Part shown: one piece after another, positions 1 through 64,000 of the stretch
Layout of the letters: each line of letters starts with the position of its first letter
How positions within the stretch are numbered: position 1 is the first letter of the stretch
NCBI RefSeq assembly: GCF_000024905.1
Contig: NC_013522.1
Location: 1,178,001 to 1,242,000 of the forward strand
Reading direction: 5' to 3'
Source of the DNA: Thermanaerovibrio acidaminovorans DSM 6589
Lineage (GTDB): Bacteria; Synergistota; Synergistia; Synergistales; Synergistaceae
DNA length: 64,000 nucleotides
The notes under the pieces: model-generated
The model's input: the letters and a program-made list of their open reading frames with translations, nothing else
Database searches by the model: none
Told to the model about the DNA's origin: nothing
Position numbers and translations under genes: made by a program

Positions 1-17
1 CAGATCACCCTCCTCCT

Positions 18-1457
18 CTAAACCCCATTCAGGGGATACCCCCCCATCCATAGGAACGCCAGGGACGAGATCACCACCAGGCCCACCGCCACCCAGAGCC
101 GTCGCCCCCGGAACCCAAGCCCCAGGAGGATCCCCAGGGCCAACACCCATAGGGACACCATCTCCAAGGCCGGATGGTAGGGGATCACCCGGGGGAAGGC
201 CCTCCATAGCAGGTCCATGAAGCCCCCATAGGCCTCCGCCACCCACTCCAGGGGCAACACCGGCCAGTCCACCCCAAGCGCCAGCGCCAGGGCCGAGGCG
301 GGGATCAGGAGCCCCAGGTATACGGTGAAGAACGGCATGGCCAGCAGGTTGCTCAGTAGCCCCACCAGGGGGGCGAAGCCGAACCACCGGGACACCAGGG
401 GATAGGTGGCGAACCAGACCGCGGCGGAGATCAGGGGGTACCCGGCCCCACCGAGGCGGGCCCCGTAGCCCAGCAGCACCGCAACGCTCGACACGGATAA
501 CATGAAACCAATATTAAAGCCTAGCCAAGGGTTCACCATCAATACCCCGTAGGCCCCGGAGGCCAGGAGCCCCATCCCCCTGACGCCCCTGCCCAGGGCC
601 ACCCCAAGAAGCCCCACCTGGGCCATGGCGGCGGCCCTCACCGCGCTGGCGGAGAACCCCGCCAGCGCCACGTAGCCCCACAGTGGGATGGAGAGCCAGA
701 TGGACCTGGGACCCCGGAAGAGGGGGATCAGGCTGAAACCGAGGAGTACCAGACCCACGTGAAAACCCGACACGGCCAGCACGTGGGAGGTGCCCCACCG
801 GCGGTGGGCCTCTGTCAGTTCCTGGTCCCTGAGCCCGAAGAGGGCGGCGGCAACGTACCCCCTGCAAAGGGGCGGCAGCTCAAGCAACACCCGCCGCTCC
901 AGGTGGAGCCGCATCTTCAAGAGCCTGGAGAGAACCCCGGATTCCCCCTGGAGGACCGAGATACCCCCCTCGAAGGCCCCCACGGCCCCCTGGGATCTCC
1001 AGTAGACCTCCTGATCGAACCCGTCCCCCTCCGGTGGCTCCAGGGGGACCACCCGGCCCGAGAGCTCCACCCGATCCCCCTCGGAGATGGGGACCCGGCT
1101 GATCACCACCAGCCGCCCCAGGGGGGTGGAGACCAGCCCCGCCTGGCCCCTGCCCCAGGTCCTCTCGTGGACCACGATCCCTTGACATCGGACCTCCGAT
1201 GGCTCTATCCGCCGCTCCACCGCCCAGTACCCCCGGAGCAGCCCCAGAAGGGAGAACGCCAGGACCCAAGGGGCCACCCATGACAATCCCCGAGGCCCCC
1301 CTTGGGCCACCAGGAGGTGTATGAGACATGCGCCCCCCCAGAGGGCCAGCACCGCCGCCAGGCAGGGCCAGAGGGGGACCTGGGTCCTGGCGGCGCTGGC
1401 CCCCAGGACCACCGATAGGGCTGGAAGCAGGGCGGGAGCCTCCGCCAGGGGGCCCAC
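18..1457 (-). CDS. comEC: ComEC/Rec2-type DNA uptake channel, short form without the metallo-hydrolase domain
   Basis: Polytopic inner-membrane protein expected to form the channel that passes single-stranded DNA into the cytoplasm. Hydrophobic helices occupy residues 10-80. A soluble OB-like segment lies at about 85-175. The competence domain follows, with the family motif GTSHVLAVSGFHVGL at 222-236 and more helices to the C-terminus. At 479 aa it lacks the C-terminal beta-lactamase-like domain found in full-length ComEC of about 700-800 aa, and the stop codon is clean. The start is GTG, 4 bases after the comEA stop, so the two are probably cotranscribed. Confident on family; DNA-uptake function is inferred. 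Confidence 0.88.
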   Translation of the reverse strand: MGPLAEAPALLPALSVVLGASAARTQVPLWPCLAAVLALWGGACLIHLLVAQGGPRGLSWVAPWVLAFSLLGLLRGYWAVERRIEPSEVRCQGIVVHERTWGRGQAGLVSTPLGRLVVISRVPISEGDRVELSGRVVPLEPPEGDGFDQEVYWRSQGAVGAFEGGISVLQGESGVLSRLLKMRLHLERRVLLELPPLCRGYVAAALFGLRDQELTEAHRRWGTSHVLAVSGFHVGLVLLGFSLIPLFRGPRSIWLSIPLWGYVALAGFSASAVRAAAMAQVGLLGVALGRGVRGMGLLASGAYGVLMVNPWLGFNIGFMLSVSSVAVLLGYGARLGGAGYPLISAAVWFATYPLVSRWFGFAPLVGLLSNLLAMPFFTVYLGLLIPASALALALGVDWPVLPLEWVAEAYGGFMDLLWRAFPRVIPYHPALEMVSLWVLALGILLGLGFRGRRLWVAVGLVVISSLAFLWMGGYPLNGV

Positions 1458-1461
1458 GGCC

Positions 1462-2169
1462 TTAGGGTGACACCTCCACCAGGGGAGCCATCTTCTCCAG
1501 CTTCTTGGGGCCGATGCCCTTAACCTTCATGAGGTCCTTCACGTCCCGGAAGGGGCCGTTGGCGGTCCTGTAGTCGATTATCGCCTGAGCGGTCTTGTCC
1601 CCCACCCCCGGCAGGGACTTTAGCTCCTCGAGCCCCGCCCGGTTAACGTTGACCTTTCCGGCCGGGGCCGGGGAGGGGACTGGACTTGAAGGGGATCTCA
1701 CCCCCCCTTGGGGGGGCGGGGGCGCCGAATGGGAGCTCATCCGGCTTGAGGCGGTGGGCGGTGGGGCGGCCCCGGCGGGCTCACCCTTGAAGGGGACCCG
1801 AACGTGGTCCCCATCGCTCAAGGGGCTCGCCATGTTTATGGCCTCCAGGTCCGCCCGGACGGCGGGACCTCCGGCGGCCTCCACCGCCACGTAGACCCGG
1901 CTCCCCGGGGGCACCTTCACCACCCCCGGACGGATCACCGCCCCGGTGACGTACACCACCCACTGGTCCTCCTGGGCCACATCAGGCTTTCCCTCCTGGG
2001 CCCCCCGGGACGCCCGGGGCGGATCGGTGATCCTGGTCATGTCCCCCGCCACGTTACGCCCCTCACCGGTGTCGAACCGGCCGGAGAAGGCCCACATGAG
2101 GAGAAACGCCAGGGCGAAGCACCCCAGGGCCCCCACTGCGATCCAAAGGGACCTGCGATCCACCTTCAA
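1462..2169 (-). CDS. comEA: ComEA-type DNA-binding competence protein
   Basis: Membrane-anchored DNA receptor of the natural-transformation apparatus. Residues 8-29 form one N-terminal membrane helix. A SLBB-like domain lies at about 70-127 (VYVTGAVIRPGVVKVPPGS). A Pro/Ser-rich linker covers about 130-170. Two helix-hairpin-helix motifs follow at 173-235 (VNVNRAGLEELKSLPGVGDK and KVKGIGPKKLEKM). Domain order and length (235 aa) match ComEA. The start is TTG, with a GGAGGGG ribosome-binding site 7 bases upstream. It sits between miaB and comEC on the same strand; the comEA-comEC order is the usual one. Confidence 0.92.
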   Translation of the reverse strand: MKVDRRSLWIAVGALGCFALAFLLMWAFSGRFDTGEGRNVAGDMTRITDPPRASRGAQEGKPDVAQEDQWVVYVTGAVIRPGVVKVPPGSRVYVAVEAAGGPAVRADLEAINMASPLSDGDHVRVPFKGEPAGAAPPPTASSRMSSHSAPPPPQGGVRSPSSPVPSPAPAGKVNVNRAGLEELKSLPGVGDKTAQAIIDYRTANGPFRDVKDLMKVKGIGPKKLEKMAPLVEVSP

Positions 2170-2192
2170 GCCCGCTCCCCTCCCCTCTCAGC

Positions 2193-3494
2193 CTATATCA
2201 GCTCTCCCTGAAGATACCAGGCCAGGGCGGAGGTTATCCTCACCGGCACCTCCTCCCCCACCTTGGACGGCCCCTTGAAGAGGACCACCTTGTCCTGGGG
2301 GGTCCTCCCCTGCCACATCCCTTCCCCCTTGGGCGCCGGACCCTCCACCAGCACCGGGTAGACCCGGCCCACCTTGGACAGGTTTATCTCCAGGGATATG
2401 CGGGCCTGGAGCTGGTTAACCCGGTTGAGGCGCTCAGCCTTGGTGGACACGTCCAGGTGCCCCTCCATCCGCTCCGCCCTGGTGCCCGGCCTGACCGAGT
2501 AGGCGGCGGTGTGCACCAGGTCGAACCGGACCTCCTCCAGAAGAGACAGGGACTTCTCGAAGTCCTCCGGGGTCTCCCCTGGGAAGCCCACGATCAGGTC
2601 CGAGGTTATCCCCACCTCGGGCAGGTTATCCCTCAGCAGGGCCACCATGGACAGGTACTCGTCCCGGGTGTAGCCCCGGCCCATCAGCTTGAGCACCCGG
2701 TCGCTGCCGGACTGGACCGGCAGGTTTATGGAGGGGCACACCTTCTCGCAGCGGACCATCACATCCACCAGCTCCCTGGAGAAGTCCACCGGGTGGTTGG
2801 TGGCGAACCTAACCCGGGATATGCCCTCCACCCGGGCCACCATCTCCAGAAGCCCGGGGAACTGGGGTCCCCCCGGCAGGTCCTTCCCGTACCGGTTCAC
2901 GTTCTGCCCCAGGAGGGTGATCTCCCGGACGCCCCTGGCAACCAGCTGGCGGACCTCCTCCACTATCCCCTCCGGGTCCCGGGACCTAAAGCGCCCCCTC
3001 ACGTAGGGGACGATGCAGTAGGCGCAGAAGTGATCACACCCGTGGGCTATGGTGACGTAGCCCCTCACGGCCCCCTCCTCCACGTGGGGGGTGCAGCAGA
3101 GGTCGTCCACCTCCCGGGGATCCTCGTCCAGGAGCAGCCGAACCTCCCCGTCCGCCATGGACCTCTCGAGCGCCTCCGGAACCTTTCCAAGGTGCCTAGG
3201 CCCCGCCACCACCTTGACCCAGGGGAAGCGTCGGGCCAGCTCCCTCCCGGTCCTCTGGGCCATGCACCCCACCAGGGCCACCAGCGGCCGCTCCTTGGAC
3301 CGGCTGTGGCGGCCTATCTCGCTCAACACCTTCTGCTCCGCCTTGTCCCTTATGCTGCAGGTGACGTACACCTCCACGTCCGACCCGCCAGGCTCCCCTT
3401 GGGTCCAGCCCATGCCAAGAAGGGCGGCCCGGAGCTTGTCCGCGTCGTACACGTTCATCTGGCAGCCGAAGACGTTTATATTGAAAGTACCCAT
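2193..3494 (-). CDS. miaB: tRNA-2-methylthio-N6-dimethylallyladenosine synthase MiaB
   Basis: Radical-SAM methylthiotransferase that adds the 2-methylthio group to i6A37 of tRNAs reading UNN codons. The N-terminal UPF0004 domain supplies auxiliary-cluster cysteines C11 (FGCQMN), C46 and C77. The radical-SAM motif CxxxCxxC is C153/C157/C160 (HGCDHFCAYC). A TRAM domain ends the protein near residue 430. I chose the ATG preceded by GGGGAGG, giving 433 aa, the usual length; an open frame continues further upstream but shows no homology-like sequence. A divergent promoter region separates it from the plus-strand gene at 3579. Confidence 0.95.
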   Translation of the reverse strand: MGTFNINVFGCQMNVYDADKLRAALLGMGWTQGEPGGSDVEVYVTCSIRDKAEQKVLSEIGRHSRSKERPLVALVGCMAQRTGRELARRFPWVKVVAGPRHLGKVPEALERSMADGEVRLLLDEDPREVDDLCCTPHVEEGAVRGYVTIAHGCDHFCAYCIVPYVRGRFRSRDPEGIVEEVRQLVARGVREITLLGQNVNRYGKDLPGGPQFPGLLEMVARVEGISRVRFATNHPVDFSRELVDVMVRCEKVCPSINLPVQSGSDRVLKLMGRGYTRDEYLSMVALLRDNLPEVGITSDLIVGFPGETPEDFEKSLSLLEEVRFDLVHTAAYSVRPGTRAERMEGHLDVSTKAERLNRVNQLQARISLEINLSKVGRVYPVLVEGPAPKGEGMWQGRTPQDKVVLFKGPSKVGEEVPVRITSALAWYLQGELI

Positions 3495-3513
3495 GTCTAC
3501 CTCCCCGTCAAGG

Positions 3514-3543
3514 TTGCTACACCACGGATAAGAGTCTATCATA
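3514..3543. promoter_or_regulatory. overlapping divergent promoters for miaB (-) and the small secreted-protein gene (+)
   Basis: On the plus strand TTGCTA (3514-3519), a 17-base spacer and TATCAT (3537-3542) make a good sigma70-type promoter for the gene at 3579. On the minus strand TATGAT (complement of 3538-3543) covers almost the same bases and can serve miaB, although its -35 region (CCCTTT) is weak. The two -10 boxes overlap, so the polymerases would compete. Confidence 0.55.
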
Positions 3544-3578
3544 TCCGGGGCTTTCGTAAGAAAGGGGGTTGCATCCCG

Positions 3579-4013
3579 TTGAGGATCCCATGGATGATAG
3601 CTTTGGGGACCCTGCTGGTGGCCAGCGGGGCGTACGCTGGGGACTTCACCCTCACGGCGGAGAGGACCATCCCGGTCACGTCCAAGAGGGACCAGGGTAA
3701 CCTTTGGATCCGCCGGGAGTACCGGGATACCAGAGGGACCAGGTTCCAGGTCCAGGTGATGCGGGGCAAGGTGTTCGCCTCCTGGGGCGTGAGTCCCAGG
3801 GATGGGGAGGGGTCCGACGCCCCCCTGGGCTTCGGCGCCACCTACAGGACGGTGGAGATCCCCCAGGGGCTTGCGGTGGTGGAGCGGCACCCCATGTGGG
3901 GGCTCTCGGTGGTGCTGAAGGCGGGGGAGTCGGTGATAACCGTGGAGACCCAGGACGGGGCCGAGGAGGACGCCCTCCGACTGGCGGAGGAGCTGGCGAC
4001 GGAGGACAGGTGA
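3579..4013 (+). CDS. small secreted protein of unknown function
   Basis: I do not recognise this family. With the TTG start, which has a GGGGG site about 9 bases upstream, the product is 144 aa; an in-frame ATG at 3594 would give 139 aa. Residues 1-20 form a short signal peptide (hydrophobic MIALGTLLVASGAYA, then GDF), so export across the inner membrane is likely. The mature part is about 125 aa, predicted mostly beta, with no cysteines and no repeats. It is the only plus-strand gene in the window, flanked by a divergent promoter and a strong convergent hairpin, so it is its own transcription unit. Codon usage looks like its neighbours. Confidence 0.75.
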   Translation: MRIPWMIALGTLLVASGAYAGDFTLTAERTIPVTSKRDQGNLWIRREYRDTRGTRFQVQVMRGKVFASWGVSPRDGEGSDAPLGFGATYRTVEIPQGLAVVERHPMWGLSVVLKAGESVITVETQDGAEEDALRLAEELATEDR

Positions 4014-4019
4014 TAAGGC

Positions 4020-4050
4020 CGGGGGCGGCGGGTTGAACCCGCCGCCCCCG
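4020..4050. terminator. strong hairpin between convergent genes
   Basis: A perfect 13-bp stem (CGGGGGCGGCGGG, loop TTGAA, CCCGCCGCCCCCG) lies between the stop of the plus-strand gene (4013) and the stop of rubredoxin (4068). Neither side has a clear U-tract, so it may act as a bidirectional terminator or an RNA 3'-end protector. Confidence 0.6.
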
Positions 4051-4067
4051 AAGTTACAAGAATAGGT

Positions 4068-4229
4068 TCACTCGGACTCCTCGAACATGTCCTTGCCCAC
4101 GCCGCAGACCGGGCAGACCCAGTCGTCGGGGATCTCCTCAAAGGGAGTGCCCGGGGCAATTCCGGAGTCCGGGTCCCCGTTGGCCGGGTCGTAAACGTAG
4201 CCGCAGACGGTGCAGACGTACTTCTTCAT
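4068..4229 (-). CDS. rubredoxin
   Basis: Small cytoplasmic electron carrier with one iron bound by four cysteines. The 53-residue product begins [15 protein letters not shown] and has the two CxxC pairs typical of rubredoxin: C6/C9 (VCTVCGY) and C39/C42 (VCPVCGVGK). Length matches the family (about 52-54 aa). A GGGGAGGT ribosome-binding site precedes the ATG. It is monocistronic, with its own extended -10 promoter, and converges on the secreted-protein gene. In anaerobes rubredoxin commonly feeds oxygen- or peroxide-detoxifying enzymes; no such partner is adjacent. Confidence 0.96.
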
Positions 4230-4265
4230 GTATCATACCTCCCCGCAAGGGATTGTGTGTAGCCC

Positions 4266-4274
4266 ATTATATCA
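4266..4274 (-). promoter_or_regulatory. extended -10 promoter of rubredoxin
   Basis: The minus strand reads TGATATAAT, a consensus TATAAT with the extended TGn element, about 37 bases upstream of the rubredoxin ATG. No -35 at standard spacing is convincing: TTGACC lies 14 bases upstream, which is too close. Confidence 0.6.
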
Positions 4275-4300
4275 GAGAAATGGCAGGTCAATGGACCTCC

Positions 4301-5410
4301 TCAGCGGATGACGAACATCTCCCGGGGCAACGGGGAGGATAGGCACTCCACCCCCTGGGAGGAGATCAAATAGTCATCCTCCACCCGTAGCCCACCCTTG
4401 CCCTCCAGGTATATGCCGGGCTCCACGGTTATCACATCCCCCGGGGCCAGCACGTCCTGGCTCCGGCTGGAGACCCGGGGGGCCTCGTGGACCTCGAGCC
4501 CCAGCCCGTGGCCCAGCCCGTGGGAGAACAGGTCCCCCATTCCAGCCTCCTGGATGACCCGCCGGGCCGCCTGGTCCACCTGAGAGGCCTGCCTCTCCCC
4601 CTCCATCAGGGCCCTGACCGCCTGGTCCTGGGCTGCCACCAGCACCTGGTAGACGTCCCTTGCCCAGGGGTCCAGGGACCCGACCGCCACGTTCCGGGTG
4701 ACGTCGCATACGTAGCCCTGGTAGCGGGCCCCGAAGTCCACGGTGAACCACTCCCCCTGACAGAGGACCCTATCGGTGGGGACCCCGTGGGGCAGGGCGC
4801 TCCTTGGCCCGGAGGCCACTATGAAGGAGTGGCTCCCCCAGCCCCCCTCGGCGCCGGAGGATACTATCTTCTGCTCCAGCATGGAGGCGAACTCCCTCTC
4901 GGTCATGCCCGGGCTCGCCAGGCTCAAGGTCTCCAGGAACGCATCGGCGCAGATCCTGGCCGCCTCGGCGATCAGGTCCGCCTCCCGCCTGTCCTTGGTG
5001 CGCCTAAGCTCGGGCATGAAACGGGAGCAGTCCACCAGGGAGCCCCCCAGGTGGGAGTGGAGCTCCAGGAACGTGGAGTGGAAGATCCTGTCCGCCTCGA
5101 ACCCCACCCGGCGGAGCCCCATCCGCCTTATCCTGTCCAGCAGGGCCTCGTTTAACGACCGGCCCCCCTGGTCCTCCACCTCGAAGGGGCTCTGGGACCT
5201 GGCCTGGGCCAGGTAGCGACCGTCGGTTATGAGGACTCCCCCATGGCGGCTGACCAGAAAGGCAGCGCTACTACCCCGATACCCGCTAAGGTAGTAGGCG
5301 CTCTCCCAGTTGAGCCCCTCCACCACCAGGACGAAGAATCCGTCCAACCCCTCCCGGTCCATCATGGACAGGAGCCGCCCAACCCTCTCGGCATAGACGT
5401 CGAAGACCAC
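4301..5410 (-). CDS. M24-family aminopeptidase (Xaa-Pro aminopeptidase-like)
   Basis: Dinuclear-metal peptidase of the pita-bread fold, probably releasing N-terminal residues next to proline in the cytoplasm. An N-terminal creatinase-like domain (1-125) precedes the catalytic domain. Metal ligands are visible: two Asp in VDFGARYQGYVCDVTRN, His in SHGLGHGLGLEVHEAPRVS, and two Glu in TVEPGIYLEGKGGLRVEDDY. Length 369 aa is standard for short bacterial PepP/PepQ-like enzymes. The GTG start has a GGAGG 10 bases upstream and lies 4 bases after the stop of the AIR-synthase-like gene, so the two are cotranscribed. A peptide-catabolic role fits an amino-acid fermenter. Confidence 0.9.
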   Translation of the reverse strand: MVFDVYAERVGRLLSMMDREGLDGFFVLVVEGLNWESAYYLSGYRGSSAAFLVSRHGGVLITDGRYLAQARSQSPFEVEDQGGRSLNEALLDRIRRMGLRRVGFEADRIFHSTFLELHSHLGGSLVDCSRFMPELRRTKDRREADLIAEAARICADAFLETLSLASPGMTEREFASMLEQKIVSSGAEGGWGSHSFIVASGPRSALPHGVPTDRVLCQGEWFTVDFGARYQGYVCDVTRNVAVGSLDPWARDVYQVLVAAQDQAVRALMEGERQASQVDQAARRVIQEAGMGDLFSHGLGHGLGLEVHEAPRVSSRSQDVLAPGDVITVEPGIYLEGKGGLRVEDDYLISSQGVECLSSPLPREMFVIR

Positions 5411-5414
5411 GGGA

Positions 5415-6395
5415 TCAACCTCCGTTCCTGTTCCTCTTAAGAAGTCCCCAGAGCTCCTCCTTCACGCTGACCTCCCCGCTGAAGGGCTCATCCAACACCT
5501 CCCCCACCACCGACCAGGGTATCCCCGCCCGATGGAGCCTCCTCTCCGCCTCCTCCAGCCCCTTAGGGGGCAGGAAGGCCAGGAGGCTACCGGAGGAGAT
5601 TAGGCATGTGGGGTCAAACCCAAGTTGAGACGCCGCCCGCCGGGTCAGGGGGTGAATTGGTAGGTCCCCCTCCAGGCGGACCTTGAGGCCCGTTAGGCTC
5701 TCCACCTCCCCCAGGCCCCCCAGGAAGCCCCCCTCGGTGGGGTCGTGCATGAAGGACGCCAGATCCCTGAGGAGGGCCGCCTCGGGGACCACCGAGGTGA
5801 GCTCCCCCCAGGACCGGACCTCCTCCAGCTCTTCCCCGGAGAGGAACCCCAGCAGATCCTCCCGGTCGTGGGCCAGGATGCTCATCCCCTCTATGCCCAG
5901 GTGCTTGGTGACCAGCACCAGGTGACCGGGCCTCACCTCCGAGGCGGACAGGACCCGCTGGGCGGAACCTATCATGGCCCCCATGAGGACCGGGCTGTCG
6001 TACCGGTCGTTGAACTCCGTGTGCCCCCCCGCCACCGCCACGCCTATGCGGCAGCACTCCCGGTGGATCTCCTCCATGATGGCCGAGGCGGCCTCCACCC
6101 CCATGGACGGGGGGATGATCATGGTCACCGCCAGGAACATGGGCTCACCACCCTTAGCGGCCACGTCGTTGGCGTTGACCCGGACCAGCAGACGTCCCGC
6201 CCCCTTCACGGCCCCCACGATGGGATCTGAGGTGAAGATCAGGTACCTGTCACCGGGCCACTTTATAACCGCCGCGTCCTCCCCGACGCAGGGGCCTATT
6301 ATCAGGTCCTCCCGGCTACAGCCCCCGTAGGGGAAGACGCACCGGGAGAGGAGCTCCGGCGGGAGCTTGCCCGCCAGCGAACACGTCAAGGCCAA
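5415..6395 (-). CDS. AIR-synthase/HypE-like ATP-binding protein
   Basis: Member of the PurM/HypE/SelD/ThiL-type ATP-grasping fold; the exact substrate is unknown. Visible signatures are GKLPPELL at the N-terminus, the acidic GPCVGEDAAVI strand, VNANDVAAKGGEP and VAVAGGHTEF. It lacks the C-terminal cysteine tail of true HypE, and no hyp genes are nearby, so I do not call it hypE. I chose a TTG with GGGAGG 9 bases upstream (326 aa). A TTG at 6401 and an ATG at 6419 are alternatives and would overlap queH. It lies between queH and the M24 peptidase in a compact operon. Confidence 0.8.
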   Translation of the reverse strand: MALTCSLAGKLPPELLSRCVFPYGGCSREDLIIGPCVGEDAAVIKWPGDRYLIFTSDPIVGAVKGAGRLLVRVNANDVAAKGGEPMFLAVTMIIPPSMGVEAASAIMEEIHRECCRIGVAVAGGHTEFNDRYDSPVLMGAMIGSAQRVLSASEVRPGHLVLVTKHLGIEGMSILAHDREDLLGFLSGEELEEVRSWGELTSVVPEAALLRDLASFMHDPTEGGFLGGLGEVESLTGLKVRLEGDLPIHPLTRRAASQLGFDPTCLISSGSLLAFLPPKGLEEAERRLHRAGIPWSVVGEVLDEPFSGEVSVKEELWGLLKRNRNGG

Positions 6396-6397
6396 CC

Positions 6398-6961
6398 TCA
6401 AACACCTCCCATGGACCATAGGCAGCCGCACCACCGCTGCCTGTAGAGCCCAAGACGCCGGCTCTCCGAAACGGACTTCTTGAACCCGTCCCCCTTGCGC
6501 CACACCCTCTCCACCCACCGGATCCCGAAGAGGGAGGACACCGCGAACCCTATGCGGTTTATCCCGGCCGGGTCCTTGTGAGGGCTTATGGTCAAGGTGG
6601 TGCACATGTGGTCGAAGCCCCCCGCCACAGCCCTTTTGGCACACTGGAGCAACTGGAGGGCGAAGCAGAGGCCGCAACGGCCCCCGCCCTCCACCTCCCC
6701 CTCAAGACGCCGGGTCCTGTCCATCCACCCCTCCGGGTCGTAGGGCTCGAACAGCACGTCCCCATCCAGGTGGCGGGCCAGGGCCTCCACCGCCCGGGCC
6801 CTCAACAGGTACTCGTCCCCAGGGTGCACGTTGGACCCGTAAAAGTAGCCGGTGACCATAAAGTCCTCCATCAGCCTGGGCCATGGCACCGTGGCATCCG
6901 GGGCGCAACATATGTGCAGAAGCAGCTTAGGCTTCGGGGGTCTCCTCAAGCTCTGCCCCAT
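6398..6961 (-). CDS. queH: epoxyqueuosine reductase QueH
   Basis: Reduces epoxyqueuosine to queuosine in tRNA, the last step of queuosine synthesis; QueH is the cobalamin-free alternative to QueG. Family residues are present: C18/C19 and D22 in HICCAPD, C96/C99 in GGRCGLC, and C178/C180 in WCGC near the C-terminus. These are the expected ligands of its iron-sulfur centre. I chose the ATG with AGGAGG upstream (187 aa), which overlaps trmI by 35 bases. tgt, the earlier enzyme of the pathway, is in the same window at 61782-62885. Confidence 0.93.
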   Translation of the reverse strand: MGQSLRRPPKPKLLLHICCAPDATVPWPRLMEDFMVTGYFYGSNVHPGDEYLLRARAVEALARHLDGDVLFEPYDPEGWMDRTRRLEGEVEGGGRCGLCFALQLLQCAKRAVAGGFDHMCTTLTISPHKDPAGINRIGFAVSSLFGIRWVERVWRKGDGFKKSVSESRRLGLYRQRWCGCLWSMGGV

Positions 6962-7772
6962 CCTCCCCCCTCCTGGAGCGCCGCTGTTCAACCCCATCGT
7001 AGAGTCCCTCCTGGGACTTGCTGGCGAAGATGAGGTAGCCCGTGTGCCCCACCATCATGTCCTCGGGACGGATCCGCCGGGGATCCGTCTTGAGGTACCG
7101 GAGCAGGATCTCCAGCACCTGGGGGTCCGCGAAGTGGTTATCCCTGAGGGCGTCCAAGGTCCTCTCGATCTGGTTGAAGGTGGGGACCAGGATGGCTATC
7201 CGGTTACCGGGGGCCAGGGCCTCCCGGGCCTTGTCGATGTAGTCCCAGGGAGTCGGCAGGTCAAGGAATACCGCGTCCACGTCCCTCTCGTCGAACCCCT
7301 CGTCCAAGGAGCGCACCTTGAACGAGATCCGGTCCGCCACCCCCCACCGCTCCGCGTTCCTCATGGCCAGCTCCGAGAACTCCTGGCGCCGGTCGTAGGT
7401 GTAGACGTGCCCCTCATCCCCCACGAAGTGGGCGAAGACGCAGGTGAGCCCCCCCGAGCCGGTGCCGCACTCCACCACCCGGGAGCCGGGGCCTATGTTG
7501 AGGTGCATCAACACGAACCCCGCCTCCTTGGGGAACACTATCTGGGTGTTCCTCTTTATCCTGCGGGTGTACTCCCCCAACGTGGGCCTCAGCAGTGCGA
7601 AGGCCTCCCCGCTGTGGCTCCGTACCACGTCACCGTAATCATGCCCCACGAAGTCATCGTGCCGTAGTTGCCCCAGCCTGGACCCCTGGACCGCCCCCTT
7701 GGACAGCTTGAGGAGGAACGAGTCCCCCTTCCGGGGGGACCATAGGAACACCAGATCCCCGTAGTTAAGCAT
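6927..7772 (-). CDS. trmI: tRNA (adenine-N1-)-methyltransferase TrmI
   Basis: SAM-dependent enzyme that makes m1A58 in the T-loop of tRNAs. This modification stabilises tRNA and is common in thermophiles. A small N-terminal beta domain (1-65) is followed by a Rossmann methyltransferase domain. The SAM-binding motif is VVECGTGSGGLT, and the active-site strand is FLDLPTPWDYI. The product is 281 aa from an ATG that overlaps the transketolase stop by 8 bases, so translation is probably coupled. A short basic/acidic tail follows residue 255. Confidence 0.92.
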   Translation of the reverse strand: MLNYGDLVFLWSPRKGDSFLLKLSKGAVQGSRLGQLRHDDFVGHDYGDVVRSHSGEAFALLRPTLGEYTRRIKRNTQIVFPKEAGFVLMHLNIGPGSRVVECGTGSGGLTCVFAHFVGDEGHVYTYDRRQEFSELAMRNAERWGVADRISFKVRSLDEGFDERDVDAVFLDLPTPWDYIDKAREALAPGNRIAILVPTFNQIERTLDALRDNHFADPQVLEILLRYLKTDPRRIRPEDMMVGHTGYLIFASKSQEGLYDGVEQRRSRRGEDGAELEETPEA

Positions 7773-9711
7773 GGTTCGCCCCCAACAGGTCAAGGAAGGA
7801 GCTCACTATCCCGTCCACCCCGAGACCCATCCTCTCGTAGACCTCATCGGAGGAGCCGGAGTCCCCGTAGCGGGTGACCCCCAAGGTCCTCAGCTTGACG
7901 GAGGAACCGGATAGCCCCAGAATCTGGGCCACCCGGGCCCCCAGACCGGTGTGGACGTTGTGGTCCTCCACGGTCAGGACCGGCCCCCGGCCTATCATGG
8001 ACAGCAACTCCTCCCGCTGTATCCCCAGGGGGGAGGCGGAGCAGAGGACCTTGACGTTCAGCCCCCGCTCGGCCAGGACCTGGGCGGCCTTGATAGCCCG
8101 GCATGTCATGGGGCCCAGGGCCAGGATGACCCCGTCCTCACCATCCCGAACCAGGTCGATGGCCCCGTAGCGGAAGGCGTAGTCTCCGGCGAAGAGGGGG
8201 CTCCCGTCCTGGGCGGTTATGACCGGCAGCACGCTCCTCCCCATGGCCACGCAAACGTTGCCCCGCTGGGACAGGGCCCATCGGACCGCCCTATCGGTCT
8301 GGTTGGGGTCCGCAGGGACCACCACCTTCCAGCCAAAGGTGTTGCCCAGGAGCCCCACATAGTCCACGCACTGGTGGGTCTTGCCGTCCTCACCCACGTC
8401 GAGGCCCACGTGGGTGAGAACCAGTTTGAGTGATGACCCGTTTATGTCGTTCAGGCGCTGCTGGTTGTAGGCCTCGTCCAGGCCGAAGACCCCGAAGTCC
8501 GCCCAGAGGGACACCACCCCCGCCACGGAGGCGGCCCCAGCGGCGGTGGCGGTGGAGTGCTCCTGGATCCCCGCCTGCACGAACCCGTCGGGACAGGCCT
8601 TGGCGAAGCCGTCCAGCTTGACGGAGCCCATCAGGTCGCAGTCGAAGGCCAGTATGGGGGTCCTGCCGGGCACCCGGTAGTTCCTGGCCCCCACGTCCGC
8701 CAGGGTCTTGCCGAAGGCGGAACGGTTGTCCGACTTGGCGGAGGCGTCGTAGGTGAAGGGCTCCCCCAGATCCAGGTTGGGGGCCGGCACCTCCGGATGG
8801 TGCCCCACCGGCAAGGGACCGCTCCTCATGGCCATCATCCGATTGAACTCATCCATGGAGGACCCCAGCTCCGAGAGGGCCTGGGAGAGTCTGTCCCCCG
8901 ACAGGGCCTTGCCGTGATAGTCCGGTATGCCCTCCATAAAGGAGACCCCCTTGCCCATCACGGTCTCGCAGAGGATCACCGTGGGCTCCTTGGAGGACCT
9001 GGCCTCCCTCATGGCCCGATAAAGGGAGCTGAAGTCGTGCCCCTGGGCCCTCAAGACCCTCCAGCCGTCGGCGGCCCACAGGGCCTCTATGTTGGCGGGC
9101 ATGATGTCCTCTATGGACCCGCATATCTGGATGTGGTTGTAGTCCACCAGGACGGTCAGGTTGGAGAGCCCCTCCTTGGCGGCCATGCGCCGGGCCTCCG
9201 CCACCTGGCCCTTAACCTGCTCGCCGTCCCCCATCAGCACGTATACATGGGACGAGGAACCCCGGAGCCGGGCCGCCAAAGCGAAGCCCACCCCGGCGGA
9301 GAGCCCCTGCCCCAGGTTACCGGTTCCCCAGTCTATCCCGGGCACCTCCCTCTCCACGTGCCCCTGGTAGGGACTGCCCGCCCGGCGGAAGTTGGGCACC
9401 ACCTGGTCCCTCTCCAGGATCCCCCAGAATATCAGGGCGCTGTAGGCCCCCGGCGAGGTGTGCCCGTGGCTTATGACCACCCTATCCCGGTCCAGATCGT
9501 CCGGGCGGTGGAGCCCCCGGGCGGCCCCGTAGGCCATCATGTACATCTCCATGCTGGACATGGAGCCCCCCGGATGCCCGCTGGCAGCACAGGACGTCAT
9601 GATTATCGAGTCGATCCTGCCCCTCCGGGCACCCTCCCTCAGGACCTCCAGGTCCACAGCCCGCAGATCCTCCGCCTCCATGTCCTCCAGGTAACGCTTG
9701 AGCTCCTTCAT
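7765..9711 (-). CDS. tkt: transketolase (single-chain)
   Basis: Thiamine-diphosphate enzyme of the non-oxidative pentose phosphate pathway that transfers two-carbon units between sugar phosphates. The TPP-binding half has SGHPGGSMSSMEMYM near residue 45 and a MGDGEQ motif with the VLVDYNHIQ strand. The pyrimidine-binding half has the catalytic Glu in QAGIQEHSTATAAG. The 648-aa length is typical of fused transketolase rather than the split two-subunit form. It is the first gene of the run tkt-trmI-queH-AIR-pepP and follows the ald terminator. Confidence 0.93.
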   Translation of the reverse strand: MKELKRYLEDMEAEDLRAVDLEVLREGARRGRIDSIIMTSCAASGHPGGSMSSMEMYMMAYGAARGLHRPDDLDRDRVVISHGHTSPGAYSALIFWGILERDQVVPNFRRAGSPYQGHVEREVPGIDWGTGNLGQGLSAGVGFALAARLRGSSSHVYVLMGDGEQVKGQVAEARRMAAKEGLSNLTVLVDYNHIQICGSIEDIMPANIEALWAADGWRVLRAQGHDFSSLYRAMREARSSKEPTVILCETVMGKGVSFMEGIPDYHGKALSGDRLSQALSELGSSMDEFNRMMAMRSGPLPVGHHPEVPAPNLDLGEPFTYDASAKSDNRSAFGKTLADVGARNYRVPGRTPILAFDCDLMGSVKLDGFAKACPDGFVQAGIQEHSTATAAGAASVAGVVSLWADFGVFGLDEAYNQQRLNDINGSSLKLVLTHVGLDVGEDGKTHQCVDYVGLLGNTFGWKVVVPADPNQTDRAVRWALSQRGNVCVAMGRSVLPVITAQDGSPLFAGDYAFRYGAIDLVRDGEDGVILALGPMTCRAIKAAQVLAERGLNVKVLCSASPLGIQREELLSMIGRGPVLTVEDHNVHTGLGARVAQILGLSGSSVKLRTLGVTRYGDSGSSDEVYERMGLGVDGIVSSFLDLLGANHA

Positions 9712-9770
9712 AAGGTGTGATCTCCTTCCCTTTGTGGATCAAGGGTAATTTTAACTCATAAAGCCCATAA

Positions 9771-9797
9771 GGAAAGGGCGGGGTCGGATCCCCGCCC
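9771..9797 (-). terminator. intrinsic terminator after ald
   Basis: The minus strand reads GGGCGGGG, loop ATCCGA, CCCCGCCC, then TTTCCTT: an 8-bp GC stem plus a U-rich run about 40 bases past the ald stop. It separates ald from tkt. Confidence 0.8.
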
Positions 9798-9837
9798 TCC
9801 TCAAGCCCCGACTGGGGAGTTTACCAGAGGCGGATGA

Positions 9838-10950
9838 CTAGAGGACCTCGTCCACCGGGGTGTAGGGCAGGTCGAAGGCCTCCGCCACGGGCTTGTAGGT
9901 CACCTTGCCCATCACCATGTTGAGCCCCTTCTTGAGCCCCGGGTTGTCCTTGCAGGCCTGGATGTAACCCTTGTCGGCCAGCATCTTGCCATAGTATATG
10001 GTGGCGTTGTTGAGGGCGAAGGTAGAGGTCCTGGCGTAGGCGCCGGGCATGTTGGCCACGCAGTAGTGCACTATGCCGTCCACCACGTAGATGGGGTCGC
10101 TGTGGGTGGTGGCGTGGGAGGTCTCGAAACACCCGCCCTGGTCGATGGCCACGTCCACCATCACCGCCCCGGGCTTCATGATCTTGAGGTGCTCCTTGCG
10201 GACCAGCTTTGGGGCCTTGGCCCCGGGGATCAACACCGCCCCTATCACCATGTCCGCCTCCTTAAGGTTCTCCTCCAGGGTGACCGGGTCGCTGTAGACC
10301 GGGAAGACGTTGCTGGGCATTGTGTCGTCCAGGTACTCCAGCACCTTGGCCTTCACGTCCAGGATGGTCACCTTGGCCCCCAGGCCCGCCGCCATCCTGG
10401 CGGCGTTGCGGCCCACCACGCCACCCCCGAGAACCAGCACGTTGCAGGGGGCCACCCCGGGGACGCCGGAGACCAAAAGGCCCCGGCCTCCGTGGGCCTT
10501 GCCCAGGTAGAAGCTTCCCATCAGGGGAGCCATCCGGCCCGCCACCTCGCTCATGGGCTTGAGAAGCGGCAGGGAGCCATCCTGGTCCTCCACGGTCTCG
10601 TAGGCCAGGGCAACTATCTTGCGCTCCATGCAGGCCTTGGTGAGCTCCTCGCTGGCGGCGAAGTGGAAGTAGGTGTAGAGTAGCTGGCCCTCCCTCATGA
10701 GGGGATACTCCTGGGGAAGGGGCTCCTTAACCTTAACTATCATGTCCGCCTTGGCCCACACCTCCTCGGCGGTATCCAGGATCTTGGCGCCGGCGGCCAC
10801 GTACTCCTCATCGGCTATGCCGGACCCGAGCCCCGCCCCCTTCTGGACGAAAACCTCATGCCCCGACGCCACGTAGGTCCTCACCGAGGCGGGAATCAAC
10901 CCTACCCGATACTCGTGGTTCTTGATCTCCTTCGGACACCCTATCTTCAT
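9838..10950 (-). CDS. ald: alanine dehydrogenase
   Basis: NAD-dependent oxidative deamination of L-alanine to pyruvate and ammonia, a key catabolic step in an amino-acid fermenter. It begins [20 protein letters not shown], the family N-terminal signature with substrate-binding Arg/Lys. The Rossmann motif [21 protein letters not shown] is at about 168-188. Length 370 aa is exactly usual. The AGGAGGT ribosome-binding site is 8 bases before the ATG, and a terminator follows. It is downstream of alr and alsT on the same strand, forming an alanine uptake and breakdown module. Confidence 0.97.
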
Positions 10951-11033
10951 CTCAACTACCTCCTCTCTTGATCGGGGTTTGCCCCGTTGAACCCTTAGTT
11001 CTCAGCTTCACTATCCTTACCCAAAAAGGGGGA

Positions 11034-12176
<1,143 letters not shown>

Positions 12177-12198
12177 ATCGAATACCCCCTTCCGGACC

Positions 12199-12218
12199 GG
12201 GGGGGCGTAGGCCCCCCC
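12199..12218 (-). terminator. GC hairpin between alsT and alr
   Basis: An 8-bp perfect stem (GGGGGGGC, loop GTAG on the plus strand, GCCCCCCC) sits 15 bases after the symporter stop codon. No U-tract follows, so it may be a partial terminator or an mRNA-stabilising structure that tunes alr/ald relative to the symporter. Confidence 0.4.
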
Positions 12219-12232
12219 GCCAGACCTGAAGC

Positions 12233-13603
12233 CTAAAGGGTACCAGCTCTCCTCTTTTCGTCAAACTCCCTGACCAGCCGGCGGATCTCACCGGACAGGA
12301 ACAGGAGGGCTATTATGTTGGGGATAGCCATGAGACCGTTGAGCGTGTCCGCCAGGTCCCAAAGGTTGACCAGGATCTCGGCCCCTCCCCAAGCACCGAG
12401 CACCACGCACAGGATCCAGAGGACCTTGAAGGGAACGGTCACCTTGGGGCCGAAGAGGTAGACCCCCGCGGTCTCCCCGTACCAGTACCACCCAAGTATC
12501 GTGGAGAAGGCGAAGAGGGAGAGCCCGGTGGAGAGGATCATAACCCCGAAGTTGCCCAGCACGGTCTGAAACGCCGAGAGGGTCAGCCTGGCGCCGGTAA
12601 GCTCCGGCTCTCCAGTGAGGACCCCACTGGACAAGATGGCGATGGCGGTTATGGAGCAGATGACTATGGTGTCGGTGAATACCTCGAAGAGGCCGTAGAC
12701 TCCCTGCCGGACCGGGTGGTCCACCACTGCAGTGGCGTGCACCATCGGGGCGGAACCCAAGCCGGCCTCGTTGGAGAAGACCCCACGGGCCACCCCCTTG
12801 GTCATGGCAATCTTTATGGACCATCCAGCGATGGCGCCGGGCATGGCCATGGGATCCGAGAAGGCGTACTTGATGGCGTTGGCTAGGGCGGCGGGCACCT
12901 CGGAGATGTTGGTGGCGATGACCATCAGGCCGCCCACTATGTATATGAGGGCCATTATGGGGGTAAGGTAGGTGGTCACCTTGGCTATGCTACCCAGGCC
13001 GCCCCATATGACCAGGGCGGTGAGCACCGCCAAGGCCACCGCGGTGTAGATGTGGGGGATGCCGAAGCCCAGCGACAGCCCCTCGGCGGTGGAGTTGGCC
13101 TGGACCATGTTGCCGATCCCGAAGGAGGCGAAGAAGGTGAAGATCGCGAAGAGCACCGCCAGCCACTTCATCCCCAGGGCCTTCTCGATGATGTACATGG
13201 TGCCCCCCCGCCAGTTCCCCAGCTCGTCCTTCTCCCGGAAGCGGACCGCCAAGAGGACCTCACAGAACTTGGTGGTCATGCCGAATACGGCGGAGATGAG
13301 CATCCAGACCAGCGCCCCGGGTCCCCCCAGGTGAAGGGCGGTGGCCACCCCGGCGATGTTGCCGGTGCCCACCGTGGAGGCCAGGGCGGTGGCCAACGCG
13401 GCGAAGGAGGATATGGAGCCCTCCCCCTCGGCATTCTTGCCTATCTTGCCAAGGACCTCCTTAAACATGAAACCGAAGTAGCGTAGCTGGGGGAAACCCA
13501 GTATCACCGTCAGGTAAACCCCGGTGCCCACGAAGAAAACCAACATCCAGGGACCCCAAACTATCCCGTTCACGATGCCGTTGAGCTTCATTATGGCTTC
13601 CAT
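12233..13603 (-). CDS. sodium:alanine symporter (AGCS family)
   Basis: Inner-membrane Na+-coupled uptake of alanine, possibly glycine. The 456-aa protein has about ten or eleven hydrophobic segments. The AGCS signature is present around residues 75-95 (GTGNIAGVATALHLGGPGALVWM), as is GVARGVFSNEAGLGSAPMVH about two-thirds in the family position. The ATG follows GGGGAGGG. It is first in the run symporter-alr-ald. In this organism it would supply alanine for deamination, but the substrate is inferred from family and neighbours. Confidence 0.93.
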   Translation of the reverse strand: MEAIMKLNGIVNGIVWGPWMLVFFVGTGVYLTVILGFPQLRYFGFMFKEVLGKIGKNAEGEGSISSFAALATALASTVGTGNIAGVATALHLGGPGALVWMLISAVFGMTTKFCEVLLAVRFREKDELGNWRGGTMYIIEKALGMKWLAVLFAIFTFFASFGIGNMVQANSTAEGLSLGFGIPHIYTAVALAVLTALVIWGGLGSIAKVTTYLTPIMALIYIVGGLMVIATNISEVPAALANAIKYAFSDPMAMPGAIAGWSIKIAMTKGVARGVFSNEAGLGSAPMVHATAVVDHPVRQGVYGLFEVFTDTIVICSITAIAILSSGVLTGEPELTGARLTLSAFQTVLGNFGVMILSTGLSLFAFSTILGWYWYGETAGVYLFGPKVTVPFKVLWILCVVLGAWGGAEILVNLWDLADTLNGLMAIPNIIALLFLSGEIRRLVREFDEKRRAGTL

Positions 13604-13878
13604 AAGATCACCCTCCCCTCGTGGTTGGAACCGTCTCCGTTCTCTTAACCAACGCGCAAGGAACTATGGCTCACTCTTCGCCCCGCAACCCCTCCCCCAG
13701 TTCCGATCTTCAATCCCAACATTCTCTACTCTGTTATTTTTGCGACACGTATGTCCAAAAGTCAAGACCGGTTTACAAAACACGGGACATGTGAAGAATC
13801 ATTCTAGGAAACCCCGCTGAGCGGACTTTAAGTTTAGATTTTTCAGCAGCTGGATAGACTAAGGGGCTAGATCTGCTC
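13604..13878. other. non-coding interval upstream of the alanine symporter gene
   Basis: About 275 bases, more AT-rich than the flanks, hold no convincing gene. They contain a candidate promoter (listed separately) and a leader of about 130 bases before the symporter ATG. I see no recognisable riboswitch in the leader. Confidence 0.6.
13736..13765 (-). promoter_or_regulatory. candidate promoter of the alanine symporter operon
   Basis: The minus strand has TTGACT (complement of 13760-13765), an 18-base spacer and AAAAAT (complement of 13736-13741), about 135 bases before the start codon. The -35 is good; the -10 matches only 4 of 6 bases. Confidence 0.45.
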
Positions 13879-13931
13879 AAAAAAAAGGCCGCGACGGGGA
13901 TCGGCCTTTGAAGGCCGTCCTCCGTCGCGGC
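13879..13931 (-). terminator. intrinsic terminator of the glycine reductase operon
   Basis: The minus strand has GCCGCGACGG pairing with CCGTCGCGGC (10 bp), an inner GGCC-type hairpin, and then eight T residues. It is 35 bases past the grdD stop and is the strongest intrinsic terminator in the window. Confidence 0.93.
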
Positions 13932-13965
13932 TCGTCCGGTGTCCAGCCGGGCCCCCGGGGACTTG

Positions 13966-15108
13966 CTACAGGTACCCGGCCCCCCTTAGGATCTCCGTGG
14001 CCCTGTGGTGGTGCCGGGCGGGCACCTTTATGACCGGGCCGGTGCATCCCATGGCGGACTCGGCGTATATGCCCTCCCGCCAGAGGACCCGGGCGGCGGC
14101 GTCCACCTCCAGGACGTCCACCCCGGATATCTCCTCCTCGGTGGGTTCCTTGGGAGGGGGCGTCACCTCCGCCCCGTCACCCTTGCCGGCCCCCAGGGAG
14201 GCGAGCACCCCGTCCAGGCCAGCGGTCCTGGCAAAGGAGAGCTCCTCCTCCACCACCGATGGCAGGCGGTTCTTCACCATCCGGGCGGTGAAGCCCAGGG
14301 CCCCGGCTATCACCGACTCCCCCGATGCACGGGAGATTATGGAGATCACCTTGCCCCAGCCTATTCCCACCGACGGCCCGTACCCCCAGCCAAGGGCCTC
14401 GTAGCCCCCACCGGTGGTGAAGGCGGACAGTATCTTGGTGAGCACGTTTCCGGTGAGGCTGTCGCAGACGCACACGTCCACCGCCCCGGCCAGCACGTCG
14501 TTCCCCCGGAGCAGGGAGCCCCCGTCGGCCCTAAGGCTACTCCCGAACCGGAGCGGGTACCCCCCATCCTTAAGCCTGTTGATGGCCCTCAGCGCCGACG
14601 GGGCCCCCTCCACGTTGAGGATCCCCACCGTGGGGTCAGCGATTCCAAGGCAACGGGCCACCGCCCTCCCCAGGATGCAGTTCAGCGTCATGGCCTCCAC
14701 CCGATTGTGGGATGCGGTTCCGGTGGTGGTGGATATCAGCATGGGACGCCCCCTGCCGGGGGTCATCACCATGCCTACAGTGGTCACCCCCAGGGGAAAC
14801 GGATAGTGGAGCGCCACCGCCCCCCCGATCGTTCCTTCCTCCAGGGCCCCCTCAAGGGCGGACGAGACCGCCTCCTCGCAGTCGTCGGTCTCGATCCACT
14901 GGAGGTCCACCGGCTCGGCGGGCTTGGGGCCTATCATCACCACCCGGAGCGACGGATCCTGGGACATGGCCCTCATGGCCCCCCGGATCAGCTCCCCCTG
15001 GCCAAGCTCGCTGCCCCGGGCCATGAGCCCCACCGTGACCGGCCTAGATCCCCCCTTGGCCGCGGAGATTATCTCCTCCAGGGCCTCCGCCACTATCTGC
15101 CTGTTCAT
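13966..15108 (-). CDS. grdD: glycine reductase complex component C, subunit alpha (GrdD)
   Basis: Part of protein C, which releases the Se-carboxymethyl-derived acetyl group as acetyl phosphate using phosphate. The fold resembles PlsX/phosphate acyltransferases. The product is 380 aa. A conserved cysteine, C355, in ESAMGCTGPVIKVP near the C-terminus corresponds to the reactive cysteine known for GrdD, which carries the acetyl thioester. It follows grdC by 15 bases and is the last gene of the operon, just before the strong terminator. Acetyl phosphate made here would give ATP through acetate kinase, which is not in the window. Confidence 0.94.
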   Translation of the reverse strand: MNRQIVAEALEEIISAAKGGSRPVTVGLMARGSELGQGELIRGAMRAMSQDPSLRVVMIGPKPAEPVDLQWIETDDCEEAVSSALEGALEEGTIGGAVALHYPFPLGVTTVGMVMTPGRGRPMLISTTTGTASHNRVEAMTLNCILGRAVARCLGIADPTVGILNVEGAPSALRAINRLKDGGYPLRFGSSLRADGGSLLRGNDVLAGAVDVCVCDSLTGNVLTKILSAFTTGGGYEALGWGYGPSVGIGWGKVISIISRASGESVIAGALGFTARMVKNRLPSVVEEELSFARTAGLDGVLASLGAGKGDGAEVTPPPKEPTEEEISGVDVLEVDAAARVLWREGIYAESAMGCTGPVIKVPARHHHRATEILRGAGYL

Positions 15109-15123
15109 TCCCCATCACCCGCC

Positions 15124-16656
15124 TTAGGACTTCCGAAGGGAGGCCAGGGCCTCCTCCAGCGCCTCCAGGATGAAGGCCTTCACCTCTTCCTTGGTGACGG
15201 ATACCCCATGGGACACCGGGGACGGGGGCTCGATCACGAAGGAGGCCCCATCGGACAGGTTGGTCATCCTGGCCAGGAAGAGGCTCCCCTTGCCTATTAT
15301 CATGGCCCGCTTGATCCTGCCCTCCAGGATCCAGTCCCTGGCAGGACCCACGAAGGGGACCCCGGAGGGGATGTGTCCCTGGGTGTGGGCGAAGCCGGGT
15401 ATGCCCCGCTCCACCACGAAGTCGTTCATCTTGGCCTTCTCGATCTGCCCCTTCATGGCCGCCAGGGCGGCTATCATCTTGAAGTTGGCGTTCGCCGGAT
15501 CCCCCGCGCCGGCGGGGAGGGTTATCTCCGGGATGTGAAGCTCCGCCGCGTACTTGTCCACGTCCAGGAACCCAAGTCCCAGCTTGGCCAGGGGCTCGTA
15601 AACCAAGGCGGTGGTCACCGCCTGGGGAGAGGCGCCGGCGCCAACCGAATGCTTGCCCAGCGCGTCCAGCCTCATCACCGGATTGCGGCCGTCCTCGGGG
15701 CCCAGCAGGATGGCGAAGTTCCCCAGACAGTCCTCCAGGGGGGGAACCCCCTTCTTGAGATGGTCCCGGCTGTTCATGTAGAGCTTGGGTACCGCACCCC
15801 CCGCCAAGACCACCACGTTCCTCCGGGCGGAGGCGGCCACCATGGAGCCCCCCACGATCATGGCGTTAACCGGGCCGGCGCAGAAACCCCGGACGTCGCA
15901 TCCGCTGGCGTTGACGCAGCCGCATATCTCCGCCACCGCCTTGGCGAAGTTGCCCCCGCCCCGCTGGTTCATGTCCCCGCAGGCCTCCTCGGAGCACTCC
16001 ACCACGAAGTCAACCTCCTCGGGGGAAAGCCCCGTGTTGTTGAGCAGGTGCAGAAGGGCCAGCACGCCCCCCGCCTTGCAGGCTATGTTCTCCAACAGCA
16101 CGTAGGCGGAGAGGCACTCGTCTATCTCGTGCCCCTTGCGGCAACAACCCACAAGCCGGTCCCCCAGGTACAGGGGCAGGGCCCCCTTGGTCAGCTCCCC
16201 CTGGATCTCCTCCAACGGATGCCCCGTCTCCAGGCGGTTGAGCAGGTGGTCCTTCATCAGCGGGTGGGAGGACAGCTTCCCCCTCACCTCCGCGGCGAAG
16301 CCTGCCTCCAGGAGGATCAGGTCGAACACGTCACAGATGTCCATGAGGCCGATGAACTCGTCCTCGGGCATTATCTCCCCGTACCGGCCGAAACGATTGG
16401 CCTCCCGGACCGGGTTGTCGTACCAGGGCTTAGGGTGCCCCTCCAGCCCGCACAGGTCCATGGCCCCCACGTAGGCCTGGTTGGGGGCGTAGGAACAGGC
16501 GAAGGCATGGTCCCTCATGGCCCCCTTTAGGTCCCGGAGGAAGTCGGTCTCGCCGGAGCCCTCCCTCTCGACCCAAGGGGTGTTTCCGTAGTGGTAAGCC
16601 AGGTTAGGGACATGGTTAAGACAGTAGGCCGTCCCAAGTATCGCGCAGTTAGCCAT
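15124..16656 (-). CDS. grdC: glycine reductase complex component C, subunit beta (GrdC)
   Basis: Partner of GrdD in protein C of glycine, sarcosine and betaine reductases. The protein resembles ketoacyl-ACP synthase III-type folds and is 510 aa, the usual length. It begins MANCAILGTAYCLNHVPNLA, with the conserved N-terminal hydrophobic strand and multiple cysteines. I chose the ATG placed 7-9 bases after AGGAGGGGG; a TTG two codons upstream is the alternative. It lies about 110 bases downstream of grdB and 15 bases upstream of grdD. Confidence 0.95.
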   Translation of the reverse strand: MANCAILGTAYCLNHVPNLAYHYGNTPWVEREGSGETDFLRDLKGAMRDHAFACSYAPNQAYVGAMDLCGLEGHPKPWYDNPVREANRFGRYGEIMPEDEFIGLMDICDVFDLILLEAGFAAEVRGKLSSHPLMKDHLLNRLETGHPLEEIQGELTKGALPLYLGDRLVGCCRKGHEIDECLSAYVLLENIACKAGGVLALLHLLNNTGLSPEEVDFVVECSEEACGDMNQRGGGNFAKAVAEICGCVNASGCDVRGFCAGPVNAMIVGGSMVAASARRNVVVLAGGAVPKLYMNSRDHLKKGVPPLEDCLGNFAILLGPEDGRNPVMRLDALGKHSVGAGASPQAVTTALVYEPLAKLGLGFLDVDKYAAELHIPEITLPAGAGDPANANFKMIAALAAMKGQIEKAKMNDFVVERGIPGFAHTQGHIPSGVPFVGPARDWILEGRIKRAMIIGKGSLFLARMTNLSDGASFVIEPPSPVSHGVSVTKEEVKAFILEALEEALASLRKS

Positions 16657-16764
16657 CTTCAAGCCCCCTCCTTTGAGGGATTTTTATCTTTCAACCCAGA
16701 GGGTCCAAAATGGCGGCCCCATCGGTCCTGGTGAGGGACCCCAGGGGCCGCCGGGATGGTGCGC

Positions 16765-18075
16765 CTAGTTGTTGGCGAACACCGTCTGGTCGCTAACCTC
16801 GGTCTGAAGGGCCCTCAAGGCCGCCTCCACCAGGCGCCTCCTGATGGCCACCTCCTCCTCGTGGGTCTTGGTGGGATCCCCTAGCGGGTGCGGTATGGCC
16901 ACCGCCGGGACGATCCTGTTGGCCCCCACGGTCAGGGAGATGGGTACTATGGTGCACACGTGCACCACCGGAATGCCAGCCCGCTCTATCTCCTTCACCA
17001 TCGTTGCGCCGCAACGAGTGCAGGTACCTCAGGTGGAGGTGAGGATCACCGCGTCAACCCCGTCCTTCTTGAGCTTGGAGGCGATCTCCTGGCCGAAGCG
17101 CTTGGCGTTGGCCACCGGGGTCCCGTTGCCCACGGTGGTGTAGAAGTAGGGGTAGAGCCTCTTGAAGACCCCCTGGGACTCCATCTGGCGTAGCACATCC
17201 ACCGGCAGGACCCGGTTGGGGTCCGAGTTGGCGTAGGTGGGGTCGTACCCCCCGTGGGCGGTGGCGTAGCCCTCGGCGGTGACGCTCGAGACCCCCTCGA
17301 TGGAGTACTCCCCGTACTTGGTGGCGCTGGAGGCCTCTATGTGGTCCGGGTTCCCCTTGGGTACTATGCCTCCGGAGGTCACCAAGGCTATGGTGGCGTT
17401 CTTCAGGTCCTTGATGGCCGCCGCGGGGGGCACCCGATCGAAAACCGGCATGGGGTACTCGGTGGTGTACTGCTCCCCCTTGAGCTTCCGGACCAGCATC
17501 TCCACCGCCCGCTCAGCCCCCACCTCATCCCGGAAGAGGTTCACCCGGATGCCCCGCTCGATGTAGCCCTCCTCCTCCGGGGAGCCAAGTGGCTCCCCCT
17601 TGAGGAGCTTGAGCACTATCCGGGCCATGGCAGGCACCGCGTCCTTTATGCCCCGGGCGTTGTCCGAGGTCCTCACGATGGGGAAGCTCTTCCGGTACAT
17701 CTCCACCCCCGGGTTCTCCGGGTACATGCCCCCCACCACGGGGATCCCAAGGCGCTTTGCCACCGCCTCCCCAACGGCGCCGCAGGCGGTCCCGTATCGG
17801 CCCGCGTTGAACGCGGGACCCAGGACCACCCCGTCGGGGGAGAAGGACTTTATCATCTCAAGGATCTGGTCGGTGGCCTCGTCCATGTGCTCCGCAAAGT
17901 AACCGTCGCCACATATGACGGTGCCCACCACCTCCGCCTCGGAGCCCAGGGCGGCCTTGAGGGCCGCACCGGGCCCCACCGGTCCGTCCTTCTTGACCGG
18001 CGTTATGTCCGCCTTGTCCTCTCCCCCCAGGCCGCCGAAGAACTGGTTAAGGTAATGAACTATCCTGTAGGCCAT
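16765..18075 (-). CDS. grdB: glycine reductase component B, selenoprotein subunit (GrdB), with selenocysteine 349
   Basis: Substrate-binding protein B subunit; its selenocysteine attacks the glycine Schiff base formed on the GrdE pyruvoyl group. The reading frame crosses an in-frame UGA at 17029-17031 (codon 349). The context is ILTSTU followed by GTCTRCGATMVKEIERAG, which is the known GrdB selenocysteine site. Full length is 436 aa; stopping at the UGA would lose 88 C-terminal residues. A 7-bp hairpin begins 11 bases after the UGA (see separate entry). The ATG start has a GGAGGGAT site. It follows grdA by 31 bases. Confidence 0.96.
17001..17031 (-). promoter_or_regulatory. UGA selenocysteine codon and SECIS-like hairpin in grdB
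   Basis: After the UGA and 11 bases, the minus strand reads TCGTTGC, loop GGC, GCAACGA: a perfect 7-bp stem with a G-rich loop about 18 bases from the UGA. This is within the spacing known for bacterial SECIS elements read by SelB. It lies inside the grdB coding sequence. Confidence 0.75.
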
Positions 18076-18106
18076 GCTATCCCTCCTTTCGGGAGCGTCT
18101 TGGGGC

Positions 18107-18583
18107 CTAGAGGGTGTACTGGCTGTGGGCCTCCCTCATCTTCCGGACCGCCTCGGTCAAGGCCTCCGGATCCAGCACCATCTCCATCATGCTGACCTGC
18201 TCCTCCCACTGAGCAGGGTCCGCCTCGGACTTGATCTCCGGGTCGAATATGTGATAGACCGGGAGTCCCAACGAGACTCCCGCCAATGGACCCGCGTAGG
18301 TGGGGTCGCCGGCGGTGACGGTCTCCGCGTAGATCTCGGCCCCCTCCGCATCGGAGGAACCCAAGACAACTACCACGTTCTCCGCACCGAACTTCTCGGC
18401 GATGTCCTTCACCCTCTGCTGATTCTGCAGGTCCATGGCTCCAGCGGCGGTTCAGACGAAGCACTCGGTGACCGCGAAGGCTATCTCCGCCCCGCAGTCC
18501 TTGAGGCACGCCTCCATGGCGGGCCCGGGCACCCCGTCCCGCTCACCCAAAAGGATGAGCTTCTTTCCGGCCAGCTTTCCCAT
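18107..18583 (-). CDS. grdA: glycine reductase selenoprotein A (GrdA), with selenocysteine 44
   Basis: Small acidic selenoprotein that receives the carboxymethyl group from protein B and passes it to protein C; thioredoxin reduces it afterwards. The in-frame UGA at 18452-18454 is codon 44, in the redox motif C41-F-V-U44 (TECFVU then TAAGAMDLQNQQ), exactly the GrdA selenocysteine site. Full length is 158 aa from the ATG preceded by GGAGG; reading from the later ATG at 18436 would miss the active site. It is between grdE and grdB in the operon. Confidence 0.97.
18416..18454 (-). promoter_or_regulatory. UGA selenocysteine codon and possible SECIS hairpin in grdA
   Basis: The UGA is followed after 21 bases by CTGC, loop AGAATCA, GCAG, a short 4-bp stem in the right distance range for a bacterial SECIS. 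The stem is weaker than the one in grdB, and other foldings are possible. The UGA decoding itself is supported by the conserved GrdA context. Confidence 0.5.
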
Positions 18584-18666
18584 GTCCTTCACCTCCTCCT
18601 GGTTTGTTTGTTTACCTTCCACTCCGTCGTCACCGGTACGACCCGGTGCGATCTACCGGGTAAGGC

Positions 18667-19959
18667 CTAGTATGTGGTGGCGCTGAGCCGGTTAAAGCCC
18701 AGCTCGCAGGTGGCCCCGGTTATGGCCTGGAGCTCCACCTCGATGGACCCGTCCTCCCGAAGGGAGCCGGCGAAGCCTCCGGCTATCACGTCCACGTACT
18801 CGGTGAACCCGATGACCCGGTCCATGGGGGGTAGCACGATCATGGCGTTGGCGTTGCCGGCGGTGACCACCGCGTCCGCCTCCTTGGCGGCGTCCGCCAG
18901 GGACTGGCTGGCCCCGTCCCGGCCTGCGTACTCGTCGGTTATGAGCACCGTCCGGATGCCCAACGTCTCCGCCTTGCGGCAGTTCATGATCAGGTCCGTG
19001 TCCGGGTTGCCGAAGCCCTCCTCGCTTATCACCAGCCCATCCACCCCCAGCATGGCGGCCAGCTTGGTGGCGTAGGAGGAGCTGCGCTTCTTGTCCGCCA
19101 GGGTCACGTTCTCGTTGGTGATGATGCACCCGACGAAGTTAAGATCCACCCCGTGACGATCGTAGAGGGCCTGGATCACCGGGTTGTTGAGGTGAACGTA
19201 GGTGCTGTTCTTGTCGCAGGCGGACACGCAGTTGCCCGACACGATGGCCCCGTCCATCACCTCGTTGGGATGGATCAGGGTGGGGATGATCCGCTTGGCG
19301 TCAACCCCGTAGACGTAGGTATCGTGCAGGAGTCCCTGAGTCTGGAGCATGTAGAGGTAGGCCACCTTGGGAAGCCCCGGGTGGGCCGACATGGCCTCCC
19401 GGAGGGGTGGCAACTGGAAGGACCTCACCTGATCCGCCTTGGCGGAAGCCTCCTTGGCCTTGGTGGCCAGGAAGTGGGCCGCCTTCAATCCCGCGATCCG
19501 GCAGGCGCTCTCGTACTCGTGCTTCTCCAGTCCCTCCGCGGGCTCGAAGACCAAAACCACGTTGAAGGTCTTGGAGAAGGGGGTGTAGTCCGCCCCGGGG
19601 CCGGACATGTCCACTATGCCCTCCTGGAAGCCCACGATCCTTCCGCAGGTGACCACCGCGGCACCCTTGAGCACCAGCGTGGCACCGCTACCCACGGTCT
19701 CCACATCGCCGACGAAACCAGGGAAGACCTCCCCGGGCCCCTCCAGCTTGCAGCGAGGCTCCACCACGTCCTTGACGGGGGTTATGCGAACCCTCTCCCC
19801 CGGACGGGCCAGGTCCACGTCCACCGACTTGAGCCGCTCATCGCCCCCCAGGTGGGCCACCAGCTCCTCCTTGGAGACGTACAGGGTGCCGTCCCTGAAA
19901 GCGGTGGTCTCCCCCCACTCGAGGGCCTTGACGTGAAACTCGTGCAGTTCCAGCCTCAT
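18667..19959 (-). CDS. grdE: glycine reductase component B proprotein (GrdE), pyruvoyl precursor
   Basis: Precursor of the two small subunits of protein B. The family is known to cleave itself at an Asn-Cys bond, turning the cysteine into the pyruvoyl group that binds glycine as a Schiff base. The expected site is N243-C244 in AIVSGNCVSACDKN. The two products would be about 243 and 187 residues. Total length 430 aa matches GrdE. The ATG start has GGGAGGG upstream. It lies between trxA and grdA in the order usual for grd operons. Confidence 0.95.
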   Translation of the reverse strand: MRLELHEFHVKALEWGETTAFRDGTLYVSKEELVAHLGGDERLKSVDVDLARPGERVRITPVKDVVEPRCKLEGPGEVFPGFVGDVETVGSGATLVLKGAAVVTCGRIVGFQEGIVDMSGPGADYTPFSKTFNVVLVFEPAEGLEKHEYESACRIAGLKAAHFLATKAKEASAKADQVRSFQLPPLREAMSAHPGLPKVAYLYMLQTQGLLHDTYVYGVDAKRIIPTLIHPNEVMDGAIVSGNCVSACDKNSTYVHLNNPVIQALYDRHGVDLNFVGCIITNENVTLADKKRSSSYATKLAAMLGVDGLVISEEGFGNPDTDLIMNCRKAETLGIRTVLITDEYAGRDGASQSLADAAKEADAVVTAGNANAMIVLPPMDRVIGFTEYVDVIAGGFAGSLREDGSIEVELQAITGATCELGFNRLSATTY

Positions 19960-20004
19960 GTTATCCCTCCCTTCCGCTTCTGACGAAGGGCAGGGGCCTC
20001 AAGC

Positions 20005-20325
20005 TCAGCCTATCAGCTTGTTGGCCCTATCCCTTATGGCCTCCAAGGTGACCTCCGCGCCGGTTATCCGGTCCACCAGCTCCCCCCCCTTGTAGAAGAG
20101 GAAGGTGGGGAGCCCCATGACCTTGAGGCTGGCGCAGAGGCGCCGGTTCTCCGCCGCGTTCAGCTTGCAGAACTTGACCTTCCCCTCGAACTCCTCCCCC
20201 ATCTTCACCACCTCGGGCATGAGGGCCAGGCAAGGACCGCAGGAGGGACCCCAGAAGTCCACTACCACCGGGAGGGAGCTCTGCAACACCTCCGCCTCGT
20301 AGTTGTCCTTGTTGACCTCCACCAT
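20005..20325 (-). CDS. trxA: thioredoxin, glycine-reductase-linked, with SCGPC active site
   Basis: Dithiol electron donor, most likely the reductant of GrdA in the glycine reductase cycle. The 106-aa thioredoxin fold has the redox pair C29/C32 in DFWGPSCGPCLAL and the cis-proline strand GLPTFLFYKGG. The residue before the first cysteine is Ser instead of the usual Trp, an altered active site. The ATG chosen follows GGGAGGTGAT by 5-8 bases. It is directly between grdX and grdE; no thioredoxin reductase gene is present in the window, so it must be encoded elsewhere. Confidence 0.94.
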   Translation of the reverse strand: MVEVNKDNYEAEVLQSSLPVVVDFWGPSCGPCLALMPEVVKMGEEFEGKVKFCKLNAAENRRLCASLKVMGLPTFLFYKGGELVDRITGAEVTLEAIRDRANKLIG

Positions 20326-20370
20326 GTGTATCACCTCCCTTCAATGGGCATGACGAAGCTCGCCCAGGGC

Positions 20371-20739
20371 CTATAGGCCGTAGGCGTCCAACGTGTTCTC
20401 TATGAGCTTCAGATCCACGTAGGCCAGATCCTGATGAAACGGGAAACGGGACGGCTCCGGGAGGTCCATGAAGGGACGATAGACCTCCAGGGCCTCCTCC
20501 ATGAGGAGGATCGATTGGTAGTCAACCCCAACCCCCGGCCCATCCAACAGGACGGTCCTGAAGGGCTGATGATGGGGACGAAGGTTTCCGTAGAGCGGGT
20601 GGGACAGGAGACGATAGCCCCGGTGCACCCGGTCTCGGGCCGCGAGGAGAACCTCCCCGCCATGACCCTCCACTCAGAGGGCGCGGGGCACTCTACGGAT
20701 CACCAGGGGATTGTTGGTTACGCAGATGGGCGAACGCAA
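20371..20739 (-). CDS. grdX: GrdX-family protein with an in-frame UGA at codon 22
   Basis: GrdX is a small protein of unknown role that heads many glycine/sarcosine/betaine reductase operons. Family features are VTNNPLV near the N-terminus and RDRVHRGYRLLSHPLYGNLRP with PFRTVLL in the middle. The frame that contains both halves runs 122 codons from a TTG with GAGGGGGG 6 bases upstream. It is interrupted by UGA at 20674-20676. Possible readings are selenocysteine, a nonsense mutation or a sequence error. Otherwise translation could restart at the GTG right after the UGA, giving 100 aa without the conserved NNP segment and without a good ribosome-binding site. Confidence 0.75.
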
Positions 20740-20744
20740 AGGAG

Positions 20745-20958
20745 ACCCCCCTCGCCAAGGACTCTCCTCTGGCTTCTACCCATCGGGGATTCGCCTGCGG
20801 GGTCAACCCGCCGCTTGCCCCAGGGCCGGCCCGAACGGATCGGACCATCTACAGAGGGCCGTCACGCCGCAATCCTTTGGCCTGAGAGATTCGGCTCTCG
20901 CCTTGCCCCTTCGGCGTCCCGATCCCCGGACCGGGAGCTCTCTTGCGACGGTCATCCA
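20745..20958 (-). ncRNA. glycine riboswitch, probably tandem, in the grd operon leader
   Basis: The minus strand carries hallmark glycine-aptamer sequences: GCAAGAGAGCTCC, then CGCCGAAGGGGCAAGGC, then AATCTCTCAGGCCAAAGGA, closed by GCAA/TTGC and CCGTC/GACGG pairing (about 20855-20957). A second, less canonical unit follows (about 20757-20850): CTCTG, CTGGGGCAAGCGG, CCGATGGGTAGAAG and CAGAG. The leader starts 10-15 bases after the promoter and ends at the grdX ribosome-binding site. Known glycine riboswitches often turn on glycine-catabolic genes, so glycine likely activates this operon. The aptamer 1 call is strong; aptamer 2 is moderate. Confidence 0.88.
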
Positions 20959-20969
20959 ACCTAACCTAA

Positions 20970-20997
20970 ATTTTACGCCCCCCCGACGGGAGGTCAA
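20970..20997 (-). promoter_or_regulatory. promoter of the glycine reductase operon
   Basis: The minus strand has TTGACC (complement of 20992-20997), a 16-base spacer and TAAAAT (complement of 20970-20975). Transcription would start near 20963, just before the glycine aptamer. The -35 lies inside the loop of a GC-rich inverted repeat (20976-21005). Confidence 0.75.
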
Positions 20998-21005
20998 GGG
21001 GGGCG
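20976..21005 (-). repeat. GC-rich inverted repeat enclosing the grd -35 box
   Basis: CGCCCCCC pairs with GGGGGGCG (8 bp, complement of 20998-21005 with 20976-20983); the 14-base loop starts with TTGACC. It lies about 50 bases past the stop of the upstream aminotransferase gene, so as RNA it may help terminate that transcript. Confidence 0.6.
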
Positions 21006-21054
21006 CGAAAATATAAGATTCAACTCCTGGTCACGGACGAGATCGGTTGGGGCA

Positions 21055-22413
21055 CTAACCTCCTATTACCTCCTTGAGGCACCGGCGGCTTATCTCCATC
21101 CCCTCGTTGATGTCCTCCACCGGGACGTTGAGGGCCGGACGGAACCGGACGGACCGGTCGCCGCAGGGCAACACCAGCATCCTCTTTGCCCAGCAGGCCC
21201 TGACGAAGGCGTCCCTGGTCTTGGTGTCCGGCAGGTCGCAGGCGCACATGAGCCCCTTGCCCCTCACGTTGGACACCACCCCGGGGAACTCCCGCTTCAT
21301 GCCCTCCAGGCCCTCCATCAGTGCGGGACCAGCCACGCCGCTCACGTAGTCAAGGATCCTGTCGTCCCGGTATATCTCCAGGTAACGGGTGGCCCGGACC
21401 ATGTCCACCACCGACCCGCCCCAGGTGGAGTTTATCCGGCTGGAGACGGAGAAGCAGTTGTCCTTCACCTGGTCTATCCTGGGCCCCGCCACGATGCCGC
21501 ACACCTGGGCCTTCTTGCCGAAGCTGAAGATATCCGGCATGACCCCGTGGTGCTCAAAGGCCCACATCTTGCCGGTTATGCCCATCCCGCACTGGACCTC
21601 GTCGAAGATGAGGAGCACGTCGTTCTCGTCCGCGATCTCCCTCAGGGCCTTGAAGAACTCGGTCCTGAAGTGGTTGTCGCCCCCCTCCCCCTGGATGGTC
21701 TCGATTATGATGGCGCATATGTCGTCCGGGTTGTCCATCATGGCCTGCTTTATCTGCTTGATGGCCACCGACTCCAGCCACTCCACCTCCCCCAGGTGGT
21801 CATCCAGGGGGAAGGTGATCTTGGGGTTAAGGACCCGGGGCCAGCCGTACTTGGCGAAGTACTGGTACTTGTTGGGATCGTGGGTGTTGGTCACCGACAG
21901 GGTGTAGCCGCTGCGGCCGTGGAAGGCCTCGTGGAAGTGGATCACCTTGGTGCCCCTCTTGCCGCTTATGGCATCCCCCTTGGATATCTTGCCCGCCTCC
22001 AGCAGCTTCCGAACCTTCCAGTCCATGGCCACCTTAAAGGCGTTCTCCACCGCCAGGGTGCCGTAGTCGATCAGGAAGAGGTGGTTGAAGCCCTTGGGCA
22101 TGGCCACCTCCCGGAAGGTCTTGACGAACTCCGCCATCTCCACCGTGTAGATGTCCGAGTTGGCCACCTTGTTTATGGCCGCCCGGAAGATCTTCTCCTT
22201 GAACTCCTCATTGGCCAGCTTGGGATGGTTCATCCCGAAGGGGGCGGAGGCGAAGAAGGTGTAGAAGTCCAGCCACGACTGCCCGTCCAGGGCGTTCACT
22301 ATGCGGCTTCCCAAGGATCTTTCCATGTCGATCACGATGTCGAAGCCGTCCCTCAGCATGACCGACTCGATCTCCCTGAAGACATCCGACGGAGCCACGG
22401 AAAACTTAACCAT
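21055..22413 (-). CDS. lat: L-lysine 6-transaminase (lysine epsilon-aminotransferase)
   Basis: Class III PLP aminotransferase that moves the epsilon-amino group of lysine to 2-oxoglutarate, giving aminoadipate semialdehyde. The whole 452-aa protein follows the Lat pattern: MERSLGSRIVNALDG at the N-terminus, HFHEAFHGRSGYTLSVTNT, a FDEVQCGMGITGKMWAFEHH strand, and the PLP lysine in FSFGKKAQVCGI. The ATG has GAGGGGGA upstream. It has its own promoter and reads toward the grd operon. Lysine breakdown fits amino-acid fermentation; a partner semialdehyde dehydrogenase is not in the window. Confidence 0.92.
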   Translation of the reverse strand: MVKFSVAPSDVFREIESVMLRDGFDIVIDMERSLGSRIVNALDGQSWLDFYTFFASAPFGMNHPKLANEEFKEKIFRAAINKVANSDIYTVEMAEFVKTFREVAMPKGFNHLFLIDYGTLAVENAFKVAMDWKVRKLLEAGKISKGDAISGKRGTKVIHFHEAFHGRSGYTLSVTNTHDPNKYQYFAKYGWPRVLNPKITFPLDDHLGEVEWLESVAIKQIKQAMMDNPDDICAIIIETIQGEGGDNHFRTEFFKALREIADENDVLLIFDEVQCGMGITGKMWAFEHHGVMPDIFSFGKKAQVCGIVAGPRIDQVKDNCFSVSSRINSTWGGSVVDMVRATRYLEIYRDDRILDYVSGVAGPALMEGLEGMKREFPGVVSNVRGKGLMCACDLPDTKTRDAFVRACWAKRMLVLPCGDRSVRFRPALNVPVEDINEGMEISRRCLKEVIGG

Positions 22414-22456
22414 TCTCTCTTCCCCCTCGCATTGATCTCCAACGGTTTACGGGGGA

Positions 22457-22485
22457 ATATTACGACTATTGTGCGCTGGACACAA
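22457..22485 (-). promoter_or_regulatory. promoter of lat with embedded inverted repeat
   Basis: The minus strand has TTGTGT (complement of 22480-22485), a 17-base spacer and TAATAT (complement of 22457-22462). TTGTG and CACAA, 7 bases apart, form an inverted repeat across the -35 and spacer, which could be an operator. Confidence 0.6.
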
Positions 22486-22518
22486 GCAATAAAAGACCGA
22501 AAATAACTCACAATTCTG

Positions 22519-22538
22519 AATAAAAACTAGTTTTTATT
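22519..22538. repeat. 20-base perfect palindrome upstream of lat
   Basis: AATAAAAACTAGTTTTTATT reads the same on both strands. It lies about 35 bases upstream of the lat -35 in an AT-rich interval of roughly 200 bases that separates lat from the YkgJ gene. It may be a regulator binding site or a weak bidirectional terminator. Confidence 0.6.
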
Positions 22539-22624
22539 TTATCCATTATTTTGACTTTGGTTTCATTCAAAGCCGGGATTTCGTCCACTTCGGTTTCTAA
22601 TACAGTCAAATAGTGTAAAAAGGT

Positions 22625-23053
22625 TTACAGATCCGGGAACGGGCTCCGGGAGAGCCTCTCCTCCACATCCTCGACGCTCCAGAGACGACCCTCCCCCATC
22701 CCGGGACACCTCCTGGCCTCCTCCTCCCAACGATCCCTGGACCGCATGACAGACCTCCAGAACGGAAAGAGTGAACACTGAAGGGGCCTCACCGGGTAGA
22801 CCCTACAACGGTTGGTCTCCGGGTCCAACATCACGCAGTCCCCGTTGGCCCTCTCCCGAAGGCTCTGCCTGCCCCACCGGGTGGTCATGTAACGGGACCT
22901 GAACTCCCCCTCCTCCAGCCCCAGCGCCTCCGCCATCCGGCGAACCTCCTCATCGGTCATCCATATGGCGCCGCTCTCCCCCCTGCAACAGCGGCCACAC
23001 TCCAGGCACTGGAACCTCACCCCACCAGAGTACCAGACCTCATCCCGTCCCAT
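22625..23053 (-). CDS. YkgJ-family cysteine-cluster protein
   Basis: Member of the UPF0153 group thought to bind zinc or iron. The 142-aa protein has the clustered motif FQCLECGRCCRG at residues 14-25, and further cysteines in DCVMLD, NRCRVYPVRPLQCSLFPFW and ARRCPGMG, the usual pattern. The biochemical role is unknown; in other bacteria relatives are loosely tied to flagellar or metal functions. It overlaps the flgJ-like gene by 14 bases and is the last gene of the flagellar run, so it is probably translated from that mRNA. The ATG follows GGAGGG. Confidence 0.85.
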   Translation of the reverse strand: MGRDEVWYSGGVRFQCLECGRCCRGESGAIWMTDEEVRRMAEALGLEEGEFRSRYMTTRWGRQSLRERANGDCVMLDPETNRCRVYPVRPLQCSLFPFWRSVMRSRDRWEEEARRCPGMGEGRLWSVEDVEERLSRSPFPDL

Positions 23054-23351
23054 CGGCCCCCTCCACTGCTCCCCTCATCTGCTCGTAGAGGACCCTCCAG
23101 AGCCCCACCCCACCGGACTCGCTCAACGCCTCGGAGGCCATCTCCACCGCCGTGTCCTCCAAGGGACCGAAGGGCCTCTTCCTCTCCTCCCCGCCGATCC
23201 GCCGGGAGGATGCCATCATGTCCTTCCACAGCTGGGAGAGCAGTATCCCCTCGAACTGCTTGCACGCCCTCTCCAGCCTCTTCAGCTTCTCCTCCACCTC
23301 CGGGGACCTGGCGACCCCAGAGCCAGAAGACACTCGATCCACGGACCTCAC
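23040..23351 (-). CDS. flgJ: FlgJ N-terminal-type rod-binding protein
   Basis: Rod-capping chaperone for assembly of the flagellar rod. The 103-aa product corresponds only to the FlgJ N-terminal domain (LERACKQFEGILLSQLWKDM, with the typical L-x-A-x-x-F-E-x-x-L pattern, and MASEALSESGGVGLW). The peptidoglycan-hydrolase domain of enterobacterial FlgJ is absent; single-domain forms are common outside gamma-proteobacteria. I chose the GTG 8 bases after GGGGGG; a GTG three codons upstream is possible. It follows flgI by 13 bases. Confidence 0.87.
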   Translation of the reverse strand: MRSVDRVSSGSGVARSPEVEEKLKRLERACKQFEGILLSQLWKDMMASSRRIGGEERKRPFGPLEDTAVEMASEALSESGGVGLWRVLYEQMRGAVEGADGTG

Positions 23352-23364
23352 AACCAACACCCCC

Positions 23365-24462
23365 CTACTGGATCACCAGCTGACCCTGAAGGGCCCCTGC
23401 CTGATCCAACGCCTGAAGTATGGGTATCAGATCCCGGGGACTGGCCCCCACCCCGTTCAGCGCCTTCACCAGGTCCGCCACGCTGGAGGACTCGGGAAGA
23501 AGAACCACCTGGCCCCCTCCCTCCTGGGCGGACACGTCGGTCCTGGGCAACACCTGGGTCCTGCCACCCGCCAGCGGGTTGGGCTGACTGGCCTCGGGCC
23601 TCTCGGACACCTTCACCGTCAGGTTCCCGTGGGACACCGCCGCGGTGGAGAGCTTGACCTCCCCGCCCATGACCACCGTGCCGGTCCTCTCGTTAACCAC
23701 CACCCGGGCCAGCGCATCGGGGGTCACCCGAAGGCCCTCTATGGAGGCCAGGAACGACGTCACCCCCACTCCCCCAGGGGCGGACACCTCAACCCGACCG
23801 GCGTCCACCGCCCGGGCCACCCCCCCGTACTTGCGGTTTATGGCCTCCGCTATCCGGGTGGCGGTGGTGAAGTCCGGCCTCCGGAGCAATAAGGCCAGGG
23901 CCCCGCCTCCCCCTAGGGTGGAGTCCACCCCCTGCTCCACTATTGCCCCCCCTGGGATCCGGGCCACCGTCTGGAAGTTCCGCACCGTCTGGGCCCCCTG
24001 GCCCCCGGCGCTGAAACCGCCGATCGAGAGGGGCCCCTGGGCCACCGCGTACACCCGGCCGTTGGCGGCCCTCAACGGGGTCTGGAGCAGCATACCCCCC
24101 TGAAGGCTTTTGGCGTCCCCCAGGGCGCTGACCTGCACATCCAGCGTCTGCCCGGGGGAGACGAAGGGGGGAAGCTCGCAGGTGACGGACACCACCGCCA
24201 CGTTCTTGGACTTCACAGCCTTGGGGTCCACGTTGACGCCGAAGTTGAGCGCCATGTTGGACAGCATCCTCATGGCCATGTCCCCCTTGTCACCGGTGCC
24301 AGCCAGGCCCACCACCAGCCCCATGCCCACCAGCTGATTTGCCCTGGCCCCCTCCACGTCCACCAGGTCCTTTATCCTGACCTCCACCCCAAAAACCGGA
24401 ACCACAAACACCGCAAGAAATCCAAGCCCCAGACAAAGGGACCTGGCAACCCTACCGAACAC
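23365..24462 (-). CDS. flgI: flagellar P-ring protein FlgI
   Basis: Forms the peptidoglycan-level ring around the flagellar rod. An N-terminal signal peptide (about residues 1-25, hydrophobic LCLGLGFLAVFVVPVFG) directs periplasmic export. The conserved body is clear: VRIKDLVDVEGARANQLVG, GLVVGLAGTGDKGD, and the C-terminal VADLVKALNGVGASPRDLIP. Length is 365 aa from a GTG with GGAGGG upstream; other in-frame GTGs upstream give up to 373 aa. Its presence with FlgH shows an outer-membrane cell plan. Confidence 0.95.
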   Translation of the reverse strand: MFGRVARSLCLGLGFLAVFVVPVFGVEVRIKDLVDVEGARANQLVGMGLVVGLAGTGDKGDMAMRMLSNMALNFGVNVDPKAVKSKNVAVVSVTCELPPFVSPGQTLDVQVSALGDAKSLQGGMLLQTPLRAANGRVYAVAQGPLSIGGFSAGGQGAQTVRNFQTVARIPGGAIVEQGVDSTLGGGGALALLLRRPDFTTATRIAEAINRKYGGVARAVDAGRVEVSAPGGVGVTSFLASIEGLRVTPDALARVVVNERTGTVVMGGEVKLSTAAVSHGNLTVKVSERPEASQPNPLAGGRTQVLPRTDVSAQEGGGQVVLLPESSSVADLVKALNGVGASPRDLIPILQALDQAGALQGQLVIQ

Positions 24463-24486
24463 TCCCCTCACCCCTCCGGCCACCAC

Positions 24487-25065
24487 TCAAAATAGCGCCT
24501 GTATTATCTGGGTGAAGATGCCGGGGCGCTGAACCCGACTGACCGCCCCCTTGCCCTCCACCCGTATCTCCGCGTTGGCCACCCGGCTACTGGAGATCAC
24601 GTTCCCGGGCTCCACGTCCTCGGGCCTTATCACCCCGCTGAAGCTCACCTTCAGCTTCTCCTCCTGGGTAACCACGTCCCGCTGACCCAGGATCACCAGG
24701 TTGCCCCCTGGCAGGACCTCGGTCACCACGCAGCTTATCTGGGTGCTTACGTTGTGCTTCCTCTCCGTCTTGCTGTTCCCCGCGCTGTTGGACGACCCAC
24801 CGATGGAGAAGGCCTTTATGAAGTCCAGTATCCCGGTGCCGGCGTTCATTCCGCTGTTGTCGGTCTTGCTGGTGCTGGACTTGCCCTCGTCCTTGGTGTC
24901 CGTGGTCTCGTTGACCCGCACGGTCACTATGTCCCCCACCCGGGACGGACGACGGTCCGCGAAGAGATCGGTCCCCTCCCGCCAGAGGGACTCGCCGAAG
25001 CACGGGGCAGTCAAGGCAAAACCAAGGACCGCCGCCAAAACCACCAACCGCCAAAGGCGCCTCAT
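24487..25065 (-). CDS. flgH: flagellar L-ring protein FlgH
   Basis: Ring in the outer membrane that acts as a bushing for the flagellar rod. The 192-aa precursor has a signal peptide (residues 1-23, RLVVLAAVLGFALTAPC). Family segments are SLWREGTDLFADRRPSRVGD, TVRVNETTDTKDEGKS and the C-terminal GVIRPEDVEPGNVISSSRVA. FlgH is usually a lipoprotein; here the candidate cysteine is preceded by Pro (TAPC), a poor lipobox. The start ATG overlaps the flgA stop (ATGA). Confidence 0.93.
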   Translation of the reverse strand: MRRLWRLVVLAAVLGFALTAPCFGESLWREGTDLFADRRPSRVGDIVTVRVNETTDTKDEGKSSTSKTDNSGMNAGTGILDFIKAFSIGGSSNSAGNSKTERKHNVSTQISCVVTEVLPGGNLVILGQRDVVTQEEKLKVSFSGVIRPEDVEPGNVISSSRVANAEIRVEGKGAVSRVQRPGIFTQIIQALF

Positions 25066-25988
25066 AGGTCTCCCCCCTCAACCCTCACAACCCCCGGGGC
25101 CTCAACCACCCCGGTCACTATCGCCCGGGTCTGAACGTTCATGACCCTCACCCGGTCGCCAACCCGGCCCCCGTCAACGCTGCGGCCCACGGCGCTCACT
25201 GAGACACCCCCCACCCGACAGACCAGCTCCACCGTCTGTCCCCCGAGCACCCCGCTAGATCCCTCCAGCCAGGATCCCCGAAGCACCGCCCAGGCCCTAA
25301 CCGGGGTCCTAACCCGCCTGCCCAGGACCTCATCCACCGAAGAGGGGAGCTCCTCAAAACCACGCTTCTCCCCCAGACCAAGGACCACCCTCTCCCAGGA
25401 GACCACATCCCCCCGCTTCATCACGTCCCTGGCCAGCACCACCGGCTGATGCCACCGAAGCGACACCTTCCGACGCTGCCCACGGTCCCTCATGTACACG
25501 AAAGGGTACCCGTCCCGAAAGCCGAGGGGCAGCTCCAGCTCCCCCGAAGGATCCCCAAGGACCTCCACCCGCCAGGGCCACCGGGAGAGCCTAGCCAGCC
25601 TGGCCTCCAGCGATTCGGCCCCGGAGATGACCCGCACCCGGCGGGGCATCTCGAGCCTCACCGAGACCCCAAGTCCCTTGAGGGGGGATAGGAGGTAAAC
25701 CAGCTCCTCCCGCCGGATCTCATCCCCCCGGACATGGATCCACACCGCACCGGCCAGCATCGCGTCCCTTCGGGAACCCTGGATGGACACGTACTCCCCC
25801 AGGTGCCACCCCCCGTCCCGGGCGGTCAGCTGGGATCCCAACCGGATAACCACCTCTCCACACCACGCCCCGGAAGCGGAGGCCAGGAAGGCCAGGGCCC
25901 ACATAAGGATCCACCAAAAACGACGCCGGCGGAACTCCACCCTGGGAACCCGCCGGATCGAAAACCTTAAAGGGGCGCCAAGCTCCAA
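25062..25988 (-). CDS. flgA: flagellar P-ring assembly chaperone FlgA
   Basis: Periplasmic chaperone that helps FlgI polymerise into the P-ring. It is 308 aa from a TTG start with a weak AGGGGT site; a membrane-spanning or signal segment lies at about 25-43 after a basic stretch (RVEFRRRRFWWILMW). The C-terminal SAF domain carries RDVMKRGDVVSWERVVLG and the typical end VRVMNVQTRAIVTGVVEAPG. Length and position just upstream of flgH and flgI support the call. Confidence 0.9.
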   Translation of the reverse strand: MELGAPLRFSIRRVPRVEFRRRRFWWILMWALAFLASASGAWCGEVVIRLGSQLTARDGGWHLGEYVSIQGSRRDAMLAGAVWIHVRGDEIRREELVYLLSPLKGLGVSVRLEMPRRVRVISGAESLEARLARLSRWPWRVEVLGDPSGELELPLGFRDGYPFVYMRDRGQRRKVSLRWHQPVVLARDVMKRGDVVSWERVVLGLGEKRGFEELPSSVDEVLGRRVRTPVRAWAVLRGSWLEGSSGVLGGQTVELVCRVGGVSVSAVGRSVDGGRVGDRVRVMNVQTRAIVTGVVEAPGVVRVEGGDL

Positions 25989-25998
25989 AGACCTACCC

Positions 25999-26787
25999 CT
26001 AACGCCTCAGGTTGTTGGCTATCCTAAGGAGCTCGTCCGCGGTGGCTATGGTCTTGGAGTTGGCCTCGTAGGCCCGCTGGGCCACTATCATGTTCACCAT
26101 CTCCTCCACCACCTGCACGTTGGCCATCTCAAGGGTCCGCTGGATGGTGGTCCCGAGCCCCTCCTCCCCCGGGTTCCCCACTATGGGGGCCCCGCTGGCG
26201 GGGGTCTCTATGAAGAGGTTCTTCCCCAGGGCCTTCAACCCACCGGGGTTCACGAACCGGGCCAGCTGGATCTGACCTATCTCCTGGGGGTTCTGGTCCC
26301 CCGGAAGGAGCACCGACACCTGGCCGGTGGGGCTTATTATTATCTCCTTGGCATTGTTGGGCACCGTTACGGCGGGCTCCAACAGGTAACCGTCGGCGGT
26401 AACGATCTGGCCGTTACCGTCGATCCGCCAGGCTCCGTCCCGGGTGTAAGCCACGGTCCCATCCGGCATGGTCACCTGAAAGAAACCATCTCCCTCTATG
26501 GCCACATCGGTGGGGTTGCCGGTCACCTGCATGTTACCCTGACCCATTATCCTGCTGGTACCCGAAACCCTAGAACCCAAACCCACCTGGATCCCGTTGG
26601 GCACCATGGAGGCGGGCTCCACCGGGGCCCCAGGCTCCCGGTCTATCTGGTACATCAGATCCTGGAAGTCCGCCCTCAGCTTCTTGAACCCCGCGGTGTT
26701 GACGTTGGCCAGGTTGTGGCTCACCACGTCCAGGTTGGTCTGCTGGGCTATCATTCCGGTCGCGCCGGACCAAAGGGAGCGTATCAT
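25999..26787 (-). CDS. flgG: flagellar distal rod protein FlgG
   Basis: Axial structural protein of the distal rod. At 262 aa it shows the flagellar rod/hook N-terminal signature LDVVSHNLANVNTAGFKKLR and the C-terminal motif with MVNMIVAQRAYEANSKTIAT. The central domain matches FlgG (IEGDGFFQVTMPDGTVAYTR). It is 10 bases upstream of flgA and 16 bases downstream of flgF on the same strand, so it belongs to one operon. Confidence 0.95.
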   Translation of the reverse strand: MIRSLWSGATGMIAQQTNLDVVSHNLANVNTAGFKKLRADFQDLMYQIDREPGAPVEPASMVPNGIQVGLGSRVSGTSRIMGQGNMQVTGNPTDVAIEGDGFFQVTMPDGTVAYTRDGAWRIDGNGQIVTADGYLLEPAVTVPNNAKEIIISPTGQVSVLLPGDQNPQEIGQIQLARFVNPGGLKALGKNLFIETPASGAPIVGNPGEEGLGTTIQRTLEMANVQVVEEMVNMIVAQRAYEANSKTIATADELLRIANNLRR

Positions 26788-26803
26788 GTCAGCCTATACC
26801 TCC

Positions 26804-27595
26804 TTAACTGGGCCTGCCGAACGAGTTGGACAGCCGGGAGGAGAGCTCGTCCTGGATGGTGACCGTCTTGGCCGCCGCCTCGTAGGCCCGGTTGGCCTCT
26901 ATCATCTTGGTCATCTCCTCCACCACGTTCACGTTGGACCTCTCCAGGAACCCCACCGCCAGCTTCGGGGCCTCCACGTCCTCCGGGGCCCCGGACTCCT
27001 GGGTCTCAGCCAGCAACGACTTGCCCACGTTCCTCAACCTGGAAGGGGTCTGGAAACGGACCACCCGGACGGTCCCAACCGCCTCTCCGTCCACGAAGAC
27101 CTGTCCGTCCTCCCCCACCAGCACCTGGGTCCCCTCCCCTATCTCGATTGGACCTCCGTCCCCCAGGAGCAGCATCCCCTCGTGGGTCACCACCTGCCCC
27201 TGCTCGTTCCGCTGGAAGTGGCCGGACCGGGTGTAGAAGGTGTTCCCCGCCCCGTCCTGCACGACGAAGAACCCCTCCCCCTCTATGGCCAGGTCCAGGG
27301 GGGCACCGGTCCTCTCCAGGGCCCCCATGGTGGTCCTCATGGCGGTCTCGTGCAGAACGTTCGCCAGCGAGAGGACCCCTATGGGTATCCTCCCTCCGGG
27401 GGCGAAACCCTCCTTGACCACCGGGTCCATGGACCTCTCTATCCGGTCCATCAGCTCCTCGGGGAACGACTTGTTGACCGCGATCCTGGCCCGGAAACCC
27501 GAGGTGTCCACGTTGGCCAGGTTGTTGCCCACCACGTCCAGCATCTTCTCCTGGACCAGCATGGCGGACGTTCCGGCGTAAATACCCCTGAACAA
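26804..27595 (-). CDS. flgF: flagellar proximal-rod/hook-basal body protein FlgF-like
   Basis: Second rod protein, paralogous to FlgG. The N-terminal motif is LDVVGNNLANVDTSGFRARI, the middle carries DLAIEGEGFFVVQDGAGNTF, and the C-terminus has MTKMIEANRAYEAAAKTVTI. The 263-aa length fits FlgF or FlhO. I favour FlgF because of its place before flgG. The start is TTG with a GGTGAGG site. It is 40 bases after mreB, which repeats the mbl-flhO-flhP layout seen in Firmicutes. Confidence 0.88.
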   Translation of the reverse strand: MFRGIYAGTSAMLVQEKMLDVVGNNLANVDTSGFRARIAVNKSFPEELMDRIERSMDPVVKEGFAPGGRIPIGVLSLANVLHETAMRTTMGALERTGAPLDLAIEGEGFFVVQDGAGNTFYTRSGHFQRNEQGQVVTHEGMLLLGDGGPIEIGEGTQVLVGEDGQVFVDGEAVGTVRVVRFQTPSRLRNVGKSLLAETQESGAPEDVEAPKLAVGFLERSNVNVVEEMTKMIEANRAYEAAAKTVTIQDELSSRLSNSFGRPS

Positions 27596-27635
27596 GGGGC
27601 CTCACCCCCCCAACTGCAAGCTCAAAACCCGAAGG

Positions 27636-28670
27636 CTACCTGTGCCGGCCCCTCCGGAAGGCGGACAACACAGTGCCGGACTCCTTCAGCTTGTCCAGCT
27701 CCATCAGCGCCTTGCCGGTCCCGAGAGCCACACACTCCAGCGGGTGATCCGCCACGATGGTGTTTATCTCCGTCTGCTCCGTCACCAACTGGGGAAGGCC
27801 TCTAAGCAGGGCGCCGCCTCCAGTGAGGATTATCCCCCTCTCTATGATATCGGCCGCCAGCTCCGGAGGCGTTAGCTCAAGAACCCTTCTTATCCCACCC
27901 ACTATGGCCCCAACGGACTCCTCTATGGCCTTGGCCACGTCCGAACTGGTTATCTTAACCTGCCGAGGAAGCCCCTGTATCAGGTCCCTGCCCCGGACGT
28001 CCATGGTCATATCCTCCCCCTGGGGATAACAGGTGCCTATGCTGACCTTCAGATCCTCCGCGGTCTGCTCCCCTATGGCCAGGTTGAACTGCTTCCTCAC
28101 GTACCGGGAGATCCCATCGTCAAACTTGTCCCCACCAACCCGCAGGGACTCGGAGACCACTATGCCCCCCAGGGAGATCACCGCTATGTCGGTGGTTCCG
28201 CCCCCTATGTCCACCACCATGTTGCCCCGGGGCTCCGCTATGTCCAGCCCGGCCCCTATGGCGGCCGCCATGGGCTCCTCGATTAGGTAGGCCTCCTTGG
28301 CCCCCACCTCTATGGCGGCCTCCAGGACCGCCCGCCTCTCCACGTCGGTGGCGCCGGAGGGAACGCAGATCATCACCCGGTGCCTGACCAGCCTCTCGAA
28401 ACCGCTGGTGACCTTCTTTATGAACTGCCGCAGCATGACCTCCGTCATGGTGTAGTCCGCTATGACCCCGTCCCGGAGGGGCCGCACCGCCACCACGTTG
28501 CCAGGGGTCCTGCCAAGCATCTGCTTGGCATCCTCACCCACCGCCAGGATCCTGCCATTGTTTTGATCCATGGCCACCACCGACGGCTCCCGGAGGACCA
28601 CTCCCTTGTCCTTTATGAATATGATCACCGTGGCGGTGCCCAGGTCAATGCCTATGTCTTTTCCCCACAC
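27636..28670 (-). CDS. mreB: rod-shape-determining actin homologue MreB/Mbl
   Basis: ATP-dependent filament protein under the inner membrane that guides cell-wall synthesis in rod cells. The product is 344 aa with the actin-type phosphate motifs GIDLGTATVIIF and DIGGGTTDIAVIS, and ILTGGGALLRGLPQ in the C-terminal nucleotide-binding part. No mreC or mreD follows; flagellar rod genes do. The GTG start has AAGGAGGAG upstream. An A/T-rich box (TAAAAT, complement of 28734-28739) in the short gap after truA could be a -10 but lacks a clear -35. Confidence 0.95.
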   Translation of the reverse strand: MWGKDIGIDLGTATVIIFIKDKGVVLREPSVVAMDQNNGRILAVGEDAKQMLGRTPGNVVAVRPLRDGVIADYTMTEVMLRQFIKKVTSGFERLVRHRVMICVPSGATDVERRAVLEAAIEVGAKEAYLIEEPMAAAIGAGLDIAEPRGNMVVDIGGGTTDIAVISLGGIVVSESLRVGGDKFDDGISRYVRKQFNLAIGEQTAEDLKVSIGTCYPQGEDMTMDVRGRDLIQGLPRQVKITSSDVAKAIEESVGAIVGGIRRVLELTPPELAADIIERGIILTGGGALLRGLPQLVTEQTEINTIVADHPLECVALGTGKALMELDKLKESGTVLSAFRRGRHR

Positions 28671-28759
28671 TAAGGACTCCTCCTTAAAACTCCGCCTGCT
28701 CCGTCGCTCCGGCCCAGCCGGAACCCAAGGGCTATTTTATCCCCAAGGAGCGCAACTTC

Positions 28760-29515
28760 CTAGGGCCCCCAGGGGGAGGGATCGTAACCCACCCGCCAGA
28801 AGAACAGCCCCTGGGGCGGGCAGGTCCTTCCCGCCCGAGACCTGTGGCCCCCCTCCAGGAGGGATGCGAACCTCTCCCGGCTCATCCTCCCCGCCTCAAC
28901 CTCCAGCATGGTCCCCACCAGTATCCTTATCATGTTGGTGAGGAACCCGTCGGCCCGGAAGGTGAAGACCAGAAGGTGGCCGAACCTCCTAACCGAACAC
29001 CTCATCATGGTCCTAACCGAATCATCGGGCCTGTCCGCGGACCTGCAGAAGGCGCCGAAGTCCCTTCGCCCAAGACACATCCCCGCCAGCTCCCTGAGGA
29101 CCCCCAGGTCCAGGTGGCGCCTCACGGGCCACACGTAAGGCTCCATGTGGGGGTAGCACCACCGGGCGTTCCAAACCAGGTACCGGTACTCCCTCCAACG
29201 GGCATCGAACCGGGCGTGAAAGTCCCCCGGGACCTCCGCCAGCCGGATCACCTCCAGCCCCCGGGGTAGCCGGGCCCGGATCGCGAGACGCAACCTCTCG
29301 AGATCCCACCGGGATGGCATGTCGAAGTGGACCACCTGCCCCCGGGCGTGAACCCCCGCGTCGGTCCTCCCCGCGCCAGTGCAGGTCACCCCCTCCCCAG
29401 CCAGGGCGGACAGGGACTCCTCCAGCGCCCCCTGAACGGTGACGAGATTGGGCTGCCGCTGGAACCCGGCGAAACAGCTCCCCACGTAGGACACCTGGGC
29501 GGCGTACCGGAACAT
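28760..29515 (-). CDS. truA: tRNA pseudouridine(38-40) synthase TruA
   Basis: Converts uridines 38-40 in the anticodon arm to pseudouridine. Signature sequence is GAGRTDAGVHARGQVVHFD, which contains the catalytic Asp, followed by FHARFDARWREYRYLVW and RADGFLTNMIRILVGTMLEV. The product is 251 aa from the ATG that overlaps the ecfT stop (ATGA). A long open frame continues further upstream but is just the shadow of ecfT. The order ecfA1-ecfA2-ecfT-truA after rplQ is common in bacteria. Confidence 0.95.
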   Translation of the reverse strand: MFRYAAQVSYVGSCFAGFQRQPNLVTVQGALEESLSALAGEGVTCTGAGRTDAGVHARGQVVHFDMPSRWDLERLRLAIRARLPRGLEVIRLAEVPGDFHARFDARWREYRYLVWNARWCYPHMEPYVWPVRRHLDLGVLRELAGMCLGRRDFGAFCRSADRPDDSVRTMMRCSVRRFGHLLVFTFRADGFLTNMIRILVGTMLEVEAGRMSRERFASLLEGGHRSRAGRTCPPQGLFFWRVGYDPSPWGP

Positions 29516-30324
29516 CACCCCACCGCCCTCTCCAGGAAGAGCAGCCCCGCCACAGAGACGGACATGAGCCCCAGTGCGACCCAGTCCTCCAGGCACCACC
29601 GGAGGGGCCTCATCCTGGTCCTGCCGACCCCCCCCACGTAGCACCGGGACTCCATGGCCAGCGCCAGGTCCTCCGCCCTCTGGAAGACGATCAGGAAGAG
29701 GGGAACCAGAACGGGCACGAAGGCCCGAAGGCGCTTCACCACCCCTCCCCCCTCCAGATCCGCCCCGCGGGATATCTGGGCCTTCAGTATCCGATCCGTC
29801 TCCTCCAACAGGGTGGGAATGAACCTCAAGGCAATGGTCATCATCATGGCCATCTCGTGGGCCGGGAACCTCACCCTCGCCAGGGGGGACATTAGGCTCT
29901 CCATCCCATCCGCCAGCTCCATGGGGCTGGTGGTGAGGGTAAGGAGCCCCGCGAAGGCCACCAGCAGGACCAGCCTGACCCCCATGAGGGCCGCCATGTG
30001 AAGCCCCTCCCGGCTGACCTTGATGAAGTGAAACCGAAGGATCGCCTCCCCGGGGGTGAAGAGGGCGTGAAGCAACACGGTGAACACCAGAAGCCACAGC
30101 ACGGGCCTCACGGACCTCAGCACCGTCCTTAGGCTCACCCTAGATAGGAACACGATGAATGCCAACAGAACGCCCCAGCCAAGGAAGAACCTGGGATCCC
30201 TCACCCCGAAGAGGGCGAACAGGAGCACCAACGTGGACAGGATCTTGGTCCTGGGGTCCAGGGAATGAACCGGCGAGTCCGCCGGCACGTACTGCCCCAA
30301 CGTCACCTTCTCGGATATGCTCAT
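29515..30324 (-). CDS. ecfT: energy-coupling factor transporter transmembrane protein EcfT
   Basis: Membrane scaffold of the ECF-type vitamin/metal importer; it couples ATP hydrolysis by EcfA1/A2 to interchangeable substrate-binding S components. The 269-aa protein has about five hydrophobic segments. The coupling helices carry the Ala-Arg-Gly-type motif LKAQISRGADLEGG at about residue 180. The start ATG overlaps the ecfA2 stop (ATGA), showing translational coupling. No S component is present in the window, consistent with a shared (group II) module. Confidence 0.93.
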   Translation of the reverse strand: MSISEKVTLGQYVPADSPVHSLDPRTKILSTLVLLFALFGVRDPRFFLGWGVLLAFIVFLSRVSLRTVLRSVRPVLWLLVFTVLLHALFTPGEAILRFHFIKVSREGLHMAALMGVRLVLLVAFAGLLTLTTSPMELADGMESLMSPLARVRFPAHEMAMMMTIALRFIPTLLEETDRILKAQISRGADLEGGGVVKRLRAFVPVLVPLFLIVFQRAEDLALAMESRCYVGGVGRTRMRPLRWCLEDWVALGLMSVSVAGLLFLERAVG

Positions 30325-31160
30325 CCTCTCATCTCCTTGATGGCCCCCGCCAGCCTCCCGGGCTCCCAGGTGAGGGGCACCGGAAGATCCCTGCGGCGGA
30401 GATCCAGGGCCAGCTGGAGCACCGAGGGGACCACCAGCCCCCGGATCGGATCCCTGACCAGCCGGTCCGCCACCTCCGATGGGGTCCCCCAGAGGGCCAC
30501 CTCCCCGTCGGACAGCACCAGGATCCTGGAGCTGTGTTCGAGAGCCATCTCCAGGTCGTGGGTTATGTGACACACCCCGATCCCCCGGGACCGAAGGGAG
30601 TTTAGGCGGGATATCAGCTCCTCTATCCCCCGGGCGTCCAATCCGGCGGTGGGTTCGTCCAGCACCAGATACGCCGGGTTGGATGAGATCACCGACGCGA
30701 TGGCCACCCTCCGCCTCTGCCCCCCCGATAGCCCCATGGGGTTCGAAGCCACCATGGACTCAGGAAGCCCCACCGCCTCCAGGGCCTCAAACACCAAACG
30801 GCGCACCTCCTCTTCCGGGAAGCCCCAGTTCCTGGGGCCGAAGGCCACCTCGTCGTAAACCGTGTCCGCGAAGAGCTGCTGCTCCGGGAACTGGAAAACC
30901 AGCCCCACCCGGCGGCGGACCTCCCTCAGCTCCTTGGGGGATCCGTCGGTGGATATCCCGTCCACCACCACCCTGCCCCGTTGGGGCCTGATCAGACCGT
31001 TCAGGTGCTGGGCCAGGGTGGACTTGCCGCTCCCCGTGTGGCCCACAACGGAGACCCAGTCCCCGGGAGACAGTTCAAAGGACACCCCCCTCAAGGAGTG
31101 ATACTCCAGGGGGGTACCCCTATGGTAGACATGGTGAAGCTCCGAAACCTCTATGGACAT
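30321..31160 (-). CDS. ecfA2: energy-coupling factor ATPase EcfA2
   Basis: Cytoplasmic ATPase of the ECF importer. ABC motifs: Walker A GHTGSGKSTL (about 37-46), Q-loop FQFPEQQLF, signature LSGGQRRRVAIA, and Walker B LVLDEPTAGLD. The Q-loop form with two or more glutamines after FPE is typical of EcfA2. Length 279 aa is normal. The start overlaps the end of ecfA1 by 10 bases, and its stop overlaps the ecfT ATG. Confidence 0.94.
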   Translation of the reverse strand: MSIEVSELHHVYHRGTPLEYHSLRGVSFELSPGDWVSVVGHTGSGKSTLAQHLNGLIRPQRGRVVVDGISTDGSPKELREVRRRVGLVFQFPEQQLFADTVYDEVAFGPRNWGFPEEEVRRLVFEALEAVGLPESMVASNPMGLSGGQRRRVAIASVISSNPAYLVLDEPTAGLDARGIEELISRLNSLRSRGIGVCHITHDLEMALEHSSRILVLSDGEVALWGTPSEVADRLVRDPIRGLVVPSVLQLALDLRRRDLPVPLTWEPGRLAGAIKEMRG

Positions 31161-31984
31161 AGCGCCCCCATCAGGGCCTCCAGCGTAGGAGGCACCTCCG
31201 GGGAGATGAGCCCCCTTTCCAACAGCTCCTCCCGGAGCTCCACCAGGGGTGGAACCCCGATCCCCATGGCCCCCAGGTCCCTCCTGGAGGAGAAGAGCTC
31301 CAGGGGGGTGCCCTCGAACACCTTGGTGCCCCCTTTCAGGACCACCACCCGGTCGGCCCCCACTATCTCCTCGAGACGGTGGGTTATCTGCAGTATTGTC
31401 TTCCCGGCGGAACGGAGCCTAACTAAGGTGTCCACGAACTCCCTTCGCCCCAGGGGGTCTATCATGGCGGTGGCCTCGTCCAGCACCAGGAGGGAGGGGT
31501 TCATGGCCAGGGCCCCCGCCAGGGCTAGCCTCTGCTTCTGCCCCCCTGACAGGGCGTAGGTGGCGCTCCGGCGCCTCTCCCAGAGGCCAACGGTGAGAAG
31601 CGCCTCCCTGACCCGGGACTCTATCTCCTCCGGCGGGAGACCCAAGTTCTCGGGTCCGAAGGCCACGTCCTCCTCCACCACTGACGCCACGATCTGGTTG
31701 TCCGGGTTCTGGAACACCAGCCCCACCTTGGACCTTATGGCGAAAAGGTTCGCGGGGTCCCGAGTGTCCAGCCCAAAGACAGAACAATCGCCCTGCGTGG
31801 GTATCAGCAGGGCGTTGCACATCCTGGCCACGGTGGACTTCCCGGATCCGTTGGCCCCCAAGAGGGCCAGCCACTCCCCCGCCCTCACCTGGAAGGTGAG
31901 ATCCCGAAGGGCCGGCACCGAAGATCCGGGATAGGCGTACCCGACCTGCCGGAACGAGCACGCCGCCCCTAAATCTAAGCTCAT
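31151..31984 (-). CDS. ecfA1: energy-coupling factor ATPase EcfA1
   Basis: Second ATPase of the ECF pair. Walker A is GANGSGKSTV, the Q-loop is FQNPDNQIV, the signature is LSGGQKQRLALAG, and Walker B ends LVLDEATAMID. The DEAT variant and the NPDNQ Q-loop are typical of EcfA1. The product is 277 aa. It starts 19 bases after rplQ, so the transporter module rides on the end of the ribosomal-protein operon. Confidence 0.94.
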   Translation of the reverse strand: MSLDLGAACSFRQVGYAYPGSSVPALRDLTFQVRAGEWLALLGANGSGKSTVARMCNALLIPTQGDCSVFGLDTRDPANLFAIRSKVGLVFQNPDNQIVASVVEEDVAFGPENLGLPPEEIESRVREALLTVGLWERRRSATYALSGGQKQRLALAGALAMNPSLLVLDEATAMIDPLGRREFVDTLVRLRSAGKTILQITHRLEEIVGADRVVVLKGGTKVFEGTPLELFSSRRDLGAMGIGVPPLVELREELLERGLISPEVPPTLEALMGALCP

Positions 31985-32003
31985 CTGGTCCGTCTCTGAC
32001 CTA

Positions 32004-32357
32004 TTAATCCACCAGCTCTATTATCGCCATGGGGGAGGCGTCCCCCGCCCGGTTGCCAAGCTTCACTATCCGGGTGTAGCCCCCGGGACGGTTGGCGAAC
32101 TTGGGAGCTATCTCGTTGAAAAGCTTCAAGACCGCCTCCTTGTGGGGCATCCGGGCGATGACCAGCCGCCGGTCCGCCAAGGTGCCGGACTTGGCCTTGG
32201 TTATCAGCCTCTCCGCCACCCTCCGGAGCTCCTTGGCCCGGGTGACGGTGGTCTCTATCCTACCCGCTATGAAAAGGCTAGCGGCCAGGTTGCCCAACAT
32301 GGCGCGCCGGTGAGAGCCGTAACGGCCCAGGCGGCGCATGCTCATGCGATGTCTCAT
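32004..32357 (-). CDS. rplQ: 50S ribosomal protein L17
   Basis: Large-subunit protein near the exit tunnel. The sequence [19 protein letters not shown] and the rest match the L17 core; 117 aa is the usual length. In-frame ATGs are at residues 1, 5 and 7, and the first is used here. It is the last ribosomal gene of the alpha cluster, 17 bases after rpoA and just before the ECF transporter genes. Confidence 0.95.
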
Positions 32358-32374
32358 GGGATACTATTCCTCCT

Positions 32375-33403
32375 TCAGGATTGTAAGTCCTCCGCCTGAT
32401 CCGCCTCTCCGGAGGGCTCCTCCCCCTTGAGACTCAGGCCGAACTTCCCAAGTTTTTCCTCTATCTCCCTAAGGGAGATCTTGCCTAGGTTCCTTATCTT
32501 GAGGAGCTCCTCCTTGGGACGGGACACCAGATCCCCTATCCGATGGATGCCCCCCCTAAGGAGGCAGTTCTCGCTCCTAACCGAGAGCTCCAGGTCCTTT
32601 ATGGGGCGGGACAGGACCGAGTCGTCCTCCCCACACACCGCGGGAACCTCCTGGAGATCCTCCTCGTCCTTCTCCTCGAAGAAGTCCTCGTCCCCGGCGG
32701 TCACCGCGCTGCTCTGACCCCAGAGGGACGTGGAGAGCCCCCGGAAGTAACCGGACAGGATCGACGACGCCTCCGCCACCGCATCCCTGAAGGACACCAC
32801 CCCGTTGGTCCAAACCTCCAGGACCAGCCGGTCGTAGTCGGTCCTCTGGCCGCTGCGGACGTCCTGAACCTCGTACCTGACCCGCTTGACCGGAGAGAAT
32901 ATGGCGTCGATCAAGAGGGCGTCCACCGGGAGGTACGAGGGCCTGGGCCTGTCTATGGGGGCGTAGCCCACCCCCCTCTCTATGTAGAGGTCCATGGACA
33001 CCCGGTGCCCCTCGTCCAGGGTACAGATCACCGCCTCGGGGTCCACGAACTCCACGTCCGCATCCCCCTGGATGTCCGCCGCCCGGACCACCTTGGGCCC
33101 CTCCGCCTCCAGCCGCAGGACCTTCACGTCGGTCCCAGGACCGCTGACCCTGACCGGCACGTGCTTCAGGTTCAAGAGGAGCTCTATCACGTCCTCCCTG
33201 ACCCCCGGTATGGTGCTGAACTCGTGCAACACCCCGTCGACCCTGACCGCCACTATGCCGGCACCGGGTATGGACGAGAGCAGAACCCGCCGCAAGGCGT
33301 TGCCCAGGGTGGTTCCGTAACCCCTCTCCAGGGGCTCCAGCACCACCCGGCCATGGGATGGGGTGACTTCCTCCACGATGATCTCATGACGATCGTGCTC
33401 CAA
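32375..33403 (-). CDS. rpoA: RNA polymerase subunit alpha
   Basis: Assembly platform of RNA polymerase and contact for activators and UP elements. The N-terminal domain has [20 protein letters not shown]; a flexible acidic linker ([14 protein letters not shown]) precedes the C-terminal domain with [20 protein letters not shown] and [14 protein letters not shown] chose the TTG with AAAGG about 10 bases upstream (342 aa), which aligns with the normal N-terminus. An ATG at 33436 inside rpsD would add 11 residues and is the alternative. Confidence 0.95.
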
Positions 33404-33425
33404 GGCTCCCCCACCTTTCCGTTCG

Positions 33426-34052
33426 CTATCGGGCATAGAACTCCACCACGAGCTGTTCGTTCACCGGCACCTCTATCTGATCGCGGGTCGGCAAGCTAAC
33501 CACCCGGCCGCTCATGGTCTCCGGGTTCACCTCCAGCCAACCGGGAACGGACCTCTGGGAGGCCACCTCCGCGTTCTGCTTGAGGACCTCCACGTCCCGG
33601 CTCTTCTCCCGGACGGTGACCACGTCCCCAGCCCTCAGGAGGGCGCTGGGAACGTCAAGCTTCCGGCCGTTCACCAGGAAGTGACCGTGGCGGACCAGCT
33701 CCCTGGCCTGCCGGCGGCTCACCGCGAAGCCAAGCCGGTAGACCACGTTGTCAAGCCGCCTCTCCAGAAGCTGCAGGAAGTCGTGGCCAGTCTGCCCCGG
33801 CATCTTGGTGGCCATCTCGTACATCTTGGCGAACTGGGACTCGTTAAGCCCGTAGAAGCGGCGCAACTTCTGCTTCTCCCGGAGCCGAATCCCGTACTCG
33901 CTCGTCTTGCCCTTCCGAGCTCCGTGCTGACCAGGCCGGGTGTTCCTCCTGGCGATGGCGCACTTCTCGGTGTAACACCTGTCTCCCTTGAGGAATAGCT
34001 TCGTCCCCTCCGCGCGGCAGAGCCTGCACACGGGACCGGTATACCTACTCAT
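33426..34052 (-). CDS. rpsD: 30S ribosomal protein S4
   Basis: Primary 16S rRNA-binding protein that nucleates 30S assembly. The 208-aa protein starts [16 protein letters not shown]. Four cysteines (C9, C12, C26, C31) form the zinc-binding N-terminus of the C+ type, and the S4 RNA-binding domain follows ([20 protein letters not shown]). In many bacteria S4 represses its own operon; no specific site is visible here. It lies between rpsK and rpoA. Confidence 0.97.
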
Positions 34053-34082
34053 CTGGCAAAGGCCCTCCTTCAGTGCCGAAAC

Positions 34083-34475
34083 TTACACCCGGCGCCGCTT
34101 AGGCGGGCGGCAACCGTTGTGCGGAATGGGGGTGGCGTCCTTTATCTGGTTGACCTGCAGCCCCGCCGCCTGAAGCGAACGGATGGCGGACTCCCGACCC
34201 GGCCCAGGCCCCTTCACCACCACGTCTATCTCCGTTACCCCGTACTCCTGGGCCAGCTTCGCCGCCTGGGCGGCGGACATCTGGGCCGCGTAAGGGGTGG
34301 ACTTGCGGGTCCCCTTGAAACCCACGTTGCCACCCGAAGCCCACGAAAGGGCGTTACCCTGCTTGTCCGTGAGGGTAACTATGGTGTTGTTGAAGGTGGA
34401 GTATATATGGGCCACCCCGTAGCTAACGTGCTTCCTGTCCTTGCGCTTGCTCCTGCGCTGTACTCGCTTGGCCAC
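34083..34475 (-). CDS. rpsK: 30S ribosomal protein S11
   Basis: Platform protein of the small subunit that contacts the Shine-Dalgarno helix. The 130-aa sequence shows the S11 core: [36 protein letters not shown] and the basic tail [21 protein letters not shown] site precedes the ATG. It is 26 bases after rpsM and 30 bases before rpsD, in standard alpha-operon order. Confidence 0.97.
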
Positions 34476-34501
34476 GCCTTATTCCCTCCCTAGATCAAGG
34501 C

Positions 34502-34879
34502 CTACTTAACTGCCTTCTTCTTGCCAGCCACGGTCTTCTTGGGACCCTTCCTGGTCCTGGCGTTGGTCCTGGTCCTCTGACCCCGGACCGGAAGACCAAG
34601 GCGGTGACGAAGCCCCCGGTAGCAGCCGATGTCCATGAGCCTCTTTATGTTCATCGCCACTTCCCGACGGAGGTCACCCTCCACCTTGTAGTTGTTCTCT
34701 ATCTCGTTCCTTATCCGCTGGGCCTCCTCGTCCGTCAGGTCCTTGGTCCTCCTGTTGGGATCCACCCCGGTGGACGCCAGTATCTTCCTGGACGTGGTGA
34801 GCCCTATGCCGTAGATGTAGGTCAAAGCTATCTCTATGCGCTTCTCCCTCGGAAGGTCAACACCTGCGATACGTGCCAT
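34502..34879 (-). CDS. rpsM: 30S ribosomal protein S13
   Basis: Head protein of the small subunit contacting the P-site tRNA and L5. The 125-aa product has [34 protein letters not shown] with the helix-turn-helix fold, and [20 protein letters not shown], then a Lys-rich tail. It begins 7 bases after the rpmJ stop and uses an AGGAGG site. Confidence 0.97.
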
Positions 34880-34886
34880 CTAACTA

Positions 34887-35012
34887 CTACCTCCTCGCTC
34901 CCTGGCGCTGCTTGTGCCGCGGGTTCCGGCTGCAAATCACCATCACCACACCGTGCCTCTTTATGATGCGGCAATACTCACAGATCGGCTTAACCGAAGT
35001 CCTAACCTTCAT
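34887..35012 (-). CDS. rpmJ: 50S ribosomal protein L36
   Basis: Small zinc-ribbon protein of the large subunit. Translation gives 41 aa beginning [19 protein letters not shown], with zinc ligands C11, C14, C27 and H33 ([14 protein letters not shown]): the C+ form. It is four residues longer than the common 37-aa version (tail GARR). GAGGAGG stands 10 bases before the ATG. It sits in the usual place between infA and rpsM. Confidence 0.96.
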
Positions 35013-35076
35013 GACCGGACATCCTCCTCAAAACCACATATGAAAGCCCACTCGGGACTGCCATGCTAAGGGCAAA

Positions 35077-35295
35077 CTATTTATATCTATACACTATTCG
35101 CCCTCGTGTCAAGTCGTAAGGGGAGATCTGAACCAGAACCTTGTCCCCCGGCAGGATCCGAATGAAGTGCATCCGCATCTTGCCCGACACGTGAGCCAGT
35201 ATCTTGTGCCCATTGTCCAGTTCCACCCGGAACATGGCGTTGGGCAGGGGCTCAACCACCTTGCCCTTTATCTCGATTACGTCATCCTTAGACAT
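35077..35295 (-). CDS. infA: translation initiation factor IF-1
   Basis: Single OB-fold protein that binds the 30S A site during initiation. The 72-aa sequence [20 protein letters not shown], then [20 protein letters not shown] and the end [13 protein letters not shown], matches IF-1 in length and pattern. It lies between the KOW-domain gene and rpmJ, the standard position after map. A 64-base spacer separates it from rpmJ. Confidence 0.97.
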
Positions 35296-35317
35296 GCGGT
35301 CCCATCAACCTCCTAGA

Positions 35318-35611
35318 TCAAACCCCCAGGGTCCCTACCCGGGTGGAAATCAGGGAAACTATCCTTCCGTCGTTGAGGGATCCGCCCCCCGACACCAGGC
35401 GGGCCACCTCCTCAATGACCACCGACGACGGCTGAAGGTGCTTTGGGTTCTTCCTCTTCGGCCTAAGCACGGAACGGCAATCACCGTCCGCCACCAACAC
35501 CCTGCCGTCCAGGTCCCTACCCAATACCACGCACCAACGCCCCGCACAGGCACCTCGCTTCACCCATACCAACCTGCCGGGGACGAAGACATCCTCCCCT
35601 AGTCCTCCCAT
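35318..35611 (-). CDS. KOW-domain RNA-binding protein (L14e-like)
   Basis: Small protein of 97 aa with a KOW-type beta barrel: PGRLVWVKRGACAGRWCVVL, GRVLVADGDCR, then a basic RPKRKNPKHLQP stretch that could bind RNA. A similar gene often sits between map and infA in Firmicutes and relatives; its function is not established. The ATG overlaps the map stop by 13 bases and has a GAGG site 10 bases upstream, so it is translationally linked to map. Confidence 0.82.
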   Translation of the reverse strand: MGGLGEDVFVPGRLVWVKRGACAGRWCVVLGRDLDGRVLVADGDCRSVLRPKRKNPKHLQPSSVVIEEVARLVSGGGSLNDGRIVSLISTRVGTLGV

Positions 35612-36372
35612 GGGGTCAGGACCTCACAGCCATCCGGCGTCACCAGAAGGGTGTGCTCAAAGTGGGCCGCGTCGGAACCATCGGCGGTCACCACCGTCCA
35701 GCCGTCATCGCAGCTCCGGACCGCCTCTCCGCCGGTCATAACCATGGGCTCCACGCATATGGTCATCCGGGACTTCAACGTTATCCCCGAACCGGGGCGG
35801 CCGTAGTTGGGAATCTGAGGGGCCTCATGAAGCCTCCGGCCTATGCCGTGACCCGCGTAATCCCTCACCAGCCCCATCTGGGCCCCCTTCACCACCCGCT
35901 CAACCGCGCTGCCCACGTCACCCACCGTGGCACCCTCCCGGAGGACCCCCATGGCGGCCTTAAGCCCCCCGAGGGTAACCTCCAGAAGACGCCGCCTCAG
36001 GTCCGATATCTCCCCCACCGGGTAGGTGCACGCCGCATCGGCGTACCACCCGTCAACGCTAACCCCCACGTCGACGCTCAGGATGTCCCCCTCCCGGAGG
36101 ATCCGATCCGCCGACGGGATCCCGTGCACCACCTCTTCGTTTATCGAGGCGCATATGGTGCCCGGGAACGGGCGCCTTATACCGGGCACCTTGTAGCCCT
36201 TGAAGGCCGGCCGACCCCCTCCCCGGACTATCAGGTCCTCCGCGAACCTGTCCAGGCTAAGGGTGTCAACCCCAGGTTTGATAAGACCCCGCAGATATCT
36301 AAGGACGTCAGCCACCAACACACCGGCCCGCCTCATATGGGCCAGGTCGGACGGGCTCTTGAAGGTTATCAT
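35599..36372 (-). CDS. map: type I methionine aminopeptidase
   Basis: Removes the initiator methionine from new proteins. The five metal ligands are visible: Asp in SVDVGVSVDGWYADAACTYP (two Asp), His in RDYAGHGIGRRLHEAPQIPN, and Glu in TICVEPMVMTG plus one near the C-terminus (HFEHTLLV). At 257 aa it lacks an N-terminal extension (type Ia). AGGAGG stands 6 bases before the ATG, and a TTG one codon earlier is possible. Order adk-map-KOW-infA. Confidence 0.96.
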   Translation of the reverse strand: MITFKSPSDLAHMRRAGVLVADVLRYLRGLIKPGVDTLSLDRFAEDLIVRGGGRPAFKGYKVPGIRRPFPGTICASINEEVVHGIPSADRILREGDILSVDVGVSVDGWYADAACTYPVGEISDLRRRLLEVTLGGLKAAMGVLREGATVGDVGSAVERVVKGAQMGLVRDYAGHGIGRRLHEAPQIPNYGRPGSGITLKSRMTICVEPMVMTGGEAVRSCDDGWTVVTADGSDAAHFEHTLLVTPDGCEVLTPWED

Positions 36373-36382
36373 CAAAGGCCTC

Positions 36383-37018
36383 CTAGAGCCCCTCTAGACA
36401 CCTGAGAACCGCATCGGTGGCCCCCTCCCCGTTCACCCTACGAAGAAGCCCCTTGGCATCGTAGTAGGCCTCCAACGGAGAGGTCTGCTCATGGTAAACC
36501 GAAAGCCTCCGGCGGATCACGTCCTCCCGGTCGTCGTCCCTCTGGTAGAGGTCCCCGCCGCAGGCCTCACACAGGTCACCCTTGGAGGAGGGGTGGAACG
36601 ACACGTGGTATATGGCTCCGCAGGACCGACAGACCCGGCGGCCCGACAGCCGCTGGACCACCACCTCGTCCGCCACCTCCAACAGGACCACCGCGTCCAG
36701 CTGCAGCCCCATCCTGGAGAGGAGCTCATCGAGCGCCTCCGCCTGGGGGACCGTCCGGGGGAAACCGTCCAAAAGGAAGCCGTTCTCACAGTCCCCCTGG
36801 GACAGCCGGTCCTCCATCATGGCGATGATCAGCTGGTCCGGGACCAGCTTGCCCCCGTCCATGAACTCCTTGGCCTTACGGCCCAGCTCGGTGCCCCCCT
36901 TGACGTGCTCCCTCAGCATGTCGCCGGTGGATATGTGGGGTATCCGGTACCGCTCCTTCACCGCCGCCGCCTGGGTGCCCTTGCCAGCCCCGGGAGGACC
37001 CAACAGTATAACCCTCAT
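36383..37018 (-). CDS. adk: adenylate kinase
   Basis: Balances ATP, ADP and AMP. The P-loop GPPGAGKGTQA is at residues 7-17, the AMP site is ISTGDMLREHV, and the LID carries a zinc-type module with C-x2-C and C-x2-C (VCRSCGAIYH and LCEACGG), the long form common in Gram-positive and thermophilic species. Length is 211 aa. It lies 15 bases after secY and 10 bases before map in the spc region. Confidence 0.97.
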   Translation of the reverse strand: MRVILLGPPGAGKGTQAAAVKERYRIPHISTGDMLREHVKGGTELGRKAKEFMDGGKLVPDQLIIAMMEDRLSQGDCENGFLLDGFPRTVPQAEALDELLSRMGLQLDAVVLLEVADEVVVQRLSGRRVCRSCGAIYHVSFHPSSKGDLCEACGGDLYQRDDDREDVIRRRLSVYHEQTSPLEAYYDAKGLLRRVNGEGATDAVLRCLEGL

Positions 37019-37033
37019 CCCTGCCCCACCCCC

Positions 37034-38329
37034 TTAGAGCTTCAGAAGGCCGCCGGACTTGCCCCCCCGGCGCTTCAGGATCCCCTCGTAGTGCCTCATG
37101 AGCAGCTGCCCCTCCAGCTGATGCACCGTATCCAGGGCCACCCCCACCACGATCAGCACCGAGGTCCCGCCGAAATAGAAGGTGTTGACGTTCAGGAGCC
37201 CGGACATGACGGTGGGGACCAGGGCCACCACCGCCAGGGCCAGGGCCCCACCGAGGGTTATCCGGGCCATCACCTTCTCGATGTAGTCCGCCGTGGGCTT
37301 GCCGGGCCGGATGCCCAACACGAACCCGCCGTACTTCTTCATGTTCTCCGCCAGCTCCGCGGGGTTGAAGACCACCGCGGTGTAGAAGTAGGCGAAGAAC
37401 ACGATGAGCACCACGTAGAGCACCACGTAGATGGGGCTCCCGGGGGAGAAGGCCCTCTGGACCGCCTCCGCCGCCGCCCCGGGGAAGAACCGGGCCACCG
37501 TGTAGGGGAAGAGGAGCACCGACGAGGCGAAGATTATGGGGATCACCCCCGCGGTGTTGACCCGAAGGGGGATGTAGGTGCTCTGACCCCCGTAGATCCG
37601 GTTGCCCACCACCCGCTTGGCGTACTGGACCGGGATCTTCCTCTGGCCCTCCTGGAGCATGACGCAACCCGCCACCACCGCCACCATTATGGCCAGGGCC
37701 AGCAACACCACCAGGATGTTCATCTCCCCCATCCTGACCATGGTGAAGGTCTGGGCGATGGCGCCGGGGATTCGGGCCACGATGCCCGCGAAGATGAGCA
37801 TGGAGATCCCGTTGCCTATTCCGTGATCTGACATGACCTCCCCGAGCCACATGACCGCCACGGAACCGGTGGTGACCGTAGCCATCGCCAGCACCCCGTC
37901 CAGGATACCCCCGTAGAACACCCCAAGGCCCCTGAGCCAGGACACCATGCCGATGGCCTGGATCAGGGCGAAGGCCACGGTGCCGTAGCGGGTGTACTGG
38001 GTTATCCTCTTGCGGCCCTCCTCGCCCTCCTTCTGCATCCTCTCCAGGGAGGGGACTATCACCGTCAGAAGCTGCATAACGATGCTGGAGTTTATGTAGG
38101 GAACCACACCCAGCGCGAAGATGCTGAACCTGCTCAAGGCCCCCCCAGCAAAGAGATCAAAGAATCCCAGAACGCCTCCTCGCTCGAAGAGCCGGGCCAT
38201 CGCCTCGGGGTCAATCCCCGGGGTGGGGATGTGAGCCCCGAGACGATACACGAACAGCGCCGCCAGCAGGAAGAGGAACCTCCTCTTCAGATCCGGCAAA
38301 CGGAACGCGTCCCGGAAGGAGTCGATCAC
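37034..38329 (-). CDS. secY: preprotein translocase subunit SecY
   Basis: Central channel of the Sec translocon in the inner membrane. The 431-aa protein has ten hydrophobic helices. Conserved segments are LFVYRLGAHIPTPGID near the N-terminus, ALGVVPYINSSIVMQLL, and RITQYTRYGTVAFALIQ. The GTG start immediately follows the rplO stop (TAG GTG) with GAGGTGAT upstream, so translation is coupled. It is the usual last-but-few gene of the spc operon, before adk and map. Confidence 0.97.
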   Translation of the reverse strand: MIDSFRDAFRLPDLKRRFLFLLAALFVYRLGAHIPTPGIDPEAMARLFERGGVLGFFDLFAGGALSRFSIFALGVVPYINSSIVMQLLTVIVPSLERMQKEGEEGRKRITQYTRYGTVAFALIQAIGMVSWLRGLGVFYGGILDGVLAMATVTTGSVAVMWLGEVMSDHGIGNGISMLIFAGIVARIPGAIAQTFTMVRMGEMNILVVLLALAIMVAVVAGCVMLQEGQRKIPVQYAKRVVGNRIYGGQSTYIPLRVNTAGVIPIIFASSVLLFPYTVARFFPGAAAEAVQRAFSPGSPIYVVLYVVLIVFFAYFYTAVVFNPAELAENMKKYGGFVLGIRPGKPTADYIEKVMARITLGGALALAVVALVPTVMSGLLNVNTFYFGGTSVLIVVGVALDTVHQLEGQLLMRHYEGILKRRGGKSGGLLKL

Positions 38330-38776
38330 CTATATCACCTCGGTCTTGCCACCCGCGGCCTCTATCTTCTTGACGGCGCTGCCGCTGAAGCCGTGAGCCC
38401 TGACCGTGAGGGCCTTGGTGAGCTCCCCGTCACCCAGTATCTTGACGGGGACCCCTGCCCTCCTGAGCAACCCTACCGCAACCAGGGCGGCGGGATCCAC
38501 CACGGTACCCGCCTCGAACCTGTCGTTGAGATCCCCAACGTTTATCCCATGGAAGACCACCCGATGCCTGGCGTTGCTGAAGCCCCTCTTGGGGATCCGG
38601 CGCACCAGGGGCATCTGGCCACCCTCAAAGCCGGGACGGACGCCGCCGCCGGTCCGGGACTTGTGACCCTTGGTGCCCTTACAGGCGGTCTTGCCGTGGC
38701 CGCTGCCCACCCCGAAGCCGATCCTCTTGGGCTTCCTGTTGGACCCGGGAACGGGAGAAAGATCGTGCAACCTCAT
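38330..38776 (-). CDS. rplO: 50S ribosomal protein L15
   Basis: Late-assembly protein of the large subunit. The 148-aa sequence has the Gly/Arg/Lys-rich N-terminus (RIGFGVGSGHGKTACKGTKG) and the C-terminal core KALTVRAHGFSGSAVKKIEA. A GGAGG site precedes the ATG. It is 12 bases after rpmD and abuts secY. Confidence 0.96.
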   Translation of the reverse strand: MRLHDLSPVPGSNRKPKRIGFGVGSGHGKTACKGTKGHKSRTGGGVRPGFEGGQMPLVRRIPKRGFSNARHRVVFHGINVGDLNDRFEAGTVVDPAALVAVGLLRRAGVPVKILGDGELTKALTVRAHGFSGSAVKKIEAAGGKTEVI

Positions 38777-38788
38777 TGGAAAACCTCC

Positions 38789-38971
38789 TTACTCCTCGAG
38801 GGTCCACTCCACAAGGTGCTCCACCTTGCGGATCATCCCCCTGATCTGAGGGGTATCCTGGTGAACCACCGTCTGGTTCAGCTTCCTGAGCCCCAGGGCC
38901 CTTATGGTGAGCCCCTGACGGTAGTTCCTCCCTATGGCGCTCCTCTTCCACGTAACGATCAGCTTAGCCAT
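38789..38971 (-). CDS. rpmD: 50S ribosomal protein L30
   Basis: Small peripheral protein of the large subunit. The 60-aa product [20 protein letters not shown] with [19 protein letters not shown] is a typical bacterial L30. It lies 6 bases after rpsE and 12 bases before rplO. Confidence 0.95.
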
Positions 38972-38977
38972 CTCTCA

Positions 38978-39496
38978 TCACGCCTCCTGGGAAGCGGCCT
39001 TGCGCTCCTTGCCCCTCAGCCTGAGGACCTCCTCAGGGGTCCTCAGGGCCTTGACACCCTCCAGGGTGGCGTAGGCCACGTTGATCGGGTTGGAGGTCCT
39101 GCCTATAACCTTGGTGAGCACGTCCTTGACCCCACCCAGCTCCATTATGGCCCGCACCACCGCACCGGCGATAACTCCCGTACCGGGGGAGGCGGGCTTG
39201 AGCAGCACCTCCGCCGCCCCGTGCTTGCCCGTCACCGGGTGCGGGATGGTGTGACCCACCTGCTTCAGGGTCACCATGCTCTTCTTGGCGTGCTCTATGC
39301 CCTTGCGAACCGCCTCGGAGACCTCCTTGGCCTTGCCGAGCCCGAGCCCGACCCGGCCCATGCCGTCTCCAACCACCACCAGGACGCTGAACTTGAAGCG
39401 CTTGCCGCCCTTGACAACCTTGCTAACCCGGTTGATGGCCACCACGCGCTCCTGAAGCTCCGCCCCCTTAGACAGCGAACTCTTATTCATCGCCAC
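38978..39496 (-). CDS. rpsE: 30S ribosomal protein S5
   Basis: Small-subunit protein important for decoding accuracy. An N-terminal double-stranded-RNA-binding-like domain ([20 protein letters not shown]) is followed by the S5 C-terminal domain ([20 protein letters not shown]). The GTG start, 8 bases after GGGGG, gives 172 aa; an ATG two codons later has poorer spacing. Confidence 0.96.
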
Positions 39497-39511
39497 AGGA
39501 CGTACCCCCTC

Positions 39512-39880
39512 TTAGAACTTGAGGCCCGCTTCGCGAGCGGCCTCCGCCAAGGCCTTCACCCGGCCATGGTACATGTGGCCGCCCCTGTCGAAGACCACAG
39601 TGGTTATCCCCTTGGCAAGGGCCCTCTCCGCCAACCTCTTGCCCACCTGACGGGCCGCGTCCTGGTTCCCCGTGGACTTGAGCTCCGCCCGAAGGTCCTT
39701 CTCCATGGTGGAGGCGGACACCAGGGTATGACCAGCCTGATCGTCGATTATCTGGGCATAAATGTGCTTCAGGCTCCCGAAAACCGCGAGCCTCGGGCAC
39801 TCGGGGCTGCCGACCAGCTTCCGGCGAAGCCGACGGTGCCGCATCTTGCGCATCTCGTTCCTGCTACGTTCCGATATCAC
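39512..39880 (-). CDS. rplR: 50S ribosomal protein L18
   Basis: 5S rRNA-binding protein of the central protuberance. The 122-aa form begins at a GTG placed 8 bases after GGCGAGG; a GTG three codons upstream would give 125 aa. Family pattern: [40 protein letters not shown] and [20 protein letters not shown]. Confidence 0.95.
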
Positions 39881-39895
39881 GGCCTTCACCTCGCC

Positions 39896-40435
39896 TTACT
39901 TGCTTCCAGCCTTACCGGCCTTGCGCATCACGTACTCGCCCACGTAGCGGATCCCCTTGCCCTTGTAAGGCTCAGGCGGACGGTAGCCCCTTATCTGGGC
40001 CGCCATCTGACCCACCTTCTGACGATCTATGCCCCGCACGAATATCTTGGTGGGACCGTCGATGGCCAGCTCTATGCCAGCGGGGGGCACCACCTCAACC
40101 GGATGGGAGAAGCCCAGGGACAGCACCAGGTTCTTGCCCTGCATCTGAGCCCTGTAACCCACGCCGATTATCTCCAATTGCTTCTCGAAACCCTGGCTGA
40201 CCCCCACCACCATGTTGTTGATGATTGCCCGAGTCATGCCGTGGGCGGCCCTCATGGCCTTCTCGTCGCTGGAGCGGGAGACCATAACCTGGTCCTCCTT
40301 CACCTCCACCGATATGCCCGGGAGGACCTTGAAGTCCAGGGAACCCTTGGGCCCCTTGACCGTCACGTCACCCCCGTTAACCGTGACCGTAACCCCCTTG
40401 GGAAGGGGAATGGGCTTACGACCTATCCGAGACAT
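39896..40435 (-). CDS. rplF: 50S ribosomal protein L6
   Basis: Large-subunit protein near the factor-binding site. The 179-aa sequence starts MSRIGRKPIPLPKGVTVTV and ends PEPYKGKGIRYVGEYVMRKA, the diagnostic L6 C-terminal motif. Its two repeats fold as related domains. It lies between rpsH and rplR in spc order. Confidence 0.97.
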   Translation of the reverse strand: MSRIGRKPIPLPKGVTVTVNGGDVTVKGPKGSLDFKVLPGISVEVKEDQVMVSRSSDEKAMRAAHGMTRAIINNMVVGVSQGFEKQLEIIGVGYRAQMQGKNLVLSLGFSHPVEVVPPAGIELAIDGPTKIFVRGIDRQKVGQMAAQIRGYRPPEPYKGKGIRYVGEYVMRKAGKAGSK

Positions 40436-40448
40436 CCCATTAACCCTC

Positions 40449-40853
40449 CTACCATACGTAGCAGACGACCTCGCCGCCCAGGCCCTCGCGCCTGGCCCTG
40501 GCGTCGGTCATCATGCCCTTGGAAGTGGAGATGAGCGCTATGCCCAGACCCCCCATGACCTTGGGAAGCTCATCGCGCCCCACGTAGATCCTCCGGCCGG
40601 GCTTGCTTACCCTGCGGATCCCCTGGATCACCCGCTCCCGATTGGGACCGTAGTTGAGGAAGATCCGAAGCACCGGGAAGGAACCCTCCCCGTCCGTGAC
40701 GGTCTTGTAGTTCCTTATGTAGCCCTCCTCCTTCAGGATCCGGGCTATCTCCACCTTCACCTTGGACATGGGAACGTCCACCATCTCGTGATAGACCGTG
40801 TTGGCGTTCCTTATCCGGGTGAGCATGTCCGCTATGGGATCAGTTAGATGCAT
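40449..40853 (-). CDS. rpsH: 30S ribosomal protein S8
   Basis: Binds the central domain of 16S rRNA and, in E. coli, regulates the spc operon. The product is 134 aa from the ATG ([20 protein letters not shown]); a TTG two codons upstream is the alternative. The C-terminus has the conserved [20 protein letters not shown]. It follows rpsN by 24 bases. Confidence 0.95.
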
Positions 40854-40877
40854 TGACAAATCCCCCCTCCGAAACCG

Positions 40878-41063
40878 CTACCAGCTGGACTTGACCACGC
40901 CGGGGATCTTCCCCTCGCGGGCCAGGTTCCTGAAGCAGCAGCGGCACATGTTGAACAACCGCATGAACCCCCGGGGGCGACCGCAGATGGGGCACCGGTT
41001 GTGACGACGCACCTTGAACTTAGGCTCCTCTTTGGCCTTGTTCTCCAGACACTTACGGGACAT
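40878..41063 (-). CDS. rpsN: 30S ribosomal protein S14, zinc-binding type Z
   Basis: Small-subunit head protein. The 61-residue, short S14 form keeps the zinc motif [20 protein letters not shown] (C24, C27, C40, C43 in HNRCPICG and NMCRCC). The long zinc-free form is not in the window. It lies between rplE and rpsH. An additional cysteine near the N-terminus is not part of the motif. Confidence 0.96.
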
Positions 41064-41078
41064 TCAGTCCTTACCTCC

Positions 41079-41621
41079 TTAGCGGGTGAACGGCATCCCA
41101 AGCTCCGTCAGAAGGGCCTGGGCTTCCTCATCGGTCTTCGCGGTGGTCACGAAGGTGATGTTCATCCCCCTCTGGCGAATGACCTTGTCGTAATCTATCT
41201 CCGGGAAGATGAGCTGCTCCTTCAGACCCAGGTTGTAGTTGCCCCGACCATCGAAGCCCCTCTTGGACACCCCCTGGAAGTCCTTTATCCTGGGCAGCGC
41301 CAGGCTGATCAGCCGATCCACGAACTCCCACATCCTGGCCCCCCGGAGGGTCACGCAACAGGCCACCGGCATCCCCTCCCGGATCTTGAAGCCCGCCACC
41401 GACTTCTTGGCCCTCTTCATCATGGGCCTCTGACCCGTTATGGTGGCCAGCTCGTTCATGCTGGCGTCCATGTACTTCATGTCCTGCTTGGCCTCGTTGA
41501 CCCCGATGTTGATGACCACCTTGACGAGCTTGGGCACCTCCATCACGTTGCCGTACTGGAAGCGCGACCTCAGGCGGGGGACGGCCTCGGACCTATACTT
41601 GTTCAGAAGACGAGGTTCCAT
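41079..41621 (-). CDS. rplE: 50S ribosomal protein L5
   Basis: 5S rRNA-binding protein that contacts S13 across the subunit interface. I chose the ATG preceded by AGGGGGTGG (180 aa: [20 protein letters not shown]), which matches the L5 N-terminus; the open frame extends further but overlaps rpl[15 protein letters not shown] and the C-terminal [19 protein letters not shown] are family motifs. Confidence 0.96.
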
Positions 41622-41635
41622 CTTCGATCCACCCC

Positions 41636-41959
41636 CTAAACCTTGTCCACTATCTCGCCGCACTTCTTGCAGATCCTTACCTTGCGGCCGTCGTCCAGGA
41701 AGGCCCGACCCACCCTGGTGGGCTTGCCACAGGCGGGACAGACCAACATAACCTTGCAGGCCCTAAGGGGGGCCTCCTGCTTCACCAGGCCACCCTGGGG
41801 GTTCTTCTGAGAGGGCCTCACGCTCTTGGTGACCATGTTTACGTTCTCCACCACCACAAGGTCCTTCCCCACGTCGCGGCGGAGCACCTTGCCCTCCTTG
41901 CCCCGGTCCTTGCCGGATATCACGTAGACCCTGTCACCGGTCTTTATCCTCATGGCCAT
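41636..41959 (-). CDS. rplX: 50S ribosomal protein L24
   Basis: Assembly-initiating large-subunit protein with a KOW domain: [20 protein letters not shown]. The C-terminal part has two CxxC pairs ([13 protein letters not shown] and [13 protein letters not shown]), as in many zinc-form bacterial L24 proteins. Length is 107 aa from the ATG 9 bases after GGAGG. Confidence 0.96.
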
Positions 41960-41972
41960 GGGAATTCGCCTC

Positions 41973-42341
41973 CTATATTACTTCCGGAGCAAGGGAGACT
42001 ATCCTCATGTAACGCTTCTCCCTGAGCTCCCGGGCCACGGGGCCGAAGATTCGCGTCCCCTTCGGGTCTCCGTTGTTGTCGATGATGACCGCCGCGTTGT
42101 CGTCGAACCTAACGTAGGTGCCGTCCTTCCGACGAACCTCCTTGCGGGTCCTGACGATAACCGCCTTCACCACGTCCCCCTTGCTTATGTTGCTGTTGGG
42201 GATCGCCTCCTTCACAGAGGCCACTATGACGTCGCCCACGGAACCAACCTTCCGGTAGCTGCCCCCACGCACCTGGATGCACATTATCTTCTTCGCTCCG
42301 GAGTTGTCCGCCACGTTCAGAACTGTGCGCAGCTGGATCAC
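41973..42341 (-). CDS. rplN: 50S ribosomal protein L14
   Basis: Large-subunit protein at the bridge to the small subunit. The 122-aa sequence starts [20 protein letters not shown] (GTG start) and ends [13 protein letters not shown]-like ([14 protein letters not shown]), exactly L14 length. It opens the spc cluster after rpsQ, 3 bases away. Confidence 0.97.
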
Positions 42342-42344
42342 CGC

Positions 42345-42629
42345 TTATTCCTCCCCAGTAGCGCCGAAGATGGGCGCCCGCTCCAAAATCTCCACGACCC
42401 GCCAACGCTTGTGGCGGCTCAGGGGCCTGGTCTCCTCGATCTTCACCAGGTCGCCGATCCTGCAGTCGTTGGCCTCGTCGTGGGCCATGTACTTCTTAAC
42501 CCTGAGGACCGGCTTCCCGTAAAGGGCGTGCTTCGACATCCGGGAGACCTTTACCACCACGGTCTTGTCCATCTTGTCGCTGACCACCACGCCGGTCCTA
42601 ACCTTACGATAGGGCTTGCGCTCCTCCAT
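42345..42629 (-). CDS. rpsQ: 30S ribosomal protein S17
   Basis: Primary 16S rRNA-binding OB-fold protein. The 94-aa product has the S17 pattern: [40 protein letters not shown] and [20 protein letters not shown]. It is 6 bases after rpmC. Confidence 0.96.
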
Positions 42630-42635
42630 GGACCG

Positions 42636-42851
42636 TTACCTCCTCGCACCGACAGAACCACCCGCGGTCTCCTTCTCCCGAAGGACCGTGAGAACCCGCG
42701 CGATGGTGCGCCTTACCTCTCTTATGCGGGCAGTGTTGGAAAGCTGGCCCACCGCGCTCTGAAACCGCAGGTTGAACAGCTCCTCCTTGTACTGCCTGTG
42801 CTTCTCCCTCAGCTCCTCCACAGAAAGCTCGCGGAGTTCCTTAGCATCCAT
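42636..42851 (-). CDS. rpmC: 50S ribosomal protein L29
   Basis: Small helical protein at the tunnel exit that helps dock SRP and trigger factor. The 71-aa sequence [20 protein letters not shown] and [20 protein letters not shown] is the L29 pattern. It abuts rplP (2 bases apart). Confidence 0.96.
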
Positions 42852-42853
42852 TT

Positions 42854-43273
42854 CTACTCACCTGCCCCTTCCCGCACCAGCATCTTGACCTTGATGGGGA
42901 GCTTGTGGGACGCGGTCCGGAAGGCCTCCATGACTACCTCCCGGGGCACGCCGGCCACCTCGAACATGACACGGCCACGCTTCACCGCCGCGGTCCAGTA
43001 CTCCACGTTACCCTTACCCTTACCCATCCTGGTCTCCAAGGGCTTCCTGGTAACGGGACGGTCCGGGAACACCCGAATCCAGATCTTTCCACCCTTCTTC
43101 ATCTTCCTGGAGAGGGTGACTCGAACCGCCTCTATCTGCCGGGCGGTTATCCACCCGTTCTCCAGCGCCTGCAAGCCGTAATCGCCAAAGTCCACCGAGG
43201 TGGCCCCCTTGGAGACCCCCTTCAGGGGCGTCCTGTGAGGCTTGCGGTACTTCACTCTCTTAGGCGACAGCAT
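42854..43273 (-). CDS. rplP: 50S ribosomal protein L16
   Basis: Large-subunit protein near the A site. The 139-aa form uses the ATG 9 bases after AGGAGGT and begins [20 protein letters not shown]. The core [20 protein letters not shown] and the end of the protein match L16. An in-frame extension upstream overlaps rpsC and is not used. Confidence 0.96.
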
Positions 43274-43280
43274 CTTGCCC

Positions 43281-43952
43281 TTACCTCCTGTCCCTGGAAG
43301 CAACCTGGGGCTCCGCCTTGGCGCCGCCGATTACCTCGCCGCGGTAGATCCAAACCTTCACCCCTATGACCCCGTAGATGGTCCTGGCCACCGAGTAGCC
43401 GTAGCTTATGTCCGCCCTCAAAGTGGACAGCGGAAGCTGCCCCTCCAGGTACCACTCGCTCCGGGCTATCTCAGCCCCGCCAAGACGGCCGGAGCACTGG
43501 ATCTTTATCCCCTTGGCCCCCGCCTTCATGGCCCGGAAGATGGACTGCTTCATGGCCCGGCGGAAGCTCACCCGACGCTCCAGCGCCGAGGCGATCCCCT
43601 CGGACACCACCTGGGCATCCGCGTCCGGGTTCTTGATCTCCTGAATGTTGATCATCACCCGGTTGCCGGTCTTCCTCTGAAGCTCGTCCCGGACCAGCTG
43701 GATCTCCGCCCCACCCTTGCCTATAACCACACCAGGCCGGGCGGTCCAAACAGTAAAGCGCATCACGTTGCCTATCCGCTCGATCTCCACTCGGCTTATG
43801 CCCGCATGACCCCAGCGCTTCTTGATCCACTCCCTGAGCTCCAGGTCCTCGTGGAGATTTTTGGCGTAGGTCTTCTTATCGGCATACCAGCGAGACTCCC
43901 AATCGTATATGACCCCTAGCCGGTACCCTACCGGGTGAACTTTCTGGCCCAC
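43281..43952 (-). CDS. rpsC: 30S ribosomal protein S3
   Basis: Forms part of the mRNA entry channel. Starting at the second GTG gives [20 protein letters not shown], the standard S3 N-terminus, and 223 aa; a GTG two codons upstream is nearer to the AGGAGG. The KH domain ([20 protein letters not shown]) and C-terminal [20 protein letters not shown] are clear. Confidence 0.96.
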
Positions 43953-43966
43953 CGTCACCCCTCCTC

Positions 43967-44299
43967 CTAACGTTCCGCCACGACCACGGTGATGTGGCTG
44001 GTGTGGTGCCGGTAAGCATGAGCCCTGCCCATGGACACCGGCCTGAACCTCTTCATGTAAGAACCCTGATCCGCGCTGGCCCTGACCACCACCAGCTTGT
44101 CCACGTCAAGGCCATAGTTGTGCTCCGCGTTGGCCACGGCGCTCTTGAGTACCTTCTCCACCACCCTAGCTCCCTTCTTGGGGGTGTACTTCAGTATCAT
44201 CAGCGCCTCGCCAACCTCCCTGCCCCTTATCAGGGGAAGGACCTGGCGGACCTTGGACGCGGCGATCCTAACCCGCTTAGCAACCGCCTTCGCTTCCAT
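43967..44299 (-). CDS. rplV: 50S ribosomal protein L22
   Basis: Lines the polypeptide exit tunnel with an extended hairpin. The 110-aa form ([20 protein letters not shown]) starts at an ATG 8 bases after AGGAGGT. The tunnel loop region includes [20 protein letters not shown], and the protein ends with [12 protein letters not shown]-type sequence ([11 protein letters not shown]). It lies between rpsS and rpsC. Confidence 0.96.
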
Positions 44300-44312
44300 A
44301 GCCTGCGACCTC

Positions 44313-44594
44313 CTACCTGGACTTGGTGGACCGCTCCTGACCCGCGTGTCCTCCGAACTTGCGGGTGGGGGCGAACTCTCCAAGCTTATGACCCACCATG
44401 TTATCGCTTATGTACACGGGAACGTGGGTCCGCCCGTTGTGCACCGCTATGGTGTGCCCAACCATCTCAGGGGTTATGCTGGACCTCCTGGCCCAGGTCT
44501 TCAAAACCCGCTTCTTGCCCGACTCATTCATCTCCTCTATCCTGCGGAGGAGCTTGGCGTCCACGTAGGGCCCCTTCTTCAGCGATCGAGCCAT
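44313..44594 (-). CDS. rpsS: 30S ribosomal protein S19
   Basis: Head protein contacting S13. The 93-aa sequence [20 protein letters not shown] with [20 protein letters not shown] and [19 protein letters not shown] is a full-length S19. It follows rplB by 18 bases. Confidence 0.97.
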
Positions 44595-44612
44595 TCCTTA
44601 CTCCCTCCTACC

Positions 44613-45437
44613 TTACTTGTCCCTGCGGCGAATGATGAACTTGTCGGAAGGCTTGGGCTTCCTGGTCCTGTAGCCCTTCGCCGGGGTACCCCAAGGTGAG
44701 ACCGGGTGCTTGTTAGACTTGCTCCGACCCTCGCCTCCACCCATGGGGTGGTCCACCGGGTTCATCACCATACCACGCACGTGGGGCCTCCGGCCCATCC
44801 AACGGGTCCTGCCCGCCTTGCCGGAAACCGCGTTCTCGTGCTCCTCGTTGCCCACCTGACCCACGGTGGCGCAGCACTCCTGAAGCACCAGCCGAAGCTC
44901 CCCGCTGGGCATCCTGACGTAGGCGTACTTGCCCTCCTTGGCCATCAGCTGGGCACTGGCACCGGCGGACCTCACCAGCACCCCACCCCGACCGGGCTCC
45001 AGCTCTATGTTGTGGATCACCGTGCCCACCGGGATGTCCTTGAGCTTCAGCGCGTTGCCCGGCTTGATGTCCGCGTTGGGCCCCGCCTCGATCATGTCCC
45101 CCACCTTCAAACCCGAGGGGCAGAGGATGTACCGCTTCTCCCCGTCCAGGTAGTGGATCAACGCTATCCGGGCGGAACGGTTAGGATCATACTCGATGGC
45201 CGCCACCTTGCCAGGCACCCCAAGCTTGTCCCGCTTGAAGTCCACTATCCGGTATTTTACCTTGGCCCCACCGCCCCGGTGCCTCATGGTTATCCGGCCC
45301 GTGTTGTTGCGCCCCGCGTGCTTCTTGATAACCCTTATGAGGCTCCTCTCCGGGGTGCTCTTGGTGACCTCCTCATAGGTGGGGGTCACCATGAAACGCC
45401 GGCCGGGGGTGATGGGCTTGTAGCTCTTCATTCCCAT
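44613..45437 (-). CDS. rplB: 50S ribosomal protein L2
   Basis: Conserved protein close to the peptidyl-transferase centre. The 274-aa product has [20 protein letters not shown], the core histidine-bearing segment [20 protein letters not shown] near the C-terminus and a basic tail. The ATG follows GGAGGG by 7 bases. It lies between rplW and rpsS. Confidence 0.97.
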
Positions 45438-45453
45438 TGATATTCCCTCCTGC

Positions 45454-45750
45454 CTAGGCTCCAGCGCCCTCGAAGAACTCTATCCGCTCCCCTGGAGCCA
45501 GGGTAACGATGGCCTTCTTCCACGAGCGCGAGCGTCCTAAGAAAGCACCGAGCCGCTTGGGCTTCGACTTCACGTTGATGGTGTTGACCCGCAGGACCTT
45601 AACCTTGAAGATCTCCTCCACCGCCTTGCGGATCTGTATCTTGTTGGCATCCCGGTGCACCTCAAAGGTGTACTGGTTGTTCTCCATGAGCCTGCTGCTC
45701 TTCTCGGTTATAACCGGACGGAGGATCACATCGTGGGCCACCAGGTTCAT
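45454..45750 (-). CDS. rplW: 50S ribosomal protein L23
   Basis: Tunnel-exit protein and docking site for trigger factor and SRP. The 98-aa product has [20 protein letters not shown] and [20 protein letters not shown], then the basic loop [20 protein letters not shown]. Its ATG overlaps the rplD stop (ATGA). Confidence 0.96.
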
Positions 45751-46373
45751 CGGCCAAACACCTCCTCGATCTTCCTGACCGCCTCGGCGGTCACTATCAT
45801 CCGGTCGTGGTTCAGTATGTCGTAGACGTTGAGGCTGTCCACGTGAAGAACCATGGCGCCGGGGATGTTGCTCGCCGACTTCCTAACGTTGTGATCCGGC
45901 TCGTGGATCACCAGAAGCGGCTTCTTCCCACCCTGAACCCGCTCAAGGAAGGATATCATGGCCTTGGTCTTGGGAGCCTCCAGCTCGAACCTCTCCAGGA
46001 CCAGCATGTTGTCCTCCTTGGCCTTGAGGGTGAGAGCGCTCCTCAGGGCCAGACGGCGAACCTTCTTGTTCACCTTCTGATGATAGTCCCTGGGGTGGGG
46101 CCCATGAGCCACACCACCACCCACCCAGAGGGGAGACCTTATGCTACCCTGACGGGCCCGGCCGGTATGCTTCTGCCTCCAGGGCTTCCTGCCACCGCCG
46201 CTCACCTCACCACGGTCCTTGGTATCGTGGGTGCCCACCCTGCAGTTGGCCAGATGAGCCACCACAACCTGATGCATCGCCGGGACGTGAACCGGAGCGC
46301 CGAAAACCGCCTCGCTCAGCTCAACCTCCCCTATCACTTCTCCATTAAAGTTGACCTGCTTCACCCGAGGCAT
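45747..46373 (-). CDS. rplD: 50S ribosomal protein L4
   Basis: Tunnel-wall protein; in E. coli it also represses the S10 operon. The 208-aa sequence contains the extended-loop motif RKPWRQKHTGRARQGSIRSP and the C-terminal NVYDILNHDRMIVTAEAVRK. It overlaps rplW by 4 bases and follows rplC by 12 bases. No S10-type leader hairpin is evident upstream of rpsJ. Confidence 0.96.
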   Translation of the reverse strand: MPRVKQVNFNGEVIGEVELSEAVFGAPVHVPAMHQVVVAHLANCRVGTHDTKDRGEVSGGGRKPWRQKHTGRARQGSIRSPLWVGGGVAHGPHPRDYHQKVNKKVRRLALRSALTLKAKEDNMLVLERFELEAPKTKAMISFLERVQGGKKPLLVIHEPDHNVRKSASNIPGAMVLHVDSLNVYDILNHDRMIVTAEAVRKIEEVFGR

Positions 46374-46385
46374 GATCCTTCCTCC

Positions 46386-47015
46386 TTAATCTGCAGCCTT
46401 ACGGATGAGGACGAGCCCGTCCTTGGCCCCAGGTATAGCTCCGCGAAGGAGGATGAGGTTGTTCTCCACGTCCACCGCGAACACCTTGAGGTTCTTGACG
46501 GTGACCCTCTCCCCTCCCATGCGGCCAGGCATGGTCTTCCCCTTGAAGATGTGCCCCGGATAGCTGTTGGCCCCGCTGGAGCCGGGCTGCCGGTGGAACT
46601 TGGAAGAACCATGGCTGGCGGGACCGCCACCAAAGCCAAACCGCTTCATGACGCCAGCGTAACCCTTACCCTTGCTGACGCCCACCACGTCGACCGTCTC
46701 CCCCTCGGAGAAAAGGTCAACCTTCACGTACTGACCCTTCTCGTACCCGTGACCCTCGTCGACCCGGAACTCCCGAAGCCAACGCTTGGGCTCCACGCCG
46801 TTCTTGGCAAAGTAGCCCTTCATGGGCCTGTTCACCGATCCGGGCTTCACGGAACCGAAGCCCAGCTGGACGGCGCTGTAACCGTTCTTCTCCGGGGTCC
46901 TCACCTCAACCACCTGGCACGGACCCGCCTCCACAACGGTTACGGGGACCGCCCTGCCCTCGGCGTCGAACACCTGGGTCATTCCGACCTTACGGCCCAA
47001 GATCCCCATGCTCAT
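46386..47015 (-). CDS. rplC: 50S ribosomal protein L3
   Basis: Early-assembly large-subunit protein reaching the peptidyl-transferase centre. The 209-aa protein begins MSMGILGRKVGMTQVFDAEG; the second ATG (MGILG) is the alternative start. The loop around GGGPASHGSSKFHRQPGSSG is the L3 methylation-site region. It follows rpsJ by 38 bases. Confidence 0.96.
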   Translation of the reverse strand: MSMGILGRKVGMTQVFDAEGRAVPVTVVEAGPCQVVEVRTPEKNGYSAVQLGFGSVKPGSVNRPMKGYFAKNGVEPKRWLREFRVDEGHGYEKGQYVKVDLFSEGETVDVVGVSKGKGYAGVMKRFGFGGGPASHGSSKFHRQPGSSGANSYPGHIFKGKTMPGRMGGERVTVKNLKVFAVDVENNLILLRGAIPGAKDGLVLIRKAAD

Positions 47016-47053
47016 TTCAGACTTCCACTCCTTTCCCCCAAGCGCTCACCATA

Positions 47054-47359
47054 CTACAACTTGATCTGTATGTCGACCCCGGAGGGAAGGTTCAACTGCA
47101 TAAGGGCCTCCATGGTCTTCTGATTGGGATCCAAGATGTCGATGAGCCGCTTGTGCACCCGCTGCTCAAACTGCTCCCTGGCGTCCTTGTCCTTGTGGGG
47201 AGACTTCAGGATCGTAAACTTCCTTATCTGGGTGGGAAGAGGAATGGGGCCCGAAACCCGAGCTCCAGTCCTCTCCGCCGTCTCCGCTATCTGGACCGCC
47301 GAAGCATCCAAGACCCGATGATCAAAGGCCTTCAGCTTTATCCTGATGTTCTTGGCCAC
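47054..47359 (-). CDS. rpsJ: 30S ribosomal protein S10
   Basis: Small-subunit head protein that also acts as NusE in antitermination complexes. The 101-aa product [20 protein letters not shown] and [20 protein letters not shown] is standard. The start is GTG. It lies only 18 bases after tuf, so the str and S10 clusters are probably one transcript. Confidence 0.97.
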
Positions 47360-47377
47360 GACGACTCCCCCTACGGC

Positions 47378-48571
47378 CTACTTGTCCAAAATCTCGGTGA
47401 CCACCCCGGCGCCCACGGTGCGGCCGCCCTCACGGACCGCAAACCGAAGACCCGGCTCCAGAGCCACCGGCACTATCAGCTTCACCTCAAACTGGCTGTT
47501 GTCCCCAGGCATGACCATCTCCACGCCCTCCGGAAGCTTGATCTCCCCAGTAACATCCGTGGTCCGGAAGTAGAACTGAGGCTTGTAACCGGAGAAGAAC
47601 GGCGTGTGACGACCACCCTCCTCCTTCTTCAAAACGTAAACCTCCGCCTTGAAGTGCTTGTGCGGCTTGATGCTGCCAGGCTTCGCCAAAACCTGGCCCC
47701 GCTCAACCTCGTCCTTGCCTACACCCCGCAGAAGGACCCCCACGTTGTCTCCCGCCACCGCGTCGTCCAATATCTTACGGAACATCTCAAGGCTGGTGGC
47801 CACCGTCTTCTGGGTGTCCCTCATCCCCACTATCTCAACCTCGTCTCCCGCCTTGATGACACCGCGCTCCACACGACCGGTCACAACCGTGCCACGACCG
47901 GTTATGGTAAACACGTCCTCGATGGGCATCAAGAACGGCTTGTCGGTCTCCCGAACAGGGGTGGGAATGTACTCGTCACAGGCCTTCATGAGCTCCCAGA
48001 TCTTGTCGGTCCACTCGTCCTCGCCATCCGCCTCAAGAGCCTTCAGCGCGGAACCGCGAATGATGGGAACCTCGTCGCCAGGGAAGCTGTACTTGCTCAG
48101 CAGGTCCCGGATCTCCATCTCCACCAGATCCAGAAGCTCCGGATCGTCCACCATGTCGCACTTGTTCATGAACACCACCAGCGCGGGCACGTTCACCTGA
48201 CGGGCCAAAAGCACGTGCTCACGGGTCTGGGGCATGGGACCGTCCGCAGCGGACACCACCAGGATCGCACCGTCCATCTGAGCCGCACCGGTGATCATGT
48301 TCTTGATGTAGTCCGCGTGCCCCGGGCAGTCAATGTGCGCGTAGTGACGGTTGTCCGTCTGGTACTCCACGTGGGCTATGTTGATGGTTATCCCACGCTC
48401 ACGCTCCTCCGGCGCCTTGTCTATCTGATCAAAGGGCGTGAAGTCCGCGTATCCCTTCTTCGACAGCGTCTTGGTGATCGCCGCCGTCAACGTGGTCTTG
48501 CCGTGGTCTATGTGACCTATGGTACCTATGTTCAGGTGCGGCTTAGACCTGGTAAACTTCTCCTTCGCCAT
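47378..48571 (-). CDS. tuf: elongation factor Tu
   Basis: GTPase that brings aminoacyl-tRNA to the ribosome. G motifs: [14 protein letters not shown] (G1), [12 protein letters not shown] (G3), and [14 protein letters not shown] (G4). Domains 2 and 3 follow, ending in [18 protein letters not shown] chose the ATG giving [20 protein letters not shown] (397 aa), 9-10 bases after GGGAGGT; an ATG three codons earlier is too close to the site. It is the only tuf copy in the window. Confidence 0.98.
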
Positions 48572-48603
48572 CTTACCCATACCTCCCTGGCAAATCTAAA
48601 CTG

Positions 48604-50670
48604 TTACCCCTTGAGGATCTTCTCCGCCACCTCGCGAGGTACCTCCTCGTAGTGGCTGAAGACCATGGTGTAGGAGGCCCTTCCGGAGGTCTTGCTCCTC
48701 AGGTCCGTGGCGTAGCCGAACATCTCCGCCAGGGGCACGAAGGCCTTGACCACCCGGGCGTTGCCCCTCTCTCCCATGCCCTCCACCTTGCCGCGGCGGG
48801 ACGAAAGGTCACCGATCACGTCCCCCATGTACTCCTCCGGAGTCACCACCTCAACGCTGAAGATGGGTTCCATGAGGACCGGGTCCGCGTTCTTCATGGC
48901 CTCCTTGAAGGCCATGGACCCTGCTATTTTAAACGCCATCTCCGAGGAGTCAACCTCGTGATAGCTCCCGTCCACGATGGAGACCCGGACTCCGATCACC
49001 GGGTAGCCACCCAGGATGCCGTTGTTCATGGCCTCCTCCACGCCCTTCTGGGCCGCGGGGATGTACTCCTTGGGCACCACGCCACCCACGATCTTGTCCA
49101 CGAACTCGTAGCCCTTGTGTCCCTCCAGGGGCTCGATCTCCAGCACCACGTCTCCGTACTGGCCCCGACCGCCGGATTGACGGACGAAGCGCCCCTGGGC
49201 CCGGGCGGGCTTCCGGATCGCCTCCCGGTAGGCCACCTGGGGACGACCCACCTTGACGTCCACGCCGAACTCCCTCTTGAGCCGATCCACGATTATCTCC
49301 AGGTGGAGTTCCCCCATGCCCTGGATGATGGTCTGGCCGGTCTCCTCGTCAACCCGCACCCGGAAGGTGGGGTCCTCCTCCGAGAGGGCCTCCAGCCCCT
49401 TGGCCAGCTTGATCTGGTCCGCCTTGCTGGCGGGCTCCACCGCCAGGGAGATGACCGGCTCGGGGAACTCCAGGGACTCCAGCACCACCGGCCGGTCCTC
49501 CACGCACAGGGTATCCCCGGTGCGAACCTGCTTGAGCCCCGGGATGGCCACGATCATGCCCGCGCTGGCGGAGTCCAGCTCCTCCCTCTTGTTGGCGTGC
49601 ATCCGGAGGATCCGGCCCACCCGCTCACGACGGCGAGTGTTGGAGTTGTATATGCTGGACCCGCCGTCCAGCTTGCCCGAGTATATCCGGCAGAAGGCCA
49701 GGCGACCCACGTAGGGATCAACCATTATCTTGAACGCCAGGGCCACGAAGGGCTCCTCCTCGGAGGCCTTGACCAGAACCGGCTCGCCCGTATCGGGGTT
49801 GATCCCCTCGCAGGGAGGTATGTCCACCGGGCTGGGCAGGTAGTCCACCACCGCGTCGAGCAACAGCTGGACCCCCTTGTTCTTGAAGGCGGAACCGCAC
49901 AGGACCGGCACTATGTTGAGGGCTATGGTGTTGGCCCTCAGGGCCTCCCGGATCCAGGACTCCTCGATGGGCTGCCCCTCCAGGTAGGCGTTCATTATCC
50001 TCTCGTCGAAGTCCGCCAGCTCCTCCAGCATGGCGTCCCGGGCCATCTTGGCCTCCTCCAGCAACTCCGCCGGCACCTCCACCTTGCGGTACTCGGTGCC
50101 GAGCTCGTCGTCGTAGATGGCGGCCTTGAACTCCACCAGGTCCACCACGCCCACGAAGCCGTCCTCAACCCCTATGGGCATCTGGATAGGCACCGGCCTG
50201 GCCCCCAGACGCTCCTTCATCTGGGAGACCACCGCGTGGAAGTCCGCCCCAACCCGGTCCATCTTGTTGACGAAGGCTATCCGGGGGACCCGGTACTTGT
50301 CCGCCTGGCGCCAAACCGTCTCCGACTGAGGCTCCACGCCGCCCACGGCGCAGAAGACCGCCACTGCCCCATCCAGGACCCGCATGGAGCGCTCCACCTC
50401 CACGGTGAAGTCCACGTGGCCGGGCGTATCAATAAGGTTGATGGTGCAATCCCGCCACTGACAGGTAGTGGCGGCGGAAGTGATGGTGATTCCGCGCTCC
50501 CGCTCCTGCTCCATCCAGTCCATGGTGGCGGCGCCCTCGTGAACCTCCCCTATCTTGTGCTTGCGCCCGGTGTAGAAGAGGATCCGCTCACTGGTGGTGG
50601 TCTTACCGGCGTCTATGTGGGCGGCTATACCTATGTTCCTTATCGACTGAAGGTTAGTTGCGGTCACCAC
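48604..50670 (-). CDS. fusA: elongation factor G
   Basis: GTPase driving ribosomal translocation. G motifs: [31 protein letters not shown] and [11 protein letters not shown]. Domains II-V follow in order, with the domain IV region [15 protein letters not shown] and ending [15 protein letters not shown]. Length 688 aa is normal. The start is GTG. It lies between rpsG and tuf in the str operon. Confidence 0.98.
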
Positions 50671-50704
50671 AGAATCGTCCTTCCTATAAACAGACTACAC
50701 ACCA

Positions 50705-51175
50705 CTACCACCTGTAGTGCGCAAAGGCCCGGTTGGCCTCCGCCATACGATGGGTGTCTTCCTTCTTCTTCACCGCGCCGCCCTCGCCCTTGCAGGCGTC
50801 GGACAGCTCCCGGGCGAGACGCTCCACCATGGGGATCCCCTTCCGGGACCGGGCATAACCTATGATCCAACGGATCGCCAGCGCCTGGGCCCGATCGGGC
50901 TCCACCTCAACGGGAACCTGATAGGTGGCACCACCAACCCGCCGAGGACGCACCTCCACCACGGGACGCACGTTGGCCATGGCCTTCTCGAACACGTCCA
51001 CCGGCTCCATGCCGAGCCGCTGGGCCGCCAGGTCCAGGGCACCGTACATGATCCTCTCCGCGATGCTCTTCTTGCCGCCTATCATCAGGCAGTTTATGAA
51101 CTTGCTTATCGCCTGGCTCTGAAACTTCGGGTCCGGCGACGTGACCCGCTTCTTAACATGTCCCTTGCGAGGCAT
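50705..51175 (-). CDS. rpsG: 30S ribosomal protein S7
   Basis: Head-assembly protein that binds the 3' domain of 16S rRNA; in E. coli it regulates the str operon. The 156-aa product has [40 protein letters not shown] and [20 protein letters not shown]. It follows rpsL by 30 bases. Confidence 0.97.
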
Positions 51176-51205
51176 ATTCGCAACTCCTCCCTAGACTCAA
51201 GAACC

Positions 51206-51577
51206 CTACTTAGGACGGCGGGCACCGTACTTGGACCGACCCTGCCGCCTCTTCTCCACCCCGCCGCAGTCAAGGGTGCCGCGGACGATGTGGTAACGAA
51301 CACCAGGAAGGTCCTTGACACGACCCCCGCGAACCAGGACCACCGAGTGCTCCTGCAGGTTGTGACCCTCACCGGGAATGTAGGCGGTCACCTCGATCCC
51401 ATTGGTGAGACGAACACGGGCCACCTTCCGCAACGCGGAGTTCGGCTTCTTCGGGGTCACCGTGTAGACACGGGTGCAGACCCCCCTCCTCTGGGGGTTC
51501 TCCTGAAGGGCAGGGGCGCTGGAACGACGCCTCTTCTCCTCCCGGCCATTCCTTATCAGCTGACTTATAGTGGGCAC
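51206..51577 (-). CDS. rpsL: 30S ribosomal protein S12
   Basis: Decoding-centre protein; changes here give streptomycin resistance in other bacteria. The 123-aa sequence [20 protein letters not shown] contains the conserved [20 protein letters not shown] and [20 protein letters not shown] loops with wild-type-like residues. The start is GTG with AGGAGGT upstream. Confidence 0.97.
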
Positions 51578-51622
51578 ACAATTACCTCCTTTCTAGGCTT
51601 TGAAACCTCCGTGCGGAGGCCC

Positions 51623-51871
51623 TTAACTTTTCCTGAGGCCCGCCGCCGCCGCCGGACGGGAGATGGCACAGGCCCTGCCCAATAGGACCGACTCCTCCAC
51701 CCACTCCACGTCCACCCCGCGACGCAACGCCTCCTCCTCAACCGCCAAGACCAACTCCGCCTCGGCATCCCGGGAGAGAAAGACCTTCCTCAACTCTCCC
51801 CTCTCCAGCTTCCTCATCACGGAACGGATCCCAACCACCCGATCCTCCGAAGCAAGCTCGCTTAAGGGCAT
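51623..51871 (-). CDS. L7Ae/YbxF-like ribosome-associated protein
   Basis: Small member of the L7Ae/L30e/S12e/Gadd45 family that binds kink-turn RNA. I chose the ATG 6 bases after GGGAGGG, giving 82 aa (MPLSELASEDRVVGIRSVMR). LRKVFLSRDAEAELVLAVEE and GVDVEWVEESVLLGRACAIS follow the family pattern. In Firmicutes the same gene sits between rpoC and rpsL, as here. It is first in the long str-S10-spc-alpha operon. Confidence 0.85.
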   Translation of the reverse strand: MPLSELASEDRVVGIRSVMRKLERGELRKVFLSRDAEAELVLAVEEEALRRGVDVEWVEESVLLGRACAISRPAAAAGLRKS

Positions 51872-51902
51872 ACGTATCCCTCCCGTGCGAAAGCACCAAG
51901 GA

Positions 51903-51932
51903 ATCATAGCAACGGGCGGCCAACCCTGTCAA
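51903..51932 (-). promoter_or_regulatory. strong promoter of the str-S10 ribosomal operon
   Basis: The minus strand has a perfect TTGACA (complement of 51927-51932), an 18-base spacer and TATGAT (complement of 51903-51908), about 32 bases before the L7Ae-like ATG. It is the best -35 in the window. Confidence 0.85.
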
Positions 51933-51945
51933 GGAAAGGCCGCCC
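51914..51945 (-). terminator. GC inverted repeat after rpoC, enclosing the str operon -35 box
   Basis: GGGCGGCC and GGCCGCCC (8 bp) flank a 16-base loop that contains TTGACA. It stands about 32 bases past the rpoC stop. No T-run follows, so it may be only a partial terminator. Confidence 0.5.
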
Positions 51946-51976
51946 GCAATTCCCTAAAAGCCTCGATCCGCCTACG

Positions 51977-54900
51977 TCAAGCGGACTCCCCGGACTCGAA
52001 GAGGTCGCTACCACCCTCCCCGGTCCTGGGCTCCACCACCTGGACCTTCCGGTACTTGTCTATCCCGGTCCCGGAGGGGATCAGGAGACCTATTATCACG
52101 TTCTCCTTGAGTCCAAGCAGGTTGTCCACCTCTCCCCGCACCGCCGCGGAGGCCAGAACCTGGGCGGTCTGCTGGAACGACGCGGCGGAAAGGAAGCTGT
52201 CGGTGGCCAGCGCCGCCTTGGTGATCCCGTGTAGCACCGGCTTCCAGGTGGGCAGCTCCCTAAGACGCCTCACGAAGGAGATCCGCTGGATCAGCCTCCG
52301 ATGCTCACCCTGGGCCAGGATCGGACGGACCACCATCTCCCCGGGACACGCGGCCACTATCTGATCCATGACCTGGTGGCTCACCTCCCGGCCGCTTGGC
52401 ACCACCACGTTCCCATCCACGTCCCTGACGGGCTCCAGCAGAACCTTGCCGTAGACCTTCTCGGTGAGGAGCGCCTTGAGGACCCTCTCCCGGGAGACCA
52501 CGTTGTTCCCGTCCAGCTCTATGGCCTCTACCTCCCCGGACCGGATCCCCTCAGCTATCTCCATGCTGATCCGGTTGTCCAGCGGCTCCGTCACCGCCCC
52601 ATCCCGGGTTATGACCCTAAGCACCCGCTGAGACAGGTAGTTGCCTATCAGGTACTCGTAGACGTCCTTGCAGAGGTCCAGCCGCTCCGGGTTCCTCCAG
52701 ATCCGCACGGACTCCACCGGCAGGGACCGGAGCTCCTGGAAGACCTCCAGATCGAACAGCCGGTCCTTAAGGCTCAGAACCCGACCGTCCACCGTCACGT
52801 CCTCCGCCAGGTAGACCTCCCCCACCATGTCCTCCATGGCCTTGAGGTCCTTCACCAATAGCGGCTGGGGGCCCATGGCCACTATCCGGGAGGCGTCCGA
52901 GGCGGTTAGCCTGCTGCCGGCGGATATGACGCACCCGTCCGCCACCGGCAGGTCGCTCAGGAGCTCAAGCCCCTCCAGCTCCCGCTTGAAGGAGGCCTCC
53001 CCCACGATGACCCTAAGTAGCCCCTCCCGGTCCTGGCAGATCAGCTCCGAGGCACCAACCCCGGGAGACAGGAGCCGCCCCAGCTTATCCATGGTTAGCT
53101 CCTCGTCCCGGGTTATGCCGGTCCCATCCAGGGAACCCACCGCGTCCTTCACCACCGCGCCACAGAGGAACGAGGCCTCCTCCAGGAACCTGGCGTTCTG
53201 CTCCGATATCCGGCGGCTCTCCGCCTCCAGGTCCTCCTTCCAGACCAGCTCACCCGCCACGAAGGAGCTGTCCCCCTCCTCGATGACCCGGACCCGGTTC
53301 ACCGGCGCCACCTTCCGGAGTATCACCTCTATGTGCTTGTCGTTTATGGAGACCCCCTGGGAACGGTACACGTCCTGGATTCCGTCCAGTATGTACCGCT
53401 GGACCGCCTCCAGCCCCTCCACCTCCAGCAGCTGCTGGGGATCTATGTAGCCCTCGGTCAGCACCTGACCCCGGTGGATAGGGGCCCCCTCCTCAACGCC
53501 GGGCAACAGGTTCTGAGAGGCGGGCAGGGTGTAGACCACCCGATCCTCGCCCCCGTCCTCCCGGGGGACCGCCACCACCAGCTTCTTCTTGCCCTCCCCC
53601 TCCCGGCGCTCCACCACCACGCCGTCGTGCTCGGCGATCAGCGCCGCCTTCTTGGGCTTCCGGACCTCGAAGAGCTGCTCTATCCGGGGCAGACCCTGGG
53701 TTATGTCCTCACCGGTGAACTGCCGGACCCCTCCGGTGTGGAAGGTCCGCATGGTCAGCTGGGTGCCGGGCTCACCTATGGACTGGGCGGCCACCACTCC
53801 AACCGCCTCGCCGATGGCCACCCGGTGACGGGTCGCCAGGTCCTTGCCGTAGCAGGTCCTGCATATGCCGTGCCTGAGAGCGCAGGTGAGAGGACTCCTC
53901 ACCCACACGCTCTCCACCCCCGCCCGGTCCAGCGCCTTGGCGGTCTCCTGGTCTATCTCCTGACCCGCCCTGACGAGACAGGTGCCGTCCGACAAGATCA
54001 CGTCCCTCAAGGCCACCCGACCCGCCACCCGCTCGGACAGGGGGATCACCACCTTGGACTCCTGCTTGAGGGGCCTCATCTCAACCCCCCGGTCGGTGCC
54101 GCAGTCCTCCTCGGTTATTATCAGGTCCTGTGCCACGTCCACCAGACGCCTGGTCAGATATCCGGACTTGGCGGTCCTCATGGCGGTGTCCGACAACCCC
54201 TTCCGGGCCCCGTGGGTGGATATGAAGTACTCCAACATGTTGAGCCCGTCCCGGAAGTTGGACACTATGGGGTAGTCGATTATCTTGCCCGACGGGTCCG
54301 CCATCAGGCCCCGGATACCCGCCATCTGGGCCACCTGGCTCTTGGATCCCCTGGCCCCGGAGTCCACCATTATCCTCAGCGGGTTGTCCACGTCCATGTT
54401 GTCCACGATCTTGTCCACTATGTTCTTGACCGCCTCGGACCACAGGGCGTCCTTCTGCCTCATGTACTCATCCTCGGTAAGGATGCCCATGTCGTACTGG
54501 GCGGACAGCTCCTCCTCGTGGACCATGGTCTCCCTGACTATGGACTCCTTCTGGGGGGGCACTATGACGTCCCCTATACCGAGGCTTATGCCGCTCTTGG
54601 TGGACCACTTGTACCCCAGCTGCTTGATCCCATCCAACATCTCCACCATGGCCGCCTGGCCCACCAGATCGTAGGCCCGGTCAAGCAGGGCGCCAAAGTC
54701 CTTCTTGCCCAGTTGACGGTTTATGAACCGGAGCTTCTCAGGCATGGCGCAGTTGAAGACCACCCGACCGGGGCTGGTCTCCAGCCACTTGTCCTCCCCA
54801 AGGCCCCACTCGGGACGGTTTCGGACGTACACCCGGGCGTTCACGTGCACCACCCCGTGGTCCAGGGCGGACAACACGTCCTCCTCGTCCCTGAAGTACA

Positions 54901-56932
54901 TGCCGTCCCCCTTGAGATCCGGCTTCATCCCCGTAAGGTAGTAGACCCCAAGGATTATGTCCTGGGTGGGGGTCACTATGGGCTTCCCGCTGGAGGGGGA
55001 GAGCAGGTTGTTGGAGGAGAGCATCAGTATCCGGGCCTCCGCCTGGGCCTCCAGCGACAGGGGCACGTGAACCGCCATCTGGTCCCCGTCGAAGTCCGCG
55101 TTGAAGGCGGTGCAGACCAGGGGGTGTAGCCTTATGGCCTTGCCCTCGATCAACACCGGCTCAAAGGCCTGGATGCCCAGCCTGTGGAGGGTGGGGGCCC
55201 GGTTCAGCAACACCGGGTGGTCCTTTATTATCTCCTCCAGGATGGCCCAGACCTCGTCCTTGCCCCGCTCGATGAGGCGCCGGGCGTTCTTCACGTTGGC
55301 CGCAAGCCCCCGCTCCACCAGCTTGTGCACCACGAAGGGCTTGAACAGCTCCAGCGCCATCTGCTTGGGCAGACCGCACTGGTATATCTTAAGGTTCGGC
55401 CCTATGACTATGACCGAACGGCCCGAATAGTCCACCCGCTTGCCCAGCAGGTTCTGGCGGAACCGGCCCTTCTTGCCCCGCAGCAGGTCCGTTAGGCTCT
55501 TTAAGGGCCGACCGCCCGCACCGGGCACCGGCTTGCCCCGGCGGCCGTTGTCTATCAGGGCGTCCACCGACTCCTGGAGCATCCTCTTCTCGTTCCGGAT
55601 TATGATCTCCGGCGCCCGGAGCTCCATCAGCTTCTTGAGCCGATTGTTCCGGTTGATCACCTTCCGGTACAGGTCGTTCAGGTCCGAGGTAGCGAACCGC
55701 CCCCCGTCCAACTGGACCATGGGCCTAAGATCCGGGGGGATCACCGGCAGGACCGACAGGATCATCCACTCCGGCCGGCTGTCGCTCTTCCGGAAGTCCT
55801 CCACCACCTGGAGACGCTTCACCAGCTTGCGCTTCTTCTGCCCCGAGGACTCGGCTATCTCCTCCCGGAGGCTGGTGGCCAGGTCGTCCAGGTCGATCCG
55901 CTTGAGCAGCTCCAGGACCCCCTCGGCCCCTATGCCCGCCATGAAGGACTTGTCGTACCGGGAGCACAGGTACTCCTCGCTCTCGGTTATGATGTCACCC
56001 CGCTCGAAGGGGGACTCCCCCTTCTCGATCACTATGTGGCACGGATCCTCCAGGGTGATCGTCTCCGGCTGGGCCTGGAACCGGCCGGGGAACTTCTGCA
56101 TGTAGAGCTCGCACTCCCCCTTGGAGAGCACGTCGTTCCGGGAGAAGGGGAGCCGGACGGCGCTCACCACCACGTAGGCCTCCTGGCCGTTTATCTCCAT
56201 GGGGGACGCGTCGTCCTCCGGGGAGACTTTGGACTGGGGAACCACCCGAGTCCCCTCCTCACCCCGGACCTGGTAGGCCCTCTCGGTATCGAAGATCCCG
56301 TCGCCGAACTCCGCCCGATAGCGGGCCAGCTGGTGAAGGGTTATCACGTCCCCCTCCGCCACGGGAATCTCGTCCACCCGGACAACCCGGAAGGCCTCCT
56401 CCGCCTTGAACTTGGAGTCGTAGAACCGGTGAATCCGCTCCTCCGAAGCGGAGATCACATCCCCCCGGCGCACCAGGTCGGTCCTGCGGCCCTCCACGAC
56501 AACCTTGTAGGCCGCCTCCCGCCTCCTGTTGGGGGCGAAGTAGACCACCCGCTCCAGGTCCTTGGTGGAGGTGCCTATCAGCAGCGACAGCCTGCTGGGG
56601 ATGCCCCTGAGGTACCATATGTGCACCACCGGCGCCGCCAGCTCTATGTGCCCCATCCGCTCCCGGCGGACCCGGTTGTCGGTCACCTCCACGCCGCAAC
56701 GGTCGCAGACCACCCCCTTGAACTTGGGGCCGCTGCGCTTGTACTTGCCGCAGGCGCACTCGAAGCTACGGGTGGGACCAAAGATCCTCTCGCAGAAGAG
56801 ACCGTCCTTCTCGGGCCTGAGGGTCCTGTAGTTTATTGTCTCGGGCTTCTTCACCTCGCCGCAGGATATGGCCCTTATCCTCTCCGGCGAGGACAGCTTG
56901 ACCCGAACGCCTACTATCTCCTTGTGAGCCAT
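51977..56932 (-). CDS. rpoC: RNA polymerase subunit beta', with two large insertions
   Basis: Catalytic subunit of RNA polymerase. Zinc ribbon cysteines are C59, C61, C76 and C79; the active-site Mg motif is [12 protein letters not shown]. At 1651 aa it is long for the family (often 1200-1500). Residues about 138-332 hold four copies of a strand-rich motif (A-Y-x-V-V ... R/E-G-D-V-I), the type of sandwich-barrel insertion known in other lineages. A second insertion of roughly 300 residues (about 1242-1563) lies before [20 protein letters not shown]. It abuts the rpoB stop, so translation is coupled. Confidence 0.97.
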
Positions 56933-59900
56933 TTAAGCGTCCCCCTCCTCATCGTCCGCAAAAAAGGGGTCATCGGAGGCATCCCGGACGGTGAACACGT
57001 CCCCAAGCCCCTCCCGGGCCTCCTCCTGGCTGATCTCCTCCCCGCTGACCCCGAAGGCGTCCTCGGGGCTCACGCCGGACTCGAAGAGATCCCTGCCCTC
57101 CCGGGGCCTGCTCCTGCCGGGCTCGTCTTCGTCGTCCCCCATGACGAGCTCCCCAACGGTCCCATCCTCGTACACTATCTCCACGTCGACCCCAAGCCCC
57201 TGGAGCTCCTTTATGAGCACCCGGAAGCTCTCTGGCACCCCGGGCTTCGCCAGGTTCTGCCCCTTGACAATCCGCTCGTAGGTCTTGAGCCTGCCCCGGA
57301 TGTCGTCGGACTTGACCGTCAGGATCTCCTGGAGCATGTGGGCCGCCCCGTAACCCTCCAGGGCCCAAACCTCCATCTCACCGAACCGCTGACCGCCGAA
57401 CTGGGTCTTGCCTCCCAGGGGCTGCTGGGTTATCAGGCTGTACGGACCGGTGGACCGGGCGTGGATCTTGTCGTCCACCAGGTGGATCAGCTTGAGCATG
57501 TACATGACCCCCACGGTGACCTTCTTGTCCATGGGCTCCCCGGTTCGGCCGTCGTAGAGGGTTATCTTGCAATCCCTCGTCAGCTCCGGGTACTTGTTCT
57601 CCCTTATCTTGTCCACCAGCTGGAATATCTCCTCCTGGTCCGCCCCCTCGAAGACCGGGGTGGCCACCTTCCAGCCGTTGTGCATGGCCACGAAGCCCAT
57701 GACGGTCTCGAACACCTGCCCCAGGTTCATTCGGCTGGGCACCCCAAGGGGGTTCAGCACCACGTCAACCGGGGTGCCGTCCGACAGGAAGGGCATGTCC
57801 TCCTCGGGCAGGATCTTGGACACCACACCCTTGTTGCCGTGGCGGCCCGCCATCTTGTCCCCCTCGGTGATCTTCCTGAACTGGGCCACGTAGACCTTGA
57901 CCACCTCGTTGACCCCAGGACTCAGGTCCTCGCTGTTGTGCTCCCGGCTGAGCCTCTTTATGGCCACCACCTTGCCACCCTCGCCGTGGGGCACCCGGAG
58001 GGAGGAGTCCCTCACCTCCCGGGCCTTCTCACCGAAGATGGCCCGAAGGAGCCTCTCCTCCGGCGACTGGTCCGACTCCCCCTTGGGGGTCACCTTGCCC
58101 ACCAGGATGTCCCCCGCCCGGACCTCGGCGCCTATGCGGACTATGCCGTTCTCGTCCAGGTTCTTCAGGGCATCGTCCCCCACGTTGGGGATGTCCCGGG
58201 TTATCTCCTCGGGCCCCAGCTTGGTGTCCCGGGCCTCCACCTCGTATTCCTCTATGTGGATCGAGGTGTAGTAGTCCTCCTTCACCACCCGCTGGCTGAG
58301 CAGGATGGCGTCCTCGAAGTTGTAGCCCTCCCAGGAGACGAAGGCCACCAGCACGTTCCGACCCAGGGCCAGCTCGCCCCCCTGGCAGGCCTGCCCGTCG
58401 GCTATCACGTCCCCGGCCTTCACCGGGTCCCCCTTCCTCACCAGGGGTCTCTGGTGGATCACCGTCCCCTGGTTGGACCGGCGGAACTTGACCAGCCGGT
58501 ACTGATTCAGGGTGCCGTCCTCGGCCCTTATGACCACCCGGTCCGCGTCCACGAACTCCACGGTGCCGGACCGACGGGCCAGGATGCAGGACCCGGAGTC
58601 CCGGGCTATCTTGGCCTCTATGCCGGTCCCCACCAGGGGGGCCTCGGCCCTCACCAGGGGCACCGCCTGACGCTGCATGTTGGACCCCATCAGGGCCCGG
58701 TTGGCGTCGTCGTGCTCGAGGAACGGGATCAACCCGGTGGAGACGGACACTATCTGTTTGGGAGAGACGTCCAGGAAGTCCACCTGATCCTTGGGGACCA
58801 TCCGGATGTCCCCCCGGTGACGCACGTGGACCTCGTCGATGAGGATGCTCCCATCCTCACCCACCGGGGTGCTGGCCATGCCCACGTTGTACTCGTCCTC
58901 GTCGTCCGCGGACAGGTAGACCACCTCACCGGTCACCCGGCCGTCCACCACCCGCCGCCGAGGGGTCACCAGGAAGCCGTACTCGTTTATCTTGGCGTAG
59001 GTGGCCAGGGAGGTGACCAGCCCTATGTTGGATCCCTCGGGGGTCTCGATGGGACAGATCCGCCCGTAGTGGGTGTAGTGCACGTCCCGGGCCTCGAACC
59101 CGGCCCTCTCCCGGGACAGACCGCCGGGACCCAAGGCGGACAGACGCCGCCTATGGGTCAGCTCCGCCAACGGGTTGGTCTGATCCATGAACTGGGACAG
59201 CTGGCCGGAGCCGAAGAACTCCCGCAGGGCGGCACTTATGGGACGCACGTTGATCAGGTCCTTGGCGGTGGCGGAGCTTAAGTCCGGGATGGTGGTCATC
59301 CTCTCCTTGGCTATCCGCTCCATCCTGAGGAGCCCTATCCTAACCTGGTTCTGCAGAAGCTCCCCTATGGCCCTCACCCGGCGGTTCCCCAGGTGATCGA
59401 TGTCGTCCTCCCGCTCAAGCCCGTCCCGGAGCTTGAGCAACCCGTTGACGATGGCCACCACGTCCTCCACGGTGAGCAACCGCTGCTCATCGTCCACCTG
59501 GAGCCCCAGGCGCCGGTTCAGCTTGTAGCGGCCCACCCGCCCCAGGTTGTACCGGCGGCTGTCGAAGAAGAGGCTGTGCATGTGCTCCCGGGCGTTCTCC
59601 ATCCGGGGGGGCTCGTTGGGCTTCAGACGACGAAAGATCTCCAGCATGGCCTCATCGGTGGAGCTGGTGGGGTCCTTCTCCAGGGTCTCCGCCACCGAGT
59701 GATCCACCCGCCACACCGCCACCCGGGTGCGACCCTGCTTCCAGAGCTCGTCCAGGTGCTCCTTGGTTATCCGGTCGTTCTTGTGGAAGATGACCCTCCC
59801 GTCGGACCCTACGATGGGCTCCGCCAGGAGCATGCCCCTCACGTCCTCCTCCACCACGTCAACCTCCTCCACCGTGGCGCCGAAGAGCCTGAGGAGCTCG

Positions 59901-60538
59901 TCGTCCGTGGGGACCCCAAGGGCCTTGAGGAACATGGTGACCGGGATCTTCTTCCGGTTGTCGATCTTAACCGACAGGAACTCGCTGGGGGTAAGGTCGA
60001 ACTCCAACCAGGCCCCCCGGTCGGGGATCAGCTTGGCCGCGTAGGTCTCCTGGCCCGGGGAGGACAGGTCCGCGGAGAAGTAGACTCCGGCGGAGCGGGC
60101 CAGCTGGCTCACCACCACCCGCTCGGTGCCGTTGATGATGAAGGTGCCCCGGTCGGTCATCACCGGGAAGTCCCCCAGGTAGACCTCCTCCTCCTTGATC
60201 TCCCCGTTGCTCCGGTTCACCAGCCTTATGGTGGCCCTTATGGGCCTAGACCAGGTGAGATCCCTCTCCCGGGCCTCCTCGATGCTTATGGTCGGGGGAT
60301 CCACGTAGTAACGGACGAACTCCAGGGCGAAGTTTCCGTCGTAGCTCTCGATGGGGAATACCTCTTTGAACAGCTCCTGAAGACCCTGAAGCCTCCTGAA
60401 GTTAGGGTCCTCGTCCGCCTGAAAGAACCACTCGTATGAGTGACGCTGGACCTCCACCAGGTCCGGCAGCTCGATCAGGTCCTTCTGCTTGCCCAGATAC
60501 CGTCTTGGCGCCATGAGGGAAGGAACTTCTACAGCCAT
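56933..60538 (-). CDS. rpoB: RNA polymerase subunit beta
   Basis: Catalytic beta subunit, 1201 aa. Rifampicin-pocket region: [20 protein letters not shown] and [20 protein letters not shown]. The segment [20 protein letters not shown] and the nucleotide-contact part [20 protein letters not shown] are intact. The C-terminal tail is acidic ([10 protein letters not shown]). GGGAGG stands 10 bases before the ATG, with a leader of about 50 bases from the promoter. No rplK-rplA-rplJ-rplL genes precede it; a tRNA-Leu gene does. Confidence 0.97.
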
Positions 60539-60593
60539 GGGAGCACGACCTCCCTACGCAGATTTTGGTGTTTCAAAAGTCGTACGGCGCGAT

Positions 60594-60622
60594 ATCATAG
60601 CAAAAAAGGCGCCCAAAGTCAA
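60594..60622 (-). promoter_or_regulatory. promoter of rpoBC
   Basis: The minus strand has TTGACT (complement of 60617-60622), 17 bases, and TATGAT (complement of 60594-60599). Transcription would start near 60587. The -35 is in the loop of the preceding tRNA terminator and the T-tract is in the spacer. Confidence 0.85.
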
Positions 60623-60637
60623 CCGACTATGGGCGCC
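60602..60637 (-). terminator. intrinsic terminator of tRNA-Leu
   Basis: The minus strand has GGCGCCCA, a 14-base loop, TGGGCGCC and then six T residues, 14 bases after the tRNA 3' end. This is a canonical intrinsic terminator that overlaps the rpoB promoter. Confidence 0.88.
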
Positions 60638-60650
60638 TCTAAGCTCAATA

Positions 60651-60737
60651 TGGTGTCGAGGGGGGGAGTCGAACCCCCACGGGCGCTAACCCACTGGATC
60701 CTGAATCCAGCGCGTCTACCAATTCCGCCACCCCGAC
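60651..60737 (-). tRNA. tRNA-Leu (anticodon CAG)
   Basis: An 87-base gene with encoded CCA. The acceptor stem GTCGGGG pairs with CCTCGAC (one G-T). The anticodon stem CTGGA/TCCAG encloses loop TTCAGGA, giving anticodon CAG at 60701-60703 (complement), which reads CUG codons. A long variable arm (class II) and the T-loop GTTCGACTC are present. CUG is a heavily used Leu codon in this GC-rich genome. Confidence 0.97.
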
Positions 60738-60779
60738 TCGTTGGATTTGGCCTAACTCACCGGCCGCACAACGCTGAGA

Positions 60780-60808
60780 ATTCTAGCACCTACTCCGACT
60801 CTTGGCAA
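60780..60808 (-). promoter_or_regulatory. promoter of tRNA-Leu
   Basis: The minus strand has TTGCCA (complement of 60803-60808), 17 bases, and TAGAAT (complement of 60780-60785), about 43 bases before the tRNA. It overlaps the last codons of the upstream sua5 gene. Confidence 0.65.
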
Positions 60809-61775
60809 GCCCCCTCCCGCCGGAAGCTCGGATCAACCGGTCCCGGATGGCGTCCCCCAGGGCCTCACCCCTCTCCGGCAACTCCGCCACTATGACGGAC
60901 GCGCCTCCGCGCTCCATCTCCCGGAAGGTCCTGAAGAGCAGGAACGCGTACTCCCGGAGATCCCGGGGCCTCACGCTCCACGCCACCTCGAAGGGCGGAT
61001 CGGATATGCCCACGTAACCCACCCGCCCAGGGGGGCACTGGACGGGGACCGACCGGTCCCAGAGGAGCACCGGCACCTCCGGGGCGTAGTGCCTGTGCCT
61101 GGTGCCCGGGGAGCGCCGGAGCAACTCCTCCCCCGCCGCCACCTGGACGCGACCCACCGCCTGGACGATCATCCGCTCCGTAACGCCTCCCTGCCTCAGG
61201 ATCACCGGCTCCGAACCGGTGACGTCCACCACGGTGGACTCCAACCCCACCTCACAGGGCCCCCCGTCGAGGATCAGGGGGATGAGCCCCTCCAGGTCCT
61301 CCAGCACCGTCAAGGCGTCGGTTGGGCTGGGACGTCCGCTCCGGTTGGCGCTGGGGGCCCCTATGGGGACCCCGCTGATCTCGATGAGGCGCCGGGCCAC
61401 CGGGTGAGAGGGACACCGGATCCCCACCGTGTCCAGCCCCCCCAGGAACTCCCGGGGCACCACCCCCCTGGAGGGGACCACCAGCGTAAGGGGGCCGGGC
61501 CAGAAGGCCCGGGCCAGGTCCTCCGCCAGGGGGGTCATTCGGCCCACCTCCCGGGCCTCCTCGGAGCAGGACACGTGAACTATTATCGGGTTGTCCAGGG
61601 GGCGCCCCTTAACCTGGAAGATCCGCCGGGCCGCCTCCGGGTTCGTGGCATCCCCCCCCAGGCCGTAGACCGTCTCGGTGGGCATGGCCACCAACCGGCC
61701 GGACAGGATCAGGTCCGCCCCCAGCCGCAACGCCCCCTCCGACGGGGTCAATACCCGGGTGATCTCCCTCTCCAT
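60783..61775 (-). CDS. threonylcarbamoyl-AMP synthase (Sua5 type)
   Basis: First enzyme of t6A37 tRNA modification: makes threonylcarbamoyl-AMP from threonine, bicarbonate and ATP. The N-terminal YrdC domain (about 1-205) has the family strands VAMPTETVYGLGGDATN and KGRPLDNPIIVHVS. The C-terminal Sua5 domain (about 215-330) makes this the long form, 330 aa. It lies 6 bases after tgt, so it is cotranscribed with another tRNA-modification enzyme. Confidence 0.93.
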   Translation of the reverse strand: MEREITRVLTPSEGALRLGADLILSGRLVAMPTETVYGLGGDATNPEAARRIFQVKGRPLDNPIIVHVSCSEEAREVGRMTPLAEDLARAFWPGPLTLVVPSRGVVPREFLGGLDTVGIRCPSHPVARRLIEISGVPIGAPSANRSGRPSPTDALTVLEDLEGLIPLILDGGPCEVGLESTVVDVTGSEPVILRQGGVTERMIVQAVGRVQVAAGEELLRRSPGTRHRHYAPEVPVLLWDRSVPVQCPPGRVGYVGISDPPFEVAWSVRPRDLREYAFLLFRTFREMERGGASVIVAELPERGEALGDAIRDRLIRASGGRGLAKSRSRC

Positions 61776-61781
61776 GGAACC

Positions 61782-63696
<1,915 letters not shown>

Positions 63697-63732
63697 TAGG
63701 ACACCTCCGTTCGTTCAAACCTAAACGTCAAA

Positions 63733-63746
63733 GGGGCCGACGCCCC
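63733..63746 (-). terminator. possible terminator after metG
   Basis: The minus strand reads GGGGC, loop GTCG, GCCCC and then TTTGACGTTT, about 35 bases past the metG stop. The stem is 5 bp and the T-run is broken, so read-through to tatD is likely. Confidence 0.4.
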
Positions 63747-63781
63747 ATCCAGGACGCCGGCCCTGCGTGGACCCCTGGGGA

Positions 63782-64000
63782 TCAGTGGATCCGGCTACCC
63801 AGCGGCACGTCCCTGTCCACGGTCAAAAGCCCCAGGGTGAAGTTGCTCTTGCTGGGGCTCTCGGCGGCCAGGAGCATGCCGTTGCTCTTCACCCCCCGGA
63901 TGACCGACGGCTTCAGGTTGCAAATGACGATTATCCTCTTGCCCACCAGCTCCTCGGCCCGGTAGAAGTCCCTTATGCCGGACACGATGGTCCGCTTCTC
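63782..64000 (-). CDS. metG: methionyl-tRNA synthetase, C-terminal part (5' end outside the window)
   Basis: Only the last 72 codons are in the window; the frame runs off the right edge. The segment [20 protein letters not shown] and NGMLLAAES is the OB-fold tRNA-binding domain found at the C-terminus of many MetRS proteins. The rest of the enzyme would lie beyond 64000. A free-standing tRNA-binding protein is possible but less likely, because metG-tatD is a common gene pair. Confidence 0.85.

Follow-up and report, generated by a model that had tools for sequence, protein, structure and literature searches.

An in-frame UGA followed by a candidate SECIS predicts that GrdX of the glycine reductase operon is a selenoprotein

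The grdX gene of Thermanaerovibrio acidaminovorans contains an in-frame UGA that, by strong inference from sequence, is read as selenocysteine (Sec), which makes GrdX, an uncharacterized protein of the glycine reductase operon, a predicted new selenoprotein. In-frame UGA codons recur in grdX in three separate lineages of the phylum Synergistota, and each is followed by a candidate for the RNA hairpin (bacterial SECIS) that directs selenocysteine insertion. In the absence of protein data, we assign this reading a probability of about 0.86. An initial annotation had noted that the two conserved halves of GrdX lie in one frame, split only by a UGA at codon 22, and had offered four possibilities: a new selenoprotein, a recoded control point, a nonsense mutation, or a sequence error. 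The observation is correct, and the first of these possibilities is strongly supported.

We examined a 64,000-nucleotide stretch of the genome (here called the window). On the minus strand, the frame at 20371-20739 starts at TTG after a Shine-Dalgarno-like GAGGGGGG stretch, reads LRSPICVTNNPLVIRRVPRAL up to the UGA and VEGHGGEVLLAARDRVHRGYRLLSHPLYGN after it, and ends in DAYGL and a TAG stop. Read through, this frame matches the GrdX profile NF038093 over profile positions 1-119 of 119 (109.6 bits, cut-off 40), while the part after the UGA alone covers positions 22-119 (92.5 bits). The gene follows a glycine riboswitch and leads trxA, grdE, grdA, grdB, grdC, and grdD. The features of the locus are as follows.

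20970-20997, minus strand: promoter-like TTGACC-16-TAAAAT (10 of 12 matches) just upstream of the glycine riboswitch.
20860-20955, minus strand: glycine riboswitch aptamer (Rfam RF00504, 67.1 bits), also found upstream of grdX in UGA-bearing loci of all three lineages.
20746-20753, minus strand: Shine-Dalgarno-like GAGGGGGG, 6 nt before the TTG start of grdX; a G-rich stretch is also present before the start in relatives.
20371-20739, minus strand: grdX, with a TTG start, an in-frame UGA at codon 22, and a TAG stop; predicted 122-aa selenoprotein.
20674-20676, minus strand: UGA, predicted selenocysteine codon.
20642-20660, minus strand: predicted bacterial SECIS, with arms at 20653-20660 and 20642-20649 and the loop GUU at 20650-20652.
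20005-20325, minus strand: trxA-like gene, next in the operon, with no in-frame UGA.
18667-19959, minus strand: grdE, with no in-frame UGA.
18107-18583, minus strand: grdA, encoding selenoprotein A, with its UGA at 18452-18454 (read-through translation ECFVUTAAGA).
16991-17031, minus strand: the grdB UGA (17029-17031) and its SECIS_4 element (Rfam RF01990, 59.3 bits, match at 16991-17028).

To determine whether the UGA is conserved, we searched 188 genomes of the phylum and found GrdX in 126; a first scan of genome contigs with the window's protein had found nothing. Thirteen of the listed matches contain an in-frame TGA, and none contains TAA or TAG. These are the three species of the window's genus (codon 22), four genomes of a second Synergistota family, which we call f2 (codon 20), and six of a third, f10 (codon 15). 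In the alignment, the three sites fall in columns 33, 32, and 14; the first two are one residue apart and may be the same site shifted by small indels, while the third is clearly different. A GrdX tree places the three groups in three well-supported clades and requires three gains. In contrast, 77 Synergistota homologues that we retrieved lack the UGA, and among more than 200 clostridial GrdX, drawn from a class-wide sample and from an order rich in GrdX, the listed matches contain no in-frame TGA and a single TAA, in what is probably a decaying copy (genome G213, contig C189, positions 16545-16859). A UGA found in one Eubacteriales locus lies upstream of the Met start and is an ordinary stop.

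We next asked whether these codons are accompanied by a SECIS. The initial annotation had drawn a short hairpin after the UGA (GAGG, loop TTCT, CCTC) and had noted that its loop lacks the usual G. However, the favored fold uses another register, an 8-bp stem, GCGGGGAG/CUCCUCGC, with the loop GUU starting 21 nt after the UGA and an upper hairpin of -11.8 kcal/mol, and the loop therefore does have the expected leading G. This fold meets the published bacterial SECIS rules, including a loop that begins G[G/U] (PMC13188914). The two congeners have the loops GUC and GUG on the same stem, family f2 has a 9-bp stem (8 bp in one genome) with the loop GGG at 19 nt, and family f10 has a 9-bp stem with the loop GUU at 24 nt. 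Thus, every one of the 13 UGAs has a candidate SECIS after it; in 12 the hairpin meets the rules as one uninterrupted 8-9 bp stem with a 3-nt GUN or GGG loop at 19-24 nt, while in one f10 genome the stem has a mismatch. The grdB SECIS of the same mRNA has the same design, with an uninterrupted 7-bp upper stem and a 3-nt loop, GGC, 18 nt after the UGA. The grdA UGA, however, has no strong hairpin in the 50 nt after it (18405-18454, minus strand; z +1.2), and how SelB recognizes it is not obvious.

These hairpins are more than chance would provide. When we applied the same rules to all other TGA triplets in the same loci, hairpins at least as stable as each group's median occurred at 1.3% for the window's genus and at 0.8% and 0.3% for the two other lineages, and at most 1 of 77 UGA-free homologues passed at each equivalent site. 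Codons under the hairpins are identical in 15 of 23 conserved-residue positions, compared to 45 of 185 elsewhere (p = 1.3e-4), and UGA-free control groups show no such general excess. Tests of free energy against synonymous recodings are weak when taken singly (z -1.4, fraction 0.085, in the window, and -0.2 to -2.7 in the others), so the case rests on recurrence. Rfam SECIS families do not match the grdX hairpin even at E 10, as expected for sequence-diverse bacterial SECIS elements, and MAFFT alignment of the bare hairpins of the three groups failed because the sequences are unrelated, so no pair-covariation test across groups was possible.

Within the genus, nonsynonymous change is far below synonymous change both before and after the UGA (dN about 0.07-0.25 against dS of 0.6 or more). 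The genes trxA and grdE in the same loci carry no internal UGA, which rules out UGA reassignment. The genome has tRNA-Sec (82.8 bits) and SelB (339.7 bits), and all 13 UGA-bearing genomes have SelB over the cut-off, although SelB is common among GrdX genomes, and its presence is a necessary condition rather than strong evidence. The operon order (glycine riboswitch-grdX-trxA-grdE-grdA-grdB) is also shared. Other genera of the window's family differ in layout, with grdX-grdE-grdB and neither trxA nor grdA next to them, and in many loci a second Synergistota GrdX subgroup sits directly downstream of grdB rather than at the operon head; none of this subgroup has a UGA.

Given these results, our best explanation is that ribosomes start at the TTG and reach the UGA at codon 22, where SelB with Sec-tRNA(Sec), recruited by the hairpin just downstream, inserts selenocysteine, so that the full 122-residue GrdX is made. 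Without Sec-tRNA, ribosomes would stop after 21 residues, and GrdX would therefore depend on selenium like GrdA and GrdB of the same mRNA. We found no earlier naming of GrdX as a selenoprotein in the papers we could search, which did not include supplements or subscription papers; none of those mentioning GrdX is, by title, a selenoprotein survey, and the 2026 prokaryotic selenoproteome review is not among them.

What the Sec does is open. The Sec of GrdA and GrdB is a known functional residue at a fixed site, whereas GrdX has no known activity and its Sec occurs at two or three sites in a minority of lineages. Synergistota GrdX without UGA is rich in Cys in the beta1-alpha1-beta2 segment (the first ~35 columns), where all the Sec codons fall (78 of 1818 residues, 4.3%, against 98 of 8029, 1.2%, in the rest), while clostridial GrdX is not (15 of 2051 against 64 of 7970). 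Most UGA-containing GrdX, including the window's, carry a Cys in the first strand just before the invariant NN, and a confident AlphaFold model (pLDDT 95.3) puts the window's Sec in a short second strand. This suggests a thiol/selenol pair, and a thiol/selenol redox or sensing role is our first guess. At the f10 site, 13 of 77 UGA-free Synergistota homologues have Cys. At the site of the window's genus, however, UGA-free homologues mostly have F, L, or Y and only one has Cys, so the usual Sec/Cys exchange is not seen there; ordinary residues with neither UGA nor Cys are found only in relatives more distant than the two congeners, and the sister lineage has no Cys in that column, although it has one two residues away. 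This, together with the shift of the site between lineages, argues against a fixed catalytic role. A structure search with the model found no PDB match with E <= 0.001, and a sequence search found none of note, so the predicted fold is possibly undescribed.

Alternatively, it is possible, although we give this a low probability, that the UGA is mainly a selenium-status control point, a reading that adds a function to Sec decoding rather than replacing it. Under this hypothesis, ribosomes pass the early UGA only when Sec-tRNA is available; when selenium is scarce they terminate at codon 15-22, polarity lowers expression of grdE, grdA, and grdB, and the identity and exact site of the inserted residue matter little. 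In its favor, there were three independent gains in the same gene, always within the first 15-22 codons of the riboswitch-led first gene, at two or three different residues and mostly without Cys at the aligned column in relatives. However, many Synergistota with the same riboswitch-grdX-trxA-grdE layout do without a UGA, the part of GrdX after the UGA stays under purifying selection, no intrinsic terminator was found in or just after grdX, no attenuator was found, and the Cys-rich N-terminal segment fits a chemical role. The control-point hypothesis is neither shown nor excluded.

It is unlikely that the UGA is instead read by a near-cognate tRNA (for example, Trp) without SelB. Aromatic and aliphatic residues dominate at the column of the window's genus in relatives, and sequence alone cannot name the inserted residue, but a SECIS-type hairpin with a G-first loop lies at the right spacing in three lineages, only UGA is used, and two established Sec codons lie on the same mRNA. 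We also considered whether GrdX is made in two pieces, a 21-aa peptide followed by reinitiation, since in the window a GTG directly follows the UGA and the downstream part alone is called as an ORF of 100 aa. We reject this reading, given that the adjacent GTG is GTT in both congeners, restart codons differ between species, and none occurs within 30 codons in four f10 genomes. Finally, a nonsense mutation, pseudogene, or sequencing error, which would be the default for a single in-frame stop, is rejected by the conserved UGA and hairpin in three lineages, by purifying selection, and by the quality of the genome, which is one contig of 1,848,474 bp, the size reported for T. acidaminovorans Su883T, a finished genome with a stated error rate below 1 in 100,000 (PMC3035242).

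Gene callers that treat UGA as a stop would truncate or miss these grdX genes. The finding adds a third, predicted selenoprotein to the glycine reductase operon and gives the first biochemical handle on GrdX, a widely conserved protein without known function or solved fold. It is also an unusual case of Sec gained three times in one protein family at different nearby positions, and it makes testable the question of whether Sec is always gained for its chemistry or whether a Sec codon can be gained as a selenium-dependent switch.
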